From Pelagibius sp. CAU 1746 (GTDB taxonomy: Bacteria; Pseudomonadota; Alphaproteobacteria; Kiloniellales; Kiloniellaceae), in the NCBI RefSeq assembly GCF_039839785.1, contig NZ_JBDOQT010000001.1:1798001-1862000 (forward strand): a DNA stretch of 64,000 nucleotides. Direction: 5' to 3'. Of the stretch, positions 1 through 64,000 are shown piece by piece (position 1 is the first letter of the stretch; every line of letters starts with the position of its first letter). The translations under genes were made by a program, and so were the position numbers. Below the pieces are notes generated by a model. It was not told where the DNA came from. It saw nothing but the letters and a program-made list of their open reading frames with translations, and did no database searches.

Positions 1-641
1 GCGGCGCCCGTCGAGGTCGGGATCATCGACAGGGCCGAGGCGCGGGCGCGGCGCAGATCCTTGTGCAGAGTGTCGACGCTGGGCTGGTCGCCGGTGTAGG
101 AATGGACGGTGGTCATGAAGCCGTGCTTGATGCCGACGGTCTTGTCCAGCACCCAGGCCACCGGCACCAGGCAGTTGGTGGTGCAGGAGGCGTTGGAGAT
201 GATCTTGTGGCTCTTCTTCAGCTTCTTGTGGTTGACGCCGTAGACCACGGTGATGTCGGCGCCGGAGGCCGGGGCCGAGACCAGTACCTTCTTGGCGCCG
301 GCGTCCAGGTGTTTGCCCGCGGCTTCCTTGCTGGTGAAGATGCCGGTGCACTCCATCACGATGTCGACACCCAGGTCGTCCCAGGGCAGCTTGGCCGGGT
401 CGCGTTCGGCCAACACCTTGACCTTCTTGCCATCGACCTTGATGGCGTCCTTCATGGCCTGAACCTTGCCGGGGTAGATGCCGTGCACAGAATCGTACTT
501 CAGCAGGTGCGCGTTCGCCTCGGGCGTGCCGAGATCGTTGATGGCGACGAATTCCACGTCCTTGCGCTTGGCTTCCATTGCCGCGCGAAACACCAGCCGC
601 CCGATGCGCCCGAAACCGTTGATACCAACCCGAACTGCCAT
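1..641 (-). CDS. gap: Glyceraldehyde-3-phosphate dehydrogenase, 3' end outside window
   Basis: This is the N-terminal 213 residues of a type I GAPDH, which oxidises glyceraldehyde-3-phosphate to 1,3-bisphosphoglycerate with NAD(P) in the cytoplasm. The Rossmann start MAVRVGINGFGRIGR and the active-site block SNASCTTNC (catalytic Cys near residue 153) are intact, followed by TTVHSYTGDQ with the conserved His. The family is about 335 residues, so roughly 120 are missing beyond base 1. The start ATG is at 641. The gene is last of a minus-strand cluster tkt-fba-gap, so it is probably transcribed with the aldolase that makes its substrate. Cofactor preference cannot be judged from this part. Confidence 0.97.
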   Translation of the reverse strand, partial: MAVRVGINGFGRIGRLVFRAAMEAKRKDVEFVAINDLGTPEANAHLLKYDSVHGIYPGKVQAMKDAIKVDGKKVKVLAERDPAKLPWDDLGVDIVMECTGIFTSKEAAGKHLDAGAKKVLVSAPASGADITVVYGVNHKKLKKSHKIISNASCTTNCLVPVAWVLDKTVGIKHGFMTTVHSYTGDQPSVDTLHKDLRRARASALSMIPTSTGA

Positions 642-720
642 ATTCAGTCTCCGTTCCCTAGTGCCTGCGGCCCCGGTCCGGGCCGCCGACGGTTCCCCTG
701 CGTTTCTTGGGTGCCGCGGA

Positions 721-1725
721 TCAGGCGGCGTAGGTGCCACTCGCTGCCGCGGCGTTGTCCTGGGCGCGTTTCAGGAAAGCGGCCTGGCCCTTTTCCAGGT
801 TCGCCGGCTTGCCGCTCCACGCCTTCAGCGGCGCCGCCTGCAGCGCGCGGCCGTAGGAGAAGCTGAGCTTCCAGGGCAGCGTGCCGGGCAGCTTGTTCAT
901 GGCATTGAGATGCTCGGTGGCCAAGGCGTCGCTCTGTCCGCCGGACAGGAAGACGATGCCGGGCACGGCGGCCGGGACGGTGCGCTTCAGGCACTGCACC
1001 GTGCGCTCGGCGACTTCCTGAACCCCGGCCTGCTCCTCGCAGTCCTGGCCGGAGATCACCATGTTCGGCTTCAGGAGGGTGCCTTCCAGCCAGACGTCCT
1101 GCAACACCAGTTCGTTGTAGACGCTGCGCAGCACCTCTTCGGTGACCGCCTCGCAGACATCGATGTCGTGGTCGCCGTCCATCAGCACTTCCGGCTCGAC
1201 GATCGGCACCAGACCGGCTTCCTGCGCCAGCGCGGCGTAGCGCGCCAGGGCATGGGCGTTGGCGGTGATGCAGCCCGGGGTGGGGATGCCGTCACCGATG
1301 CGGTAGACGCCGCGCCACTTGGTGAAGCGCGCACCCAGCTTGGCGTATTCCTCCAGTCGCCCGCGCAACCCGTCCAGGCCCTCGGTCACGGTCTCGCCTT
1401 CGTGGCCGGCCAGCGGCTTGGCGCCCATGTCGACCTTGATGCCGGGGATCATGCCGGCATCGGTCAGCTTCTTGACCAGCGGCGTGCCGTCGGCGGCTTT
1501 CTGGCGGATGGTCTCGTCGTAGAGGATGACGCCGGAGATGTACTTGCCGGCGTCCGGCGTGGTGAACAGCATGTCGCGGTAGTCGCGGCGGTTCTCTTCG
1601 GTGCTTTCGATCTTGATGCTGTCGAAGCGCTTCTTGATCGTCGGGGAGCTTTCATCCGCGGCCAGGATACCCTTGCCGTCGGCAACCAGGGCTTGGGCGG
1701 TTTCCGCCAGCGCAGAAGAAGTCAT
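721..1725 (-). CDS. Class I fructose-bisphosphate aldolase
   Basis: A 334-residue class I (Schiff-base) aldolase that interconverts fructose-1,6-bisphosphate with dihydroxyacetone phosphate and glyceraldehyde-3-phosphate. Recognisable blocks are KGILAADES near residue 18, FTKWRGV with Lys136, VEPEV with Glu178, and LLKPNM with the presumed Schiff-base Lys219. The spacing matches animal and alphaproteobacterial class I enzymes rather than metal-dependent class II. I chose the ATG at 1725 because GGAGG lies 8 bases upstream (1734-1738); an in-frame ATG at 1746 would add seven residues with no better ribosome site. It lies 76 bases downstream of tkt and upstream of gap, consistent with one operon for glycolysis, gluconeogenesis and the pentose phosphate branch. 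Confidence 0.96.
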   Translation of the reverse strand: MTSSALAETAQALVADGKGILAADESSPTIKKRFDSIKIESTEENRRDYRDMLFTTPDAGKYISGVILYDETIRQKAADGTPLVKKLTDAGMIPGIKVDMGAKPLAGHEGETVTEGLDGLRGRLEEYAKLGARFTKWRGVYRIGDGIPTPGCITANAHALARYAALAQEAGLVPIVEPEVLMDGDHDIDVCEAVTEEVLRSVYNELVLQDVWLEGTLLKPNMVISGQDCEEQAGVQEVAERTVQCLKRTVPAAVPGIVFLSGGQSDALATEHLNAMNKLPGTLPWKLSFSYGRALQAAPLKAWSGKPANLEKGQAAFLKRAQDNAAAASGTYAA

Positions 1726-1801
1726 AAACTGGGCCTCCAAATGCATGCCTGCTCCGGGGGAGCAGGTGTCCTAAAGAAAACCCGCGGCGCCGTGGGGGCG
1801 G

Positions 1802-3811
1802 TCAAATCCGGGTCTTGACGGCGTCCACAACGGCTTCGGCGGTGATGTCGAACTTCTTGTACAGGTCCTTGATCGGGGCCGAAGCGCCGAAGCTTCGCAT
1901 GCCGACGAAGGCGCCGCCCGATTCGATCCAGCGCTCCCAGCCGAAGGGCAGGGCGGCCTCGATGGCGATGTGCAGCGTGCCGGGCCCGAGCACCTCGTCG
2001 CGGTAATGCGGCGGCTGCTGCTCGAAAAGCTCCCAGCACGGCATGGACACCACGGCGGCCGAGATACCTTCGTCGCGCAGTAGCTTCTGCGCTTCCAGGG
2101 CGATCTGCACCTCGGAGCCCGAGGCGATCAGCGTCACCTGACGTTCGCTGTCGGCCGGCGCCATGATATAGGCGCCGTAGGCCGAGTGGTTCTCGGAGAT
2201 GTCCTTGCGCAGGGTCGGCAGGCCCTGGCGCGTCAATGCCAGCAGCGAGGGAGCATCCTCGCTCTGCAGGGCCAGTTCCCAGCACTCAGCAGTCTCGATG
2301 GTGTCGGCCGGACGGAAGACCAGCAGATTCGGAATGGCGCGCAGCGCGGCCAGGTGTTCGACCGGCTGGTGGGTCGGACCGTCCTCGCCCAGGCCGATGG
2401 AATCGTGAGTCATGACGTAGACGACCCGCTGGCCCATCAGCGCCGAGAGGCGGATCGAAGGGCGGCAGTAGTCGCTGAACACCAGGAAGGTGCCGCCGTA
2501 GGGGATGAGGCCGCCGTGCAGGGCGATGCCGTTCATGGCGGCGGCCATGCCGTGCTCGCGCACGCCGTAGTGGATGTAGGCGCCGGAGAAGTCGTCCGGC
2601 GTCACCACGCCCTGGGATTTGGCCTTGGTGTTGTTGGAGCCGGTCAGGTCGGCGGAGCCGCCGATCATCTCGGGGATCGCGGCGGCCAGCACGTCCAGGG
2701 TCTTCTGCGAGGACACCCGGGTCGCCACGTTGGGGGCCTCGGCGGCGATCTCGGCCTTGAAGGCGGCGACGGCATCCTGCCAGCCCTCGGGCAGCTTGCC
2801 GGCCATTTGGCGCTCGAAGACGGCGCGCTGCTCGCTGGCCTCAAGGCGGCCCTGCCAGGCCTTCACCGCGTCCTGGCTGCGCCGGCCCACGGCACGCCAG
2901 GCGTTCAGTACCGCCTCGGGAATCTCGAAAGGCGGGTAGGGCCAGCCCAGCACCTCGCGGGCGGCGGCAATCTCTTCCTCGCCCAGGGGCGCGCCGTGGG
3001 TGGCGGCGGTGCCCTGCTTGTTGGGCGCGCCGTAGCCGATGGTGGTCTTGCAGGCGATGAGGCTCGGCCTGTCGCTCTCGCGGGCCGCCGCGATGGCCGC
3101 GGCCACGGCTTCCGGGTCGTGGCCGTCGACGCTGGCGGTCTCCCAGCCAGAGGCCTCGAAGCGCTTGATCTGGTCGTCGTTGCAGGTCAGGTCGACGCTG
3201 CCGTCGATGGAGATGGAATTGTCGTCGAAGAGGACGATCAGCTTGCCGAGCCGCAGGTGGCCGGCCAGCGAGATGGCCTCATGGCTGATACCCTCCATCA
3301 GGCAGCCGTCGCCGGCGATCGCATAAGTAAAGTGGTCGACCAGGCCGTCGCCGAAGCGGGCGTTGAGCAGGCGTTCGGCCAGCGCCATGCCGACGGCGTT
3401 GGCCAGGCCCTGCCCCAGCGGACCGGTGGTGGTCTCGATACCCGCGGCGTGGCCGTATTCCGGGTGGCCGGCGGTGCGGCTGCCGAGCTGGCGGAAGTTC
3501 TTGATCTCCTCCAGCGTCATGTCCTCGTAGCCGGTCAGGTGCAGCAGCGCGTAAAGCAGCATGGAGCCGTGGCCGGCGGAGAGCACGAAGCGGTCGCGGT
3601 CGGCCCAGTCGGGGCGCGAAGGATCGAACTTCAGGAAGCGCGAAAACAGCACCGTGGCGACGTCGGCCATGCCCATGGGCATTCCGGGGTGGCCGGAATT
3701 GGCCTTCTGCACGGCGTCCATGGCGAGGGCGCGGATCGCGTTGGCCATGTCTCGCTGGTTTTCCGGGATTGCTGAGCTGTCTTGCGTCGGGGATGACGTG
3801 ACGACGTCCAT
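1802..3811 (-). CDS. tkt: Transketolase
   Basis: A full-length transketolase of 669 residues that moves two-carbon units between sugar phosphates using thiamine diphosphate. The thiamine-binding motif GDGCLMEG at residues 167-174, the early SGHPGMPMG segment with the conserved His41, the C-half [11 protein letters not shown] and the [27 protein letters not shown] blocks are all present. The open frame extends upstream to 3964, but the extra 51 residues are Arg/Pro-rich and unlike the family, so the ATG at 3811 (MDVVTSS) is preferred; its ribosome site is weak. It is the first gene of the tkt-fba-gap cluster, and an inverted repeat lies about 100 bases upstream of its start. Confidence 0.96.
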
Positions 3812-3914
3812 TAAGAAGGTCCACCTGGTGGGGAACGGAGGGCGGCAGCACAGGCCGCTTTCGTGCGGCAACATGCCGCCACGTCCCGCCGAGGTCAACC
3901 GGCATATCGCCGCA

Positions 3915-3938
3915 GAAAGGCGGAATCTGCCGCCTTTC
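3915..3938. repeat. Inverted repeat upstream of tkt
   Basis: Perfect 9-base arms GAAAGGCGG (3915-3923) and CCGCCTTTC (3930-3938) flank a 6-base loop in the 320-base gap between the divergent tkt (start 3811) and DUF4164-like (start 4132) genes. It could be an operator or a hairpin in the tkt 5' leader. There is no T-tract on either side, so it does not look like an ordinary terminator. I saw no other recognisable element in this gap. Confidence 0.4.
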
Positions 3939-4131
3939 ATTCCGCCGCGGGCGCATGGTGGCAAAGCTGGCCCGGTCCAGGGTCCGCAGTTGACCGGTCA
4001 CGAAGGCGAAGCCTATCCTCAGACACGGCGCGCGGCGCGGGAATCCGCCGCGTCGTCACGACTGGAGATCGGCTCGAAGGGGAACCGGTCTCGAGCGGAG
4101 CGCACGGACAGACAATTCGAACGGAAGCCGA

Positions 4132-4368
4132 ATGCCCCGATTGGAAGAAGCCAGCCACAGATTGCAGGTTGCCATCGACAACCTGGAACGGGTGGTGGCT
4201 CAGCGGGCCGCCCAGGGCGGGCCCGGTGGCGAGACGGGCGACGACGACGCCCTGCGCGAAGCCCTGGAGGCGGCCCGGCGGGAGAACGCCCGCCTGCAGC
4301 AGCTTGCCGGCACGGTGTCCACGCGCCTGGACGCGACCATCGGGCGCCTGCGCAAGCTGGTGAGCTAG
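4132..4368 (+). CDS. Small coiled-coil protein, DUF4164-like
   Basis: A 78-residue, almost entirely helical protein with two heptad-rich segments (about residues 3-24 and 40-75) separated by a Gly/Asp-rich linker. It has no signal peptide or membrane segment. Alphaproteobacteria often carry a short DUF4164-family protein immediately before zapA, and the size, helical content and 27-base spacing to zapA fit that. The function of the family is not established; cytoplasmic location and some link with cell division are inferred from the neighbour. The family assignment rests on context and composition rather than a diagnostic motif. Confidence 0.7.
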   Translation: MPRLEEASHRLQVAIDNLERVVAQRAAQGGPGGETGDDDALREALEAARRENARLQQLAGTVSTRLDATIGRLRKLVS

Positions 4369-4395
4369 AAGAAGGCCAGAGGAAGGAAACCGGGC

Positions 4396-4758
4396 ATGGC
4401 ACAGATTTCGCTCACCGTTCACGGCCGCAGCTATCAGGTGACCTGCGACGACGGTCAGGAAAGCCACCTGCTGCAACTGGCCGAACACATCGACGCCAAG
4501 ATGACCGAGCTGGAGGGCGGTATCGGGCAGGTCGGCGAGCAGCGCCTGCTGTTCATGAGCTGCCTTCTGATCGCCGACGAGCTCTTCGACGCCCAGCGCC
4601 AGGTCGACGGCCTCAAGGCCGGCCGCCCCGCTGCGCAGGCGGCTCCGGCCGCGGCTGCCGGCGGTACGGCCGTGGCCTCCCAAGAGCAGGCGTCACGGGC
4701 CCTGGATGCTTGTGCTCAGCGAATCGAGGCTATTGCCGCCCGCCTCCAGGGTGCCTAG
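4396..4758 (+). CDS. zapA: Cell division protein ZapA
   Basis: A 120-residue ZapA, the small cytoplasmic protein that bundles FtsZ filaments at the division ring. The N-terminal domain shows the expected pattern: a strand-rich start (ISLTVHGRSYQVTC), then EESHL-like DDGQESHLLQLAEHIDAKM, followed by a long helix with the RLLFMSCLLIADELFDAQ block typical of the family. The C-terminal 40 residues are Ala/Gln-rich and end in a short coiled coil. A purine-rich ribosome site (AGAGGAAGGAAA) precedes the ATG. The order zapA, 6S RNA, 5-FTHF cyclo-ligase is conserved in many proteobacteria and supports the call. Confidence 0.93.
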   Translation: MAQISLTVHGRSYQVTCDDGQESHLLQLAEHIDAKMTELEGGIGQVGEQRLLFMSCLLIADELFDAQRQVDGLKAGRPAAQAAPAAAAGGTAVASQEQASRALDACAQRIEAIAARLQGA

Positions 4759-4761
4759 ATA

Positions 4762-4903
4762 AAGCCTCTGAGTGTGGCGGTGCTGCGGGGTGCGTCAGGT
4801 ATCGCAATCCCTGGGGCCAATACAAACCTCTAGGGAGCTGTCCCTGCCGGGACCCTGGTCTCGGTATATGGCGCCCACCTGCTTTGGCAGGCCGCAGAGG
4901 ATT
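4762..4903 (+). ncRNA. ssrS: 6S RNA (ssrS)
   Basis: 6S RNA mimics an open promoter and sequesters the housekeeping RNA polymerase holoenzyme. In proteobacteria the gene commonly lies between zapA and the 5-FTHF cyclo-ligase gene, exactly this position. The ends can pair: CCTCTG at 4765-4770 with CAGAGG at 4895-4900, closing a long, interrupted hairpin with a central unpaired region, as expected for 6S. The ends are estimated from that pairing. Both location and fold support the call; no covariance search could be run. Confidence 0.8.
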
Positions 4904-4941
4904 CATGTTGCCAACGGCCTTCGCGGCGCCGCCCATGCTCC

Positions 4942-5619
4942 TTGCCTCCCCCGTCCACCCCGAAAGCCCCGATTTTGCCCGCCGATTCCGCGATCTCTCC
5001 CCTACAGGAAGAAAAACGGGCGCTGCGCAAGGCCGCCAAGGCCGCGCGGACCTTAGCCGCCCAACGCGAGCGGGCGGCCAAGGGGGATGCGGCGGGGGTC
5101 CTGCGCGACCACTTTCTGGCCCGCTTCCTCCCGGGCAAGACCCTGGCCGAGGAGATCGTGGTTTCCGGCTATTGGCCGATGGGGGACGAGATCGACCCGC
5201 GTCCGCTGATGGCGGCGTTGGACGCCTTTGGCTGCCGCCTGGCCCTACCGGCCATCCGCGCGGCCGGGCAACCGCTCGATTTCCGCGCCTGGCGGCCGGG
5301 CGATGCCCTGCAGCCGGCGGGTTTCGGCACCCAGGAGCCTCCGGCGACGGCCGAGGCGCTACGGCCCGGCCTGCTGCTGGTGCCGTTGCTGGCCTTCGAC
5401 GGGGCCGGCTACCGTCTGGGCTATGGGGGCGGATTCTACGACCGCAGCCTTGCCCTTCTGCGCAAGGCGGGCGATATCCTGGCGGTCGGCCTCGCCTACG
5501 CCGATCAGCAGGTGCCGGCGGTCCCGCGCGAGGCGACGGACCAGCCCCTCGACCTGGTGGTCACCGAGGGCGGCGTGGTGGTGCCTGGCGCTGCGGCAAA
5601 TCAAGACGGGCAAGAGTAA
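4942..5619 (+). CDS. 5-formyltetrahydrofolate cyclo-ligase
   Basis: A 225-residue cytoplasmic enzyme (YgfA/Fau, MTHFS family) that converts 5-formyl-THF to 5,10-methenyl-THF using ATP. The signature GYGGGFYDR near residues 163-171, preceded by LLVPLLAFDGAGYRLG, is intact, as are the basic N-terminal helix EEKRALRKAAKAAR and the ISGYWPMGDEIDPRPL-type segment. The given start is a TTG with no clear ribosome site and the first 20 residues are Pro-rich, so the true start may be further in, near the EEKRALRK helix. The adjacent 6S RNA and zapA are its usual neighbours; processing from the 6S transcript is plausible. Confidence 0.93.
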   Translation: MPPPSTPKAPILPADSAISPLQEEKRALRKAAKAARTLAAQRERAAKGDAAGVLRDHFLARFLPGKTLAEEIVVSGYWPMGDEIDPRPLMAALDAFGCRLALPAIRAAGQPLDFRAWRPGDALQPAGFGTQEPPATAEALRPGLLLVPLLAFDGAGYRLGYGGGFYDRSLALLRKAGDILAVGLAYADQQVPAVPREATDQPLDLVVTEGGVVVPGAAANQDGQE

Positions 5620-5634
5620 GGAAAGATTACGAGC

Positions 5635-6447
5635 ATGCGACTTCTGTTCTGCGGCGACATCGTGGGCCGGCCCGGGCGCGACGCCGTCGCCGCCCACCTG
5701 CCGGGCCTGCGCCAGCGCCTCGACCTGGATTTCGTGGTCGCCAACGGCGAGAACGCGGCCTCCGGCTTCGGCATCACCGACAAGATCTGCCGCCAGCTCT
5801 TCGATCTCGGGGTCGACGTGATCACCGGCGGCAACCACTCCTGGGACCAGCGTGACGTCATGTCCTACATCGACGGTGAGCCCCGGCTGCTGCGCCCGCA
5901 GAACTTCCCGGCGGGCACCCCGGGGCGGGGCGCGGGCGTGTTCCAGACGCGGCGCGGCAAGAAGGTCCTGGTGCTCAACGTCATGGGCCAGCTCTACATG
6001 GAAGACCTGGACGACGCCTTCGCCTGCATAAACGGCATCCTGGCCCAGCATCGCCTCGGCGCCACGGTGGACGCGGCGATCCTGGATTTCCACGCCGAGG
6101 CGACCTCGGAGAAGATGGCCGCGGGCCACGTGGTCGACGGCCGGGTGTCGCTCTTCGTCGGGACCCACACCCACGTGCCGACCGCCGACAGCATGATCCT
6201 GGCCGGCGGCACGGCCTACCAGAGCGACGCCGGGATGTGCGGCGACTACGATTCGGTGATCGGCATGGACAAGACCGTGCCGATGGAGCGTTTCGTGAAG
6301 AAGGTGCGGGGCGAGCGGCTGAGCGTCGCCGGTGGCGAGGGGACGCTCTGCGCGGTCTTCGTGGAGACCGACGACGCCACGGGCTTGGCCCGGCGCGTGG
6401 CGCCGATCAGGCTCGGCGGGCGCCTTGCGGAGACGGTTCCGGATTAG
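5635..6447 (+). CDS. YmdB-type metallophosphoesterase (TIGR00282 family)
   Basis: A 270-residue dimetal phosphoesterase. The metal-binding series is complete: GDIVGRPGR at residues 7-15, NGENAASG near 39, GGNHSWD near 65, DFHAEATSEK near 150 and GTHTHVPTAD near 178. Bacillus YmdB of this family hydrolyses 2',3'-cyclic nucleotides; the alphaproteobacterial physiological role is not settled. It starts 15 bases after the cyclo-ligase stop with AAGGAAAG as ribosome site, so the two are probably co-transcribed. No signal peptide; cytoplasmic. Confidence 0.93.
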   Translation: MRLLFCGDIVGRPGRDAVAAHLPGLRQRLDLDFVVANGENAASGFGITDKICRQLFDLGVDVITGGNHSWDQRDVMSYIDGEPRLLRPQNFPAGTPGRGAGVFQTRRGKKVLVLNVMGQLYMEDLDDAFACINGILAQHRLGATVDAAILDFHAEATSEKMAAGHVVDGRVSLFVGTHTHVPTADSMILAGGTAYQSDAGMCGDYDSVIGMDKTVPMERFVKKVRGERLSVAGGEGTLCAVFVETDDATGLARRVAPIRLGGRLAETVPD

Positions 6448-6474
6448 GCCCGTTCAGGGCCGGCCGCCGCGTTG

Positions 6475-6759
6475 TCAGTTGGGGCGCTGGCCGGCGGAAA
6501 CGGCGAGGAAGCGCTCGATCTCCGAATGCAGGATTTCCGTCTGGTCGGAAGTCTCCTCGGCCAGCCGGCAGATCTCGCCGGCGCTGTTCTTGTCCGCGGT
6601 GGCCGCGGACAGCAGGGCGTTCAGGGCCCCCAGGGCGCTTTCCTCCGCAAACTCCTCGACCAGATCGGCGGCCTGGTCCAGGCGCCGGGCGACCTCGGCG
6701 GCGTCGTTGGACACCTCCTCGGTGATGGCCAGATCGATGATGTTCAAGGGCCGCGACAT
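6475..6759 (-). CDS. Small all-helical protein of unknown function
   Basis: A 94-residue acidic protein, almost wholly helical by composition, rich in Ala, Glu and Leu. It has no signal peptide, no Cys pair and no motif I recognise. It runs antisense to the flanking genes, converging with the phosphoesterase gene (28-base gap). Strong third-position GC and a clean start after a GGAC-type ribosome site suggest a real gene. Heptad-like stretches (residues 20-45 and 60-85) suggest a helical bundle or coiled coil. Function unknown. Confidence 0.6.
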   Translation of the reverse strand: MSRPLNIIDLAITEEVSNDAAEVARRLDQAADLVEEFAEESALGALNALLSAATADKNSAGEICRLAEETSDQTEILHSEIERFLAVSAGQRPN

Positions 6760-7052
6760 GGGATTCCGTCCTTCAGGAAAGCGCTGAGACGGGCTTGAGA
6801 GTGACTCGGCGGCGTTAATTTGGCGTTAACCCGGCCCCTTGCATTTCCGGGCCGCTTTCCCGCCTTATTCACCTCCAACCTGCGGTTTTGCGCGCTCGAA
6901 AGACTTTAGATCGATCCGGCGACCTGCTAGAAGCCGCCCTAATGTCGCCATATTGGAGGCTTATGCGTTGCGCTGGAGTGCCCCGCTTCACTCAAAATAT
7001 GGTAGACTGTTCACCTTATCGTCCCACTATGTAGGATCAGGATCGTCGAGTT
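6760..7052. other. Intergenic region upstream of yebC
   Basis: This 293-base gap separates the divergent small orphan gene and yebC. It is less GC-rich than its surroundings near 6900-7030 and is likely to hold the yebC promoter, but I could not fix a convincing -35/-10 pair. No tRNA, hairpin terminator or repeat is visible. Confidence 0.4.
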
Positions 7053-7802
7053 ATGGCGGGCCATTCACAATTTAAGAACATCATGTACCGCAAGGGCGCG
7101 CAGGATAAGAAGCGCGCCAAGCAGTTCGCACGTCTCACCCGTGAAATCATGGTGGCGGCCAAGGCAGGCCTGCCGGATCCGGACAAGAATCCGGCCCTGC
7201 GCGGCGCCATCCAGACCGCGCGGGCGGCCAACATGCCCAAGGACAACATCGAGCGGGCCATCAAGCGGGCCGCCGGCGGCGACGAGGGCATCAACTACGA
7301 AGAGGTCCGCTACGAAGGCTACGGCCCCGGCGGCGTGGCCGTCATCGTCGAGGCGCTGACCGACAACCGCAACCGCACGGCCTCCGAGGTACGCGCCGCC
7401 TTCAGCAAGCACGGCGGCTCCCTGGGCGAGACCAATTCGGTGTCCTTCATGTTCGACCGGCTGGGCGTGATCAGCTACCCCGCCGAGGTCGGCTCGGCCG
7501 ACGCGGTCTTCGAGGCGGCGGTCGAGGCCGGGGCTAGCAACGTGGAGAGCAGCGCCGAGCAGCACGAGGTCACCTGCGATCCCGACGATTTCTCGACCGT
7601 GCGCGATGCCCTGACCGAGAAGTTCGGCGATCCGCGCGAGGCGGAACTGACCTGGCGCCCGCAGAACACGGTGGCCATCGACGAGGACAAGGCCCAAACC
7701 ATGCTGAAACTGCTCGACGTGCTGGACGACAGCGACGACGTGCAGCGCGTCTCGGCCAATTTCGACATCAGCGACGACGTCATGGCGCGCCTGACCGCCT
7801 AG
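7053..7802 (+). CDS. yebC: YebC/PmpR family protein
   Basis: A 249-residue YebC-family protein, beginning [23 protein letters not shown], the family hallmark (usually MAGHSKW). The internal [19 protein letters not shown] and the acidic C-terminal part are typical. Members were described as DNA-binding regulators; more recent work links YebC-type proteins to translation through difficult sequences. Position just upstream of ruvCAB is a common alphaproteobacterial arrangement. It ends 54 bases before ruvC and is probably in the same transcript. Confidence 0.96.
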
Positions 7803-7856
7803 CAGCCTGACCGCCTGGCAGAGGGCGAATCGATTGGGGGAACCGAAGCGACCGTA

Positions 7857-8447
7857 ATGCGAGTACTTGGGCTTGATCCGGGTTTGCGCCATACCGGTTG
7901 GGGCGTTATCGATGCCGAGGGGAACCACCTCAGGCACGTCGCCAATGGCGTGGTCGTTTCCGACGGCAAGGCCGACCTGGCCTCCCGCCTACTGCAGCTT
8001 CACCGCGGCATCGCCGAGGTGGTGGCCCTTCACGCGCCGCAGACCGCCGCGGTCGAGGTGACGCTGGCCAACAAGAACCCGTCCTCCACCCTGAAGCTCG
8101 GCATGGCGCGCGGCATCGCGCTGCTGACCCCGGCGCTGGGCGGGCTGGAGGTCGCCGAGTACCTGCCGATGATCGTCAAGAAGGCGGTGGTCGGCACCGG
8201 CCACGCGGACAAGCAGCAGGTCGAGATGATGGTCGCCCGCCTGCTGCCCGGCTGCAATCCGGCAAAAGCGGATGCCGCCGACGCGCTGGCCGTCGCCATC
8301 TGTCACGCCCACAATCTGGCCACCGGCCGCAAGTGGGATGCCGGCGTTGAGGATCCCCTCGCAGATCTGTCAGGGGCCGCCGCAGGCAGGTCCGCGGCGG
8401 GAGCCAGGCCGGCCTCCCGGCGTCGCGTCGCGGGAGGCCGCCGTTGA
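7857..8447 (+). CDS. ruvC: Holliday junction resolvase RuvC
   Basis: A 196-residue RuvC endonuclease that cleaves Holliday junctions during recombinational repair. The RNase H-like core starts [15 protein letters not shown] with catalytic Asp7; [19 protein letters not shown] carries the second acidic residue, and [17 protein letters not shown] near residue 140 the last pair. The C-terminal 35 residues after the catalytic domain are a basic, Ala/Arg-rich tail longer than in E. coli. The stop overlaps the ruvA TTG start by four bases, giving coupled translation of ruvC-ruvA-ruvB. Confidence 0.97.
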
Positions 8448-9049
8448 TCGGCAAGCTGACCGGCATCGTCGATTCCACAGGCGACGACTGGGCGATCCTC
8501 GATGTCGGCGGGGTCGGTTACCTGGTGTTCTGCTCCGGGCGCAGCCTGGGCCTGCTGCCGCCGCCTGGCGGCGCCGCGGCGCTGTGGATCGAGACCCACG
8601 TGCGCGAGGATCACATCCACCTCTACGGCTTCGCCGAGACCGCCGAGCGCGACTGGTTCCGCCTGCTGCACTCGGTGCAGGGCGTCGGCGCCAAGATGGC
8701 GCTGGCCGTGCTCTCGGTGCTGCCGCCCAACGAACTGGTGCGCGCCATCGCCGCTCAGGACAAGGCCTCCCTGACGCGCGCCAGCGGTGTCGGCCCCAAG
8801 CTCGCCGGGCGTATCGCCAGTGAATTGAAGGACAAGGCCGGCGGCATGGCCCTCGGGCCCGCCGAGGCGGTCAACGGCGCCGGGCCGGGCGGCGGCGAGG
8901 TGTCGGAGGACGCGGTCTCGGCGCTGGTAAACCTGGGTTACCGCCGGGCGGAGGCCTTCGCCGCGGTGGCCAAGGCCAGCGGTGATCTGGGCGCCAAGGC
9001 CTCGGTCGAATCGCTGATCAAGGCGGGCCTCAAGGAACTGGCGTCATGA
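8444..9049 (+). CDS. ruvA: Holliday junction DNA helicase subunit RuvA
   Basis: A 201-residue RuvA that binds the four-way junction as a tetramer and loads RuvB. Domain I begins [20 protein letters not shown]; the first helix-hairpin-helix [18 protein letters not shown] near residue 72 and the second [23 protein letters not shown] near 107 are clear; domain III (residues 150-200) binds RuvB. The start is TTG within the ruvC stop (TTGA overlap), and the stop shares ATGA with ruvB. The run of overlaps indicates translational coupling. Confidence 0.97.
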
Positions 9050-10116
9050 GCGACTTCAGCGCCCAGGACGACCGGGTGGTGGCGCCGGACTTCCGCGAGG
9101 AGGACAGCGGCGAGATCAGCCTGCGCCCTTCTCACCTGGACGACTTCATCGGCCAGCGCGCGGTGCGCGAAAACCTGCGCGTCTTCATCGAGGCGGCGCG
9201 CGGGCGCGGCGACGCCCTGGACCACGTGCTGTTCTTCGGCCCACCGGGCCTGGGCAAGACCACCCTGGCGCAGATCGTCGCCCGCGAGATGGGCGTCGGC
9301 TTCCGCGCCACCTCCGGCCCGGTCATCGCGCGGGCCGGCGACCTGGCGGCGATCCTGACCAACCTGCAGCCGCGCGACGTGCTGTTCATCGACGAGATCC
9401 ACCGCCTGTCCCCGGCGGTGGAGGAAGTGCTCTACCCGGCGATGGAGGACTTCCACCTGGACCTCATCATCGGCGAAGGGCCGGCGGCGCGCTCGGTGCG
9501 CATCGACCTGCCGCCCTTCACCTTGGTCGGCGCGACCACGCGCTCGGGCCTCATCACCACGCCTCTGAGGGAACGATTCGGCATCCCACTGCGTCTGCAG
9601 TTCTATGAGCCGGATGAACTGGAACTCATCGTCAGCCGCGGTGCGCGGGTGCTGGACATGAAGCTCACTTCCGAGGGCGCGGCGGAGATCGCGCGGCGTT
9701 CGCGCGGCACGCCGCGGGTCGCCGGTCGCCTGCTGCGCCGGGTGCGCGACTTCGCGGCGGTGGCCGGGGTCGAGGAAGTGGCGGCGGTGCAGGCCGACAG
9801 CGCCCTGAAGCGCATGGACGTGGACGAGCGCGGCCTGGACGCCATGGACCGGCGCTACATGCGCTGTATGGCCGACAACTACGGCGGCGGTCCGGTCGGG
9901 GTCGAGACCCTTGCGGCGGCGCTGTCCGAGCAGCGCGACGTGCTGGAAGAGGTCATCGAGCCTTACCTGATCCAGCAAGGTTTGGTGCAGCGCACCCCCC
10001 GCGGGCGGGTGCTGACCCGCGGCGGCTTCAGCTATCTGGGCCTGGACGTGCCGCGCAGCCTGGAACAGCTCGACTTCCTGGCTGAGGATTCGGGCAACGG
10101 GGGAGGCGCGGCTTGA
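9046..10116 (+). CDS. ruvB: Holliday junction DNA helicase RuvB
   Basis: A 356-residue AAA+ motor that drives branch migration with RuvA. Walker A GPPGLGKT is at residues 65-72, Walker [12 protein letters not shown] near 115, sensor 1 [11 protein letters not shown] near 165 and the Arg finger segment [12 protein letters not shown] just after. The C-terminal winged helix ([15 protein letters not shown] onward) is complete and the [14 protein letters not shown] end is typical. Start ATG overlaps the ruvA stop; its own stop overlaps the TTG of the thioesterase gene. Confidence 0.98.
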
Positions 10117-10574
10117 GCGACGTCGAAGGCCTCGGGCTGTCGGGCAGGGTGGTCGACGGAGAGCACCGCTATCCGCTGCGCATCTTCTACGAGGACACCG
10201 ATGCCGGCGGCATCGTTTACTACGCGCGCTATTTGCAGTTCGCGGAGCGGGCGCGGACCGAGATCCTCCGTCTCGCAGGCATCGAACAGTCGAAGCTGCG
10301 CGACAGCCACGACATCGTTTTCGCCGTGCACCGCTGCGAGGTCGACTACCGCCGCCCGGCGCGGCTCGACGACCTGGTGGAGGTGCGCTCGCGCCTGACC
10401 GAGCTGCGCGGCGCGCGGCTCAGCGCCGTGCAGAGCATCTGCCGGGCCGGCGAGGAACTGGTCCGCCTGGTGGTCGTCATCGCCTCGGTCGGCGGCGACG
10501 GCCGGCCGGCACGCATTCCGGCGCCCATCCGCGCCGCCTTGGAACCATTCGTACAGCCTTTGGAGCAGGGGTAA
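10113..10574 (+). CDS. ybgC: Tol-Pal associated acyl-CoA thioesterase YbgC
   Basis: A 153-residue hotdog-fold thioesterase of the YbgC type. The 4-hydroxybenzoyl-CoA thioesterase motif [25 protein letters not shown] (about residues 28-52) holds the catalytic Asp. The enzyme hydrolyses short acyl-CoA or acyl-ACP and is the standard first gene of the tol-pal cluster, where it is inner-membrane associated. Start is a TTG in a TTGA overlap with the ruvB stop, followed 3 bases after its own stop by tolQ. The first 20 residues are variable, so a slightly later start cannot be excluded. Confidence 0.95.
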
Positions 10575-10577
10575 CCC

Positions 10578-11306
10578 ATGGAACAGGACGCCGTAAATTC
10601 TCTTGTGCTCGAAGGTTCGGTCGACCCGAGCCTGTCGGTCTGGGGGCTTTTCCTGGAAGCCGACATCGTCGTGCAGATCGTCATGGTCCTGCTTCTGCTG
10701 GCGTCCTTCTGGTGCTGGGCGATCATCTTCGAGAAGGTGCTGCGGTTGCGCCGCCTGAAGGAGCGCGCCGGCCAGTTCGAGGAGGCCTTCTGGTCCGGCG
10801 GCTCGCTGGACGACCTCTACGACCGGCTGGACAACCGCCCGCCCGACCCCATGGCCTCGATCTTCGTCTCGGCCATGCGTGAGTGGCGGCGCTCCTCGGC
10901 GCGCGGCCTCGCCAACTCGGCGGAGATCAAGGCCAGCCTGCAGCAGCGCATCGAGCGGGTCATGGAGATCGCCATGGGGCGCGAGATGGACCGGCTGGAG
11001 CGCCACATGACCTTCCTGGCCTCGGTCGGTTCGGCGGCGCCCTTCATCGGCCTTTTCGGCACCGTCTGGGGCATCATGAACGCCTTCACCTCCATCGCCG
11101 CGGCCAAGAACACCAGCCTCGCCGTGGTGGCGCCGGGCATCGCCGAGGCGCTCTTCGCCACGGCGCTGGGCCTGGTCGCCGCCATTCCGGCGGTGATTGG
11201 CTACAACAAGCTGTCCAATGACCTGGGACGCTACGCCGGACGGCTGGAAGCCTTCGCCGGCGAGTTCGGCGCTATCCTGTCGCGCAAGCTGGACGAGAAG
11301 AACTGA
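10578..11306 (+). CDS. tolQ: Tol-Pal system proton channel protein TolQ
   Basis: A 242-residue inner-membrane protein, homologue of ExbB and MotA, that forms the proton channel with TolR and powers TolA during outer-membrane constriction. Three membrane segments are visible: residues about 30-52 ([21 protein letters not shown]), 150-172 ([24 protein letters not shown]) and 190-212 ([25 protein letters not shown]). The [10 protein letters not shown] block is diagnostic. It is 3 bases from ybgC and 3 from tolR, in one operon. Confidence 0.97.
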
Positions 11307-11309
11307 ACC

Positions 11310-11816
11310 ATGGCCGCGACACTCATATCGTCGGGCCGCCGCGGTGGCCGGAGCGCCCAGAAGCGCTATCGCCCCCTCAGCGAGATTAACGTGACGCCCT
11401 TCGTCGACGTCATGCTGGTGCTGCTCATCGTCTTCATGGTGACGGCGCCGCTGCTGACCGTCGGCGTGCCGGTCGATCTGCCGAAGACCCAGGCCCAGTC
11501 CATCGCCGATCCGGAAGAACCGCTCGTCATCTCCGTCAACGCGGAAGGAACGATCTATATCCAGGACACGGAGGTCGAGCTGAACAAGCTGGTGCCGCGC
11601 CTGCGCGCCATCACCGAGAGCAAGCCCGACACGCGCATCTTCGTGCGCGGCGACCGCGCCATCGCCTATGGCCGCATCATGCAGGTCATGGGCACGGTGA
11701 ACTCCGCCGGCTTCAAGCGGGTGGCGCTGATCGCCGAGCTGCCGAAGGGCGGCGAGGCGGCCGCCCCGGACGACGGCCAGCAGCCGGCCAGCCAGAAGCC
11801 GGCCGCGCCGCAGTAA
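11310..11816 (+). CDS. tolR: Tol-Pal system protein TolR
   Basis: A 168-residue TolR/ExbD protein. The single N-terminal membrane helix (about residues 30-52) includes INVTPFVDVMLVLLIVFMVTAPLL with the essential proton-carrying Asp of the FVDVML motif. The periplasmic domain follows, and the C-terminal 20 residues are Pro/Gln/Ala-rich. It partners TolQ to energise TolA. It is separated from tolA by 51 bases, which hold a ribosome site but no terminator. Confidence 0.96.
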   Translation: MAATLISSGRRGGRSAQKRYRPLSEINVTPFVDVMLVLLIVFMVTAPLLTVGVPVDLPKTQAQSIADPEEPLVISVNAEGTIYIQDTEVELNKLVPRLRAITESKPDTRIFVRGDRAIAYGRIMQVMGTVNSAGFKRVALIAELPKGGEAAAPDDGQQPASQKPAAPQ

Positions 11817-11867
11817 GCCCGCCGCCGGACGTCATTTCGAGCCGAGAGAGCATCGCTGAACGCCATC

Positions 11868-12809
11868 ATGGGTAAGGCCAGTTTCCTTTCCGCGCTTCTG
11901 CACCTGGGTGTCATCCTCGCCCTGGTGTTCGGCCTGCCCGTGCTGCGCGAGCCCATGGTCAACTTCGATACGCCGACGATGGAGATGGTGTTCGAGCCGG
12001 AGGCCAACACCGAAGCCCCGGCGCCCGAACCCGATCCCGAGCCGGAGCCGGTCAACGAGGCGCCGGAGAAGGCGCCCGAGCCCGAGCCGGAGATCGCCAA
12101 GGCGCCGCCGCCCGAGCCAGAACCCCTGCCGGAACCCGAGCCGGCCCCTGAGCCCGAACCGGAGCCCGAGCCGGCGCCCCTGCCCGAACCGGAACCCGAA
12201 CCGGAGCCGGAACCCGAGCCCGAGCCAGAGCCGGAACCCGAGCCTGAGCCCGAGCCGGAACCCGAACCGGAGCCGGAGGCCGAAGCGCCGCCGCCCAAGC
12301 CGAGGCCCAAGCCCAAGCCGCCGGTGCAGGTCGCCCAGCAGCCGGAGCCGGAGAAGAAGAAGGAAGAGCCCAAGCCGGAAGACCGGCTGACCTCGATCCT
12401 GAAGAATGTGGAGAAGCTGAAGGACAAGCCTTCCAGCCAACCGCAGCAGGCTGCGCGCGCGCCGGTTCAGGCGCCGACGCCCAGGATCTCCGCCGTGCAG
12501 CGCCAGCAGCTCGAGAACTCGGTGCAGAATCAGATCAAGCGCTGCTGGCGCATCGATGCCGGCGCGCGCAAGGCGGAGGATCTGATCGTCGAGGTTACGG
12601 TGAACCTGGCGCCGGATGGGCGGGTCATCGGTCAGCCGCGGGTGGTCGATACCGTGCGGATGAACCGCGATGCCTATTTCCGCAGTGCCGCCGAGAACGC
12701 CGTGCGGGCGATCCTCAAGTGCAGCCCCTTCCAGCTGCCCGTCGCCCAGTATTCCGAATGGAAGACGATGAACCTGACCTTCAACCCGAGAGAGATGCTT
12801 GGATCATGA
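11868..12809 (+). CDS. tolA: Tol-Pal/TonB-type energy transducer TolA
   Basis: A 313-residue TolA. It starts with a membrane anchor (residues about 4-25), followed by a long linker of Pro-Glu alternation (about residues 45-140) and a basic Lys/Pro stretch. The C-terminal domain (about 205-313) has [36 protein letters not shown] and [23 protein letters not shown], typical of alphaproteobacterial TolA. The Pro-Glu linker resembles TonB more than the Ala-rich helix of E. coli TolA, so it is probably stiff and extended across the periplasm. The stop overlaps tolB by four bases. Confidence 0.95.
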
Positions 12810-14194
12810 CGTCGATGCACCGCTTCAAGTCCCGTCCGACCGGGCGCACCAATCCAGCCAAGTTGCGGGTCTTCCTGTGCCTGGCTGCCGGCCTGCTGGC
12901 GGCCGCCGTGGCCGCGCCGGCGCGCGCCCAGCTCAACGTCGACATCGAAGAAGGCTTCGTAGAGCCCCTGCCGATCGCCATCACCGATCTCTTCGGCGAG
13001 GTCGGGGAGGAGGCCAAGCTGGGCGCCGACATCGCCTCCGTGGTCGCCGCGGACCTGGAGCGCAGCGGCCTGTTCCGGCCGGTCGAAAAGGGCGCCTTCA
13101 TCCAGGACTCCTCCAGTCTGCGCTACGGCCCGCGCTTCGGCGACTGGCGCCTGATCAACGCCCAGGCGCTGGTTAGCGGTGTCGTGCAGCTCCAGGCCGA
13201 TGGGCGCATGGTGGTGCAGTTCCGCCTCTGGGACACCTTCTCGGAGGTGCAGATGCGCGGCACCCAGTACACTACGCCGCCGGCCAACTGGCGCGGCATC
13301 GCCCACCGCATCGCCGACGAGATCTACCAGCGCCTGACCGGCGAGCGGGGCTACTTCAATACACAGATCGTTTATATCGCCGAGCAGGGACCGCAGAACC
13401 GGCGCATCAAGCGCCTGGCCATCATGGACCAGGACGGCGCCAATCACCGCTTCCTGACCAGCGGCAACGAACTGGTGCTGACCCCGCGCTTCTCGCCCTC
13501 CAGCCGCGAGATCACCTACATGGCCTATCAGTCCAACGGCAGGGCCGAGGTGCCGCGGGTCTATCTCTTCAACCTCAACACCGGCCAGCAGGAAGTGCTC
13601 GGCGACTTCCCGGGCATGACCTTCGCTCCGCGCTTTTCCAGCGAGGGCAATGCGGTCATCCTCTCCATGGCCAAGGACGGCAATTCGGAAATCTACACCG
13701 TCGATCTGCGCACCCGGCGCCAGACGCGGCTGACGAATCACCCGGCCATCGACACCTCGCCGTCGTTTTCCCCCGATTCGCGCGAAATTGTATTCAATTC
13801 CGACCGCGGCGGGCGGCCTCAGATCTATGTGATGAATAGTGATGGAAGCAATGTGCGACGAATCAGTCGTGGACAGGGGTACTACTACACCCCGGTATGG
13901 TCGCCGCGCGGAGATTTGATCGCTTTCACCCGTCAACATGCGGGGGAATTCTACATCGGCGTGATGCGTCCCGACGGCACCGGCGAACGGATGTTAGTGA
14001 GGGATTACAACGTGGAAGCCCCTACCTGGGCCCCCAACGGGCGGGTCCTGTCCTACTTCCGCTCCTCGCGCGCCGACTCGCGCGGGCAGATCAGTAGTAA
14101 GATCTTTACGATTGATCTTACAGGTTTCAACGAACGCGAGCTTGTGACGCCTCTGGACGCCTCAGACCCGGCGTGGTCCCCCTTGATTCAGTAG
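12806..14194 (+). CDS. tolB: Tol-Pal system beta-propeller protein TolB
   Basis: A 462-residue periplasmic protein that binds Pal and TolA. A signal peptide (about residues 1-42) ends at ARA-Q, followed by the N-terminal domain and a six-bladed propeller with repeated [20 protein letters not shown] and [11 protein letters not shown]-type TolB/PD40 motifs. The open frame reaches back to 12719, but the ATG at 12806 within the tolA stop (ATGA) gives the correct signal peptide. It follows the tol operon order exactly. Confidence 0.97.
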
Positions 14195-14341
14195 GGGGGC
14201 GTCGGTATAGTCCGTTAACCATTTTCGGCTGTTAGTTGCCGACGTTGGGGGGCCGTATCAAGCAGGTTCGATCTGTTAAGTCACCGGTGACAGATCGGCC
14301 TCAATCCAGAAAATCCGGGGATGTGTTTGAGAGGGCAGAAT

Positions 14342-14863
14342 ATGCGCTTTTCCCTTGTTACGACTTTCGCTGCGGCCTTGCTGCTCGCGGCGTGTTCTAC
14401 TCCGTCCGAAGATTCCGGCGCAGCGTCCGGCAGCGGCTCGAGCGGAACCGGCACGACTCAGCAGCCGACGCCGACCCCGCAGGCTGAGACCATTCCCGGT
14501 CCTGGCGCGGGTACCCAGGAAGAGCTGACCGTCGAAGTTGGCGACCGCGTCTTCTTCGACTTCGACAAGTACAACATCCGCGCCGACCAGCGCGGCACCG
14601 TCGAGGCCCTCGCGGCTTGGCTCGACACCAACCCGTCGGTCACCCTGACCATCGAGGGTCACTGCGACGAGCGCGGCACGCGCGAGTACAACCTGGCGCT
14701 CGGCGAGCGCCGCGCCAATTCGGTGCGCGACTATCTGGTGGCCCTGGGCATCAACCCCGGCCGCCTCACCACCGTCAGCTACGGTGAGGAGCGCCCGGCC
14801 GTGCTCGGCTCCAACGACTCCGCCTGGGCGCAGAACCGCCGCGGCGCTTTCGTTGTGAACTAA
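14342..14863 (+). CDS. pal: Peptidoglycan-associated lipoprotein Pal
   Basis: A 173-residue outer-membrane lipoprotein. The signal peptide ends in lipobox LLAAC with the lipidated Cys at residue 19. A Ser/Gly/Thr/Pro linker leads to the OmpA-like domain with VFFDFDKYNIR and the peptidoglycan-binding EGHCDERGTREYNLALGERRA. An upstream in-frame ATG at 14321 exists, but the ATG at 14342 has AGAGGG at proper distance and gives the proper lipoprotein signal. A 147-base gap after tolB allows an internal promoter. Confidence 0.97.
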   Translation: MRFSLVTTFAAALLLAACSTPSEDSGAASGSGSSGTGTTQQPTPTPQAETIPGPGAGTQEELTVEVGDRVFFDFDKYNIRADQRGTVEALAAWLDTNPSVTLTIEGHCDERGTREYNLALGERRANSVRDYLVALGINPGRLTTVSYGEERPAVLGSNDSAWAQNRRGAFVVN

Positions 14864-14891
14864 GCGGCGTTTGACGCCTCAGTCGTCTTGC

Positions 14892-14947
14892 GAACCCCGT
14901 CCGGTCGAGCGCCTGCCGCTTTCCCGGTCGGGGTTTTCGCTTACTTG
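14892..14947 (+). terminator. Probable Rho-independent terminator after pal
   Basis: AACCCCG (14893-14899) plus adjacent bases pair with CGGGGTT (14939-14945), with an inner CCGG/CCGG contact and a large loop, ending in TTTT. It lies about 30 bases after the pal stop and would separate pal from cpoB. The short T-run and large loop make it moderate only. Confidence 0.5.
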
Positions 14948-15119
14948 GCGCGCTTTTCCCGCTCCGCGAGGGGCCCGGCGCCGGCCGCGATACTGGTCTC
15001 CGTTGGGCAACCGCGCCATAAAGATGACAAGAAAACCTGCCACAGAGGATGGCCGGCGGAGCCGCTAGGGCACCCCGGAGCAGGCTCCCGGAACCGAATA
15101 TAGAGCGGAGGAACGAGCG

Positions 15120-16211
15120 ATGGCCGGCGAGGTCCGTAGCTTCCCCTTCACGACCACGACTTCCAAGATGATGTCTTTCGCGCGCGGCGCAGCACTGGCC
15201 CTGCTGCTGGTGATGCTCGCCGGACCGCAGCCCGTCCTGGCGCAGCAGAGCGTCGACGACCAGATCCAGCGCCTGCAGCGCGAACTTTCCGACCTGCAGC
15301 GCCAAGTCTATGGCGGCGAGGCGCCCCCGGCGGGCGCGGCCGCCTCCGGCGGCGGCCTGGCCCCGACCCAGGCGGCGCGCCTCCAGCTCCAGCTCGACCA
15401 GTTCGAGGTGCAGATGCAGGAGCTGACCGGCCGCGTCGAGGATATGGGCTTCCGTATGCAGAGCGTCAGCGACCGCCTCGACAAGCTGGTCGCCGACGTC
15501 GACCTGCGCCTGCGCAACCTGGAGCAGGGCGGCCTGCCGCCGGTGGGCGCCCAGGGCCAGCCCCAGCCCCAGACACCGGTCGCGGAAGGGCCGCAGATGG
15601 CGGGCGGACAGGGCGCGGCTCTGCCGCAGGCCGGCGCGGCCCCCCCGGCCCCCAGCCAGCCGGGCAGCATCGGCTCCATCAGCGAGAGCGATCTCAGCAG
15701 CTTCCAGAGCCGGCAGGCCTCCACCACGGCCCAGGCTCAAGCTCAGGCTCAGGCTCAGGCTGCCCCGGCCCCCGGCGGTCAGCAGCAGGCCGCCGTGCCG
15801 TCCGGCGCCGGAGTCCTGCCGGAGGGGACGCCGCAGCAGCAGTACGACTATGCCTTCGGCCTGCTGCGCCAGGCCAACTATGCGGGGGCCGAGCAGGCCT
15901 TCGCCGCCTTCCTGGTGCAGCACCCCGACGACGCCCTGGCCGGCAACGCCAAGTACTGGCTGGGCGAGACCTACTACGTGCGCGGCAACTACCAGCAGGC
16001 GGCCGTGACCTTCGCGGAAGGCTTCGAGGCCTATCCCAACAACTCCAAGGCGCCCGACAACCTGTTGAAGCTCGGTATGTCGCTGGCGTCGCTGGGCAGC
16101 ACCCAGGATGCTTGCGGCACCTTCGGCGTGCTGCTGGACCGCTATGCCGACGCCCCGGCCACGATCCTGTCGCGGGCGCAGCGGGAATCGCAGCGGCTGA
16201 GCTGTCCCTGA
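15120..16211 (+). CDS. cpoB: Cell division coordinator CpoB (YbgF)
   Basis: A 363-residue periplasmic protein that in E. coli links Tol-Pal action to septal peptidoglycan synthesis. A signal peptide ends at VLA-QQ near residue 41, then a trimerising coiled coil (DDQIQRLQRELSDLQRQVYGG, about 45-62), a long Ala/Gln/Pro linker, and TPR repeats from about 235 (YDYAFGLLRQANYAGAEQAF, AKYWLGETYYVRGNYQQAAVTF). GGAGG lies 8 bases before the ATG at 15120; a second Met pair at residues 17-18 could also serve. It ends 27 bases before tilS. Confidence 0.94.
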   Translation: MAGEVRSFPFTTTTSKMMSFARGAALALLLVMLAGPQPVLAQQSVDDQIQRLQRELSDLQRQVYGGEAPPAGAAASGGGLAPTQAARLQLQLDQFEVQMQELTGRVEDMGFRMQSVSDRLDKLVADVDLRLRNLEQGGLPPVGAQGQPQPQTPVAEGPQMAGGQGAALPQAGAAPPAPSQPGSIGSISESDLSSFQSRQASTTAQAQAQAQAQAAPAPGGQQQAAVPSGAGVLPEGTPQQQYDYAFGLLRQANYAGAEQAFAAFLVQHPDDALAGNAKYWLGETYYVRGNYQQAAVTFAEGFEAYPNNSKAPDNLLKLGMSLASLGSTQDACGTFGVLLDRYADAPATILSRAQRESQRLSCP

Positions 16212-16238
16212 GGTGCGCGGGCGGCGGAGGATCGGCCA

Positions 16239-17624
16239 ATGACCGCGCGCTCCGCCGGCGTGACCCCTGAGGCCTTCGGCCGCCTGATGGCGGAACTCGG
16301 GCCTTTCGAGCCGCGGCCGCATGTGGCGGCGGCGGTTTCCGGCGGCGCGGACAGCATGGCGTTGGCGCTGCTGCTCGCCGACTGGCTGGCGCCGCGCGGC
16401 GGACGCCTCACCGCCTTCACCGTCGACCACGGCCTGCGGCCCGGCGCGTCGGAAGAGGCCGCCTGGGTCGCCGGGCAATTGAAGCCCCAGGGTATCGCCC
16501 ACCACATCCTGCGCTGGCGCGGCGACAAGCCGGCGAAGAAGCCCGGCGGCTCGCTGCAGGCGGCGGCGCGCGCGGCGCGCTACGAGCTGCTGCTGCGGGC
16601 TTGCGAGGCGCGCGGCATCTTCCATCTCGCTTTGGCGCATCATCTGGAAGACCAGGCGGAGACCTTCCTGCTGCGTCTCGGGCGCGGCAGCGGGCTGGAT
16701 GGCCTGGCCGCCATGGCGCCGGTCAGCGAGACCAGCGGGCTGCGCCTGCTGCGCCCGCTGCTCGCCCTCTCCAAGGCGCAGCTTGTCGAGGAGTTAGAGG
16801 CACGCGGGCAGGACTGGATCGAGGATCCGAGCAATGCCGATGCTGCTTTCGCGCGGGTCCGGCTGCGCCGCCTGCTGCCGGAACTGGCGGGCGAGGGGAT
16901 GACGCCGGCGCGCCTGGGCAGCGCCACCCATAACCTGGGCCGGGCCCGCGCGGCGATCGAGGCGGACGTGGCGGCGGCCCTGGCGCGGGCGGTGCGGCCC
17001 GATCCGGCGGGCTTTCTGGACCTGAATCCGGAATTCCTGCGCCGCGAGAGCGCCGAGGTGTCGCTGCGCGCCCTGGCGCGCTGCCTCATGGCCGTGGGCG
17101 GCTGTGACTATACGCCGCGCCTGGAGCGCCTGGAACGCCTGCATGCCTATTTGGAGGACGGCCTGGAGCGGGGGGTGACCCTGGGAGGCTGCCGCATCCT
17201 GCCGCGGGAAACCGCCTCGGGCGAGGGGCGCTGGCTCATCGTCCGGGAGGCCGGGCGCAGCACCGAGGCCGCTCTGAAACCGGGCGGCGCTCTGCTGTGG
17301 GACGGCCGCTTCGAGGTCCGGCTGGCCCGCGGCGCGGCGGCACAACCGCAGGGAGAGGCGGGCGGCGGGATGACCATCGGTCCGCTGGGCAGCGCCGGTT
17401 GGCGCCGCCTGGCGGAAGCGCTGGAGGCGGCGGGAACCGGGGCGCGGGCCGCGCGCATCCCGGCGGCGGCCCGCGGCGCCCTGCCGGCCATCCGCGACCG
17501 CCGTGGCCTGGCGGCGGTGCCACCTGTGGGCTATTTTCGGGATGCTGGAACGGCCAAGCGGTTGAAAGAGTGTCGTTTTGCCCCCCAAAATGGGTTAACC
17601 AGCCCTGCTTTTACGGTTGTTTAG
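16239..17624 (+). CDS. tilS: tRNA(Ile)-lysidine synthase TilS
   Basis: A 461-residue enzyme that converts C34 of the minor tRNA-Ile(CAU) to lysidine, changing it from Met to Ile decoding. The ATP pyrophosphatase P-loop SGGADS is at residues 34-39; DHGLRPGASEEA and HHLEDQAETFLLRLGRGSGLDGLAAM follow as expected. The C-terminal region is more divergent and Ala/Arg-rich, as is usual. Position cpoB-tilS-ftsH is conserved. A hairpin with a T-run follows its stop. Confidence 0.96.
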   Translation: MTARSAGVTPEAFGRLMAELGPFEPRPHVAAAVSGGADSMALALLLADWLAPRGGRLTAFTVDHGLRPGASEEAAWVAGQLKPQGIAHHILRWRGDKPAKKPGGSLQAAARAARYELLLRACEARGIFHLALAHHLEDQAETFLLRLGRGSGLDGLAAMAPVSETSGLRLLRPLLALSKAQLVEELEARGQDWIEDPSNADAAFARVRLRRLLPELAGEGMTPARLGSATHNLGRARAAIEADVAAALARAVRPDPAGFLDLNPEFLRRESAEVSLRALARCLMAVGGCDYTPRLERLERLHAYLEDGLERGVTLGGCRILPRETASGEGRWLIVREAGRSTEAALKPGGALLWDGRFEVRLARGAAAQPQGEAGGGMTIGPLGSAGWRRLAEALEAAGTGARAARIPAAARGALPAIRDRRGLAAVPPVGYFRDAGTAKRLKECRFAPQNGLTSPAFTVV

Positions 17625-17644
17625 ACTGCAAGGCGCATTATCTT
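17617..17644 (+). promoter_or_regulatory. Candidate ftsH promoter
   Basis: TTGTTT (17617-17622) and TATCTT (17639-17644) are spaced by 16 bases, overlapping the tilS stop codon. Transcription from here would begin just before the hairpin at 17653-17683. This is pattern matching only. Confidence 0.35.
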
Positions 17645-17652
17645 CTACGAGA

Positions 17653-17683
17653 GGCGGCCTGCTGGCCGCCGGGCATTTTTTTT
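17653..17683 (+). terminator. Hairpin with T-run between tilS and ftsH
   Basis: GGCGGCC (17653-17659) pairs perfectly with GGCCGCC (17664-17670) around a 4-base loop, and eight T residues occupy 17676-17683 after a short GGGCA spacer. It would end tilS transcripts, but only 29 bases separate it from the ftsH GTG, too few for a standard downstream promoter. It may be a leaky terminator or an attenuator in the ftsH leader. Confidence 0.55.
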
Positions 17684-17712
17684 GTGCCTGGACGTTTAAC
17701 AGGGGTTAGACC

Positions 17713-19647
<1,935 letters not shown>

Positions 19648-19688
19648 GGCCGGGAAGCTAGCCGTTCCAGCGCAAACCGATAAGAACA

Positions 19689-19720
19689 GGGCCTCCGCTG
19701 CACGGAGGCCCTTTTTCTTT
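19689..19720 (+). terminator. Rho-independent terminator after ftsH
   Basis: GGGCCTCCG (19689-19697) pairs perfectly with CGGAGGCCC (19703-19711) around a 5-base loop, followed by TTTTTCTTT. A textbook intrinsic terminator 41 bases after the ftsH stop, ending the tol-pal/tilS/ftsH block. Confidence 0.92.
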
Positions 19721-19761
19721 GACCGTTTTCTTGATGGCCGGGCGCGGATATAAGCAAGGGA

Positions 19762-20919
19762 ATGACGGGCGCACTCACACTGAGGCCGGTCGGCCTGCGC
19801 GGGCCGGCGGAAGTCGACGCGGCGGAGGTCCTTCTCCCTTTGGCCGGCGGGCCGCTGCGGTTTGGCAAGTGCGAGGCGATCTGGCGGGCCGGCCGCCACA
19901 CCCGGCGCGCCGTGCTGCCGCTGGCCGAGCTGGCGCTCTGGGCGGAAAGGCAGGCGCCGGGGCGCGGCGGCGCCGCGGCGGAGGCCCTGCTGCAGCGCCT
20001 CTCTGCGCCGCGCGCGCCGCTGGCGGGCCTGAGCCTCGACCGTCCCCGGATCATGGGCATTCTCAACGTGACGCCGGACTCCTTTTCCGACGGCGGCGAC
20101 CGCGCCGATCCGCAGGTTGCCGTGCGCGACGGTCTGGCCATGCTGGCGGCCGGCGCCGACATCCTGGACGTCGGCGGCGAGTCGACACGCCCTGGCTCGC
20201 AGCCGGTCAGCCTGGCCGAGGAGCGGGCGCGGGTGCTGCCGGTGGTCGAGGCCCTGGCCAAGGCCGGCGCCGTCGTCTCCATCGACACCCGCCATGCCGC
20301 CATCATGGCCGAGGCGGTGGCCGCCGGCGCCGCCATCATCAACGACGTCACCGCCTTGGAGGGCGATCCCGACAGCCTGGCCGTGGCGGCCGAGACCGGC
20401 GTGCCGGTCATCCTCATGCACATGCAGGGCGAGCCGCAGACCATGCAGGCCAACCCGACCTACGATTCGGTGGCGCTCGATATCTACGGCTATTTGGCCG
20501 GGCGTCTGGAGGCCTGCGCGGCCGCGGGCATCGATCCCGGCCGCGTCGTCGTCGATCCCGGCATCGGCTTCGGCAAGACCCTGGACCATAACCTCCAGCT
20601 CTTCGAGCAGTTGGCGCTGTTCCAGGGCCTCGGCACCGCGGTGCTGCTGGGGGCCAGCCGCAAGAGCTTCATCGCCAAGCTGGCGCCCCAGGCTTCCGAA
20701 GCGCCGCCCGGGCCCAAGCAGCGCCTCGGCGGCTCCCTGGCGGCGGCGCTTTTCGGCCTGCAGCGCGGCGTGCAGATCCTGCGCGTTCACGACGTGGCCG
20801 AGACCGCCCAGGCGGCCGCCTTCTGGCGGGCGGCCGGCGCCGTGCCGCCTCCCGTTGAAGGGGCGCCGGTCGAGGACGGCGAGAGCCGGGCGGACAGGGC
20901 CGGTGGCGGCCTGCTATAA
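19762..20919 (+). CDS. folP: Dihydropteroate synthase
   Basis: A 385-residue enzyme that joins p-aminobenzoate to the pterin pyrophosphate in folate synthesis and is the target of sulfonamides. The catalytic TIM barrel starts at about residue 95 with [66 protein letters not shown] and GASRKSFI follow. The 95-residue N-terminal extension is common in alphaproteobacterial FolP and has no known motif. No ribosome site is strong at the ATG; it sits 41 bases after the ftsH terminator. Confidence 0.96.
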
Positions 20920-20975
20920 GGAAATCGCCACCTTCGACCGCTGAAGATGGCGAGTCGCAGAACCAGGACCCGCAG

Positions 20976-22322
20976 ATGACACGCAAGCTATTCGGAACCG
21001 ACGGCATTCGCGGCACCGCGAACGTGGAGCCGATCACCGCCGAGACCGCGCTGGCGGTGGCCAAGGCCGCCGGCCGCCAGTTCCTGCGCGGCGATCACCG
21101 CCATACGGTCGTGATCGGCAAGGACACGCGCCTTTCCGGCTACATGCTGGAGCCCGCCATGGCCGCCGGCTTCCTCTCCGTCGGCATGGACGTGGTGTTG
21201 CTCGGCCCGCTGCCGACGCCGGCGGTGGGCATGCTGACCCGCTCCATGCGCGCCGACCTGGGCGTCATGATCTCTGCCTCGCATAACCCATACGAGGACA
21301 ACGGCATCAAGCTGTTCGGTCCTGACGGCTACAAACTTTCAGACGAAGTCGAAAAGGAGATCGAGGCGCGCATCGACAACGGCGGCTGCGCGGTCGCGCC
21401 CGCCCATCAACTGGGCCGGGCCCAGCGCCTCGACGAGAGCGGCCACGGCCGCTACATCGAGTTCGTGAAGAGCAGTTTCCCGCGCGGCCTGCGCCTGGAC
21501 GGCATGAAGGTGGTGATCGACTGCGCCAACGGCGCCGCCTACCGCGTCGCCCCCAAGGTACTCTACGAGCTGGGCGCCGAGGTGGTGCCCGTGGGCGTCT
21601 ATCCCGACGGCTTCAACATCAACCAGCGCTGCGGCGCGACCGACCCGGCGCGCATGCAGGAAGCGGTGGTGACCCACGGCGCCGACTTCGGCATCGCGCT
21701 GGACGGCGACGCCGACCGCGCCATCCTGGCCGACGAAAAGGGCAACGTGGTCGACGGCGACCAGGTCATGGCCCTGGTCGGGCGCTCCTGGCTGCAGGAC
21801 GGGCGCCTCAGCGGCGGCGCGGTGGTCGCCACGGTGATGTCCAACCTGGGACTGGAACGCTTCCTGGGTGGCCTGGGAGTCGGTCTGGTGCGCACCCCCG
21901 TCGGCGACCGCTACGTCGTCGAGCAGATGCGCGCCGGCGGCTTCAACGTCGGCGGCGAGCAGTCGGGCCATATCGTGCTGACCGACTTCGCCACTACCGG
22001 CGACGGCCTCATCGCCGCCCTGCAGGTGCTGGCGGTGGTGGTGCAGTCCGACCGGCCGGCCAGCGAGGTGACGCGGCTCTTCGAGCCTCTGCCCCAGCTG
22101 CTGCGCAACGTGCGCTTCAACGGCGGCGCGCCGCTGGAGGACGACCAGGTGCAGGCGGCGATCCGCGACGGCGAGATGCGCCTGGGCGATGCCGGGCGCC
22201 TGGTGATCCGCAAGTCGGGCACCGAGCCGCTGATCCGCGTCATGGCCGAGGGCGAGGACGAGGCCCTGGTCGACCAGGTGGTGGGCGACATCTGCCAGAC
22301 CATAGAGCAGCGCGCCGGCTGA
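20976..22322 (+). CDS. glmM: Phosphoglucosamine mutase
   Basis: A 448-residue enzyme converting glucosamine-6-phosphate to glucosamine-1-phosphate for UDP-GlcNAc, peptidoglycan and LPS synthesis. FGTDGIRG at the start, the phosphoserine loop ISASHNP with Ser102, the metal site DGDADR near 247, sugar-binding GGEQSGH and phosphate-binding [12 protein letters not shown] near 412 are all intact. It follows folP by 56 bases, a conserved folP-glmM pair. Confidence 0.98.
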
Positions 22323-22365
22323 TCCGGCGGATCCGAAAGACAGGGGGCCGAGCGGGGGCGGGGTC

Positions 22366-22746
22366 ATGCTGACGGCGTTGACGGGTCTCCTGCTGTGCCA
22401 GCTTATCGGCGAGGCGGTGGTGCGCCTCACCCATTTGCCGGTCCCCGGCCCGGTGCTGGGCCTGGTGCTGATGCTGGCCTTCCTGGCCCTGCGCAAAGGC
22501 ATTCCCGGCAGCCTGGAGACCACCGCCGGCACCCTCCTGAAACACCTCTCTTTGCTCTTCGTGCCCGCCGGCGTCGGCGTGCTCCAGCACCTGGCGCGCA
22601 TCCAGGCCGAATGGCTGGCGCTGGTCACGGCCCTGCTGGTCAGTTCGGTCGCCACCATCGTGGTCACGGCGGTGGTGATGCGCGCCATGATGCGGCTCAT
22701 GAAGCTGGACGATGACGCGGGCGATAGTCAGGAAGGCGCCCGATGA
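22366..22746 (+). CDS. CidA/LrgA family membrane protein
   Basis: A 126-residue inner-membrane protein with four hydrophobic segments, with LCQLIGEAVVRLTHLPVPGPVLGLVLML at the start and LFVPAGVGVLQHL in the middle, both diagnostic of CidA/LrgA. Family members act in holin-like murein hydrolase control or, in other bacteria, in pyruvate or glycolate transport with the LrgB partner. The stop overlaps the start of the LrgB gene by four bases, so the two are made together. Confidence 0.92.
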   Translation: MLTALTGLLLCQLIGEAVVRLTHLPVPGPVLGLVLMLAFLALRKGIPGSLETTAGTLLKHLSLLFVPAGVGVLQHLARIQAEWLALVTALLVSSVATIVVTAVVMRAMMRLMKLDDDAGDSQEGAR

Positions 22747-23462
22747 TCGCCGAGTTCTCCGACATCTGGGTTTACCTGCGCACCGGGCCGCTGCTGTGGC
22801 TGACGGTGACGCTGGCGGCCTATGTCGCCGCGCAGTGGCTCTACGAGCGCGCGGGGCTCAATCCCTTGCTGAACCCCGTCGCCATCGCCGTGGTCCTGCT
22901 GGTCGCCCTGCTGACCGCCACGGGCACGGAATACCAGACCTACTTCGAGGGCGCGCAGTTCGTGCACTTCCTGCTGGGGCCCGCGACCATCGCCCTGGCG
23001 ATTCCGCTCTACAGCCACTTCGGGAAGGTGCGTGCCGTCGTCGTGCCCATGCTGGTAGCGTTGCTTGCGGGTGCCGTCACTGCGGTGGTCAGCGCCGTCG
23101 GCGTCGCCGCCCTGCTGGGCGCCAGTTTCGAGACCCTTGCGTCCTTGGCGCCCAAATCGGTGACCACGCCAATTGCCATGGGCATTTCCGAGCGCATCGG
23201 CGGCCTGCCGTCGCTGACCGCTGTGCTGGTGATCCTGACCGGCATCCTGGGCGCCATGCTGGCGACACCCGTCTTGAACCTGCTGGGTATCACCGATTGG
23301 AAGGCGCGCGGCTTCGCCGCCGGCGTGGCGGCGCACGGTATCGGCACCGCGCGGGCGTTCCACGTCAGTGAGGTGGCCGGCACCTTCGCCGGCATCGCCA
23401 TGGGCTTGAACGGCCTGCTGACCGCCTTCCTGGTGCCGCTGCTGATCGACTGGCTGCGGTAA
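22743..23462 (+). CDS. LrgB family membrane protein
   Basis: A 239-residue LrgB/CidB protein with about seven membrane segments. LGPATIALAIPLYSHF, SVTTPIAMGISERIGG and AAHGIGTARAFHVSEVAGTFAGIAMGLNG are conserved family blocks. It forms a pair with the upstream LrgA-type subunit (ATGA overlap). Candidate roles are export or uptake of small organic acids, or regulation of autolysis; the sequence does not decide. Confidence 0.93.
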   Translation: MIAEFSDIWVYLRTGPLLWLTVTLAAYVAAQWLYERAGLNPLLNPVAIAVVLLVALLTATGTEYQTYFEGAQFVHFLLGPATIALAIPLYSHFGKVRAVVVPMLVALLAGAVTAVVSAVGVAALLGASFETLASLAPKSVTTPIAMGISERIGGLPSLTAVLVILTGILGAMLATPVLNLLGITDWKARGFAAGVAAHGIGTARAFHVSEVAGTFAGIAMGLNGLLTAFLVPLLIDWLR

Positions 23463-23475
23463 GGGGCGAGTGCCT

Positions 23476-23782
23476 TCAGCCTTGACTTGGCACGGCTACG
23501 GTTGCTCCACACTCAGCGCAAAGCTTGGCTTGGGGGTGCGAAGCGGTTTTCCACACTCTATGCAGGGTGGACCAAAGTAGACCAGTCTATGGTGCCAAAG
23601 GGCGTCTGCATTCGTTTCGCGGTACCCAGTGATTTGGAAGTAGCGTTCCAGCGCTCCTTCCCATAGCCGTCACGTCTCGCTTTGGCGAGAGATACGCCAT
23701 GCTCAGTGCGGTAGCGCTTGATTTGCTTGATCGCGTTCGACAGCGGCGGTTCCACCTGCACCCACTCCGCCTCGTCGAGCAT
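23476..23782 (-). pseudogene. Frameshifted small protein with two CxxC motifs
   Basis: The first frame from 23782 reads MLDEAEWVQVEPPLSNAI and breaks after GYGKE. The next frame continues with LERYFQITGYRETNADALW, HHRLVYFGPP and CIECGKPLRTP, and a third frame ends AKLCAECG. Restoring one base at each of two places, the second in a C-run, rejoins a single protein of about 100 residues with paired CxxC motifs, probably a small zinc-binding protein. I recall similar hypothetical proteins in alphaproteobacteria, from memory only. Either the gene is decaying or the assembly has two single-base errors. It lies antisense in the gap after the LrgB gene. Confidence 0.75.
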
Positions 23783-23844
23783 CGGGACCTCGACTTGGCA
23801 GCGCCAGCACTAAAGCTTCTTGGCCATCGCTTGAGCCCTTCGAC

Positions 23845-25233
23845 TCACACCACGTTGTTGAAGGCGCAGGTGGGGCCTTCTTGGAGTTGCTCGGCGAGCA
23901 GACAGAGGCCGCGGCGCAGCTCGTCGCTGTCCTTCGGCGGGCCGAAGCAGACGCGGACCGCCGGCGCGCTCTCGCGGCGGCCGACCATGAAGGGGTCGCT
24001 CGGTGTGACGAGGACGCCGCGCTTCTCCGCCTCGCCAGCGAACTCGTTGGAGCGCCAGGGCTCTGGCAGCCGCAGCCAGAGGAAGGTGGCCCCCTCGCTG
24101 CAGTCGAAATCCCAGCCGCTCAGGGTCTCGCGGGCGATGGCGCTGCGCACCTCGGCCTCGCGTTTGCGCCCGGCGCTGACGCGGGCGGCGACGCCGCTGC
24201 GAATCATCTCTGCGCCGATCTCCGCGGTCAGGGGGCAGGCCATCCAGCAGGTGCTGTGGACGGCATTGCCCAACCGGCCCTGCACTTTTTCGGGGGCCAC
24301 GACGTAGCCGATGCGCAGTCCCGGCGAGACGGTCTTAGAGAGGCTGCCCACGTAGTAGCCCAGCTCCGGCACCTGGGCGGCGATGGGCAGCGGCTCGGAG
24401 CCGTCCAGAAATCCGAAGGTGTCGTCCTCGATGACCGCGACACCGTAGCGCCGGGCGAGGACGGCCAGGTCGCGGCGGCGCCCTTCCGGCATGGTGAGGC
24501 TGGTCGGATTGTGCTGGTTGGGGCAGAGGTAGATCGCCTTCACGTCGTGGGTGCGGCAGGCTTCCTCGAAGGCCTCGGGCAGCGGCCCTGCGGCGTCGCG
24601 CTCCAGCCCGTCCAGGCGCAGGCCGAGCAGGCGTGCCAGGCTGCGGATGCCGGGGTAGGTCAGGCTGTCGGAGACGATATGATCGCCCGGCCGCGCCACC
24701 GCGGCCAGGGCAATGAGCACGCCATGATGGGCGCCGGCGCTGATCGTGATCTGCTCGGCGCTCACCTCGTAGCCCGAGCGCCCGATCCACAGAGCGCCGG
24801 CCTCCCGGTGCTCCAGCAGGCCCCGCTGATTCTGATAGCGCATCATCTCCATGGCCCGCGGCCCGGCGGCGACGCGCTGCAAGACTTCCGCGATCTCCGC
24901 TTCCTCGGGGCAGGGCATGGGGGGGGCCGAGTGAAGGTGGATGGTGCCGGGCGTGGCGTCATGCCAGCGGTGCAGCTGCTCGGAGGAAACCGGGACATTC
25001 ACGAAGGTCCCGCGGCCGACCTCGCCGGAGGTAAGTCCGCGCCGCTCCGCCTCGGCGTAGGCGCGGCTGACGGTGCCGACGGTGACTCCCAGGTGCCAGG
25101 CGAGGTCGCGATGAGTGGGCAGGCGGTCGCCGGTTTTCAGCTTGCCGGCGGTGATGTCGCGGGCCAGGGCGTCGGCAATGGCCAGGTAGCGCGGGCCCGC
25201 GGCGCTCTCCAAGGAAGGCATCCAATTTGTCAT
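23845..25233 (-). CDS. MocR-type transcriptional regulator (GntR HTH plus aminotransferase domain)
   Basis: A 462-residue fusion of an N-terminal winged helix (about residues 12-80, with KLKTGDRLPTHRDLAWHLGVTVGTVSRAYAEAERRGL) and a type I PLP aminotransferase fold. The PLP lysine lies in VGSLSKTVSPGLRIGY; YLCPNQHNPTSLTMP is the coenzyme loop. Such proteins usually sense an amine or PLP rather than catalyse transamination. The frame is open to 25272, but the ATG at 25233 or 25221 is more likely. It is divergent from the DUF1127 and PhzF genes, across a gap with repeated ATACAAT boxes. Confidence 0.93.
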   Translation of the reverse strand: MTNWMPSLESAAGPRYLAIADALARDITAGKLKTGDRLPTHRDLAWHLGVTVGTVSRAYAEAERRGLTSGEVGRGTFVNVPVSSEQLHRWHDATPGTIHLHSAPPMPCPEEAEIAEVLQRVAAGPRAMEMMRYQNQRGLLEHREAGALWIGRSGYEVSAEQITISAGAHHGVLIALAAVARPGDHIVSDSLTYPGIRSLARLLGLRLDGLERDAAGPLPEAFEEACRTHDVKAIYLCPNQHNPTSLTMPEGRRRDLAVLARRYGVAVIEDDTFGFLDGSEPLPIAAQVPELGYYVGSLSKTVSPGLRIGYVVAPEKVQGRLGNAVHSTCWMACPLTAEIGAEMIRSGVAARVSAGRKREAEVRSAIARETLSGWDFDCSEGATFLWLRLPEPWRSNEFAGEAEKRGVLVTPSDPFMVGRRESAPAVRVCFGPPKDSDELRRGLCLLAEQLQEGPTCAFNNVV

Positions 25234-25275
25234 GATGACAATATAGCAATTGACCGGAGGAAAGGGCAACAACTA

Positions 25276-25338
25276 ATACAATGATAAGAAATATAATCGA
25301 TACAATCTCCTTGGATAGGAGGGTAAGATGGATACAAT
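25276..25338. promoter_or_regulatory. Three ATACAAT boxes in the MocR/DUF1127 divergent region
   Basis: ATACAAT occurs at 25276-25282, 25300-25306 and 25332-25338, all in the same orientation; the last overlaps codons 2-4 of the DUF1127 gene. A TATAAT-like -10 sits at 25292-25297 between the first two. MocR regulators commonly bind direct repeats in their divergent promoter regions, so these are candidate operator boxes. Confidence 0.5.
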
Positions 25339-25591
25339 GAAGGATGCCACCCTGCCGGCCGCGCGCTTGTTGGGCGGCGCTTCCGGCGCCGGTCCGGGGC
25401 TGGGTCCAAGGATGGCCCGGCAGAGGGCCCGGCGGATGGCCTTGGGCCTCATGGACCTGCTGGTGGTCTGGCAGCAGCGTATGGAAAGCCGCGCCTGCCT
25501 GCAGGCGATGAACGACGCGCGCCTGCGGGACATCGGCCTCACCCGCCTGGAGGTCCGCTGCGAGAGCGACAAGCCGTTTTGGCGAAGGTGA
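25328..25591 (+). CDS. DUF1127 domain protein
   Basis: An 87-residue basic protein whose C-terminal half carries the short DUF1127 motif MNDARLRDIGLTRLEV preceded by a helix. DUF1127 (YjiS-like) proteins in alphaproteobacteria are small Arg-rich proteins, some RNA-associated and linked to phosphate or carbon metabolism. The ATG at 25328 has AGGAGGG seven bases upstream. It is the first gene of the PhzF side, 7 bases from the next gene, and lies under the candidate MocR operator. Confidence 0.85.
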   Translation: MDTMKDATLPAARLLGGASGAGPGLGPRMARQRARRMALGLMDLLVVWQQRMESRACLQAMNDARLRDIGLTRLEVRCESDKPFWRR

Positions 25592-25598
25592 GGAGGAG

Positions 25599-26402
25599 AT
25601 GGCGATGACCGAGATAAGACTTTATCAGGTAGATGCCTTTACCGACGCCGTCTTCGGCGGCAATCCGGCCGCGGTTTGCCCGCTCGATGCCTGGCTGCCG
25701 GACACCACCCTGCAGACCATCGCGGCGGAGAACAACCTCTCGGAAACCGCCTTCTTCGTGCCCGAGGACGGCGGCTACCGCCTGCGATGGTTCACCCCGG
25801 CCGTGGAGGTGGAGCTTTGCGGCCATGCGACGCTCGCCTCCGCCTATGTCATCGCCACCTATATCGACCCGGCAATGGAGCGGGTGCTGTTCCACTCGGC
25901 CAGCGGTCCGCTGACGGTGAGCCGCGAGGGTGATGTCTTCACCCTCGATTTCCCCAGCGAGCCGCCGGCGGTCTTCACGGACGGCGGCGCCGTCGCCAAG
26001 GCCCTGGGCATCGTCCCGCAGGAGGTGCTGAAGGCGCCAAAGGTCGACGGCGGCAAGATCATGGCGGTTTTGGCCGACGAAGCGGAGGTGCGCGCCGCGG
26101 CGCCCGACCTGGCCAAGGTGAAAGCGCTGCCGGGCGACGGCCTCATCATCACCGCTGAAGGGGACGAGGTGGACTTCGTCTCGCGCTACTTCGCACCCCA
26201 CGCCGGTATCCCGGAGGACCCGGTGACGGGTTCAGCCCACGTGGTGCTCACCCCCTACTGGGCAAAGCGGCTGGGCAAGGCGAAGCTGGCGGCGCGGCAG
26301 GTCTCGTCGCGCCTCGGCGAACTGCAGGTGGAGGACAAAGGCGGCCGCACATTGATTTCCGGCAAAGTCGCCCCCTTTCTGGAGGGCCGCATCCGCGTAT
26401 AA
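25599..26402 (+). CDS. PhzF family isomerase-like protein
   Basis: A 267-residue PhzF-fold protein with two related halves. YQVDAFTDAVFGGNPAAVCPLD, NNLSETAFFVP with the presumed catalytic Glu near residue 49, RWFTPAVEVELCGHATLASAYV and DPVTGSAHVVLTPYW are all family landmarks. PhzF itself isomerises a phenazine precursor, but most homologues have no known substrate. With a PLP-domain regulator divergent and a DUF1127 gene just upstream, it is probably part of the MocR regulon. Confidence 0.92.
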   Translation: MAMTEIRLYQVDAFTDAVFGGNPAAVCPLDAWLPDTTLQTIAAENNLSETAFFVPEDGGYRLRWFTPAVEVELCGHATLASAYVIATYIDPAMERVLFHSASGPLTVSREGDVFTLDFPSEPPAVFTDGGAVAKALGIVPQEVLKAPKVDGGKIMAVLADEAEVRAAAPDLAKVKALPGDGLIITAEGDEVDFVSRYFAPHAGIPEDPVTGSAHVVLTPYWAKRLGKAKLAARQVSSRLGELQVEDKGGRTLISGKVAPFLEGRIRV

Positions 26403-26443
26403 ACTGGCGGCCGATCAACCGGAACGACCGACCAGGAGTATTC

Positions 26444-26923
26444 ATGTCCGAGAACCCGATGCTGCCCGCCCTCGATCCCGCTTCCCTGGAGGCCCGTAAG
26501 GGATCTTCCTACCCCGAACCCTGGGGTTCGGCCTGCGGGGCGCGGGAGAAGCGGAGGCTCGGCGATGCCCTGGGTCTCTCCGCCTTTGGAGTCAACCTGG
26601 TGCGCCTGCCGCCGGGGGCGCTGTCGTCGCAGCGCCATTGGCACAGCCACGAGGACGAATTCGTCTATGTGCTGGAGGGCGAGGTGACCCTCATCACCGA
26701 TGCCGGCGCGCAGGTGCTGACGCCCGGCATGGCCGCGGGCTTTCCCGCGGGCAGGGAAGACGGTCACCATCTGGTCAACAGAGGCAACGCCTCGGCGGTT
26801 TATCTGGAGGTCGGCGGCCGCTCGCCCGAAGACTCCTGCCACTATCCGGATATCGACCTCTTCCTGCCCGCCGCCGCGGATGGAAACTACCGCTTCACGC
26901 ACAAGAACGGCGAGCCCTACTGA
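26444..26923 (+). CDS. Cupin domain protein
   Basis: A 159-residue single-cupin protein. The metal motifs are readable: HWHSHEDEFVYVLEGEVTL (first, with the His pair and Glu) and GFPAGREDGHHLVNRG (second). Sugar-isomerase-like or unknown-function cupins of this size are frequent; the substrate is not predictable. AGGAG precedes the ATG. Its TGA overlaps the start of the downstream acetyltransferase gene (TGATG), showing coupling. Confidence 0.88.
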   Translation: MSENPMLPALDPASLEARKGSSYPEPWGSACGAREKRRLGDALGLSAFGVNLVRLPPGALSSQRHWHSHEDEFVYVLEGEVTLITDAGAQVLTPGMAAGFPAGREDGHHLVNRGNASAVYLEVGGRSPEDSCHYPDIDLFLPAAADGNYRFTHKNGEPY

Positions 26924-27405
26924 TGGCGCAGATCGTGGTCTCGGCGGCCGCGGCGGACGACCTGGACGATGTCCGGGCGCTGTTCCGCGAGTATGCCACG
27001 TGGTTGCAGGTGGACTATTGCCTCCAGGGCTTCGAAGCCGAACTGGCCGGCCTGCCGGGCAGCTACAGCCCGCCGGCCGGCGGACTGTGGATCGCCCGTG
27101 TCGACGGCACGCCGGCGGCGGGGGTCGGCGTCTGTCCGCTGGCGGGCGGGACCTGCGAGATGAGGCGCCTTTGGGTTCGCGAAGGCTGGCGCGGCCGCGG
27201 CCTCGGCCGCCGGTTGGTCCAGGCGGCGCTGGCGGGCGCGCGGGCCGGAGGGCACAAGTGGATGGTGCTGGAAACCCTGGACTTCATGACCGCCGCCCAG
27301 GCGCTCTATGCGGAGCTCGGCTTCCATCCCCTGCCGCCGGAGGCGGAGACGCCTGCCGATGTCCGCCGCCTCGCCTGCGACCTGTCGGCGCTCGCCTCCG
27401 CCTGA
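26923..27405 (+). CDS. GNAT family N-acetyltransferase
   Basis: A 160-residue Gcn5-related acetyltransferase. The acetyl-CoA binding block MRRLWVREGWRGRGLGRRLVQAAL (motif A, about residues 80-103) is complete, and the later LETLDFMTAAQALYAELGF is motif B. Substrate unknown. The ATG shares bases with the cupin stop, so this start is secure and earlier starts in the same frame are not credible. Confidence 0.9.
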   Translation: MAQIVVSAAAADDLDDVRALFREYATWLQVDYCLQGFEAELAGLPGSYSPPAGGLWIARVDGTPAAGVGVCPLAGGTCEMRRLWVREGWRGRGLGRRLVQAALAGARAGGHKWMVLETLDFMTAAQALYAELGFHPLPPEAETPADVRRLACDLSALASA

Positions 27406-27458
27406 TACGGCGGTTATCTTCTCCCCCGCGGGATGAACAGCAGGAAGGGCGCGCAGCC

Positions 27459-27908
27459 GTGCAGGATCTCTATTTCGACGATTTCGAGCCGGGGCAGGAA
27501 TTCCACAGCAAGGGCGCGACGCTCAGTGAGTCGCAGATCCTCGACTTCGCCCTGCTCTACGATCCGCAGCCTTTTCACATCGACGCCGAGGCGGCGGCGG
27601 AAGGCCCCTTCGGCGGTCTCATCGCCTCCGGCTTCCAGACCCTCGCCGTCGCCTTTCGGCTGTTCTACCAGGAGAAGGTCATCAACGCCTGCTCCATGGG
27701 CTCGCCGGGTCTGGACGAGCTGCGCTGGCTGCGCCCCGTGCGCCCCGGGGACACCTTGAAGGTGAAGGGGAGGGTGCGCGAGAAGCGCCCCTCCAAGTCC
27801 AAACCCGACCGCGGCACCCTGCTGATGGATTACGAGGTCAGCAACCAGCACGGCGAGGCGGTGATGACCTTCACCGCCATCCACATCTTCGCGCGCCGGA
27901 CGGCCTGA
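27459..27908 (+). CDS. MaoC family dehydratase
   Basis: A 149-residue hotdog-fold protein of the MaoC type. FDDFEPGQEFHSKGATLSESQILDFALLYDPQPFHID contains the hydratase 2 pattern with the Asp/His pair, then GPFGGLIASGFQT. Such proteins hydrate enoyl-CoA or act in related CoA-ester metabolism. The start is a GTG at 27459 with GGAAGG upstream; the in-frame upstream sequence has no ATG. It is the last gene of the PhzF-cupin-GNAT-MaoC series. Confidence 0.88.
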   Translation: MQDLYFDDFEPGQEFHSKGATLSESQILDFALLYDPQPFHIDAEAAAEGPFGGLIASGFQTLAVAFRLFYQEKVINACSMGSPGLDELRWLRPVRPGDTLKVKGRVREKRPSKSKPDRGTLLMDYEVSNQHGEAVMTFTAIHIFARRTA

Positions 27909-27916
27909 ACCGGGTC

Positions 27917-27951
27917 TTGTGATCGGACTAAATTCAGACTATATTTAGTCC
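27917..27951 (+). promoter_or_regulatory. Toxin-antitoxin promoter with palindromic operator
   Basis: TTGTGA (27917-27922) and TATATT (27940-27945) at 17-base spacing form a good promoter. A perfect inverted repeat, GGACTAAAT (27925-27933) and ATTTAGTCC (27943-27951), covers the spacer and -10. This placement fits autorepression by the antitoxin whose gene starts at 27976. Confidence 0.7.
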
Positions 27952-27975
27952 CCTTCAAGATTTGGAGTTCCCTCC

Positions 27976-28248
27976 ATGAAGTTCTCCAGCCAGATCAAGC
28001 CGATCAGCTATTTGAAGGCGAATGCGGCCCAGGTTGTGGATGGGCTGGCAGAGTCCGGGGAGCCCTTGGTCATCACCCAGAACGGTGAGGCCAAGGCGGT
28101 GATCCAGGACGTGAAGAGTTATGAGCAGACTCAGGAAACTTTGGCACTGCTGAAGATTCTGGCGCTCGGCAATCGCCAAGTGGAAGAGGGGCGCGTGCAT
28201 AGTGCGAAGGATGCTTTGGCGTCTCTGCGCAAGAAGCACAGCGGCTGA
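27976..28248 (+). CDS. Phd/YefM family antitoxin
   Basis: A 90-residue antitoxin. The N-terminal DNA-binding fold IKPISYLKANAAQVVDGLAESGEPLVITQNGEAKAVIQDVKSYEQ (read in pieces, residues 8-52) is the Phd/YefM pattern; the C-terminal helix should wrap the toxin. It neutralises the toxin and represses its own promoter at the palindrome just upstream. The stop TGA overlaps the toxin ATG by one base. Confidence 0.92.
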   Translation: MKFSSQIKPISYLKANAAQVVDGLAESGEPLVITQNGEAKAVIQDVKSYEQTQETLALLKILALGNRQVEEGRVHSAKDALASLRKKHSG

Positions 28249-28622
28249 TGCCCTATGGGGTTGTCCTCACCGAGGATGCACTACGCGACCTTGATGATAT
28301 CTGCAGCTACATCAGTGGGCATGACTCGGAGAACTCCGCGGCCTATGTGCTTGACCGTGTAGAAGCCGCCTTGGCCAGTCTCGCGGAACTGCCGGATCGC
28401 GGCCGTCATCCGCGTGAACTCGCTGATCTCGGAATTACCGAGTTTCGAGAGGTCTTCTTCAAGCCCTATCGGCTTATCTACCGGGTAAAGCGACGGCGTG
28501 TCGTTGTCTACGTGATCGCGGATGGGCGGCGCGACATGCAGAGTCTTCTGGCGCGCCGGCTGCTCGGACCTTGGTCACCTAAATCAGGAAAACCGGGATC
28601 AGCGCCGAGACGAAGGGGCTGA
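28248..28622 (+). CDS. RelE/ParE family toxin
   Basis: A 124-residue toxin of the ParE/RelE fold: LTEDALRDLDDICSYISGHDS, then LAELPDRGRHPRELADLGITEFREVFFKPYRLIYRVKRRRVVVYVIADGRRDM in sequence. ParE members poison gyrase and RelE members cut mRNA; the lack of an obvious RelE catalytic set and the GRHP-EL-FREVFF pattern lean to ParE. The last 44 bases overlap the 3' end of the antisense membrane protein gene, so the final 20 residues may be dispensable. Confidence 0.9.
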   Translation: MPYGVVLTEDALRDLDDICSYISGHDSENSAAYVLDRVEAALASLAELPDRGRHPRELADLGITEFREVFFKPYRLIYRVKRRRVVVYVIADGRRDMQSLLARRLLGPWSPKSGKPGSAPRRRG

Positions 28623-29526
28623 GGAGCGCCGCCACGTCCTGCAGCAGCTTCACCTGCTTGCCGCCGTTGCCGGCGGCGTCACCTGCTGCCGCGCCCTTGC
28701 CTTCCAGATCCTTCAGGTAGGCGACACAGGGCAGGTAGGCGAGCACCAGGCAGAGCGAGAAGACCCCGCCCCAATAGAGCCCTACCCCCTGGGCGATGTG
28801 ATCCAGCGTCACGAAGGCGGCGGAGTTGTCGGCCAGCCCCGCCTTGGGCCAGGTCAGCCAGGCCGCCATGGTGATGACGATGGAGACCAGCACCGCGGCG
28901 GCGGCCAGCAGCAGCTCGCGCAGGTCCGCCTTGCGCTCGGCGGCCTTCAGGCCGCGGCCCCGGGCTACCTCCTGGGTCGCGCCCAGCGCCGCGCGGGCGG
29001 CCAGCGCCAGCACCAGGGCGACGGTGGCGGCGGAGAAGAGGGCGTTCACCACCTGGCGGATGGTGGTGAAGGTCGTCGCGACTGCGATGCCGCCCACGCT
29101 CCAGCTTCCCAGGGTCGGCTCCAGCACCGGGCGCTGCAGCACCTCGCGCGACACGTCGGAGCCGGCGGCGACGATGGCGGTGACGAAGGCGAGCGCCGCG
29201 ACCGCGATGAGCAGCCAGCGGCGCAGCGGCTCGGCCTCTTTCATGATCTTGGTGACCGCCAGCAGCGTGGCGCCGATGGAGGCGAAGATCGCCAGGACGA
29301 CACTGACAATCCAGGCGAGGCGCGCGTGCAGCGCCTCGGCGCGCAGGGTGGGGTCGTCGGCGGCGGGCAGCAGCCCGCTCAGCAGGTCGGCGGGGATGTC
29401 GCCGTTCATGGCCCGGAAGAACTCCGCCGACCCGGTGATCAGCGCGACCTCGCCCGCCACCAGAAAGCCGGTGAGGATCAGCGGCCGGGTCAAGCCCCGG
29501 ACGGCGGAGGCAGGCGCTTTCGTCAT
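28579..29526 (-). CDS. Multi-pass membrane protein of unknown function
   Basis: A 315-residue inner-membrane protein with about six hydrophobic segments, near residues 15-32, 67-90, 104-122, 160-187, 208-230 and 252-275. It starts MTKAPASAVRGLTRP and has an Ala/Gly-rich loop near 278-290. No transporter or enzyme motif is recognisable. It is convergent with the toxin gene and overlaps it by 44 bases, unusual for this window. A promoter lies presumably in the 140-base gap before 29670. Confidence 0.75.
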   Translation of the reverse strand: MTKAPASAVRGLTRPLILTGFLVAGEVALITGSAEFFRAMNGDIPADLLSGLLPAADDPTLRAEALHARLAWIVSVVLAIFASIGATLLAVTKIMKEAEPLRRWLLIAVAALAFVTAIVAAGSDVSREVLQRPVLEPTLGSWSVGGIAVATTFTTIRQVVNALFSAATVALVLALAARAALGATQEVARGRGLKAAERKADLRELLLAAAAVLVSIVITMAAWLTWPKAGLADNSAAFVTLDHIAQGVGLYWGGVFSLCLVLAYLPCVAYLKDLEGKGAAAGDAAGNGGKQVKLLQDVAALLSPFVSALIPVFLI

Positions 29527-29669
29527 GGCGGACGCTGGGGCACCTCCGGAAGCTGCGGCAAGTCACGGACAGGACGACGCTACAACAGGAAGTAACGACG
29601 ATAGTGTGATCTCTCTGCGGCGGCCTGTACAGCGGCGGCGCCTGTTCTTTGGAGTGGGAGTTCGGAGAT

Positions 29670-30035
29670 TTAGGGCTCCGTCATGCAGCGCAGGCAGACC
29701 TGGCGGAGTTCCTCAAGGTTGCGGGCATAGCGCAGAACATGCTCGAGGTGGCCGATTTCACGGGTCGTCGCCCCGTCATCGCTGCCGTCCGGAATTTTAA
29801 GCAGCCGCGTGCCGAAGAGTATCGGATCTTGCAGGGCAGCCTTGTCGAGAGGATGGAGTGTCTCGAACCCATTCAGCATCTTCCACGCGGCCGGGCAGAT
29901 CATGTTGTCGTGCTCGAAGAGATCGAAGGCGGCAGCCTCATCGTCTTTGGAATCAAATTCGCCGGTGAGATACCGGCCATCACTGCGCAGCAGTTCGAAG
30001 AGCTCGGCAATGCGCGGCAGGAATTCCTTGTTCAT
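29670..30035 (-). CDS. Hypothetical 121-residue protein, third gene of an unrecognised operon
   Basis: A 121-residue soluble, acidic and mainly helical protein beginning MNKEFLPRIAELFELLRSDG. No signal peptide; two Cys near the C-terminus (QVCLRCMTEP) form a CxxC. The ATG at 30035 overlaps the preceding stop (ATGA), so translation is coupled to the 221-residue secreted protein. I do not recognise the family. Base composition is lower in GC than the housekeeping genes, as in the whole operon. Confidence 0.65.
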   Translation of the reverse strand: MNKEFLPRIAELFELLRSDGRYLTGEFDSKDDEAAAFDLFEHDNMICPAAWKMLNGFETLHPLDKAALQDPILFGTRLLKIPDGSDDGATTREIGHLEHVLRYARNLEELRQVCLRCMTEP

Positions 30036-30700
30036 CACTGATACCGGAGTATCTGCCCGAGCTCTTTCGTCACGGGATCGAAGTGGAGCTCGAAAGACTT
30101 GCCGCCGCCGAGGGTTACCATTCCATCTTTCTCGGGCCGGGCGTCGATGTCGTCGTGATGAATGACCTGCACGATGACTCTGTCTGCCATGGCAAGCGGC
30201 ATAGCGAGAATGATACGGAAACTGTAGTCGGTTTTCGGCCAGTCTGTTGTCTTCTCGACGAAGTCTCCGGCTTGCTGGACGGCCCATTCGAGCACCAGGC
30301 CTTTGGTGTCCGCTCCAGTGAGTAGGGCCAGGTTCATGTCCACGCCGTCTCGGGTTGTTTGATCGAGGGTCACGCTCCGCTCCGGCACCTGGACGCCGCC
30401 GGTCTTGTCGAAGTAGGCGGTCCAGCCATTGGGAAGGCGGATGCGGGCGCGGATGAACTGCTCTTCAAGGGGCGGCCCGTCGGGCGCCATTTCGATGTCC
30501 AACATCACCTGCAGGAGACGCGGATCGGTCCGGCCAACCTCAGCCGAAGCGTGCGCCGCGCCGGTAATGCCCTCGCGCGTGATGGCGTGATAGGTCGAGA
30601 GGTCAAAGGGCAGGTAGTGAATCTCGACGTTGTCGGTTGCCGCTGCCGCTCCATTGAGGAGCAGCAAGAAGAAGGCAAGCAAGGCAGCCGTTTTCTTCAT
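30035..30700 (-). CDS. Hypothetical exported 221-residue protein
   Basis: A 221-residue protein with a clear signal peptide (MKKTAALLAFFLLLLNGAAA, cleavage about residue 21) and a mixed, strand-rich mature part containing EIHYLPFDLSTYHAITREG and IRLPNGWTAYFDKTGG. No lipobox or membrane helix. I recognise no family. It starts 4 bases after the stop of the 661-residue protein gene and overlaps the next gene, so the three form one transcript. Periplasmic location is inferred. Confidence 0.65.
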   Translation of the reverse strand: MKKTAALLAFFLLLLNGAAAATDNVEIHYLPFDLSTYHAITREGITGAAHASAEVGRTDPRLLQVMLDIEMAPDGPPLEEQFIRARIRLPNGWTAYFDKTGGVQVPERSVTLDQTTRDGVDMNLALLTGADTKGLVLEWAVQQAGDFVEKTTDWPKTDYSFRIILAMPLAMADRVIVQVIHHDDIDARPEKDGMVTLGGGKSFELHFDPVTKELGQILRYQ

Positions 30701-30704
30701 ATCC

Positions 30705-32690
30705 TCACCGGTAGAGGTCGAAGAGATAGCGCACGTCGGAGCCGATGAGGCGCGCGTCGCTGTCGAGGAAGATGTGCACGACGACCGTCTCGTCCAGGTC
30801 GTCGCCGGGATTGGCATCGGGCACAACGGCCTGGTAACGCGGGCTGATCGCGCCGTAGTAGCTGAATTCATCGTAGAAGGGGGATAGCTCTCGTCTGTCG
30901 AAGAAGGCATCGATTTCCGGTCGCCCCACGCCAGGAGGCAGTTCGGCTGAGATTGCGCGGCGCAGCGCTTCGGCTTTGCTCACGGCCGGATCGTGCGACA
31001 GCGACAGGCGCCCCTCCGGCGTGGATAGCCTCTGTCCGAGGTAGGCGGACCAGTATGCGCTTCGCCCCGGCTCTTCGACGAGGGAGGGGCCGATGGGCCA
31101 CTCGCTCAGGGGTAACTCCGTGATCCAATTGAGAGACTGCATTGCGATGTGTCCCCAGTTCTTTGCGTAGACAGTAGACGGGGTGCCCAGCCACGGTCGC
31201 TCCAGAAAACTGAAAATTTTACCATAGGGCCACGGTTCCTGAGCAGTCAGGAGTGCAATGAGATAGGGAACCGCCGGCTCGCCATACTCGATCACGCGCT
31301 GCACGGCGGAGCTGAACTCGTCCTTACCGGAAGCTGTCGCTATGCTCTCGAGGCTGCGTCTGAGTTCCGACCAGTAGGGATCGTTGGCGTCGATTTGAAA
31401 GGATTCTCCGCTCTCCCGGTAACTCCGACTTACCGCCAGAAGAGTGTCGAGTTGGTTGAAGTCAAAGCCCTCGGATCGATGAAGCTCTTTGTGATCTTCT
31501 ACGAGGACAAGGCCATAGAATGGCTGCTGGTCGGCTGTGCTGATTTGCCTCCCCCTGGAGAAAACGACGACCTTGCCCTCGATGTTCTTCGCCCGCCGGA
31601 TCCAATGCTCGTTGAGGAGTATTCGATAGGGGGCGCCTTGATCTTCTCCCTTCACGAACCTTGGGTTCGAGAGGGTCGCCCAGATGCTGCTATAGGGCTT
31701 GTAGATGTCCCGCTCGTACGGGTCCTCTGCAATGGTCAGTGTTCCTTCAGCTATCAACTGGCTTTGGGCAACCAGTTTCCAATCGACCGGCCCAACCTGC
31801 GACGGGTCGATCCCCGATAGCTGGTATCCGAGGTAGGTCTGCCAGAGTTCGACGACAGATCGGTGAGTGGGCAAGGACTTGCCATAGCCGAAGATGGAGC
31901 CCGACCAGCTTCCCAGCAGAATATCGATGGCTTCGCCCATGTTGCTCGCAGAGGGCGGAGGTCTCCTGTCGGTCCATTGGAAGTGGGTCGGATCCTCGAT
32001 GATGTATCCCGCTGGGAAAGGTTCAGTGGAATCAAGCAAGGAAACTAGTCGTGGAACGATGTCTTCTCCCCGATACAAGAGGCGGCGGATTGCCAGGCTG
32101 TGGGGTGCGATCTCCGCTGGTTCCGTGCCCACCTGAAGGTCCAGTGAGTTTGCGATCTCGTGGAGATCTTTCTGAACCTCTACCAGAAGAGGGTCGTCAG
32201 GGTCCGGCTTATAGGCGGAGCCGATTTCCCGGTAGCGATCGTTCTGGGCGATCAGCTTCCTGATTTGCGCCGCCAAGCCGTCGGTATAGAGCCGCGGTCT
32301 GGGTCCGTAATCCAAGCCGAACATGCCTTCATAGCCGTACCAGGAGGTCCAACCGTAGAGCTCTCTCCCTTCGGCACCTTCTTCCAGCGAGAATTTCCTC
32401 AGAAAGAAGACCGTCGGCTGGTTCCAAAGCACGAGGTCGTAGGGAAGTACCTGGAGCAGAACCGGAATGTCTGATGGGCCTCCCTTCAGGAAGACCGGGT
32501 TCTCGACCTGCACAAGCCGTCTGTTCTGCAGGTCATCCTGGGACAGCAACTTGGACTCATAGGGCTCCGGCGTACCGGCGACGATGATGAGTGACTGCGC
32601 CACCTCCTGCCAGGTGACGTCTCGTGCGGCGGCGGTGCCGGGCAGCAGCGTGGCCAGAAGGCTGAGAACGAAGACCAAGCGGCGGATCAT
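30705..32690 (-). CDS. Large exported protein with an internal duplication, unknown function
   Basis: A 661-residue protein with a signal peptide (MIRRLVFVLSLLATLLPGTAAA). Two halves resemble each other: VAQSLIIVAGTPEPYE with NPVFLKG in the first, VAQSQLIAEGTLTIAEDP with NPRFVKG in the second; likewise DSTEPFPAGYII with TAQEPWPYGKIF, and VVELWQTYLGYQL with SAYWSAYLGQRL. This indicates an ancient tandem duplication of a roughly 280-residue unit. The last 75 residues are outside the repeat. No catalytic motif is evident. It is the first gene of a three-gene operon, of lower GC than its surroundings, and may be acquired. Confidence 0.7.
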   Translation of the reverse strand: MIRRLVFVLSLLATLLPGTAAARDVTWQEVAQSLIIVAGTPEPYESKLLSQDDLQNRRLVQVENPVFLKGGPSDIPVLLQVLPYDLVLWNQPTVFFLRKFSLEEGAEGRELYGWTSWYGYEGMFGLDYGPRPRLYTDGLAAQIRKLIAQNDRYREIGSAYKPDPDDPLLVEVQKDLHEIANSLDLQVGTEPAEIAPHSLAIRRLLYRGEDIVPRLVSLLDSTEPFPAGYIIEDPTHFQWTDRRPPPSASNMGEAIDILLGSWSGSIFGYGKSLPTHRSVVELWQTYLGYQLSGIDPSQVGPVDWKLVAQSQLIAEGTLTIAEDPYERDIYKPYSSIWATLSNPRFVKGEDQGAPYRILLNEHWIRRAKNIEGKVVVFSRGRQISTADQQPFYGLVLVEDHKELHRSEGFDFNQLDTLLAVSRSYRESGESFQIDANDPYWSELRRSLESIATASGKDEFSSAVQRVIEYGEPAVPYLIALLTAQEPWPYGKIFSFLERPWLGTPSTVYAKNWGHIAMQSLNWITELPLSEWPIGPSLVEEPGRSAYWSAYLGQRLSTPEGRLSLSHDPAVSKAEALRRAISAELPPGVGRPEIDAFFDRRELSPFYDEFSYYGAISPRYQAVVPDANPGDDLDETVVVHIFLDSDARLIGSDVRYLFDLYR

Positions 32691-32874
32691 GTTGGGGCCC
32701 TTAGGGCGACTAATCTCCAGGTTGAGAGACAGTATTGCCGAGACGGCTTGCGGATGCCAGAGCGCGGGGGAGGGTGGCGGGCTTCTGGCGCGGCTCCGGC
32801 GCCCCCATTTCCTGACCCTCCGGTCAAGTTTGCCAGTCGCGACGCTTTGGCGCCGGAAAGCGGCGCATCAATAA

Positions 32875-32902
32875 TTGACGCGGTGCAGCATGGTGCTAGT
32901 AT
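32875..32902 (+). promoter_or_regulatory. Candidate serC promoter
   Basis: TTGACG (32875-32880) and TAGTAT (32897-32902) are separated by 16 bases, a good housekeeping-sigma match in a 301-base gap upstream of serC. The expected transcript start is near 32909, giving an 80-base leader before the ATG at 32992. The serC RNA motif is known from alphaproteobacteria, but I could not confirm its hairpins here. Confidence 0.55.
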
Positions 32903-32991
32903 CCGCCCGCGCGCGCCCCGGAGTTGTGGGCGTTTGATTGCTCAAATGGGGTGCGGCGACACTTCCACTCTTTCTTCTAAGGAGCTGCCTT

Positions 32992-34161
32992 ATGAACGCC
33001 GTCCGCCCGGCCAATCGGCCTGGGAACCCTTGCTTTTCCTCAGGACCCTGCGCCAAGCGCCCGGGTTGGTCCCTGGGTGGTCTGAGCGAGGCGGCGTTGG
33101 GCCGATCTCATCGCGCCAAGGTCGGCAAGACCAAGCTGGCCGAGGTGATCGAGCGCTCCAAGACCATCCTGGGCATGCCGGCGGACTACCGCCTGGGCAT
33201 CGTCCCGGCCTCCGACACCGGCGCCGTGGAGATGGCACTGTGGTCGCTGCTCGGCGCCCGCGGCGTCGACGTGCTGGCCTGGGAAAGCTTCGGCAAGGGC
33301 TGGGCGACCGACGCGGCCAAGCAGCTTAAGCTGACCGACCTCAACGTCATCGAGGCCGACTACGGCGACCTGCCCGACCTTTCCCAGGTTTCCTTCGACC
33401 GCGACGTGGTCTTCACCTGGAACGGCACCACCTCCGGCGTGAAGGTGCCGGACGGCGACTGGATCCCGGCCGAGCGCCAGGGCCTCACCCTCTGCGACGC
33501 CACTTCGGCGGCCTTCGCCATGGACCTGCCCTGGGACAAGCTGGATGTGGTCACCTGGTCCTGGCAGAAGGTGCTGGGCGGTGAGGCGGCGCACGGCATG
33601 CTGGCGCTCAGCCCGCGCGCCGTCGAGCGCCTGGAGAGCTACAGCCCGGCCTGGCCGCTGCCAAAGATCTTCCGCCTCACCAAGGGCGGCAAGCTGATCG
33701 AGGGCGTGTTCAAGGGCGAGACCATCAACACCCCTTCCATGCTGGCGGTGGAAGACGCCCTCGACGCCCTGAAGTGGGCCGAGGAGATCGGCGGCCTCAA
33801 GGCGCTCATTGGCCGCTCCGAGCAGAGCCTCAAGGCCGTGGCCGACTGGGTGGAGGCCTCCGACTGGGCCGACTTCCTGGCGGCGACGCCCGAGACGCGC
33901 TCCTGCACCTCCATCTGCCTGAAGATCGTCGACCCCTGGTTCCTCTCCCTGGATGCGGACGCCCAGGGCGCGGCGGCCAAGCGCATCGCGTCGCTGCTGG
34001 AGGAAGAGGGCGTGGCCTACGACATCGGCGGCTACCGCGACGCGCCGGTCGGCCTGCGCCTCTGGGGTGGCGCCACGGTGGAGCCGTCCGACATGGCGGC
34101 CCTGCTGCCCTGGCTCGACTGGGCCTACGGTGCAGTGAAGACGGAGAAGGCGGCCGCCTGA
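32992..34161 (+). CDS. serC: Phosphoserine transaminase
   Basis: A 389-residue PLP enzyme converting 3-phosphohydroxypyruvate and glutamate to phosphoserine. The start [19 protein letters not shown] is the substrate loop typical of the alphaproteobacterial form. The PLP lysine lies in [15 protein letters not shown]. The ATG at 32992 has AAGGAG 7 bases upstream; the frame is open further 5' but without a ribosome site. It lies 92 bases before serA, whose product supplies its substrate. Confidence 0.96.
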
Positions 34162-34253
34162 GCGGCACACCCTCAAGCAACAGAGAGTTCCATGCAACGC
34201 CGGTGCGCCCCCTCGTGAAATTGGCGCACCGCGACAAAGAGGTTTAAGCCGAC

Positions 34254-35831
34254 ATGCCAAAGGTATTGATTTCAGACAAGTTGAGCGAGAAGGCGGCGGA
34301 GATCTTCCGCGAGCGCGGGGTCGAGGTCGACGTGAAGACCGGCATGACGCCGGAGGAACTGAAGGCCTGCATCGGCGACTACGACGGCCTGGCCATCCGC
34401 TCGGCCACCAAGGTGACGGCGGAGATCATCGCCGCCGCGGATAACCTGAAAGTCGTCGGCCGCGCCGGCATCGGCGTCGACAACGTGGATATTCCTGCAG
34501 CCACGGGCCGCGGGATTGTCGTGATGAACACGCCCGACGGCAACTCCATCACCACCGCCGAGCACACCATCGCCATGATGCTCTCCCTGGCCCGGCAGAT
34601 CCCGGCGGCCAACGCCTCGACCCAGGCCGGCAAGTGGGAGAAGTCGCGCTTCATGGGCAGTGAGCTGACCGGCAAGGTGCTGGGCGTCATCGGCTGCGGC
34701 AACATCGGCGCCATCGTCGCCGACCGCGCTCAGGGCCTGCGCATGCGGGTCATCGCCTACGATCCCTTCCTCTCGCCCGACCGCGCCGCGGACCTGGACG
34801 TGGAGAAGGTGGAACTGGACGAGCTGCTGAAGCGCGCCGACATCATCACCCTGCACGTGCCGATGACCGACCAAACCCGCGGCATGATCGACGCCAAGGC
34901 TCTGGCCAAGACCAGGCCGGGCGTGCGCATCATCAACTGCGCGCGCGGCGGCCTGGTGGTGGAAGAAGACTTGAAGGCGGCCATCGAGTCCGGTCACGTC
35001 GCCGGCGCCGCGCTGGACGTCTTCACCGTGGAGCCGGCCAAGGAAAACGTGCTCTTCGGCCTGGAGCAGGTGGTGGCGACGCCGCACCTCGGTGCCTCGA
35101 CTTCCGAGGCACAGGAGAAGGTGGCCCTGCAGATCGCCGAGCAGATGAGCGATTACCTCGTGACCGGGGCCATCACCAACGCCCTCAACATGCCCTCGCT
35201 CACCGCTGACGAGGCCAAGCGTCTCAAGCCCTACATGACGCTGGCCGAGCAGCTCGGCAGCTTCGCCGGGCAGCTGACCCGCACCGGCCTGAAGTCGATC
35301 ACCATCGAATACGAAGGCGACGTTGCGGAGCACAACACCCGGCCGTTGACGCAGGTCGCGCTTTGCGGTCTGCTCACCCCCATGCTCGATACGGTCAACA
35401 TGGTGAACGCGCCGCACGTGGCGCGCGAACGCGACATCGACGTGGCCGAGGTGAAGCACGAGCGCGACTGCGACTACCAGACCCTGATCCGGATGACCGT
35501 GACCACGGAACGCGGCGAACGCAGCGTGGCCGGCACCCTCTTCGGCGGCACCAAGCCGCGCGTGGTGGACATCAAGGGCATCTCCATCGAGGCGGCGCTG
35601 ACGCCGCACATGCTCTACATCACCAACGAGGACAAGCCGGGCTTCATCGGCGCGCTGGGCACCACGCTGGGCGATGCCGGGGTGAACATCGCCACCTTCC
35701 ACCTGGGCCGCGCCGCCCAGGGGCAGGACGCCATCGCGCTGCTGGAACTGGACGGGCAGATCGATCCCCAGACGCTGGAGAAGGTGCGTGCCCTGCCGCA
35801 CACCAAGCAGGCCGAGCCCCTGCGCTTCTAA
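34254..35831 (+). CDS. serA: D-3-phosphoglycerate dehydrogenase
   Basis: A 525-residue dehydrogenase for the first step of serine synthesis. The NAD fold GVIGCGNIGAIVADRA, the INCARGGLV block and TPHLGASTSEAQ with the catalytic His form the catalytic half; an intervening domain and a C-terminal ACT domain (from about 450, LYITNEDKPGFIGALGTTLGDAGVNIA) allow allosteric control by serine. The length matches the long bacterial form. The last 44 bases overlap the next gene's proposed GTG start. Confidence 0.97.
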   Translation: MPKVLISDKLSEKAAEIFRERGVEVDVKTGMTPEELKACIGDYDGLAIRSATKVTAEIIAAADNLKVVGRAGIGVDNVDIPAATGRGIVVMNTPDGNSITTAEHTIAMMLSLARQIPAANASTQAGKWEKSRFMGSELTGKVLGVIGCGNIGAIVADRAQGLRMRVIAYDPFLSPDRAADLDVEKVELDELLKRADIITLHVPMTDQTRGMIDAKALAKTRPGVRIINCARGGLVVEEDLKAAIESGHVAGAALDVFTVEPAKENVLFGLEQVVATPHLGASTSEAQEKVALQIAEQMSDYLVTGAITNALNMPSLTADEAKRLKPYMTLAEQLGSFAGQLTRTGLKSITIEYEGDVAEHNTRPLTQVALCGLLTPMLDTVNMVNAPHVARERDIDVAEVKHERDCDYQTLIRMTVTTERGERSVAGTLFGGTKPRVVDIKGISIEAALTPHMLYITNEDKPGFIGALGTTLGDAGVNIATFHLGRAAQGQDAIALLELDGQIDPQTLEKVRALPHTKQAEPLRF

Positions 35832-36777
35832 GGCCCTCGTCGCCGGCCTCGCGCTGCTCGGCGCCGCCCTTCTTTGGGCAGCGCCGGACGGCGCGGCGGC
35901 CGCTTCGATCAAGAGCCTGGAGGCCCTCGGCTTCCGGCCCTTCTTCGCCGAGCCCTCTTCGCGCATGAAGATCGAGCTGCGCCGCACCGTGCGACCGGAG
36001 AACGCGTTGCCCGATGGCCAGCCGGCCCTGGCGGCGGGCGGCGCCTGGGGGCGCGTCGCCGAGGCCTGGCTGATCGCACCCACCGAACGTTACGACCACG
36101 GCGTGCTGGGCGACGCGGTGGAGGCCGGCGGCCTGCTGCTGCGCCTTGCCGACGGCAGCGAACGCCAACTGCTGCTCCCCGAGGACCAGGTCTTCGAAGA
36201 CCTCAAGCCCCGCCTGGCCGACCTGAACCGGGACGGCGAGCCGGAGGTGCTGCTGGTGCGTTCCTCCCTGGAGCACGGCGCGGTGCTGACCGCCTACGGC
36301 CTGGTCGGCGAGGAGCTGAAGCTGATCGCCGAGGGGCCGCAGAACCTCACCGCGCAGCGCTGGCTGAACCCCGTCGGCGCCGCCGACTTCGACGGCGACG
36401 GCGCGATCGAGGTGGCCTACGTGGAGACGCCGCACATCGGCGGCATCCTGCGCATCGTCTCCCTCAAGGGCGACAAGCTGGTGGAGGAGGCGTCCTGGGC
36501 CGGCTTCTCCAATCACCTCATCGGCTCGCGCGAGCTGGGGCTTTCCGCCATTCTCGACTTCGACGAGGACGGCCTGCCGGAGATCTTCCTGCCCTCGGCA
36601 CGGCGCCGCTCCCTGCGCGTCATGCGCTATCAGGACGGCGAGCTGAAGCTTCTCGGGCGCAGCTTCTACGACGCGCAGATCATCGGCGACTTCCGCCTGG
36701 AAGACCTGGACGGCAACGGCATGGACGAGGTGATCTTCCAGCTCGACGACGGCCTGGAAGTGCGGCTGTACCGCTGA
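35788..36777 (+). CDS. Exported FG-GAP/VCBS-like repeat protein
   Basis: A protein of up to 329 residues with a hydrophobic signal (ALVAGLALLGAALLWAAP) near residues 16-35. Four Asp-rich loops, DLNRDGEPEV, DFDGDGAIEV, DFDEDGLPEI and DLDGNGMDEV, are spaced as in beta-propeller FG-GAP/VCBS repeats that often bind calcium. Role unknown; a periplasmic location is likely. The chosen start is GTG 35788 inside the end of serA; the true start could be slightly different, as no ribosome site is strong. Confidence 0.8.
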   Translation: MPCRTPSRPSPCASKALVAGLALLGAALLWAAPDGAAAASIKSLEALGFRPFFAEPSSRMKIELRRTVRPENALPDGQPALAAGGAWGRVAEAWLIAPTERYDHGVLGDAVEAGGLLLRLADGSERQLLLPEDQVFEDLKPRLADLNRDGEPEVLLVRSSLEHGAVLTAYGLVGEELKLIAEGPQNLTAQRWLNPVGAADFDGDGAIEVAYVETPHIGGILRIVSLKGDKLVEEASWAGFSNHLIGSRELGLSAILDFDEDGLPEIFLPSARRRSLRVMRYQDGELKLLGRSFYDAQIIGDFRLEDLDGNGMDEVIFQLDDGLEVRLYR

Positions 36778-36800
36778 CGGCGTTCCCTGAGCACATCTTT

Positions 36801-36887
36801 CGAGACGGGACTGCGGCCCTCCTCAGGATGAGGCTTGAGCTCTGCCCTCATGCTGAGGAGCACGCGAAGCGTGCGTCTCGAAGCATG
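36801..36887. repeat. REP-like palindromic repeat pair
   Basis: Two copies of a palindrome-containing unit lie in opposite orientation, at about 36801-36833 and 36846-36887. Each contains CTGAGGA or its complement and a GTCTCGAAG or CGAGAC end, with a variable hairpin middle. The same unit recurs at 46759-46853. Interspersed repeats of this type are common between genes in alphaproteobacteria. Confidence 0.7.
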
Positions 36888-36893
36888 TGGTCC

Positions 36894-37430
36894 TTATCCG
36901 CGTTCTTCCAGCTTGCGGTGCGCCAGCACGGCGATGCGGCGCACGGCGATCATGGAGAGCACCACCGCGGCAATGAAGACGTAGAGCCCGGAATGGATCT
37001 CCACGTCGCTGATCAGCGACAGCTTGATCACCACCACCAGGATGGCGATGACGAAGACGTCGAGCATGGACCAGCGCCCGACGGCCTCGACCCAGTGCAG
37101 GGCGCGGCGCACCCGCGGGTCGTCGACCCTGAGGCGGCTCCAGGCCAGCCAGGCGAAGATCAGCTTGCCGACCGGCAGCACCACGGTGAAGAGCACGATC
37201 AGCACGAAGATCGCGTAGTCGCCGCTCTCCAGCAGGCGGAAGGCGCCGGTCAGGATGGAGACCTCGTCGTCGAAGATCACCAGGGTGTGGACGGTCATCA
37301 CCGGCAGCAGCCAGCCGGCCAGCAGCGCCGCGGCCGCGGCCAGCAGCAACAGGCCCAGGAAACGGTCCGGCCCGCGGCTGTCGGCGGCCAAGGTGCCCGG
37401 GGGGGAGAGACGGAAGGCTTTCAGGTTCAT
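36894..37430 (-). CDS. PqiA-like paraquat-inducible membrane protein
   Basis: A 178-residue inner-membrane protein with four hydrophobic segments. The block GRWSMLDVFVIAILVVVIKLSLI (about residues 117-139) is the PqiA family signature. Full PqiA proteins have two such domains and work with PqiB/MCE proteins in envelope lipid transport; this is a single-domain version without a PqiB gene beside it. The ATG is at 37430. It is convergent with the FG-GAP protein gene, with REP-like repeats in between. Confidence 0.85.
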   Translation of the reverse strand: MNLKAFRLSPPGTLAADSRGPDRFLGLLLLAAAAALLAGWLLPVMTVHTLVIFDDEVSILTGAFRLLESGDYAIFVLIVLFTVVLPVGKLIFAWLAWSRLRVDDPRVRRALHWVEAVGRWSMLDVFVIAILVVVIKLSLISDVEIHSGLYVFIAAVVLSMIAVRRIAVLAHRKLEERG

Positions 37431-37620
37431 GGGGGCAGGATAGAGGGGCGGGGCGCTGGCGTCCGGTCTTGAATGTCGGCGGTCAGTTTACACCCCAGTC
37501 CGCCCTGCAGCCAGTCCCGGTGATTTCAAGGTCTTGATTCTAATCGTTTTACTTTCGGGGACGGAGCGTGCTGGGCGGTTTTCTGTTTGCCCGCGACGGC
37601 CTGGGCTGGTAACAGAGGGC

Positions 37621-37678
37621 GGAAGCGGGCCCCGTGGCGGCGCAGATGGCGCCGAGGGGACGGGGCACGACCGCTTCC
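37621..37678 (+). promoter_or_regulatory. Three-tier hairpin in the hisZ leader
   Basis: GGAAGCGG (37621-37628) pairs with CCGCTTCC (37671-37678), CCCCGT (37630-37635) with ACGGGG (37660-37665), and GGCGC (37639-37643) with GCGCC (37649-37653). All three stems are perfect and nested in a region of 296 bases with no gene. It may be a regulatory leader of hisZ or an undetected small RNA. No T-run follows. Confidence 0.5.
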
Positions 37679-37726
37679 GTGCTTATCCCATGGAACCGGA
37701 CCGCTTTTCTCCGCTGACCTGCTGAC

Positions 37727-38881
37727 ATGACCGATCACGCCGAAAAGGGCCTTCTACCGGCCGGCCTGGAAGACGTGCTGCCGCCGCACGCCGCGCACGA
37801 GTCGGCGGTGGTCGAGCGCCTCATCGCCGCTTTCCAGGCACAGGGCTACGACCGCGTGAAGCCGCCGCTGCTGGAATTCGAGGAGGCGCTGCTGACCGGC
37901 GCCGGGGCCGCGCTGGCAGGGCAGACCTTCCGCCTTATGGATCCTGTGAGCCAACGCATGATGGGCCTGCGCGCCGACATGACGCCGCAGGTGGCGCGCA
38001 TTGCCACCACGCGGCTGAAGAACGCGCCGCGTCCGCTGCGCCTCTGCTACGGCGGCCAGGTGCTGCAGGTGCGCGGCAGCCAACTGCGCCCTGAGCGCCA
38101 ATTCGCCCAGGCCGGAGTCGAGTTGATCGGCGCCACCGACGCGACCGGCGATGCGGAGGTGGTGGCCCTGGCCATCGAGGCGCTGACGGCGCTGGGTGTC
38201 GAGGGCCTCTCCGTCGACCTGAACCTGCCGCCGCTGGTCGGCGCCCTGGCCCAGGACCTCGGCCTGGGCGCGGAACAGGTCGCCGAACTGCGCCTCGCCC
38301 TCGACCGCAAGGATGCCGCGGCGGTGACCGATCTGGCTGCCGGGCATGCCGGGCTGTTCCAGGAACTGCTGCGCGCCGCCGGGCCGGCCGACAAGGCGCT
38401 GGCGGCGCTGGAGAAGCTGGCCCTGCCCGCGGCCGCCGCCGGCGAGGTGAAGCACCTGGTCGAGGTGGTGGCGCTGATCCGCGCGGCGGCGCCCCAGGCG
38501 CGCCTGACTGTCGATCCGGTGGAGCATCGTGGTTTCGAGTACCAGACCGGCATCAGCTTCATCCTCTTCGCCAAGGGCGTGCGCGGCGAGCTGGGCCGCG
38601 GCGGCCGCTACGAGGCCTCCGGTCCCAACGGGGAGCGCGAGTCGTCGACCGGTTTCACGCTGTTCATGGACACGGTGCTGCGGGCGCTGCCGGCACCGGC
38701 GCCGATCCGGCGCATCTACTTGCCGCTGGGTACGCCTGCGGCGGAAGGCCGGCGCCTGCGTGCCGAGGGCTGGATTACGCTGGCCGGCCTCGCGGCGGCG
38801 GCGGACCCCGCGGCCGAGGCCCGGCGTCTGGGCTGCGGGTTTGTGCTGCGCGACGGTGAGATTTCAGAAATAAAGGACTGA
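37727..38881 (+). CDS. hisZ: ATP phosphoribosyltransferase regulatory subunit HisZ
   Basis: A 384-residue class II aminoacyl-tRNA synthetase-like protein without tRNA ligase activity, which pairs with the short HisG to start histidine synthesis. Motif 2-like PRPLRLCYGGQVLQVRG, RQFAQAGVELIG and motif 3-like ELGRGGRYEASG are visible, and no anticodon-binding domain follows. It lies six bases before purA, a conserved hisZ-purA pair in alphaproteobacteria, joining histidine and purine synthesis that share ATP/AICAR. Confidence 0.95.
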   Translation: MTDHAEKGLLPAGLEDVLPPHAAHESAVVERLIAAFQAQGYDRVKPPLLEFEEALLTGAGAALAGQTFRLMDPVSQRMMGLRADMTPQVARIATTRLKNAPRPLRLCYGGQVLQVRGSQLRPERQFAQAGVELIGATDATGDAEVVALAIEALTALGVEGLSVDLNLPPLVGALAQDLGLGAEQVAELRLALDRKDAAAVTDLAAGHAGLFQELLRAAGPADKALAALEKLALPAAAAGEVKHLVEVVALIRAAAPQARLTVDPVEHRGFEYQTGISFILFAKGVRGELGRGGRYEASGPNGERESSTGFTLFMDTVLRALPAPAPIRRIYLPLGTPAAEGRRLRAEGWITLAGLAAAADPAAEARRLGCGFVLRDGEISEIKD

Positions 38882-38887
38882 TCCATC

Positions 38888-40180
<1,293 letters not shown>

Positions 40181-40358
40181 TCCTCCGCCGGGGGCGTCGG
40201 CAGCCCCCATAAGCCTACGGGCCGTTGGAAAGCCGCGGAACTCTGCGCTTTCGAGGCCGGGGCCTTAACCATCTGTTTGCCTTATTGCGGCTAAGTTGAA
40301 GGCAGCCGGCCGGTTCTCCGGACCGCCCGGCGGCCTTTCGACGTCTTTAGATACGGCA

Positions 40359-42404
40359 ATGAGCAGTCAAGCGCGGCAAGCGGATGTGAAGGGGGGCGAC
40401 CAGTCCGCCCTTGTCTTGGTGGCGGACCGGTACCGGATCCACCCCGAGCAGCCGATTCCCGCACTGGATGCGCCCGGCGGCGTCAAGGCGTACAGCGCTT
40501 CCGACGAACGCGGCGCGCCCAAGGCCCTCTTCGCGCTGGTCTGCCGCACGGACGTCGCCCCCAGGACTGAGGTCCTGACTCAGTTCTCCCGCTTCAACCG
40601 CCTGCCCATGACCTCGCCGCTGCGCTGGGGTGTGGCCTACTGGCCGCCGGCGCAGGCGCGCCGCTTCATCATCGTGCTGCATCAGCCGGGCGGCGAGCGC
40701 ATCCTCCCCAGCCCGGAGGCGACCATCGACCCCTGGCGCGAGGACCGCGTGGTCCGCGTCGTCATGAATCCGCTGCTGCCGATGTTCAAGGAACTGGGCG
40801 ACCGCCTGCTGACCCATCGCAGCATCCGGGCGGACAATCTTTTCTTTGCCGATGGAACGCGGGAATCGGTGCTGCTTGGGGAGTGTTTCTCCGGCCCTCC
40901 GGCCATGGCCCAGCCGTCGATCTACGAACCGATCGACAGCGCCATGTCGATGCCGGAAGGGCGCGGCCACGGCAGCCCCGCCGATGATTTCTATGCCTTG
41001 GGCGTCCTGATCCTGGTGCTGATCTGCGGCGGCAATCCCGTCGCGCACCTGAGCGAGCAGGAAATCGTCGAGTCCAAGATCAGCAAAGGCTCCTACGCCA
41101 CCCTGGTAGGCGAAACGCGCCTGTCGCTGCCCATGGTGGAGGTGCTGCGCGGCCTGCTCTGCGACGATCCCGAGGAACGCTGGCGCCACGACGACCTGCA
41201 GCTCTGGCTGAACGGACGCCATCTCAGCCCGAAGCAGGCCCTGTTGCCGCCCAAGGCGGCGCGCCTCTTTCCCTTCGAGGGCGCCGAATACAACAATGCG
41301 CCGGCGCTTTCCAACGCCATGGGCCGCAACTGGCAGGCGGCCTTGCAGGTCATCCGCAGTAACGATCTCGAAAGCTGGATTCGCCGTTCGCTGTCGGACG
41401 ACGTCTGCGCCAATGCCGTGGGCTCGGCGACTCAGTCGGTCATCGGCATCGGCGGCGGCGCCGTCAACTCGTTGGAAGACCGCCTGCTGTCGCGCGTGCT
41501 CGTGGCTTTGGATCATCAAGCGCCGCTGCGCTACAAGCAGGTCGCCGCGCGCATCCAGGGCTTGGCTACGGCATTCGCCGTGAATTATCACGATGACAAG
41601 CGGCGCCAGACCTTTGCCGAGCTGATGATCGACAAGCTGCCGCAACACTGGATCGAAGCGCAGCCCCAAACCCGTGCGGACATGGTGGCCTTCGCGCGCA
41701 CCTACGACCTCATCATCCTGCAATTGACGAAGCCGCGTATCGGCTACGGCGCGGAGCGGGCGCTCTATTCGCTCAATCCAAGCTGGCCTTGCCAGAGCCC
41801 GCTGCTGCGCAACGACTACGTGGCCGACCTCGACGATCTGCTGCCGGCGCTGGAGCAATTGGCCCGCGACGGCAAGACCGAGCGCTTGCCGATCGACTGG
41901 CATATCGCGGGTTTCGTCTCCGCGCGTATGAAGTCGGCGCCCGATCGAGCTTTTACCGAGTTGACGCATGACGACGACGCCAAGGTCTTCAACCTCGGCG
42001 TCGTGCGGTTGCTGGCGGAGGTGCAGGCCGCGGCGGGGCCGCAGCACCTGCCGTATCTGGCGGCTTGGTGTGCGGCCCTTCTGCAGCCGGCGGTGGCGGA
42101 GTTCCGCAACCGCACCCGGCGCGAGCAGATGATGGCGGTGCTGCGTGATCTGGCGGCCAAGGGCAACCTCGCAGCCCTGGTTGAGATGGTCGACAACCCG
42201 CAGCGGCGATCTGCAGATGAAGAGGGGTTCCGCCACGCCAAGGCGGAATTCGCCTCGCTGGTGGAACAGATGAACTGGCTGCGCAACGGCGGCCTCACCA
42301 AGCCGGCGGTGGTGCGCGCCAGCGCCCGCGAGGCCTCCAGCATCGTTTCCTCGGTTATCGCCGCGGTGACCGTTCTGCTGATCACCTTGAACTCCGTATT
42401 CTAG
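40359..42404 (+). CDS. Divergent kinase-like protein with C-terminal membrane anchor
   Basis: A 681-residue protein. Residues about 20-290 resemble a protein kinase fold: LTHRSIRADNLFF sits where the HRDxKxxN catalytic loop would be, GSPADDFYALGVLILVLICG matches the helix F region and DDPEERWRHDDLQLWL the end of the C-lobe. A glycine loop, a clear VAIK lysine and a DFG are missing, so it is probably a pseudokinase. The middle is helical and unrecognised; one membrane helix closes the protein (SSIVSSVIAAVTVLLI). The ATG at 40359 is preferred over an upstream TTG at 40296. Confidence 0.7.
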   Translation: MSSQARQADVKGGDQSALVLVADRYRIHPEQPIPALDAPGGVKAYSASDERGAPKALFALVCRTDVAPRTEVLTQFSRFNRLPMTSPLRWGVAYWPPAQARRFIIVLHQPGGERILPSPEATIDPWREDRVVRVVMNPLLPMFKELGDRLLTHRSIRADNLFFADGTRESVLLGECFSGPPAMAQPSIYEPIDSAMSMPEGRGHGSPADDFYALGVLILVLICGGNPVAHLSEQEIVESKISKGSYATLVGETRLSLPMVEVLRGLLCDDPEERWRHDDLQLWLNGRHLSPKQALLPPKAARLFPFEGAEYNNAPALSNAMGRNWQAALQVIRSNDLESWIRRSLSDDVCANAVGSATQSVIGIGGGAVNSLEDRLLSRVLVALDHQAPLRYKQVAARIQGLATAFAVNYHDDKRRQTFAELMIDKLPQHWIEAQPQTRADMVAFARTYDLIILQLTKPRIGYGAERALYSLNPSWPCQSPLLRNDYVADLDDLLPALEQLARDGKTERLPIDWHIAGFVSARMKSAPDRAFTELTHDDDAKVFNLGVVRLLAEVQAAAGPQHLPYLAAWCAALLQPAVAEFRNRTRREQMMAVLRDLAAKGNLAALVEMVDNPQRRSADEEGFRHAKAEFASLVEQMNWLRNGGLTKPAVVRASAREASSIVSSVIAAVTVLLITLNSVF

Positions 42405-42417
42405 GGCGAGGGGAAGC

Positions 42418-43029
42418 ATGGCCAAGGCGGCACGGGCGAAGACGGCGGGCAAGGGCAAGCGGCGCAAGGCGAAGCGTGGACCGATGAAGCCTTGGGTCAA
42501 GGCGATGGTTCTGGTCCTGCTGTTCCCCTTTGCCGCGCTGCTGCTGCCGACGACCCTGGTCATTGCGACCATGATGGGGCCGACCGTGGTGGCCTACGTC
42601 ACCGACCGCTCCCGCGAGAAGCATCTGGCGATCACCGTGGGGCTGCTGAATTTCGCCGGCACCCTGCCGGCCATAATCAATCTTTGGTCGCGGGGGCAGA
42701 GCCACCCGGTGGCCATGGACCTGATCGGCGACGTCTTCGTCTGGGTCGTGGCCTACGGGGCGGCGGGGGTCGGCTGGGCGATCTTCGGTTTCATGCCCAC
42801 GGTCGTCGGCAGCTACTACCGCATGACCACCCAGGCCCGCATCAAGGGATTGATCCGCAAGCAGAAGGCTTTGATCGCCGAATGGGGCCACCCCGTGGCC
42901 GAGGGCGCGGTCATGGCCTTGCCGCACGAGGACGAAGAGGCCGAAGACGACGAGGGCGAGGCAGGCGATGCCGAGCCGGGCCTGGAGACCGCCGAAGCGG
43001 AGTTGGTGCAGCCGGAGCCCGTTCGCTGA
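42418..43029 (+). CDS. Membrane protein with acidic tail, partner of the kinase-like gene
   Basis: A 203-residue protein with a very basic start (about residues 1-25, Lys/Arg-rich), three hydrophobic segments (about 29-52, 60-85 and 100-125) and a strongly acidic Glu/Asp C-terminus. It begins 13 bases after the kinase-like gene, probably in one operon. I do not recognise the family. The opposite charges of its two ends suggest cytoplasmic interaction surfaces; that is inference. Confidence 0.7.
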   Translation: MAKAARAKTAGKGKRRKAKRGPMKPWVKAMVLVLLFPFAALLLPTTLVIATMMGPTVVAYVTDRSREKHLAITVGLLNFAGTLPAIINLWSRGQSHPVAMDLIGDVFVWVVAYGAAGVGWAIFGFMPTVVGSYYRMTTQARIKGLIRKQKALIAEWGHPVAEGAVMALPHEDEEAEDDEGEAGDAEPGLETAEAELVQPEPVR

Positions 43030-43110
43030 AGGTATGCGGCTCTCCGCGCGCCCCTGCCGGGGCGGGGGCCTTAGGCGAAATCGGAAAGGGGGAGCCGCCG
43101 GCGGCCCGCG

Positions 43111-43995
43111 TCAGCTTACCGCGAGGCGTTCCTCGATGGCGGCGTTGCGGATCGCCTTTTGCAGCTTCTCGAACGCGCGCACCTCGATCTGGCGCACCCG
43201 CTCGCGGCTGATGCCGTACTCCTGGGACAGGTCCTCCAGGGTCGTTGGCTGATCCTTCAGCCGGCGCTCCTGCAGAATGTGGCGCTCGCGCTCGTTGAGG
43301 TTCTCCATCGCCGCCTTCAGGAGCGCGCGGCGCTTGCCCAGCTCTTCGGATTCGGCCAGGAGGGTCTCCTGATCCTCGCCTTCGTCGACCAGCCAGTCCT
43401 GCCACTCGCCGTCGCCGTCGATGCGCAGCGGCGCGTTGAGGGAATGGTCCGGCGCCGAGAGGCGGCGGTTCATGGACACCACGTCCTGCTCCGGCACGCC
43501 CAGGGTCTCGGCGATCTTGGAGACGTTCTCCGGGTGCAGATCGCCTTCCTCCATCGCCTTGAGCTGGCCCTTCAGCTTGCGCAGATTGAAGAACAGCTTC
43601 TTTTGCGAGGCCGTGGTCCCCATCTTCACCAGCGACCAGGAGTGCAGGATGTATTCCTGGATCGAGGCGCGGATCCACCACATGGCATAGGTCGCCAGGC
43701 GGAAGCCGCGCTCCGGGTCGAAGCGCTTGACCGCCTGCATCATGCCGACGTTGCCCTCGGAAATCAGCTCCGAGAGGGGCAGGCCGTAGCCGCGGTAGCC
43801 CATGGCGATCTTGGCCACCAGGCGCAGATGGGAGGTCACCAGCTTGTGCGCGGCCTCGGTGTCGCCGCGTTCCCGCCATGACTTTGCGAGCATGTACTCT
43901 TGTTCCTGCTCCAGCATCGGGAACTTGCGGATCTCCTGCAGATAGCTGCTGAGATTGCCTTCCGGGGCAAGGACAGGGACTTTAGGGGCGGCCAT
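43111..43995 (-). CDS. rpoH: RNA polymerase heat-shock sigma factor RpoH (sigma-32)
   Basis: A 294-residue sigma-70 family factor. Region 2 reads LVAKIAMGYRGYGLPLSELISEGNVGMMQAVKRFDPERGFRLATYAMWWIRASIQEYIL in sequence; the RpoH box QKKLFFNLRKLKGQ follows, and region 4 has the HTH TLEDLSQEYGISRERVRQIEVRAFEKLQ. It directs heat-shock genes. In E. coli FtsH degrades it, and an ftsH gene is in this window. The gene is downstream of rluD with a 195-base gap that carries a candidate promoter. Confidence 0.97.
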   Translation of the reverse strand: MAAPKVPVLAPEGNLSSYLQEIRKFPMLEQEQEYMLAKSWRERGDTEAAHKLVTSHLRLVAKIAMGYRGYGLPLSELISEGNVGMMQAVKRFDPERGFRLATYAMWWIRASIQEYILHSWSLVKMGTTASQKKLFFNLRKLKGQLKAMEEGDLHPENVSKIAETLGVPEQDVVSMNRRLSAPDHSLNAPLRIDGDGEWQDWLVDEGEDQETLLAESEELGKRRALLKAAMENLNERERHILQERRLKDQPTTLEDLSQEYGISRERVRQIEVRAFEKLQKAIRNAAIEERLAVS

Positions 43996-44181
43996 AGCGG
44001 TACTCCATCCTCGATGGTCTGGGGCTGGTCCTCTGCCCCGGACTCCTCAATACACTCACCGACTGAACGCAAACTGACGCCGGGGGCTCTCCGCCGGGGG
44101 AGGGCCGCGGTGTCCGCGAACGCCGCTCAAGCATGGGTCCCCCTCAGGATTGCGCTAATTCCGACTTGCTCAGTCAGGTAT

Positions 44182-44211
44182 ATTTTAAAATCATTCTAAG
44201 GAACGAATCAA
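44182..44211 (-). promoter_or_regulatory. Candidate rpoH promoter
   Basis: On the minus strand, TTGATT (44211-44206) and TAAAAT (44187-44182) are 18 bases apart, in a locally AT-rich segment at the end of rluD. It would give a leader of about 180 bases before the rpoH ATG at 43995, room for thermosensitive structure as in other rpoH genes. Confidence 0.45.
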
Positions 44212-45198
44212 GTCACGAATGTCAGATGGTGGTTCGCAGGTAAACTGCAAGGTATCCCCGCTCACAGGGTGTTGGAATCCCAGGGTTTTCGCATGTAGAG
44301 CCTGACGGCCCAGGGCGGCCAGCGCCGCCTGCGCCGGCGCCGGTAGGGCCTTCGCCCGGCGGCCGTCGCCGCGGCCGTAGAGCGGGTCGCCCAGCAGGGG
44401 ATGCCCGGCCTCGGCCATGTGGACGCGGATCTGGTGGGTGCGCCCGGTCTTGAGGCGGCATTCCACCAGGCTGACCTTGCCGTTCTGAAAACTCTCGAGC
44501 ACCCGGTAGCCGGTCTCGGCCGGGCGGCCGCCGCGGCGCAGAACCGCCATTTTCTTGCGGTTGCGCGGGCTGCGGCCGATGTTGCCGGTGATCGCGTCCT
44601 GCGACGGGCTGGGCCGTCCCCAGACCAGGGCCAGGTAACTGCGCTCGATGCTGCGGGCGGAGAACTGCTCGACCAGGCCCTGGTGCGCCGCCTCGCTCTT
44701 GGCCGCGACCATCACGCCTGAGGTGTCCTTGTCCAGGCGGTGGACGATGCCAGGGCGCAGCTCGCCGCCGATCCCGGTCAATCCTCCCTCGAGCTGGTGC
44801 CCGCAGTGGGCGATGAGGGCGTTGACCAGGGTTCGGTCGGGGTTCCCCGCCGCCGGATGAACGACCAGGCCTGCCGGCTTGTTCAGCACGATAAGATCCT
44901 TGTCCTCGTAAAGGATTTCCAGGGGGATCGCCTGGCCTTCCAGGGCGACGGGACGAGCCTCGGGGATAATGATGGCGAAAGTTTGGCCGGCCTTGACCTT
45001 GGCCGCCGGGCTGGTAACCGCCGTGCCGCCGGCGCTGACCCGGCCGTCCTCGATGAGGGTCTTGAGCCGGCTGCGGGAGAGGGTGGGCAGCGCTTCGGCC
45101 AGCAGGCGGTCGAGCCGGGCGCCGGCCGCCTCCGGCCCCGCCGTCACCTCATGTCGCTCTTGACCCTCACCTGGACCTTGACCCCGCTGGGCGGCCAT
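44191..45198 (-). CDS. rluD: RluD-type 23S rRNA pseudouridine synthase
   Basis: A 335-residue RluA-family synthase. An S4 RNA-binding domain (ARLDRLLAEALPTLSRSRLKTLIEDGRVSAGG, about residues 25-60) precedes the catalytic domain with HRLDKDTSGVMVAAKS, whose Asp is the nucleophile, and GRTHQIRVHMAEAGHPLLGDPLYG. It is expected to modify helix 69 of 23S rRNA. The ATG at 45198 has AGGA just upstream; a GTG at 45219 is possible. It is divergent from the small membrane protein gene, 52 bases away. Confidence 0.93.
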   Translation of the reverse strand: MAAQRGQGPGEGQERHEVTAGPEAAGARLDRLLAEALPTLSRSRLKTLIEDGRVSAGGTAVTSPAAKVKAGQTFAIIIPEARPVALEGQAIPLEILYEDKDLIVLNKPAGLVVHPAAGNPDRTLVNALIAHCGHQLEGGLTGIGGELRPGIVHRLDKDTSGVMVAAKSEAAHQGLVEQFSARSIERSYLALVWGRPSPSQDAITGNIGRSPRNRKKMAVLRRGGRPAETGYRVLESFQNGKVSLVECRLKTGRTHQIRVHMAEAGHPLLGDPLYGRGDGRRAKALPAPAQAALAALGRQALHAKTLGFQHPVSGDTLQFTCEPPSDIRDLIRSLE

Positions 45199-45250
45199 GC
45201 TTCCTCGCTCCCTAACCACGGATACAGGTTCTGATAAGGGGTTCTACCCG

Positions 45251-45640
45251 ATGCAAGCGTTGAAAGCCCTCGTCATCTTCATGGGCATCCTCATCATGGC
45301 CGGCATGGCCCTGCTGGTGTACGGCCTGGTGACGCGCACCGGGGACGGGGCGGGAGAAGGTGCCGGAGAAACGGCTACCGGGGCGGCGGCCGTCGGCGCC
45401 ATGACCGGCGCGGGCCGCGGCGGCGCGGGCGCCCCGATCACGCCCTTCGGAGCTCTCGACCTGGTGGTTCCCGACGGCTGCAGCCTTGCCGGCAGCGAAC
45501 TGGCGGGCGACCGCCTGGTGGTGCGCTTTACCGGCCAGGCGGAACGGGGCTGTCAGCAACTGGTGATCGTCGACCTGGCGAGCGGGCGGGAGTTGGGCCG
45601 GGTCAAGGCGGTGCCGGTCGGCGCCCGGCAGGCCCCATGA
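45251..45640 (+). CDS. Small single-pass membrane protein
   Basis: A 129-residue protein with one N-terminal membrane helix (about residues 5-27, ALVIFMGILIMAGMALLVYGLV), a Gly/Ala-rich linker and a compact periplasmic part. DUF6476-type short membrane proteins near rluD are known in alphaproteobacteria; the size and place fit, but I cannot confirm the family. The ATG at 45251 is preferred to the upstream frame. Its stop overlaps the next gene by four bases. Confidence 0.7.
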   Translation: MQALKALVIFMGILIMAGMALLVYGLVTRTGDGAGEGAGETATGAAAVGAMTGAGRGGAGAPITPFGALDLVVPDGCSLAGSELAGDRLVVRFTGQAERGCQQLVIVDLASGRELGRVKAVPVGARQAP

Positions 45641-46737
45641 CCGATCTAACTCCGGCAGCGCTAACCCCCGCCCCGAATTTCGCGTCGGACAACGTCAGCG
45701 GCGCCAGCCCGGAGATCCTGGAGGCCGTGGTCCGCGCCAACGCCGGCCCGGCCATGCCCTATGGCGAGGACGCAATCACCAAGCGCCTGGCGAAGCTTGT
45801 GGCCGAGGTCTTCGAGCACGAGGTGGCGGTCTTTCCGCTGGCCACCGGCAGCGCCGCCAACGCCTTGGCGCTGTCGGCCCTGGTGCCGCGCTATGGCGCC
45901 GTCTACTGCCATCGTGAGGCCCATGTGAACGTCGACGAGTGCGGCGCGCCGGAGTTCTTCACCGGCGGCGCCAAGCTGGTGGCCCTGGACGGCCCCCACG
46001 CCAAGATCGACGCCGGGACCGTGGCCGCGGCGGTGAGCGGCGCCGGCGTCGTCCACCATGTTCAGCCGGCGGCGATTTCCATCACCCAGGCCAGCGAGCA
46101 GGGCACGGTCTACGTGCCGGGCGAGGTGGCGGCCCTGGCGGCCGTGGCGAAGGAGCACAAGCTGGCCCTGCACATGGACGGCGCGCGCTTCGCCAACGCC
46201 TTGGCCCGCCTGGGCTGCTCGCCCGCCGAGGCGAGCTGGAAGGCCGGCGTCGACGTGCTGACCCTGGGGGCGACCAAGAACGGCGCCCTGGCGGCCGAGG
46301 CGGCGATCTTCTTCAAGCCGGAGCAGGCGGCCGAGTTCCCTTATCTCCGGAAGCGCGGCGGCCATCTCTTCTCCAAGATGCGCTTCGTCTCGGCCCAGCT
46401 CGAGGCCTACCTGAGCGACGGTCTCTGGCTGAGGAACGCCGAGCACGCCAATGCCCAGGCGACCCGCCTGGCCGAAGGGCTGGCCGCGCTGCCCGGCGTC
46501 GAGGTGACGGCCCCGGTGGAGGCCAACGAGGTCTTCGCCGCTTTGCCCAGGACCCTGGTGGAGGGCCTGCAGGCCAAGGGCTTCGTCTTCTACGTCTGGC
46601 GCGACGAAGGCCCGGCGGATGGTGGCGCGCCCCTCTGCCGCTTCGTGACCGCCTTCGACAGCCGGCCCGAGGAGGTGGCCGCCCTCCTGGCCGAGGCGGC
46701 ACGCCTGGCAGGGGTGGGGGCCGGAGTGGGCGGCTAG
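45637..46737 (+). CDS. Threonine aldolase / beta-eliminating lyase family protein
   Basis: A 366-residue type I PLP enzyme of the low-specificity threonine aldolase group, which splits threonine or allo-threonine into glycine and acetaldehyde. NFASDNVSGASPEILEAV is the substrate region, CHREAHVNVDECGAPEFFTGGAKL the central part, LHMDGARFANALARLG has the PLP Asp, and TLGATKNGALAAEA holds the PLP lysine. Start ATG overlaps the upstream stop (ATGA). It is the last chromosomal gene before the tRNA and the integrated element. Confidence 0.92.
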   Translation: MTDLTPAALTPAPNFASDNVSGASPEILEAVVRANAGPAMPYGEDAITKRLAKLVAEVFEHEVAVFPLATGSAANALALSALVPRYGAVYCHREAHVNVDECGAPEFFTGGAKLVALDGPHAKIDAGTVAAAVSGAGVVHHVQPAAISITQASEQGTVYVPGEVAALAAVAKEHKLALHMDGARFANALARLGCSPAEASWKAGVDVLTLGATKNGALAAEAAIFFKPEQAAEFPYLRKRGGHLFSKMRFVSAQLEAYLSDGLWLRNAEHANAQATRLAEGLAALPGVEVTAPVEANEVFAALPRTLVEGLQAKGFVFYVWRDEGPADGGAPLCRFVTAFDSRPEEVAALLAEAARLAGVGAGVGG

Positions 46738-46758
46738 CCGTCCGCCCCCAGGCACGGC

Positions 46759-46853
46759 CTTCATCCTGAGGAGGCGGTACCGCCGCCGTCTCGAAGGCCC
46801 AAAGCCCAACCCTCATCCTGAGGAGGCGGCGCGGCCGCCGTCTCGAAGGATGG
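46759..46853. repeat. REP-like palindromic repeats, two direct copies
   Basis: Two direct copies, 46759-46800 and 46811-46853, each read TCATCCTGAGGAGGCGG, a GC hairpin, then CCGTCTCGAAGG. They match the pair at 36801-36887 in their conserved ends. Located between the aldolase gene and tRNA-Glu, in an otherwise gene-free gap. Confidence 0.75.
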
Positions 46854-46940
46854 AGGGGAGGGCTCCGGAAAGCCGGGCCTTGCAAAGAGGGCTTGCAAGC
46901 GGCCGGGTCTTGGGTTACATCACCGGCCTTCCGGCCATTG

Positions 46941-47016
46941 GTCCCCTTCGTCTAGTGGCCTAGGACGCCGCCCTCTCACGGCGGAAACAGGGGTTCGACT
47001 CCCCTAGGGGACGCCA
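46941..47016 (+). tRNA. tRNA-Glu (anticodon CTC)
   Basis: A 76-base tRNA. Acceptor stem GTCCCCT pairs with AGGGGAC; the anticodon stem CCGCC/GGCGG closes loop CTCTCAC with anticodon CTC (reads GAG); the T arm has AGGGG-TTCGACT-CCCCT; discriminator G and an encoded CCA end it at 47016. Its last 16 bases serve as the integration site of the element that follows. Confidence 0.97.
47001..47016. repeat. attL: 3' end of tRNA-Glu
   Basis: The 16-base sequence CCCCTAGGGGACGCCA, the end of the tRNA, is identical to 55904-55919. The integrase gene lies 91 bases away, pointing at this site, as is normal for tRNA-targeting islands. Confidence 0.9.
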
Positions 47017-47106
47017 TCCGCTTTCCGCGACATAGCCATTTCAACGGCTTAAATGCCGGAAAAGTCCCACCGGGCCGCACCCCCCTTCGAAGTGGGACTT
47101 TTTGAC

Positions 47107-48267
47107 TCACCCCGCGCCCCTGCGGTCCTTGGCGCTGCCAGTCGGCAGCAGCGTGATCGAGGCATCGCCGAAGCCTTCGGGCTTCAACAGGCGCATGGCA
47201 CGGCCCGCCAGGCGCCGGCGGTCGGCCTGGCGCGTGTAGCGCTCGGCTTCCTGGATGGAGCGCCAGCCGAAGATCGCCATCAGTTCGTGTGCCGAAGCGC
47301 CGGCGTCGGCCGCGATGGTCGCGCCGGCCTTGCGCAGGCCGTGCGGCGAGCAGTGCGGCAGGTCGGCCTGCTTGCACCAGTCGCGAAACTTGTTGCCGAA
47401 GCCGTTGCCGGTGAAGGGCTTGCCATAAGCCGTTGCCAGATACGTCATGTGACCTGAGGGGCAGGCTTCAATGGCGGCCTGCAGGTCCGGCAGCATGGGA
47501 ATCTCGCGTTGCTTGGCCAGGCGGGCGGCACCCTTGGTTTCCGTGAAGCGCAGCCACACGCCATCGCCTTCGCGCCGCTCCATCTGGCGGCCCAGGCGCA
47601 CCACGTCCGACCGGCGCACGCCCGTGAACAGCAGCAGTGCCAGCGCCAAGTAAGCCTGCGTTCCGATGGGATGCCGCGCGATGTATTGCTCGATTTCCCC
47701 GGTAGTCCAGGCGTGCCAGCCCTCACCATTGCCGGTGAATTTGGGCACGTCGCGCGCCGGGTTGCGCTCGGCTAGGTTCACGCTCGGATCACAGGCCCAG
47801 GCGAACAGCCGGCGCACCGTTTTGACCAGGCCGTTGGCCGCTTCGGGCGTTTCGGCCAGCTTGTCGCGCCAGGCGCGCACGTGGCGCGACTCCAGGGTGC
47901 GATAGGGCTTGGCACCGCGCGTCACGCCCTTCTGGTCGCGCACCGCGCAGCAGCGCTCCAGGATGCGTCTGCGCGTGCGCTGCGTGGAGCGTCCCAGGCG
48001 CTTGAATTCGGCAGAGGCGTACCAGCGCTGGCAAAGCCAGGCCAGCGAGCCGGGTGCGGCCGGCTGTCCGGGATCTTCGGATATCACCGGCTCCGCAGCC
48101 GGCGACTCCGCCGCTTCAACGGCCGCGTGGTACTCGGTCCAGAATTCTGGCGTGCCGACGTCCGCGCGGATGCGCACCTTGCGGCGCCCGGGCATCGCCA
48201 GGTAAGTGCGCAAGTTGCCGTGGCGGTCGACGTCTTGCTTGATGTACTTCACCCGAATCCTGGCCAT
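47107..48267 (-). CDS. Tyrosine-type site-specific integrase
   Basis: A 386-residue tyrosine recombinase. The catalytic set is present: Arg in TGVRRSDVVRLGRQ, Lys near KGAARLAKQREIP, His-x-x-Arg in HGLRKAGATIAADAG, a Trp in FGWRSIQEAERY with the nucleophile Tyr in ERYTRQADRRRL. The N-terminal arm and core-binding parts precede (from MARIRVKYIKQD). I chose the ATG at 48267 because AAGGGAGG lies 5 bases upstream; a GTG at 48300 would overlap the portal stop. It is only 19 bases after the portal gene and so may be transcribed with the head genes. Confidence 0.94.
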   Translation of the reverse strand: MARIRVKYIKQDVDRHGNLRTYLAMPGRRKVRIRADVGTPEFWTEYHAAVEAAESPAAEPVISEDPGQPAAPGSLAWLCQRWYASAEFKRLGRSTQRTRRRILERCCAVRDQKGVTRGAKPYRTLESRHVRAWRDKLAETPEAANGLVKTVRRLFAWACDPSVNLAERNPARDVPKFTGNGEGWHAWTTGEIEQYIARHPIGTQAYLALALLLFTGVRRSDVVRLGRQMERREGDGVWLRFTETKGAARLAKQREIPMLPDLQAAIEACPSGHMTYLATAYGKPFTGNGFGNKFRDWCKQADLPHCSPHGLRKAGATIAADAGASAHELMAIFGWRSIQEAERYTRQADRRRLAGRAMRLLKPEGFGDASITLLPTGSAKDRRGAG

Positions 48268-48286
48268 GCCAGCCTCCCTTGCCTGG

Positions 48287-49534
48287 TTAATCGACCTCAC
48301 GCGGTGGAGCTGGCGGCGCCGGCGGCGTTCCCAGCGGCGTGAAATTCAGCGGACGGATGTATTCGTCGCCGTTTTCGATTGGCGCTTCGCCTTCGCGGCG
48401 GCGGCAGTCGTTCGGCGACAATATCCCGGCCTCGCGGCCGATCTTGTAGGCTTCAAAGCGCGACTTCAGGTCGCCGCGCAACAGCGCGCCGAAGTCATGC
48501 CGGATGAAGTACGTGCGCCGTTCGGCCTCGCTCAACAGGTCGCGCTCCATCGCACCTTCGATCCGCGCGGCCAGTGGCTGCAAAGCGTTCTGCACCAGCT
48601 GGCGCGCTTCTTCGACTGCGCTGCCATAGGTCGGCCGGTCGCCGATGCCGACCACGGCCGGAGGCACTCCGAAGATGCGCGCGACGTCTTCAGCCGCCAA
48701 CTTGCGCGAGCCCAGTAGTTCCGAGTCCTTGGCGCTGAAAGACACCTTTTCGAATCTCACGCCAGCCTCCAGGAGCATCGCCGCGCCGGCGTTCTTGCTG
48801 GTAACCATGTCGGTCAGCAACTTCTGTAGCTCTTCGCGCTGGTTTGGCTTTAGGACCTTGTCGTACAAGAACACGCCACTTGGCCGCAGGCTGTTGGCCA
48901 TGATGTTGGCCTCGGTCTGCGCACCGGCTAGGGCGAGAGCCAGCGCGCCGCGTGCCGCGTGCAACGGCGAGCGACCTATGAAACCGTCATGGGAAGCCGC
49001 GCGCACGTGCAGGACTTCGCCCGCGCCCTCCAGGGCCACCTCGGGCGGCCTCTGCGGCTCCATGAAGCGATAGCGCAGACGCGCGCCGCGCAGCAGTTCC
49101 ACAGAGACGGCGCCGGGCGCCACGACACGAAACGCCGTGACGTTCCCGGTGCGATCGCGCGCCACGCGCGCATAGGCGTTGCCGGCCAGGTCCAGGGAGC
49201 GGCCGGCCAGTTCCCGCGCTTCGAAAGCCGTCTGGCGATCGTTGGGAGCGTCGCGCAGCAGCCAAAAGAGCGGGTGGTCTTCCGCGCGCTCCGCGCCGCC
49301 GTCCGGCGTACGTCGGAACAGCTCCAGCGGGACGCCCGCCAGCAGCTCGGAGCGCAGTCGCACGCAGGCGTTTGCGACCGACAAGTTGGACAGGACGGAA
49401 TCGGCCCCAACAGCGAGCTGGCGCCCCGGCCGGTCGAAGTCGACGAGGCGCGGATCGAAGTCAAAGCCGCCCGCGCGTTCCTCGATGGGCGGCGGCGGGT
49501 CGAAGACGTCGGCAAGGCGTCGAAGCAGTCCCAT
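48287..49534 (-). CDS. HK97-type phage portal protein
   Basis: A 415-residue portal, the dodecameric ring at one capsid vertex through which DNA enters. SVANACVRLRSELLAGVPLELFRR, HPLFWLLRDAPNDRQTAFEAREL, GNAYARVARDRTGNV and RIFGVPPAVVGIGDRPTYGSAVEEARQLV are typical of the HK97 family. The length is usual. The ATG at 49534 comes right after the protease stop. The frame is open further upstream but that region is the protease gene in another frame. Order protease then portal in this transcript is opposite to the usual. Confidence 0.93.
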   Translation of the reverse strand: MGLLRRLADVFDPPPPIEERAGGFDFDPRLVDFDRPGRQLAVGADSVLSNLSVANACVRLRSELLAGVPLELFRRTPDGGAERAEDHPLFWLLRDAPNDRQTAFEARELAGRSLDLAGNAYARVARDRTGNVTAFRVVAPGAVSVELLRGARLRYRFMEPQRPPEVALEGAGEVLHVRAASHDGFIGRSPLHAARGALALALAGAQTEANIMANSLRPSGVFLYDKVLKPNQREELQKLLTDMVTSKNAGAAMLLEAGVRFEKVSFSAKDSELLGSRKLAAEDVARIFGVPPAVVGIGDRPTYGSAVEEARQLVQNALQPLAARIEGAMERDLLSEAERRTYFIRHDFGALLRGDLKSRFEAYKIGREAGILSPNDCRRREGEAPIENGDEYIRPLNFTPLGTPPAPPAPPREVD

Positions 49535-49535
49535 G

Positions 49536-50078
49536 TCACATAAACTCCGCCTTGAGCCGCGCCAGCGTGCGCAGCACGTCGCCGCGATCCGCACCGCGTG
49601 AGCGGGCAGCAACGTCCGTGGTCGGGTAGGCCGGCCAGCTGTGCACGATGCTGATTTCGCGCAGGTCGATTTCGACCAGCTCCCGCGTGTGCCCCTGCCA
49701 CCGCTCACCGCCCTTCGGAATGATGAAGCCGAAAGACGCGCCGCCCAGGTCGCCGCGCTCTGCCAGGGCCAAGATATCACTCCCCAGGGACGTCTGCGGC
49801 AGGTCGATCTCGAACGACAGGCCGCGCGCGTCTTCCGCCAAGCGCAGCGTCCGCGACCGGGTGCGGGCCAGCAGCTGCTGCGGAGAGTGGTCAACCAGGG
49901 CCAAGATATCGGCGCCGCTGGCCAGTGCCTTCGCGAAGGCGCCGCGCCGGATGACCTCTCGCTTGCCGCCGATGTCGGCCGCCTGGTCGAACACCGCGGC
50001 GTGTCCAACCAGGCGGCGGCCCGCGACGCGCCATTCCAGCGCGCCGCGATGCTCCAGGTTTTGCGCTGCCGCCGTCAT
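49536..50078 (-). CDS. HK97-type prohead protease
   Basis: A 180-residue serine protease of the U35/S78 type that trims the capsid scaffold domain. GHAAVFDQAADIGGKREVIRRGAFAKAL is the family start, VDHSPQQLLARTRSRTLRL holds the catalytic His, and GDLGGASFGFIIPKGGERW the catalytic Ser; DLREISIVHSWPAYPTTDVAAR ends it. It is 2 bases after the capsid gene stop and 1 base before the portal ATG, so the three head genes are tightly linked. Confidence 0.93.
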   Translation of the reverse strand: MTAAAQNLEHRGALEWRVAGRRLVGHAAVFDQAADIGGKREVIRRGAFAKALASGADILALVDHSPQQLLARTRSRTLRLAEDARGLSFEIDLPQTSLGSDILALAERGDLGGASFGFIIPKGGERWQGHTRELVEIDLREISIVHSWPAYPTTDVAARSRGADRGDVLRTLARLKAEFM

Positions 50079-50080
50079 GC

Positions 50081-51358
50081 TTACGCCGCCGGAACGTCGA
50101 TGGCGCCGGCGAAGGACTCGACATGACGGAGAACCACGTCGGCCGTAAGCAAGCCACGCACCTGGATGTTGCCCTTGGCGTATGCCGTCGCCGCGTAGGG
50201 GTTGGCCAAGATGTCGATGCCGGTCCAGTAACCGACAACCAGGCTTGCCCAGTCACCGAATACAACGCTGCCGTTCTCCGGCGATTCATCCACTGGCAGT
50301 CCGGTGGTCGACATGGCCGGATAGCCCGCCAGCTCGCGGGGCGAGTCCATGATGAACCCTGCACCGGCGTCGGCGTTGACCTTCGTCGTGCCGCGCAGGG
50401 TCGCAACGGCGTTCGGGTTTACAGCCCAGCCGAGACGGCCCATCGCCGCATTTGCGACCTCGACTCCCTTCACGATGTTAAGCACTTCCTGCCAGGTCGG
50501 AGTCCCCAGCGTTCCCGGCGTAATCTGATCCAAGATGCCACTCGGTTCATTGGCGGCACCGCCTACCAGGGCGGCGCCGTCAAGCGCCACCGCCAGGGCG
50601 GCGGAGAAGTCGCGCCGCGCCATGTCTTCGACGTCCGGCGACGATTGCAGGACGAAGTTGCGGCTGAACTCGGTCAGACAGCCCACCGTCTTCGGGGTGA
50701 GCTGGCGCTTGTTGACGTCGACGTCTGCCGGCGTCAATGCGGAATCGTCGGCGATCCAGCTGCCCGACTGTCCGCTGTCCATCGCCGGCAGCGAAACAGG
50801 GCCACCCTCCAGGCCGTTTAGCACGGTGGCGCCAAGCGCCGACGTGACCAGGTTGGCGCGAAGCGCGTCAATGAACATGTCCGGCCGGCCGGACTCGAAG
50901 ATCGCGCCTGCGCCACCGCCAGCGGCCGTCGTGACACGGGTTTCGAGGCCGCGATGGGCGCGCACGTGCAGCACGTTGGCCGGGACCAGGACGCCTTGCG
51001 CTTTGCGGCCGGAGCGGCGGGCCAGCTCCGCGCTGACCTCGCGCTCGCGGCCGTAGTCGCCCTCCAGGCCCGCAGAACAGGCGATCGCGCGCAGCAGAGA
51101 AACCTGCGACGCCTCCCGCTCGAATTCACCACCCTGGCCGTCCAGCGGATCGCCCTCCGCCTGGCGGTCGAATTCGTCCATCATGGCCTGGTTGCGAATG
51201 CGGGTTTCCAGGGCGTCGCTTTCGGTCCTGATTTCATCCAGGCGCGTCTGTTCCTGGCCCTCGGGCGCGCGGTCGGCGTCCTCGGCAGTCTTGATGATCT
51301 TCTGCGCTTCGCGCCGGAGCGTGTCGCGCTGCTTCAACAGGTCACTGATTTTTGTCAT
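50081..51358 (-). CDS. HK97-type major capsid protein
   Basis: A 425-residue capsid protein. Residues about 1-100 are a charged coiled coil (LLKQRDTLRREAQKIIKTAED), the scaffold (delta) domain removed by the protease; the mature fold follows with ALGATVLNGLEGGPVSLPAMDSGQSGSWI, the spine helix and the C-terminal GDWASLVVGYWTGIDILANPY. This is the phage_capsid family also used by HK97. There is no packaging or decoration gene adjacent. The leader before the ATG contains an imperfect 30-base tandem duplication. Confidence 0.94.
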   Translation of the reverse strand: MTKISDLLKQRDTLRREAQKIIKTAEDADRAPEGQEQTRLDEIRTESDALETRIRNQAMMDEFDRQAEGDPLDGQGGEFEREASQVSLLRAIACSAGLEGDYGREREVSAELARRSGRKAQGVLVPANVLHVRAHRGLETRVTTAAGGGAGAIFESGRPDMFIDALRANLVTSALGATVLNGLEGGPVSLPAMDSGQSGSWIADDSALTPADVDVNKRQLTPKTVGCLTEFSRNFVLQSSPDVEDMARRDFSAALAVALDGAALVGGAANEPSGILDQITPGTLGTPTWQEVLNIVKGVEVANAAMGRLGWAVNPNAVATLRGTTKVNADAGAGFIMDSPRELAGYPAMSTTGLPVDESPENGSVVFGDWASLVVGYWTGIDILANPYAATAYAKGNIQVRGLLTADVVLRHVESFAGAIDVPAA

Positions 51359-51385
51359 TCGAGTTTCCTTCTAAGGGATAGCGCG

Positions 51386-51447
51386 CGTCATCACGACGGG
51401 CGTTGGTTGGGGCGTTCCATCTAAGGGAGCGGGCGTCATCACGACGG
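51386..51447. repeat. Direct repeat in the capsid gene leader
   Basis: CGTCATCACGACGG occurs at 51386-51399 and 51434-51447, and CTAAGGGA at 51371 and 51421, so a segment of roughly 30 bases is imperfectly duplicated 48-50 bases apart. It lies between the capsid gene and the upstream small gene, with no other feature. Confidence 0.6.
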
Positions 51448-51471
51448 CCGGCCAGCGCGCGCCCCGTCGCG

Positions 51472-51735
51472 CTAGTGTCTTGCTTGCGGGGGCGGGTTTT
51501 GCTCCAGGTGAATCAGCAGCTTCCCCAGCGCCCCCAGGTGGCAAGCCACGTGCTGCGCACCGTGCTGCGCGGTCATGGTCGCCAGCGCTTCGGAAAGCAG
51601 CGCCTCGGCAATATCGTTGTCGCTGAAGCCAACGCCCCGCAGCCGCTGGCGCAGCTCCTGGAGCGCGGCGGCGGCTTCCTGGACCTTCGGGTGATCGGGC
51701 GGCAGGAACTGTGCGTCAAACGTGGTCCCGGTCAT
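51472..51735 (-). CDS. Hypothetical 87-residue protein of the element
   Basis: A small soluble helical protein beginning MTGTTFDAQFLPPDHPKVQE, with a Gln/Ala-rich helix and a His-rich C-terminal half. I recognise no domain. It overlaps the MerR-like gene by four bases (coupled) and precedes the capsid gene by 113 bases. It may be a regulator partner or a head accessory factor; neither can be shown. Confidence 0.6.
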   Translation of the reverse strand: MTGTTFDAQFLPPDHPKVQEAAAALQELRQRLRGVGFSDNDIAEALLSEALATMTAQHGAQHVACHLGALGKLLIHLEQNPPPQARH

Positions 51736-52331
51736 TCGGCTTCGCCTTCTTCAACGTGAACAAACGGCCGGCGCGCCAGGTCAAGCAGCCTTCGGCCAAG
51801 CGCCCGCTGGTCCATCACGATGACAGCGCCCGCGCCCTTGCGTCGGCCGCCATCAATGTCGTCAAACCAAGCATCGACGGAGTCGACCCATCGGCGCTTG
51901 CCATCACCGGTCCAGACGAAGAAGCGCGCCGGCAGTACCTGTCCGGCGCCGCGCGGTCGGCTGCGTTCTTGCACGATCCACCTGGCCAGTACATCAAGCC
52001 GGTCCTGGACGTTATCGTCAGGGTGGGCACCGCGCAGCGCGGCGGCTTCGAAGTCGCCCTCGTAAGCCTGGCGATGCTGTAGCGCTTCATGGACGATTCC
52101 GGCCGCCAGCCAAGCGGCGGCCTTGCGACTTTGCTGTGGCCCGATGCCGCGCTCGGCCAAAAGCCTCAGCGCCCACATCTCCGCAAGGGCGAAGACGTCG
52201 AAACGCGCATGGCCGTCGTTTGAGGGGAGGAAGCCGCGTCGGCGCCAGTCGCGCTGCAGGGCCGTGGAAACGCCCGTGATGCCTTCGGCTTCGCCGGGCG
52301 TGAAGAGGGTCGGGGTGAAGGTCGTTTCCAT
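51732..52331 (-). CDS. MerR-like HTH regulator of the element
   Basis: A 199-residue protein with an N-terminal winged helix of the MerR type (TLFTPGEAEGITGVSTALQRDWRRRGFLPSNDGHARFDVFALAEMWALRLLAERG in sequence) and a longer unrecognised C-terminal part. It probably controls the leftward head operon and the divergent rightward genes. The ATG at 52331 is preferred; the open frame to 52433 codes a basic, unconvincing extension. A palindrome, CGTGGT/ACCACG, begins three bases upstream of its start codon. Confidence 0.75.
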   Translation of the reverse strand: METTFTPTLFTPGEAEGITGVSTALQRDWRRRGFLPSNDGHARFDVFALAEMWALRLLAERGIGPQQSRKAAAWLAAGIVHEALQHRQAYEGDFEAAALRGAHPDDNVQDRLDVLARWIVQERSRPRGAGQVLPARFFVWTGDGKRRWVDSVDAWFDDIDGGRRKGAGAVIVMDQRALGRRLLDLARRPFVHVEEGEAE

Positions 52332-52333
52332 AA

Positions 52334-52376
52334 CGTGGTCCGTACCACGGATTCGGCAACCGTGGCAAGGACCACG
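52334..52376. promoter_or_regulatory. Two CGTGG-type palindromes before the MerR-like gene
   Basis: CGTGGT (52334-52339) and ACCACG (52344-52349) form one inverted repeat with a 4-base spacer; CGTGG (52361-52365) and CCACG (52372-52376) a second with a 6-base spacer. They lie at the 5' end of the leftward operon and are good candidates for autoregulation by the MerR-like protein. Confidence 0.55.
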
Positions 52377-52476
52377 AATTGACGCGCTTGAGCCCGAAGC
52401 CCGGCGCCCAGGCCTGCCACGCGTTGCGCCCAATGTAACAGCGCAAACAGTAACTCGTCGTTATTTAGAGGGGTCC

Positions 52477-52493
52477 GTTACATCTGATGTAAC
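52477..52493. promoter_or_regulatory. Perfect 8-base palindrome GTTACATC/GATGTAAC
   Basis: GTTACATC (52477-52484), one spacer base, GATGTAAC (52486-52493). A related half-site TGTAACAG lies at 52434-52441 and its repeat at 52489-52496. The region lies between the divergent MerR-like gene and the rightward genes, so a second regulator may act here. Confidence 0.55.
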
Positions 52494-52586
52494 AGTGTAT
52501 TTTGTTGTTGAAAGTCTTTGAGACTGACAAGACGATTTGAAGGTCAGGCGCATTTTGCGACTGTTGAAACCACGGGAAGGCATGAA

Positions 52587-53099
52587 ATGACTATTGTAGA
52601 TGCAAGGGTGAATGACCTCCGCGACGCAGTTGATGTTATCGACGGCGACACCGGTTGCTTTGCTGCGACACTGCGCCTGGTGGCGCGCGGCAACAGCGCC
52701 AGGCGAGTCCAGTCTTGGCTTGATGACCTGGCGGAGAAAGCCTGCGACGTCGCCGATGCGATCGGCCAGGCCAACGTGGCGGCGTATCAGGGAGGCGGCG
52801 CGCCGGCGGCGATCGAAGGGCTGCAGCACTGTCGGCAGCAGCTCCAGAACCTAGCCGCAAGCCTCTCCGATCTGGCCGACGCTTGTAGCGAATCCGATTT
52901 CGACTGTCGCCACGCCGCATACTTCCTCAGCGACGGTGCGCGCAGCCTGGCGAACCGCGTCGACCAGACCGTTGACGCGTTTGAAGCGGACACCTCAGCG
53001 CCGGCCGGCAGCACCAGGCGCGATCGCCGCCGCATAGAGCGCGCCAGGTCGGCGCTGGCAGACCTGGACGCTATGTTGGCGGCCGCGCCGGTGGACTGA
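52587..53099 (+). CDS. Hypothetical helical protein of the element
   Basis: A 170-residue, mostly helical protein (MTIVDARVNDLRDAVDVIDG onward) with several Cys and no motif I recognise. The ATG at 52587 is preferred over 52518 because GGAAGG lies upstream and the first 23 residues of the longer version are basic and poor. It is the first rightward gene, divergent from the head operon, followed after 92 bases by the membrane protein gene. An early or accessory role is possible. Confidence 0.65.
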   Translation: MTIVDARVNDLRDAVDVIDGDTGCFAATLRLVARGNSARRVQSWLDDLAEKACDVADAIGQANVAAYQGGGAPAAIEGLQHCRQQLQNLAASLSDLADACSESDFDCRHAAYFLSDGARSLANRVDQTVDAFEADTSAPAGSTRRDRRRIERARSALADLDAMLAAAPVD

Positions 53100-53191
53100 A
53101 GCCTTAGCAGCTCTCTGAAGCCAAGCCCAGTCAATCAAGGACGGAATTATCCCCTAGACGGCAGCAGTCGCCTGGCGGCAGAATCGGGAGT

Positions 53192-53695
53192 ATGAAAAAT
53201 ATCTGGAAGTTTATCGGGTCTTTCTTTCGTTTTTTGGTCACGGTCAAGGGGGCGCTCTACCTAGTCGGCGTCGCCCCTGCCGTGATTTCGTTCTTTTCGG
53301 GGTGGTTGGACGGGCTGAGCACGTCGGCGATTGTTGCCTATTCGATGCTGGCGCTGGTATCCGGCCTAGCGGCGGTTTCTTTGGCGCTGTGGATTTACGA
53401 GCGCGCGACGCTGTTTCTTACCAGCCGTCGACAACAAGAGCGGATCATGCAGGGCTTGTTGACACTAGGCGAAGACGTGACAGAGCTTGATATTCCCACC
53501 GCGGCGGGGATCTGGGCCGGGACTTATTCGGCGGAGAGCGTAGAACGGCATCTCAATTTCCGAGGGCTGAAGTCCGCCGCCAGGCGTGGGCTCATCAAAA
53601 CGACGTATACGGAAGACGGCAAAGTCAATGTCCGCACCAAGCTTGACCTTGAAAGCCTCAAAGAATTCTGGCGCAAGAAGGGGGTAATTCGCTAG
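53192..53695 (+). CDS. Two-helix membrane protein of the element
   Basis: A 167-residue protein with a basic start, two hydrophobic segments (about residues 13-37 and 45-70) and a cytoplasmic C-terminal domain of about 90 residues (EDVTELDIPTAAGIWAGTYSAESVERHLNFRGLKSAARRGLIK). No family is recognised; it does not resemble a holin because of its large soluble domain. It converges with the HNH gene (90-base gap). As a membrane protein in a satellite it could serve in exclusion of other phages; this is speculation. Confidence 0.65.
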   Translation: MKNIWKFIGSFFRFLVTVKGALYLVGVAPAVISFFSGWLDGLSTSAIVAYSMLALVSGLAAVSLALWIYERATLFLTSRRQQERIMQGLLTLGEDVTELDIPTAAGIWAGTYSAESVERHLNFRGLKSAARRGLIKTTYTEDGKVNVRTKLDLESLKEFWRKKGVIR

Positions 53696-53784
53696 GCGCG
53701 TCTCAGGGACTCGTACAAAAAAAAATATTCTGAATTTCGCGGGCGGGAATTTTCTATTGGGGCGACGGTTCCCAGCGGGCGCCT

Positions 53785-54129
53785 TTAGCCTTTTTGACCC
53801 GCCCCCCGGGTCTGCTGCGCGCGGGTCTTTCGGGCGTGGCAGCTCTTGCACAGACTTTGATAGTTGTCCGGATCGCGCTGCAGCATCGGGTCGCCGTTGG
53901 GCACAACGATGTGGTCGACTTCGGTCGCCGGCACGGTGCGCCCGTCTTCGGCGCAGTGCCGACAGAACGGCTCACGTTGCAGCTGGATCGGCCGGAGGCG
54001 GTCACGCCATGCCCGCGTGCGCAAGAACGCCTGGTCGGGATGGTCGCGCCTGCGGCGCTTGTAGTCGGCGTCACGCTCGCGCTTGGTTGGCGCACCGGGC
54101 GGGCGCCAGGTCGGCGGCATCGTCGGCAT
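53785..54129 (-). CDS. HNH endonuclease
   Basis: A 114-residue HNH nuclease: CRHC and CKSCH form a zinc site around EVDHIVVPNGDP and the Asn of NYQSLCKSCHARKT. Phage HNH proteins of this size sit beside the terminase genes in HK97-like phages and are needed with them for DNA packaging. Here it is present without a large terminase. The Arg/Pro-rich N-terminus starts at ATG 54129, 3 bases after the upstream stop. Confidence 0.9.
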   Translation of the reverse strand: MPTMPPTWRPPGAPTKRERDADYKRRRRDHPDQAFLRTRAWRDRLRPIQLQREPFCRHCAEDGRTVPATEVDHIVVPNGDPMLQRDPDNYQSLCKSCHARKTRAQQTRGAGQKG

Positions 54130-54132
54130 GTG

Positions 54133-54378
54133 TCAGCTCGCCCGCCCGCGCAGATCGGCCTCTCGCTCGTCCAGCACCTGGCGGACTTCTGATAGCCACT
54201 CTGCGAAGTCCGCAGTGCTCATCTCCTCTTGGGCGATAAAGAGCGCGCCGCCCATCAGGCAGTGCGCCGCGTCGGCAGTGCCCAAGCCGATGCAGTCAGT
54301 CAGATGCTTCGAGGCATCCAAGACGGAGTCCATAGCCTCGTCGCCGTCGGGATCGTCGTGCTGCTGTTCGTCAGCCAT
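54133..54378 (-). CDS. Hypothetical 81-residue acidic protein
   Basis: A small acidic protein (MADEQQHDDPDGDEAMDSVL) with a mid-region containing Cys and Met residues and a helical C-terminus. No recognised family. It lies 3 bases before the HNH gene and probably shares its transcript. It may be a small terminase-like or regulatory factor, but this is not supported by a motif. Confidence 0.55.
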   Translation of the reverse strand: MADEQQHDDPDGDEAMDSVLDASKHLTDCIGLGTADAAHCLMGGALFIAQEEMSTADFAEWLSEVRQVLDEREADLRGRAS

Positions 54379-54466
54379 GTCATCACCCCCTTACGTGCGC
54401 AATTGGCGACAGGAAGGCCGCCGCCGGCGCGACGATAGGATCGAACGGCGAGACGTCGCAAGTGTT

Positions 54467-54777
54467 GCGCGGGTTGCGAGGGTCCGCGCGGGTCCGGCAG
54501 TTATCCTCGCAGCTTCCTACCTGTTGAATTTAAAAGGCTTTTTCCTTCTCTTGCGAGGGTGCGAGGGAAAACCCCCTATTGCGGAGATATTTCAATTCTC
54601 AATGCAACATGGATGCAACAAGCGTTGCGTCTGTGTTGCATACATGGATCGTATAGAAGCTGCAGTCAGAGAAACCCTCGCACCTTCGCAGCCGGTGCCT
54701 GCGTAGGCAAAAAATGCAGGTTATTTCCGCGACTTATGAGGTGGCGCGGGTTGCGAGGGTTGCCGCGCAACCCGCGC
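54467..54777. repeat. Iteron-like repeats and hairpin in the element
   Basis: A 17-base repeat GCGCGGGTTGCGAGGGT is exact at 54467-54483 and 54744-54760; the core TTGCGAGGGT also occurs at 54551-54560 and inverted, with one difference, at 54674-54683. ATGCAAC occurs at 54602, 54613 and inverted at 54635-54641. A 12-base perfect inverted repeat, 54744-54755 and 54766-54777, ends the set. In the 553-base non-coding gap 54379-54931, this looks like an origin or packaging/regulatory site. Confidence 0.7.
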
Positions 54778-54931
54778 ACCTCGACAGCGAAACGGCAGGG
54801 AAATGGTGAGGCGCGCGCAGCGACGCCGAGGGGCGGGTGTTGCACAGCTGGCAGGCGCGCCGCTGCGCACGCTGCGCTTGCCGAAGTGCGTCTAGACGCA
54901 CCGCGTCAGCGCGGACTAGTCGGGCGTGTTC

Positions 54932-55783
54932 CTAGGGGTTCGCCCAATCGACCTGGTCATATGATTCGGCCGCATATTCAAGAGCGGTCTTGCGCTGAAA
55001 CCTGGCCCGCCACTCTCGCGACCGTCGGCGCGCCTCTTCGCCGGCAGCTAACTGCTGGCGGATGATTTCCTCTTGCGCCAAAAACTGCCGGTACAGCTCA
55101 TCCAGCTTGCGCATTTCCTCTGCTTCCAGCCACTCTGCTTCAGCACGCCTCCACTCAGTGACTGCGCGCGCCGACCAGGCCGGGCGCCCATCGATCGCCA
55201 GGTCGGCGCCTGGAAACCGGCCGGCCTTCAGCCAGCGCCAAAGGGTGGTGCGATCGATACCGAGTTGCGCGCATATCTGAGCGCGGGTGAAGCCTTCGGG
55301 CCGCTCCCATGCGGAGAGCGCTTGCGTCGACCAGGCGGGGCGGCCGTTGACCACCATATCCGCATTTGGGAATCGGCCGGCCTTGATCCGGCGCCAAAGC
55401 GTGCTGCGATCGATGCCGAACCGTGCGCACAACTGCGCGCGCGACAGGGACTCTCCGACGCCGCCCCCCTCTTCTGGTTTGCGCGCCACCGCATCGCTGC
55501 CGCGCAGCTCGCGCGCCGGGCGCGTCGCCCCCGCGAGGGGGGCGCGGGGGGAGCGGGGACCGGGTGCGGCTGCGTCCGCGTGCGAACACGCTTGAACCGC
55601 CGGCTGCCGATGGTAGTCTGGCGCCCGCAGCTCGCCGGCTGCAGTATGTGATGCGCCGCCGCCCCGGTTCCCAGCCAGGGCGGCGGTTCGCGTTTCGCCA
55701 GGCGGCCGCGCAGTGCGCGGGATGATCGTGCGCACCTTCGGCGCCTGCGCCCTCAGACGTGCCAAGGTTAGTTGGGCAGTCAT
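54932..55783 (-). CDS. Protein with two tandem HTH units
   Basis: A protein of up to 283 residues. The first 110 are low-complexity Ala/Arg/Pro and may include non-coding sequence. Two similar units follow: SRAQLCARFGIDRSTLWRRIKAGRFPNAD and TRAQICAQLGIDRTTLWRWLKAGRFPGAD, each with NGRPAWS or DGRPAWS behind, and then an alpha-helical acidic tail. Each unit is an AlpA/MerR-like helix-turn-helix, so this is an internal duplication. In a head-encoding element it could recognise the DNA to be packaged (small terminase role) or regulate; neither is proved. Confidence 0.7.
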   Translation of the reverse strand: MTAQLTLARLRAQAPKVRTIIPRTARPPGETRTAALAGNRGGGASHTAAGELRAPDYHRQPAVQACSHADAAAPGPRSPRAPLAGATRPARELRGSDAVARKPEEGGGVGESLSRAQLCARFGIDRSTLWRRIKAGRFPNADMVVNGRPAWSTQALSAWERPEGFTRAQICAQLGIDRTTLWRWLKAGRFPGADLAIDGRPAWSARAVTEWRRAEAEWLEAEEMRKLDELYRQFLAQEEIIRQQLAAGEEARRRSREWRARFQRKTALEYAAESYDQVDWANP

Positions 55784-55903
55784 GCGGGCGCCTCCCCAAT
55801 CCGAGGCGGTGGGACTTTACGCATTAGAAAGCCATGAAACAGGATAGGAAGTTTCGCGGTCCCACCGCTTGTTAAGCGATTGATATGACTAAATCCGCAA
55901 GCC

Positions 55904-55919
55904 CCCCTAGGGGACGCCA
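55904..55919. repeat. attR: second copy of the tRNA end
   Basis: CCCCTAGGGGACGCCA, the same 16 bases as 47001-47016, without a tRNA body in front. It marks the right end of the element; the chromosomal sequence resumes after it and the first gene beyond is LysR. The 120 bases between the last element gene start and this copy hold no gene. Confidence 0.9.
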
Positions 55920-56029
55920 ATTCTTCCAGCCAAAAACCGCAGCTTTCAGCGCCTCTTCGGAGGCGGCAAGCGAACTGTCAGTCTGCCCGGCATTGCCAGG
56001 TTGATTGCCCGGCGCTCGGCGGCTGTTGG

Positions 56030-56941
56030 CTAGCGCGGAAGCTGTTCCTCGCCGATGTGCATGAATTCGCGAAATGCCGAGACGGCGGAGTTCTGCTCGA
56101 CGTTTGTGGCCCAGGCCAGGCCGACATCCATGGTGGGAATGGGATCGGCGAGCAAGATGACTTCGACGCGGCGGCCGTCCAGTGACCAGGGCCGGTACAC
56201 CATGTCGGAAAGGATGGTCACACCCATGCCGCTGGCAACCATCGAGCGCACAGCCTCTACCGAGGAGGTTCGAAATATGGTGCGCGGGCGGTAGCTCGTG
56301 CGGTTCCAATAGCGCTGCGCCGTATTACTGGCTTCGTCGACCGTCAACATGATGTAAGGCTCGGCAGCGACGTCGGCGAGCGAGATCGAAGGCTGATCGA
56401 GCAGTGCATGCTGCGATGACAGCCAGAGACGGCGGCGCGACTGCAACAGCGTGTCATAGGATATGCCTTCTTGGTTGACGATGTTGGAGGTCAGCATGAC
56501 GGCCAGGTCGAAGGTGCCGGAGACCAGTCCTTCCTCGATCGCGTTGCGCGAAGCCTCCGTGAGCTTGAGGTCCACGCCCGGGAAGGCACGAACGAAGCGT
56601 TCGATAAAGGGCAGCAGAAAATAGCCGGCGACCGTGTAGGTCATGGCCAGCCGTAGCGTTCCCGTGACGTCGTCGCGCCGTCGGCGCGGCGAGCGTACCG
56701 CCTCGTCCACGGCCGCCATGATCCGGCGGGCATGGTCGAGAAAGATGTTCCCCTCGTAAGTCAGAGCCGCGCCGCCCGGATGCCGTTCCAGCAACTGGGT
56801 TCCGACAATCTCTTCCAGCTGCTTGACGGCCGTGGTTACCGCCGACTGGGAGACATTGAGCCCCATGGCCGCACGTGAGATCTGCCCGGAATTCGCAACG
56901 GCAATGAAATAGCGGATCTGTCGAATCGAGGGCTCATTCAT
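56030..56941 (-). CDS. LysR family transcriptional regulator
   Basis: A 303-residue LysR protein. The N-terminal winged helix (IRQIRYFIAVANSGQISRAAMGLNVSQSAVTTAVKQLEEIVGTQLLERHPGG in sequence) is followed by the two-lobed effector domain (from about 90). It is divergent from the TorT-like/ABC/PxpA operon and presumably controls it, activated by the imported substrate or its product. A palindrome at 57145-57165 is a candidate site. The ATG is at 56941. Confidence 0.94.
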   Translation of the reverse strand: MNEPSIRQIRYFIAVANSGQISRAAMGLNVSQSAVTTAVKQLEEIVGTQLLERHPGGAALTYEGNIFLDHARRIMAAVDEAVRSPRRRRDDVTGTLRLAMTYTVAGYFLLPFIERFVRAFPGVDLKLTEASRNAIEEGLVSGTFDLAVMLTSNIVNQEGISYDTLLQSRRRLWLSSQHALLDQPSISLADVAAEPYIMLTVDEASNTAQRYWNRTSYRPRTIFRTSSVEAVRSMVASGMGVTILSDMVYRPWSLDGRRVEVILLADPIPTMDVGLAWATNVEQNSAVSAFREFMHIGEEQLPR

Positions 56942-57144
56942 TTCTTAGATGGTCCATATCGAAAAAACAGAATCGACGCTAACGCCCCTTGACCGGTGAC
57001 TGGACAGGAACAAGCGCGCGGTTCGGGCAGGGAGGCAGAAATAATATATGTTATTCCAATTGGTTATGTAGATATCCAGCCTCAGCGCAACGAACGGCGG
57101 CGGCTTAACGCACTTATTTGTACACCGGTCACTGACATTAGAAA

Positions 57145-57165
57145 ATCAGATTCATAGCGTCTGAT
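57145..57165. promoter_or_regulatory. Candidate LysR operator
   Basis: ATCAGA (57145-57150) and TCTGAT (57160-57165) form a dyad with a 9-base spacer, in the 333-base gap between the LysR gene and the transporter operon. Nearby are an ATAA/TTAT dyad (about 57041-57054), a CCAATTGG palindrome and two inverted ACCGGT-containing sites (about 56991 and 57124). LysR proteins bind such dyads with T-N11-A spacing. Confidence 0.45.
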
Positions 57166-57274
57166 ATTCGTATTTTACTATTCCACCCCCGCGTTCTTTG
57201 ATTTTCGCACCGTCCTCCCGGTGGCGGTCAACAAAGCGGGCCGCAGCGGCCCGGCGAGAACAGGAGGCTCAATC

Positions 57275-58348
57275 ATGAAAAGAAAGCTCAGCGCATTGCC
57301 GGCATCTGCGGCGATGGTGCTCGCGCTCACGGGCAGCGCAGTCGCGGGCGACTGGTACCCCTACTCGGTCGAAGTCTGGGATCCGCCGTTCAACATGGAA
57401 AGCCCGCGCAAGGCGATGGACTATGTGCCGCTCGAAAAGGCCGCGAAAAAGTGGGATATCTGCGTTTCCTTCCCGCACATGAAAGACGCCTATTGGCTGG
57501 GGGTCGACTACGGCATCACCGAAGAGGCAAAGCGCCTGGGCGTGAAGGCCAACGTCGTCGAGGCGGGTGGTTATACCGAGCTCAATACCCAGATTTCCCA
57601 GATAGAGGACTGCGTCTCGGCAGGGGCCGATGCGGTCGTTATCGGCGCGATCTCCTTTGACGGGCTGAACAACCTGGTCAGCGAGATTCGATCCAAGAAC
57701 ATCCCGGTTATCGACGTCATCAACGGCATGTCCTCCAGCGAGCTCTCGGCGAAGTCGCTGGTTTCCTTCGGTGAGATGGGCGCCAAGGCCGGTGAGTTCC
57801 TCGCCAAGGCGCACCCCGCAGGCGGCCAGGCGGCAAAGGTGGCTTGGTTCCCAGGGCCGGCCGGCGCAGGCTGGGTGGAAGCGGGCAATGCCGGCTTCCA
57901 ACGCGCGGTCGCCGGCAGCGCGGTCGAACTGGTCGACACCAAGTATGGCGACACCGGCAAGGAAGCGCAGGCCAAGCTGGTCGAAGATGCGCTCGAGGCC
58001 TATCCCGAACTGAGCTACATCGTTGGCACTGCGGTGACGGCGGAGGCTGCCGTGCCGATCCTGCGTGCCCGGGGCCTGACCGACCAGGTCAAGGTCGTCT
58101 CCTACTACTACACGCCAGGCGTTGACCGGGGTATTGCGCGCGGTCAGATCCTTGCGGCACCGACGGATTCAACCGTGATCCAGGGACGCGTCGCGGTCGA
58201 CCAGGCCGTGCGCATCCTGGAAGGCAAGGATTATCAGAAGCACGTCGGGCCGGCGCTCTATGTCGTGACCCAGGAAAACCACGGTAAGTTCGACCCCTCG
58301 TCGACGCTGGCGCCGAACGGCTTCAGTCCGGTCTTCTCGGTCGACTAG
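57275..58348 (+). CDS. TorT-like periplasmic binding protein
   Basis: A 357-residue secreted binding protein. A signal peptide (about residues 1-24) precedes WYPYSVEVWDPPFNM, then DICVSFPHMKDAYWLGVDYGITEEAKRLGVKANVVEAGGYTE, a pattern found in TorT of the TMAO-sensing system and in related ABC-transport binding proteins. The rest has the LacI-type sugar-binding fold (DAVVIGAISFDGLNNL, KVAWFPGPAGAGWVEAGNAGF). Here it stands before an RbsA/RbsC pair, so import, not TMAO sensing, is likely. AGGAGG lies upstream of the ATG. Confidence 0.88.
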   Translation: MKRKLSALPASAAMVLALTGSAVAGDWYPYSVEVWDPPFNMESPRKAMDYVPLEKAAKKWDICVSFPHMKDAYWLGVDYGITEEAKRLGVKANVVEAGGYTELNTQISQIEDCVSAGADAVVIGAISFDGLNNLVSEIRSKNIPVIDVINGMSSSELSAKSLVSFGEMGAKAGEFLAKAHPAGGQAAKVAWFPGPAGAGWVEAGNAGFQRAVAGSAVELVDTKYGDTGKEAQAKLVEDALEAYPELSYIVGTAVTAEAAVPILRARGLTDQVKVVSYYYTPGVDRGIARGQILAAPTDSTVIQGRVAVDQAVRILEGKDYQKHVGPALYVVTQENHGKFDPSSTLAPNGFSPVFSVD

Positions 58349-58368
58349 GCGCCGGCGACTAGCGGACC

Positions 58369-59919
58369 ATGTCGACTTCACAGGCCGCCGTGCAAGGCGG
58401 GGGGCCGTCACCATCGGCCTCCCCCCTGCTGCAGACGATTGCCGTGACAAAGGACTATCCCGGCGTCAGGGCGCTGGACGGCGTGGACTTCGATCTGCGT
58501 GCCGGCGAGGTACATGTTCTCTTCGGCGAGAACGGCGCCGGCAAGTCCACCCTAATCTCCATCCTGGCCGGCGCGAACCAACCGAGTGCCGGTCGCATCC
58601 TCATCAAGGGAGAGCACATAACGCTGGCGTCGGTTCACGACGCCCGCGCCTACGGCATTTCGGCGGTGTTCCAGGAGTTTTCCCTGATCCCGCAGATGAC
58701 CGTGGAGGAGAACCTCTTTCTGGGTGCCGAGCCGACGCGCGGCGGCTTCATCGACCGGGCGCGTATTCGCCGCGAGTCGCTGGAGATCCTTGGGGAGCTG
58801 GGTTTCGCTCTGAAGCCCGAGCAGCGCGTCGACCGCTTGACGCGCGCCGAGCAGCAGATGGTCGAGATCGCCAAAGCCTTCCGGTCCGACCTTTCCGTCC
58901 TTATCCTCGACGAACCGACGGCCTCGCTCACGAACCACGAGACCGATCATCTCTTCGACCTGATCGGCCGCTTGACCAAGCGCGGCGTGGGGATCGTCTA
59001 CATTACCCACCGCATGGCGGAAATCCGGCGCATCGGCGACCGTATTACAGTGCTGCGGGACGGACGCTACATCGACACCGTCGATGCCAAGACCACCTCC
59101 GAAGACGATCTGGTGCGCCTGATGACCGGCCGGGTCGTTGGCGGCATCTTCCCGCCGCTCGACCTCGCAGCCCCCGGCGACAAGGTTCTGGAGGTGCGCA
59201 ACCTGACCACGCCCGACGAAACGGTCATCCAGGCCTCGATGAACGTGCGGGCCGGCGAGATCGTCGGCATGGCCGGCCTCGTCGGCTCCGGTAAATCGGA
59301 ACTGATGCAGGCCTGCTTCGGTGCCGGCCCGATCGACTCCGGCAAAGTAGTACTGCGGGGCCGGGATATCACCGGACAGGGGCCGCGCCGCAACATCCGC
59401 GATGGTTTTCTCTACTTGCCCGCCGACCGGCGCAGCGAGGGCCTGATGATGATGCGCTCGGTGCGTGAGAACGTCGCGCTGGCCTCACTCGGCATCGCAC
59501 CCTTTTCCAACGGCATTGTTCTCGACCGCGCCGGCGAAACGCGGACGGTCGCCGCGCTGGCGGAACGCCTGAATCTCGCGCCGCTGCGCATCGAGCGGGC
59601 CGTGGATCACTTTTCCGGCGGCAACCAACAAAAAGTGATGTTGGCCCGCAGCCTGACGCGCGCCTACGATCTCATCGTCTTCGATGAGCCGACTGTCGGC
59701 GTCGATGTCGGCACCCGGGCGTCGATCTACGAATTCATCGTCGGGCTCGCGCGCAGCGGTGTCGGCATTGTTCTGATCTCCTCCGACCTGCCCGAAATCC
59801 TCCACCTGACCACCCGCGCCTACGTCTTCTATCGCGGCCGCGTTCAGGCTGAGCTGCGCGCAGGAGAGCTGACGGAGGAGAATGTGCTCGCCCATTTCTT
59901 CGAGAGGGAGGCCGCATGA
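58369..59919 (+). CDS. Sugar-type ABC transporter ATP-binding protein (RbsA family)
   Basis: A 516-residue protein with two ABC domains. The first has Walker A GENGAGKST, a degenerate signature LTRAEQQM and Walker B LILDEPTASL; the second GLVGSGKSE, the canonical signature FSGGNQQK and Walker B LIVFDEPTVGVD. It drives import with the next permease. The unusual first signature is typical of RbsA. The stop overlaps the permease start by four bases. Confidence 0.95.
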   Translation: MSTSQAAVQGGGPSPSASPLLQTIAVTKDYPGVRALDGVDFDLRAGEVHVLFGENGAGKSTLISILAGANQPSAGRILIKGEHITLASVHDARAYGISAVFQEFSLIPQMTVEENLFLGAEPTRGGFIDRARIRRESLEILGELGFALKPEQRVDRLTRAEQQMVEIAKAFRSDLSVLILDEPTASLTNHETDHLFDLIGRLTKRGVGIVYITHRMAEIRRIGDRITVLRDGRYIDTVDAKTTSEDDLVRLMTGRVVGGIFPPLDLAAPGDKVLEVRNLTTPDETVIQASMNVRAGEIVGMAGLVGSGKSELMQACFGAGPIDSGKVVLRGRDITGQGPRRNIRDGFLYLPADRRSEGLMMMRSVRENVALASLGIAPFSNGIVLDRAGETRTVAALAERLNLAPLRIERAVDHFSGGNQQKVMLARSLTRAYDLIVFDEPTVGVDVGTRASIYEFIVGLARSGVGIVLISSDLPEILHLTTRAYVFYRGRVQAELRAGELTEENVLAHFFEREAA

Positions 59920-60944
59920 TGGCCAAGGACACCGCGGCCGCACGGCCAAGGGGCGGCGCAGGCGATGCGGCCAAGCGGCTCTTCGTCAAGCTCGGCATTC
60001 TGCCGTTCCTGCTGGTGATCGCCGTGGTGGTGTTCACGCTGATGTCCGACAATTTCCTGACGCCGCGCAACCTGATGAACGTGCTGCGTCAATCGGTCTA
60101 TCTGATGATCGTCTCGCTGGGACAGATGATGGCTCTCTTGACCGGCGGCTTCGACCTCTCGGTCGGCACCATCGTGGCGCTGTCCTCGGTCGTGGGGGCA
60201 ATGGCCATGGCAGCTAGTTTTGCCGCGGCACCCGATGCGGTGTGGCTGGCGATCGCCGTTGGCTGCTTCGCCGGCATTGCCGCCGGCGTCGCCATCGGCG
60301 TCGTCAACGGCATCGGCGTCGCCTTCTTCAACGTCTCCCCCTTCATGATGTCGCTCGGTATGGCCTCGGTCGGTTTCGGCATCGCGCTCTACCTGACCGG
60401 CGGCGTGCCGGTCTACGGCATGCCCCAGGCCTTCGGCGACGTTCTGGGATTCGGCATGTTGTTCGGAATCCCGGCGCCTGTCTATGTCGCGGCGCTGCTC
60501 GCCGTGGCGCTCTATGCTTTCCTCTACCGGACTCCGCAAGGGCGCTATTTCTATGCCGTCGGCGGCAACCTGAAAGCCGCCGCGCTGTCGGGAATCAATG
60601 CCACTGGAACTCTGTTTTTCACCTATGTGCTCTGCGCCTTCTTCGCGGCCGTGGCCGGCATGCTTCTGACCGCGCGGCTGGATACGGGCGAGGCCAATAT
60701 CGGTGCCTCGATGCCGCTTGAGTCCATTGCCGCCTGCGTTATCGCCGGGGTGAGTCTGCGCGGCGGCGTCGGCCGTCTGGAGAATGTGGTTCTCGGCGCT
60801 CTGTTCATCGGCTTGGTGCAGAACGGCATGAACCTGGCGCGCATCGAATCCTATTTGCAGACAGTCGTATTGGGCACTCTTTTGATACTAGCGGTCATCG
60901 CCGATCAGATCCGGCTCCGCTATGTCGCCTCGCTCAAAGACTAA
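59916..60944 (+). CDS. ABC transporter permease (RbsC family)
   Basis: A 342-residue inner-membrane permease of the branched-chain/sugar type with about eight to ten membrane segments. LLTGGFDLSVGTIVALSSVVGAMA and AVGGNLKAAALSGINATGTLFFTYVLC are diagnostic; the C-terminal half has GVSLRGGVGRLENVVLGALFIGLVQNGMNLARI. It pairs with the double-ABC subunit. Its start ATG overlaps the ATPase stop. Confidence 0.94.
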   Translation: MMAKDTAAARPRGGAGDAAKRLFVKLGILPFLLVIAVVVFTLMSDNFLTPRNLMNVLRQSVYLMIVSLGQMMALLTGGFDLSVGTIVALSSVVGAMAMAASFAAAPDAVWLAIAVGCFAGIAAGVAIGVVNGIGVAFFNVSPFMMSLGMASVGFGIALYLTGGVPVYGMPQAFGDVLGFGMLFGIPAPVYVAALLAVALYAFLYRTPQGRYFYAVGGNLKAAALSGINATGTLFFTYVLCAFFAAVAGMLLTARLDTGEANIGASMPLESIAACVIAGVSLRGGVGRLENVVLGALFIGLVQNGMNLARIESYLQTVVLGTLLILAVIADQIRLRYVASLKD

Positions 60945-60957
60945 GGAGAAAGAGAGT

Positions 60958-61686
60958 ATGCCTGTCGATATTAACTGCGACATGGGCGAGAGCTTCGGTC
61001 TTTATAAAATGGGCGATGACGAAGGCATGATGCCTTACATCACGCAGGCCAACGTCGCCTGCGGCTTTCATGGATCGGACCCGAATCACATGCGGCGCAC
61101 AGTGGAGCTTGCGCTGGCCCACGGCGTGAAGGTGGGCGCGCACTTCTCGCTGCCCGACCTGCCGGGCTTCGGCCGGCGGGAGATGAAGATCGACCGGGAA
61201 GAGATGGCGAACATCATCATCTATCAAGTCGGCGCATTGAAAGGCTTCCTGGAGGCAGCCGGGATGACCTTGTCGCATATGAAGCCGCACGGCGCTCTTT
61301 ACGGCATGGCGGCCCAGCAGGAGCCGATTGCGCACGCCGTTGCCGATGTCGCCGAGATTTACAAGGTTCCGGTACTAGGGATGGCCGCTACGCTGCACGA
61401 GCAGGTATGCGCCGATCGCGGTATTTCGTTCCAAGCCGAGTTCTTTGCCGATCTCGGCTACGACGACGACGGCAGATTGCTGATCACTCGCAAGCACGAT
61501 GCCGTCGATCCGGGTATGGCCGCCGCGCGCTGTGTCCAGGCGGTGCGCGAAGGTGCGATCAAGTCCATCAACGGCAAGTCTCTTTCCGTACGCGCCGAGA
61601 CGATCTGCGTTCATTCGGACACCCCCAATGCTATCGACGTTGCCAAGGCGGTGCGGAAGGCGGTCAGCGAGCTGGAAGCCGCCTGA
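60958..61686 (+). CDS. pxpA: LamB/YcsF family protein, 5-oxoprolinase subunit A-like
   Basis: A 242-residue PxpA-type protein: VDINCDMGESFGLYKMGDDEGMMPYITQANVACGFHGSDPNHMRRTVELALAHGVKVGAHFSLPDLPGFGRREM in order, then MKPHGALYGMA and RAETICVHSDTPNA. With PxpB and PxpC it opens 5-oxoproline or a similar cyclic amide using ATP. The ATG at 60958 has GGAG in the previous bases; an earlier in-frame ATG lies within the permease end. Next gene after 32 bases. Confidence 0.92.
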   Translation: MPVDINCDMGESFGLYKMGDDEGMMPYITQANVACGFHGSDPNHMRRTVELALAHGVKVGAHFSLPDLPGFGRREMKIDREEMANIIIYQVGALKGFLEAAGMTLSHMKPHGALYGMAAQQEPIAHAVADVAEIYKVPVLGMAATLHEQVCADRGISFQAEFFADLGYDDDGRLLITRKHDAVDPGMAAARCVQAVREGAIKSINGKSLSVRAETICVHSDTPNAIDVAKAVRKAVSELEAA

Positions 61687-61718
61687 CAAGGCGCCCAATA
61701 GAAAAAGGAGAACATGCC

Positions 61719-61958
61719 ATGGCGAGGCACGAGGTTAAGTCCCCCATTCCGGGGACCTTCTATCGAAAGCCGGCACCGGATCAGCCGCCCTACAAGGAGG
61801 TCGGCGACGCCGTTGCCAAGGGCGACACCCTGGGCTTGGTTGAGGTCATGAAGACCTACGTCGAGGTGAAGGCCGATGACGACGGAACGGTCGCAAGCTT
61901 TCCCATCGGTGACTCCGAGCCGGTGATGGCCGGTCAAACCATCGCTGAGCTGGACTGA
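61719..61958 (+). CDS. Short biotin carboxyl carrier protein
   Basis: A 79-residue biotinyl domain. The biotin lysine lies in EVMKTYVEVKAD, and SPIPGTFYRKPAPDQPP and GQTIAEL are usual for the fold. It lacks the N-terminal linker of AccB of fatty acid synthesis. AAGGAG precedes the ATG at 61719. Its stop overlaps the biotin carboxylase start by one base, so both work together. Confidence 0.92.
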   Translation: MARHEVKSPIPGTFYRKPAPDQPPYKEVGDAVAKGDTLGLVEVMKTYVEVKADDDGTVASFPIGDSEPVMAGQTIAELD

Positions 61959-63358
61959 TGCCAGCCGTTACAAGGTCCATTAAGAAGTTGCTGATCGCCA
62001 ACCGCGGCGAGATCGCGGTGCGGATCGTCCGCGCCGCGCAGGACCTCGGTATTGCCACGGTCCAGGTTCACAGCGACGCGGATGCCGACAGCCGCGCCGT
62101 ACAGTTGGCCGACGAAGCGGTGAACATCGGCCCGCCGCAGGCGGCGAAGTCCTACCTGGATATGGAGGCGATCCTGGCTGCGGCCCGCCAGACCGGGGCC
62201 GACGCGGTCCATCCGGGTTATGGATTTCTTGCCGAGAACGCAGACTTCGCCGACGCGGTCGCAGCGGCCGGATTGATCTTTGTCGGTCCCAGCGGGGACA
62301 CCATCCGGCTGATGGGCGACAAGGCCGCCGCCCGCGCCGAAGCCAAGAAGGCCGGGGTGCCGACCGTGCCGGGCAACGACGGACTTCTGGGCGATATGGA
62401 TGCAGCGGTGGCGCTGGCCGAGGATATCGGCTTTCCGGTGATGATCAAGGCGGCGGCCGGCGGCGGCGGCCGCGGCATCCGCGTGGCCGGCGATGCGTCG
62501 GAGTTCCGCGCCCTCGCACCGCAGGCTTCCGCAGAAGCCAAGGCGGCCTTCGGCGACGGCGGCATCTATGTCGAGAAGGTCGTCGAGCGGGCCCGCCACA
62601 TTGAGGTGCAGGTGCTGGGAGACGGCATGGATGTCGTGCACTTCTACGAGCGTGAATGCTCCCTGCAGCGCCGCCGCCAGAAGGTCTGGGAAGAAGCGCC
62701 CTCGGCGGTGCTGGCCGACTCGGCGCGGGAGTCTCTTTGCGCTGCGGCGGTCGCCCTGGCCAAGGCGGTCGACTACAAAGGTGCCGGCACGGTCGAGTTC
62801 CTCTACGACGATGACAGCGGCGCGTTCTACTTCATCGAGATGAACACCCGTATCCAGGTCGAGCACCCGGTGACCGAGATGATCTGCGGCGTTGACCTGG
62901 TGGCGGAGATGATCGCTATTGCCGATGGCCAGAAGCTGCGCCTGCGTCAGGACGAGATCCAGCGCCGCGGCCACGCCATCGAGGTGCGGTTGAACGCGGA
63001 AGACCCTGCCAACAATTTCATGCCTTTTCCCGGCGTTGTTGGCGCGCTCAGCGTTCCGGCCGGGCCGGGGGTACGCTTCGATCACATGCTCTATCCGGGC
63101 TACGCAGTGCCGCCGTTCTACGATTCCCTCCTTGGCAAGCTCATCGTCTGGGCCGAAGACCGCCCGGCAGCCCTGCGGCGGCTGTCCCGCGCGCTGGCTG
63201 AGTTGCGTATCGAGGGGCTGCCAACGACGGCGCCGCTGTTCCAGGCGTTGCTGGACAGCGAGGAGCTGCGCAGCAGTGCCGTTCACACGCGCTGGCTGGA
63301 GCACTGGCTGGACCAAAACATCGATCTCATCAGGCAAAAGGGAGGCCGAGCCGCATGA
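61958..63358 (+). CDS. Biotin carboxylase
   Basis: A 466-residue ATP-grasp enzyme that carboxylates the biotin of the carrier protein using bicarbonate. IKKLLIANRGEIAVRIVRAAQDLG begins it; KAAAGGGGRGIRVAG is the ATP loop; EMNTRIQVEHPVTEMICGVDLV the metal-binding end. It is of the AccC size. A biotin carboxylase beside PxpABC-type genes is recurrent in bacteria; the acceptor here is probably the same amide substrate. Confidence 0.95.
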   Translation: MPAVTRSIKKLLIANRGEIAVRIVRAAQDLGIATVQVHSDADADSRAVQLADEAVNIGPPQAAKSYLDMEAILAAARQTGADAVHPGYGFLAENADFADAVAAAGLIFVGPSGDTIRLMGDKAAARAEAKKAGVPTVPGNDGLLGDMDAAVALAEDIGFPVMIKAAAGGGGRGIRVAGDASEFRALAPQASAEAKAAFGDGGIYVEKVVERARHIEVQVLGDGMDVVHFYERECSLQRRRQKVWEEAPSAVLADSARESLCAAAVALAKAVDYKGAGTVEFLYDDDSGAFYFIEMNTRIQVEHPVTEMICGVDLVAEMIAIADGQKLRLRQDEIQRRGHAIEVRLNAEDPANNFMPFPGVVGALSVPAGPGVRFDHMLYPGYAVPPFYDSLLGKLIVWAEDRPAALRRLSRALAELRIEGLPTTAPLFQALLDSEELRSSAVHTRWLEHWLDQNIDLIRQKGGRAA

Positions 63359-64000
63359 CTAGCCGATACACCTTTGGCGGCGACGAGCATATCTTCGTCG
63401 AAGTCGAAGAAGCCATGTCGTTGGAGGCCTTCTTCGTCAGCCTTTCCATGACCAACGCGGTGCGCGAGGCCGGCATCGAGGGCGTTACGGAGATCTGTCC
63501 GGCCAACGCCTCTTTCCAGATCAAGTTCGACCCGGACGTCATCCGCCCAGATGATCTGATGGCCGAACTGAAGCGGCTGGAAGCGACGGCGGAGAGCGCC
63601 GAACATGCGCTGGACACCCGCATCGTCGAAGTGCCGGTCTATTATCAGGACCCTTGGACGAATGAGACTCTGATGCGCTTTCGCGAGCGCCACCAGGACC
63701 CCGACGCGACCGACATCGAATATGCCGCCTCGATCAATGGTTACGACAGCGTGGAGAAATTTATCGAAGCGCACTCGGGGGCGCCATGGTTCGTCTCCAT
63801 GGTCGGCTTCGTCTCCGGCCTGCCGTTCCTGTACCAGATGGTCGAGCGCCAACGGCAGATCGAGGTGCCGAAATACCTGCGTCCGCGCACGGACACGCCG
63901 CGCCTGACCGTCGGCTACGGCGGCTGCTTTTCCTGCATTTATTCGGTGCGCGGGGCTGGCGGCTATCAGATGTTCGGCATCACTCCGATGCCGATCTTCG
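63355..64000 (+). CDS. PxpB-like 5-oxoprolinase subunit / allophanate hydrolase subunit 1 type, cut by window end
   Basis: 215 residues are visible, open to base 64000. GDEHIFVEVEEAMSLEAFFVSLSMTNAV and ICPANASFQIKFDPDVIRPDDLMAELKRLEA match the KipI/PxpB (DUF213) type; the later SGAPWFVSMVGFVSGLPFLYQM and CFSCIYSVRG fit also. The ATG overlaps the biotin carboxylase stop (ATGA). A PxpC partner is expected beyond the window. Confidence 0.85.
   Translation, partial: MTSRYTFGGDEHIFVEVEEAMSLEAFFVSLSMTNAVREAGIEGVTEICPANASFQIKFDPDVIRPDDLMAELKRLEATAESAEHALDTRIVEVPVYYQDPWTNETLMRFRERHQDPDATDIEYAASINGYDSVEKFIEAHSGAPWFVSMVGFVSGLPFLYQMVERQRQIEVPKYLRPRTDTPRLTVGYGGCFSCIYSVRGAGGYQMFGITPMPIF

What the first reader, a model, noticed from the sequence alone, without database searches (positions are those of the whole stretch)
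47001..55919. Capsid-encoding integrated element without visible terminase, tail, lysis or replication genes
Between the tRNA-Glu end and its 16-base copy lie integrase, HK97-type portal, prohead protease, capsid, an HNH nuclease, a double-HTH protein and small unknown genes, about 8.9 kb in all. Sequence shows a self-made head and an integrase; established knowledge says capsid-forming PICIs make heads and borrow tails from a helper, and usually keep terminase genes. No large terminase is seen here, so the element would have to borrow the helper's packaging motor. That makes it a candidate new satellite type, or a reduced prophage.
Basis: partly seen in the sequence, partly recalled or inferred. 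Interest (0 to 1): 0.85.

Follow-up and report, generated by a model that had tools for sequence, protein, structure and literature searches.

The report
Capsid-making phage satellite lacking packaging motor
A small piece of integrated DNA carries the genes for its own virus head but not the motor that fills the head or the tail that delivers it, and several relatives show the same gap, so it probably borrows both from a visiting virus.

Summary
Observation confirmed. An 8,903-bp element (47,017-55,919) sits at tRNA-Glu(CTC) between exact 16-bp repeats. It encodes an integrase, HK97-type capsid, protease, portal and HNH nuclease; no large terminase (TerL), tail, lysis or replication gene was found by Pfam, PHROGs, a family TerL profile or tblastn. 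It belongs to a large family of 9-11 kb tRNA-bounded elements, mostly alphaproteobacterial, with a shared order: HNH-TerL-...-capsid-protease-portal-integrase|tRNA. Of 56 att-bounded members, 47 have TerL and 9 lack it; on a head-gene tree 10 TerL-less members need 7 changes of state. Three TerL-less groups have two scored members each, this element with L276 among them. Head genes of the pair L071/L168 are under purifying selection. L043, L079 and a terminally redundant contig (L239) carry a small terminase without a large one. Best reading: a capsid-forming satellite that takes its packaging motor, neck and tail from a helper. It fails the published cf-PICI gene set (no TerL or connectors found), so it is a variant of that kind, not filed as a member. 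Decay is the main rival; mobility is untested.

The parts
46941..47016 (+). tRNA-Glu (CTC), integration site; its 3' end is one att repeat
   Evidence: ARAGORN
47001..47016 (.). att repeat copy 1 (16 bp)
55904..55919 (.). att repeat copy 2 (16 bp); element body 47017-55919
47107..48300 (-). tyrosine integrase, 397 aa, next to the tRNA; start overlaps portal end
   Evidence: PF00589 5.8e-14, phrog_1 1.4e-33
48287..49534 (-). HK97-type portal, 415 aa
   Evidence: PF04860 1.5e-86, phrog_12 1.1e-93 (on the slightly longer frame to 49603); start placed
49536..50078 (-). S78 prohead protease, 180 aa
   Evidence: PF04586 4.2e-34, phrog_80 9.9e-44; 60/51/46% identical to three relatives
50081..51358 (-). 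HK97-type major capsid protein, 425 aa
   Evidence: PF05065 2.7e-24, phrog_617 2.6e-57
51472..51735 (-). 87-aa unknown protein upstream of the capsid gene; no BLAST relative in the 161 other loci then held
51732..52331 (-). MerR/excisionase-like HTH protein at a recurring place upstream of the capsid gene; likely regulator
   Evidence: profile matches in 51 of 285 loci, this one included; weak MerR matches
52518..53099 (+). possible opposite-strand protein (ATG at about 52587); no family above cut-off
53192..53695 (+). 167-aa protein, hydrophobic N-terminal part (by eye), 56% G+C against 66% for the element; sits where relatives have TerL; cargo (inference)
53785..54129 (-). HNH nuclease, 114 aa, DH...N...CxxCH pattern present (motif recalled, read by eye)
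   Evidence: PF01844 7.2e-9, phrog_144 3.7e-24
54133..54378 (-). 81-aa unknown protein
54932..55783 (-). 283-aa protein with two tandem HTH_17/AlpA-like domains (148-nt internal duplication, 72% identical); regulator/excisionase or small-terminase-like recognition protein
   Evidence: PF12728 3.1e-10, phrog_66 1.6e-12, phrog_57 TerS 1.8e-6; repeat; PADLOC mad1 2.2e-13; RppC match E 0.71, not significant

Best explanation
A tRNA-integrated phage satellite of a capsid-forming lineage that has lost its large terminase. Shown: integrase, att repeats, open capsid, protease, portal and HNH genes, no TerL found. Inferred: on helper infection it excises by its integrase, is replicated by host or helper functions (no replication gene of its own was found), and builds its own protease-matured HK97-type head with its own portal. 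The helper's TerL docks on that portal and fills the head; the helper also supplies neck and tail proteins. Selectivity for satellite DNA would come from a recognition or cutting step kept by the satellite: here the HNH nuclease and perhaps the double-HTH protein, in some relatives a small terminase (TerS).
For: Family and gene order. TerL-less state in 9 of 56 att-bounded elements; in the other 47 a TerL spanning most of the model lies inside the att interval. On a careful tree of capsid+protease+portal (89 chosen rows, 71 of known state, 10 TerL-less) 7 changes are needed, a value reached in 1 of 200 label shuffles, so the state clusters in lineages. The window element groups with L098, L177 and L276 (100/100); the two members of known state lack TerL. 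Head-gene dN/dS in the TerL-less pair L071/L168 is 0.25, 0.24 and 0.10 (NG86). TerS without TerL in L043 (PF03592 over cut-off, phrog_641 4.4e-29), its relative L079 and L239 (phrog_83 1.1e-13; PF05119 23.5 bits, under its cut-off of 24.7). L239 has an exact 127-bp terminal repeat, read as a circular or concatemeric form. HNH lies inside 46 of 47 TerL+ but 2 of 9 TerL-less att-bounded elements, so the two are usually dropped together. tblastn with 194 family TerLs finds none in the element.
Against: No excision, induction or particle data. No resident helper of matching type: the one phrog_2 terminase found in the host lies in what reads by eye as a podovirus-like prophage, and no family-type TerL was found in the genome. 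No head-tail connector, clear TerS or replication protein was identified in the element. It keeps an HNH with its pattern intact although most TerL-less relatives lost theirs, which could mean recent loss. Only two members of its clade are complete enough to score. L071/L168 head dN/dS is higher than in the one TerL+ pair measured at similar divergence, L249/L171 (0.10, 0.13, 0.07); L043/L079 capsid is 0.49 (protease 0.16, portal 0.19; synonymous sites near saturation).
Confidence: 0.62

Rival explanations
1. A decaying satellite: a TerL-carrying ancestor lost TerL (and replication genes) through cargo insertion or deletion, and the element is stranded and no longer transmissible.
For: Opposite-strand cargo of lower G+C lies where relatives carry TerL; no clear TerS, connector or replication gene found; L042, whose capsid match starts late, suggests that truncated remnants exist in the family; L040 is TerL-less although its TerL+ relatives are 77-79% identical; no copy in the 7 other genomes of the genus, one of them 86% complete.
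Against: Head genes, integrase and HNH are open frames and both att repeats are exact; the TerL-less state is shared with L276 at about 50% head-protein identity; purifying selection on head genes in the TerL-less pair L071/L168; recurrence in 9 of 56 att-bounded elements.
Confidence: 0.25
2. The capsid genes do not make the element's own particle but interfere with a helper's head assembly, as a defence or size-redirection device.
For: PISP TG93 is reported with capsid protein E, protease, TerS and a MerR-like regulator and is interpreted that way (PMC13230959, passages seen).
Against: A capsid-protease-portal set is kept, and most of the family also carries HNH-TerL, which fits a head of its own; phage capsids are 27-33% identical in the 20 records listed of 57, so co-assembly is unlikely (inference).
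Confidence: 0.07
3. A reduced full-length prophage or gene-transfer-agent remnant.
For: HK97-type head genes and an integrase at a tRNA.
Against: Shared satellite-like layout and length in the relatives; reversed head-gene order; only one PF05065 capsid found in the genome.
Confidence: 0.04

Closest known systems
Capsid-forming PICI (cf-PICI; EcCIEDL933 type). Definition read in PMC10690885 and PMC13230959 passages; the original papers are not held
   Same: Own HK97-type capsid, protease and portal, HNH, integrase, no tail; capsid-protease-portal order as in the annotated 16.5-kb record LR881103, an induced prophage (its likeness to cf-PICIs is my reading, and it also has one gene annotated as tape measure)
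   Different: No TerL, no TerS confidently found, no head-tail connectors or primase found; integrase follows the portal gene
Alphaproteobacterial TerL+ relatives (L010/L018 Kiloniellaceae MAG, L011/L036 Dongia MAG)
   Same: Same order and homologous capsid, protease, portal and HNH; integrase homologous in L011
   Different: Carry HNH-TerL upstream of the capsid module
cf-PISP and PISP satellite-plasmids of Vibrio (PMC13230959, passages)
   Same: Capsid-encoding satellites; PISP is described with a small terminase and the passages name no large one, like relative L239
   Different: Episomal, Vibrio; PISP uses another capsid family and is read as capsid redirection
P4, SaPI and PICI satellites (PMC10690885 introduction passage)
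   Same: Use the helper's terminase
   Different: They package into the helper's (resized) capsid; this element codes its own head

Membership tests
cf-PICI | major capsid protein, protease and portal encoded | tested here: met
cf-PICI | large terminase encoded | tested here: not met
cf-PICI | small terminase encoded | tested here: inconclusive
   no TerS-specific hit; double-HTH protein matches phrog_57 TerS at 1.8e-6 but excisionase families better
cf-PICI | head-tail connectors encoded | tested here: not met
   no connector family hit in the proteins scanned; PHROGs does find one in relative L013 (phrog_40, 7.1e-13)
cf-PICI | HNH endonuclease | tested here: met
cf-PICI | integrase and att sites, no tail genes | tested here: met
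cf-PICI | induced and transferred by a helper using its tails | not testable with these tools
   needs culture or reads
tRNA-bounded capsid-module family found here | capsid-protease-portal order beside a tRNA with a flanking direct repeat, about 9-11 kb | tested here: met
   integrase between portal and tRNA in 40 of 56, here too
tRNA-bounded capsid-module family found here | HNH-TerL in the element | tested here: not met
   HNH present, TerL not found; TerL present in 47 of 56 att-bounded members
full-length HK97-type prophage | tail, lysis and terminase modules | tested here: not met
   8.9 kb between att sites

The most novel reading that the evidence does not exclude
Capsid-forming satellites have repeatedly (about seven times in this sample) outsourced the genome-packaging motor while keeping capsid, protease and portal, and some have persisted in that state. 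Their portals would then have to accept a foreign TerL, and specificity would rest on a satellite-coded small terminase, HNH or HTH adaptor: a packaging division of labour between P4/SaPI-like and cf-PICI satellites.
Probability: 0.5. Interest if true: 0.75.

Novelty: new variant of a known kind. Interest (0 to 1): 0.6.

Why it matters
In the papers whose passages I saw, satellites either use the helper's head and motor, or bring both head and motor and take only the tail. A recurrent class that brings the head but not the motor would fill the gap, and makes a question testable: can a portal be filled by another phage's terminase, and what chooses the DNA? It also suggests that satellite searches that expect a terminase may overlook such elements (inference).

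Tried and rejected
Remote TerL in the element: family HMM at --max, tblastn with 3 and then 194 TerLs, Pfam and PHROGs: nothing credible. In the other TerL-less loci the same tblastn gave two short weak hits, L043 (E 1e-4, 89 aa, over the protease/portal boundary) and L079 (E 7e-4, 39 aa, inside the primase), not counted as TerL. TerL elsewhere in the host genome: no family-type TerL; one phrog_2 TerL in a podovirus-like prophage (podovirus by eye), judged an unlikely partner. Tape-measure search of the host genome: one match under the family's cut-off. Double-HTH protein as TerS or RppC: suggestive only (phrog_57 1.8e-6; RppC E 0.71, not significant; excisionase families score better). MerR-like gene upstream of the capsid as TerS: profile finds MerR/excisionase-like hits only or unknowns. 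PADLOC: in the window only the double-HTH protein hit, mad1 2.2e-13, a 60-position model. Empty site in the genus: not found; in the nearest relative, G052, an ORF that reads by eye like a serine recombinase follows the tRNA and the right flank is on another contig. The single-protein genome-contig scan with the capsid found nothing; the double-HTH scan of viral contigs found nothing.

Rows dropped: L042 (16-bp repeat at 8694 just upstream of a capsid match that starts late) and L253 (same contig as L168) were removed from the 58 att-bounded rows, giving 56. L030 (TerL+, 17-bp repeat) fell out because its portal missed the cut-off; with it the count would be 48 of 57 with TerL. The 52 of the 56 that have a full head set are all under 97% alike; four were not compared. 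L001-L009 (short), L012 and L014-L016 (other head families), L010/L011 (same contigs as L018/L036) were left out of the profiling. Loci L331-L450 were read in the listing only, not profiled. The 89 tree rows were the TerL-less elements and selected relatives, their nearest neighbours and 25 random TerL+ loci, out of 216 non-redundant full sets, so the shuffle test is on a chosen sample. Gene calls in relatives come from a simple G+C-frame script.

Full report
What is there. Between the 16-bp repeats at 47,001-47,016 (3' end of tRNA-Glu CTC) and 55,904-55,919 lie 8.9 kb. Read from the far end towards the tRNA, on the minus strand: a protein with two AlpA/HTH_17 domains, an 81-aa ORF, an HNH nuclease, then two ORFs on the opposite strand, a MerR-like HTH protein, an 87-aa ORF, capsid, protease, portal and integrase. 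The order capsid-protease-portal is the reverse of the usual phage order (the usual order is recalled). No terminase, tail, lysis or replication family was credibly hit (the double-HTH protein has a weak TerS match), and neither a family TerL profile at full sensitivity nor 194 family TerL proteins by tblastn found one.

A widespread family. The protease, capsid and portal were used to fetch relatives: 80 loci from genome assemblies (best of 124) and 80 per scan from viral contigs (best of 376, 139 and 100; the scans overlap). After removing duplicates and off-family loci, 285 loci were profiled with HMMs built from the family; 275 had capsid and portal, of which 193 showed TerL-capsid-protease-portal and 67 capsid-protease-portal without TerL, the remaining 15 other arrangements. 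Of the 67 many are cut contigs, so they are not counted as TerL-less unless att-bounded or terminally redundant. In the first 162 loci, 65 had exactly HNH-TerL-capsid-protease-portal-integrase. Hosts of the 80 genome loci are mainly Alphaproteobacteria, with some Gamma-, Beta- and deltaproteobacterial records and one Clostridia MAG (titles). Elements bounded by a repeat (14-54 bp) of the adjacent tRNA number 56 after dropping two rows; they are 8.7-11.2 kb (TerL+ median 10.6) and use 14 kinds of tRNA.

TerL-less members recur. Nine of the 56 lack TerL: the window element, L022, L028, L040, L043, L071, L079, L168 and L276; in the other 47 the TerL lies inside the att interval. The large ORFs that were scanned match primases, replication initiators or an integrase, or nothing of known function; none matches a large terminase (not every ORF of these relatives was scanned). 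A tenth, contig L239, has a 127-bp exact terminal repeat (read as a circular or concatemeric molecule), a primase and a small terminase, but no TerL and no integrase by the family profile. Five TerL+ contigs also have exact terminal repeats of 24-127 bp. L043 and its relative L079 carry a small terminase without a large one. HNH is inside 46 of 47 TerL+ but only 2 of 9 TerL-less bounded elements; the window element is one of the two, and L022's HNH appears to lack catalytic residues (read by eye).

Inheritance. On the concatenated head-gene tree (89 rows, IQ-TREE careful) the window element groups with L098, L177 and L276 at 100/100; the two members whose state can be scored lack TerL. L071+L168 and L043+L079 are also fully supported TerL-less pairs. 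Ten TerL-less rows among 71 of known state need 7 changes; 1 of 200 shuffles did as well. The tree does not tell gain from loss; loss is inferred because TerL+ is the common state. Head genes of L071 and L168 have dN/dS of 0.25, 0.24 and 0.10 (NG86); for the TerL+ pair L249/L171 the values are 0.10, 0.13 and 0.07; L043/L079 give 0.49, 0.16 and 0.19. So heads stay under purifying selection without a motor, perhaps relaxed. For pairs involving the window element synonymous sites are too diverged for a firm estimate.

How it probably works. The element would excise, be replicated by others, assemble its own head and portal, and be filled by a helper's TerL; neck and tail would be the helper's. 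The step that picks satellite DNA is open: HNH and double-HTH protein here, TerS in L043, L079 and L239. No family-type TerL was found in the host; its one phrog_2 terminase is in a podovirus-like prophage. Absence of a resident helper is no objection: EcCIEDL933 was mobilised by phages not native to its strain (PMC11389934, passages).

Against this reading. There is no evidence of movement; no copy was found in the 7 other genomes of the genus, and in the closest relative the tRNA is followed by another insert. The place where relatives keep TerL is occupied by a lower-G+C opposite-strand gene, as expected both for cargo in a working satellite and for the start of decay.

Known kinds. The published cf-PICI gene set includes large and small terminases and connectors (PMC10690885, passages; PMC13230959, passages). 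TerL and connectors were tested and not found, so the element is not filed as a cf-PICI, though it works like one in making its head (inference). The ten paper searches listed no title or abstract start that reports capsid-forming satellites without TerL; I read passages of three papers only, and the library lacks the two main cf-PICI/SatelliteFinder papers, so no claim of priority is made. Whether these alphaproteobacterial elements were counted among published cf-PICIs is unknown to me.

Noticed in passing
L011:6655-7296 (TerL+ relative): A satellite-sized element carries one tail assembly gene (phrog_32, 4.9e-41) between portal and integrase although no tail operon was seen; it might alter the helper's tail tip.
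   Followed up: partly
L010:5911-6342 (TerL+ relative): A 143-aa protein resembling part of central tail fibre J (phrog_31, 6.1e-5) next to TerL in a satellite where no tail operon was seen.
   Followed up: partly
L237 (16.9 kb): Two head modules (portal at 309-1517; capsid, protease, portal at 9947-13055) with two different primases and no TerL hit: tandem or hybrid satellites.
   Followed up: partly
L239 (10,242 bp, 127-bp terminal repeat): Capsid, protease, portal, VapE-like primase and TerS but no TerL and no integrase by family profile: possibly a plasmid-like satellite.
   Followed up: partly
G000:C1 about 2,674,000-2,698,000 (L302, L303): Podovirus-like prophage in the host (by eye, with a phrog_2 TerL) holding six ORFs of 163-644 aa (one cut) that begin alike with MTDDAS or MIDDAS.
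   Followed up: no
L043:12410-13756: A 449-aa protein matching PADLOC candidate PDC-S59 (2.8e-64) carried by a TerL-less satellite: likely defence cargo.
   Followed up: no
L042 (Pinisolibacter aquiterrae), about 8,694-13,108: Capsid (match starts late), protease, portal and integrase only, about 4.4 kb next to tRNA-Leu: looks like a remnant of the family.
   Followed up: partly
window 55138-55441: 148-nt internal tandem duplication (72% identity) that made the double-HTH gene.
   Followed up: partly
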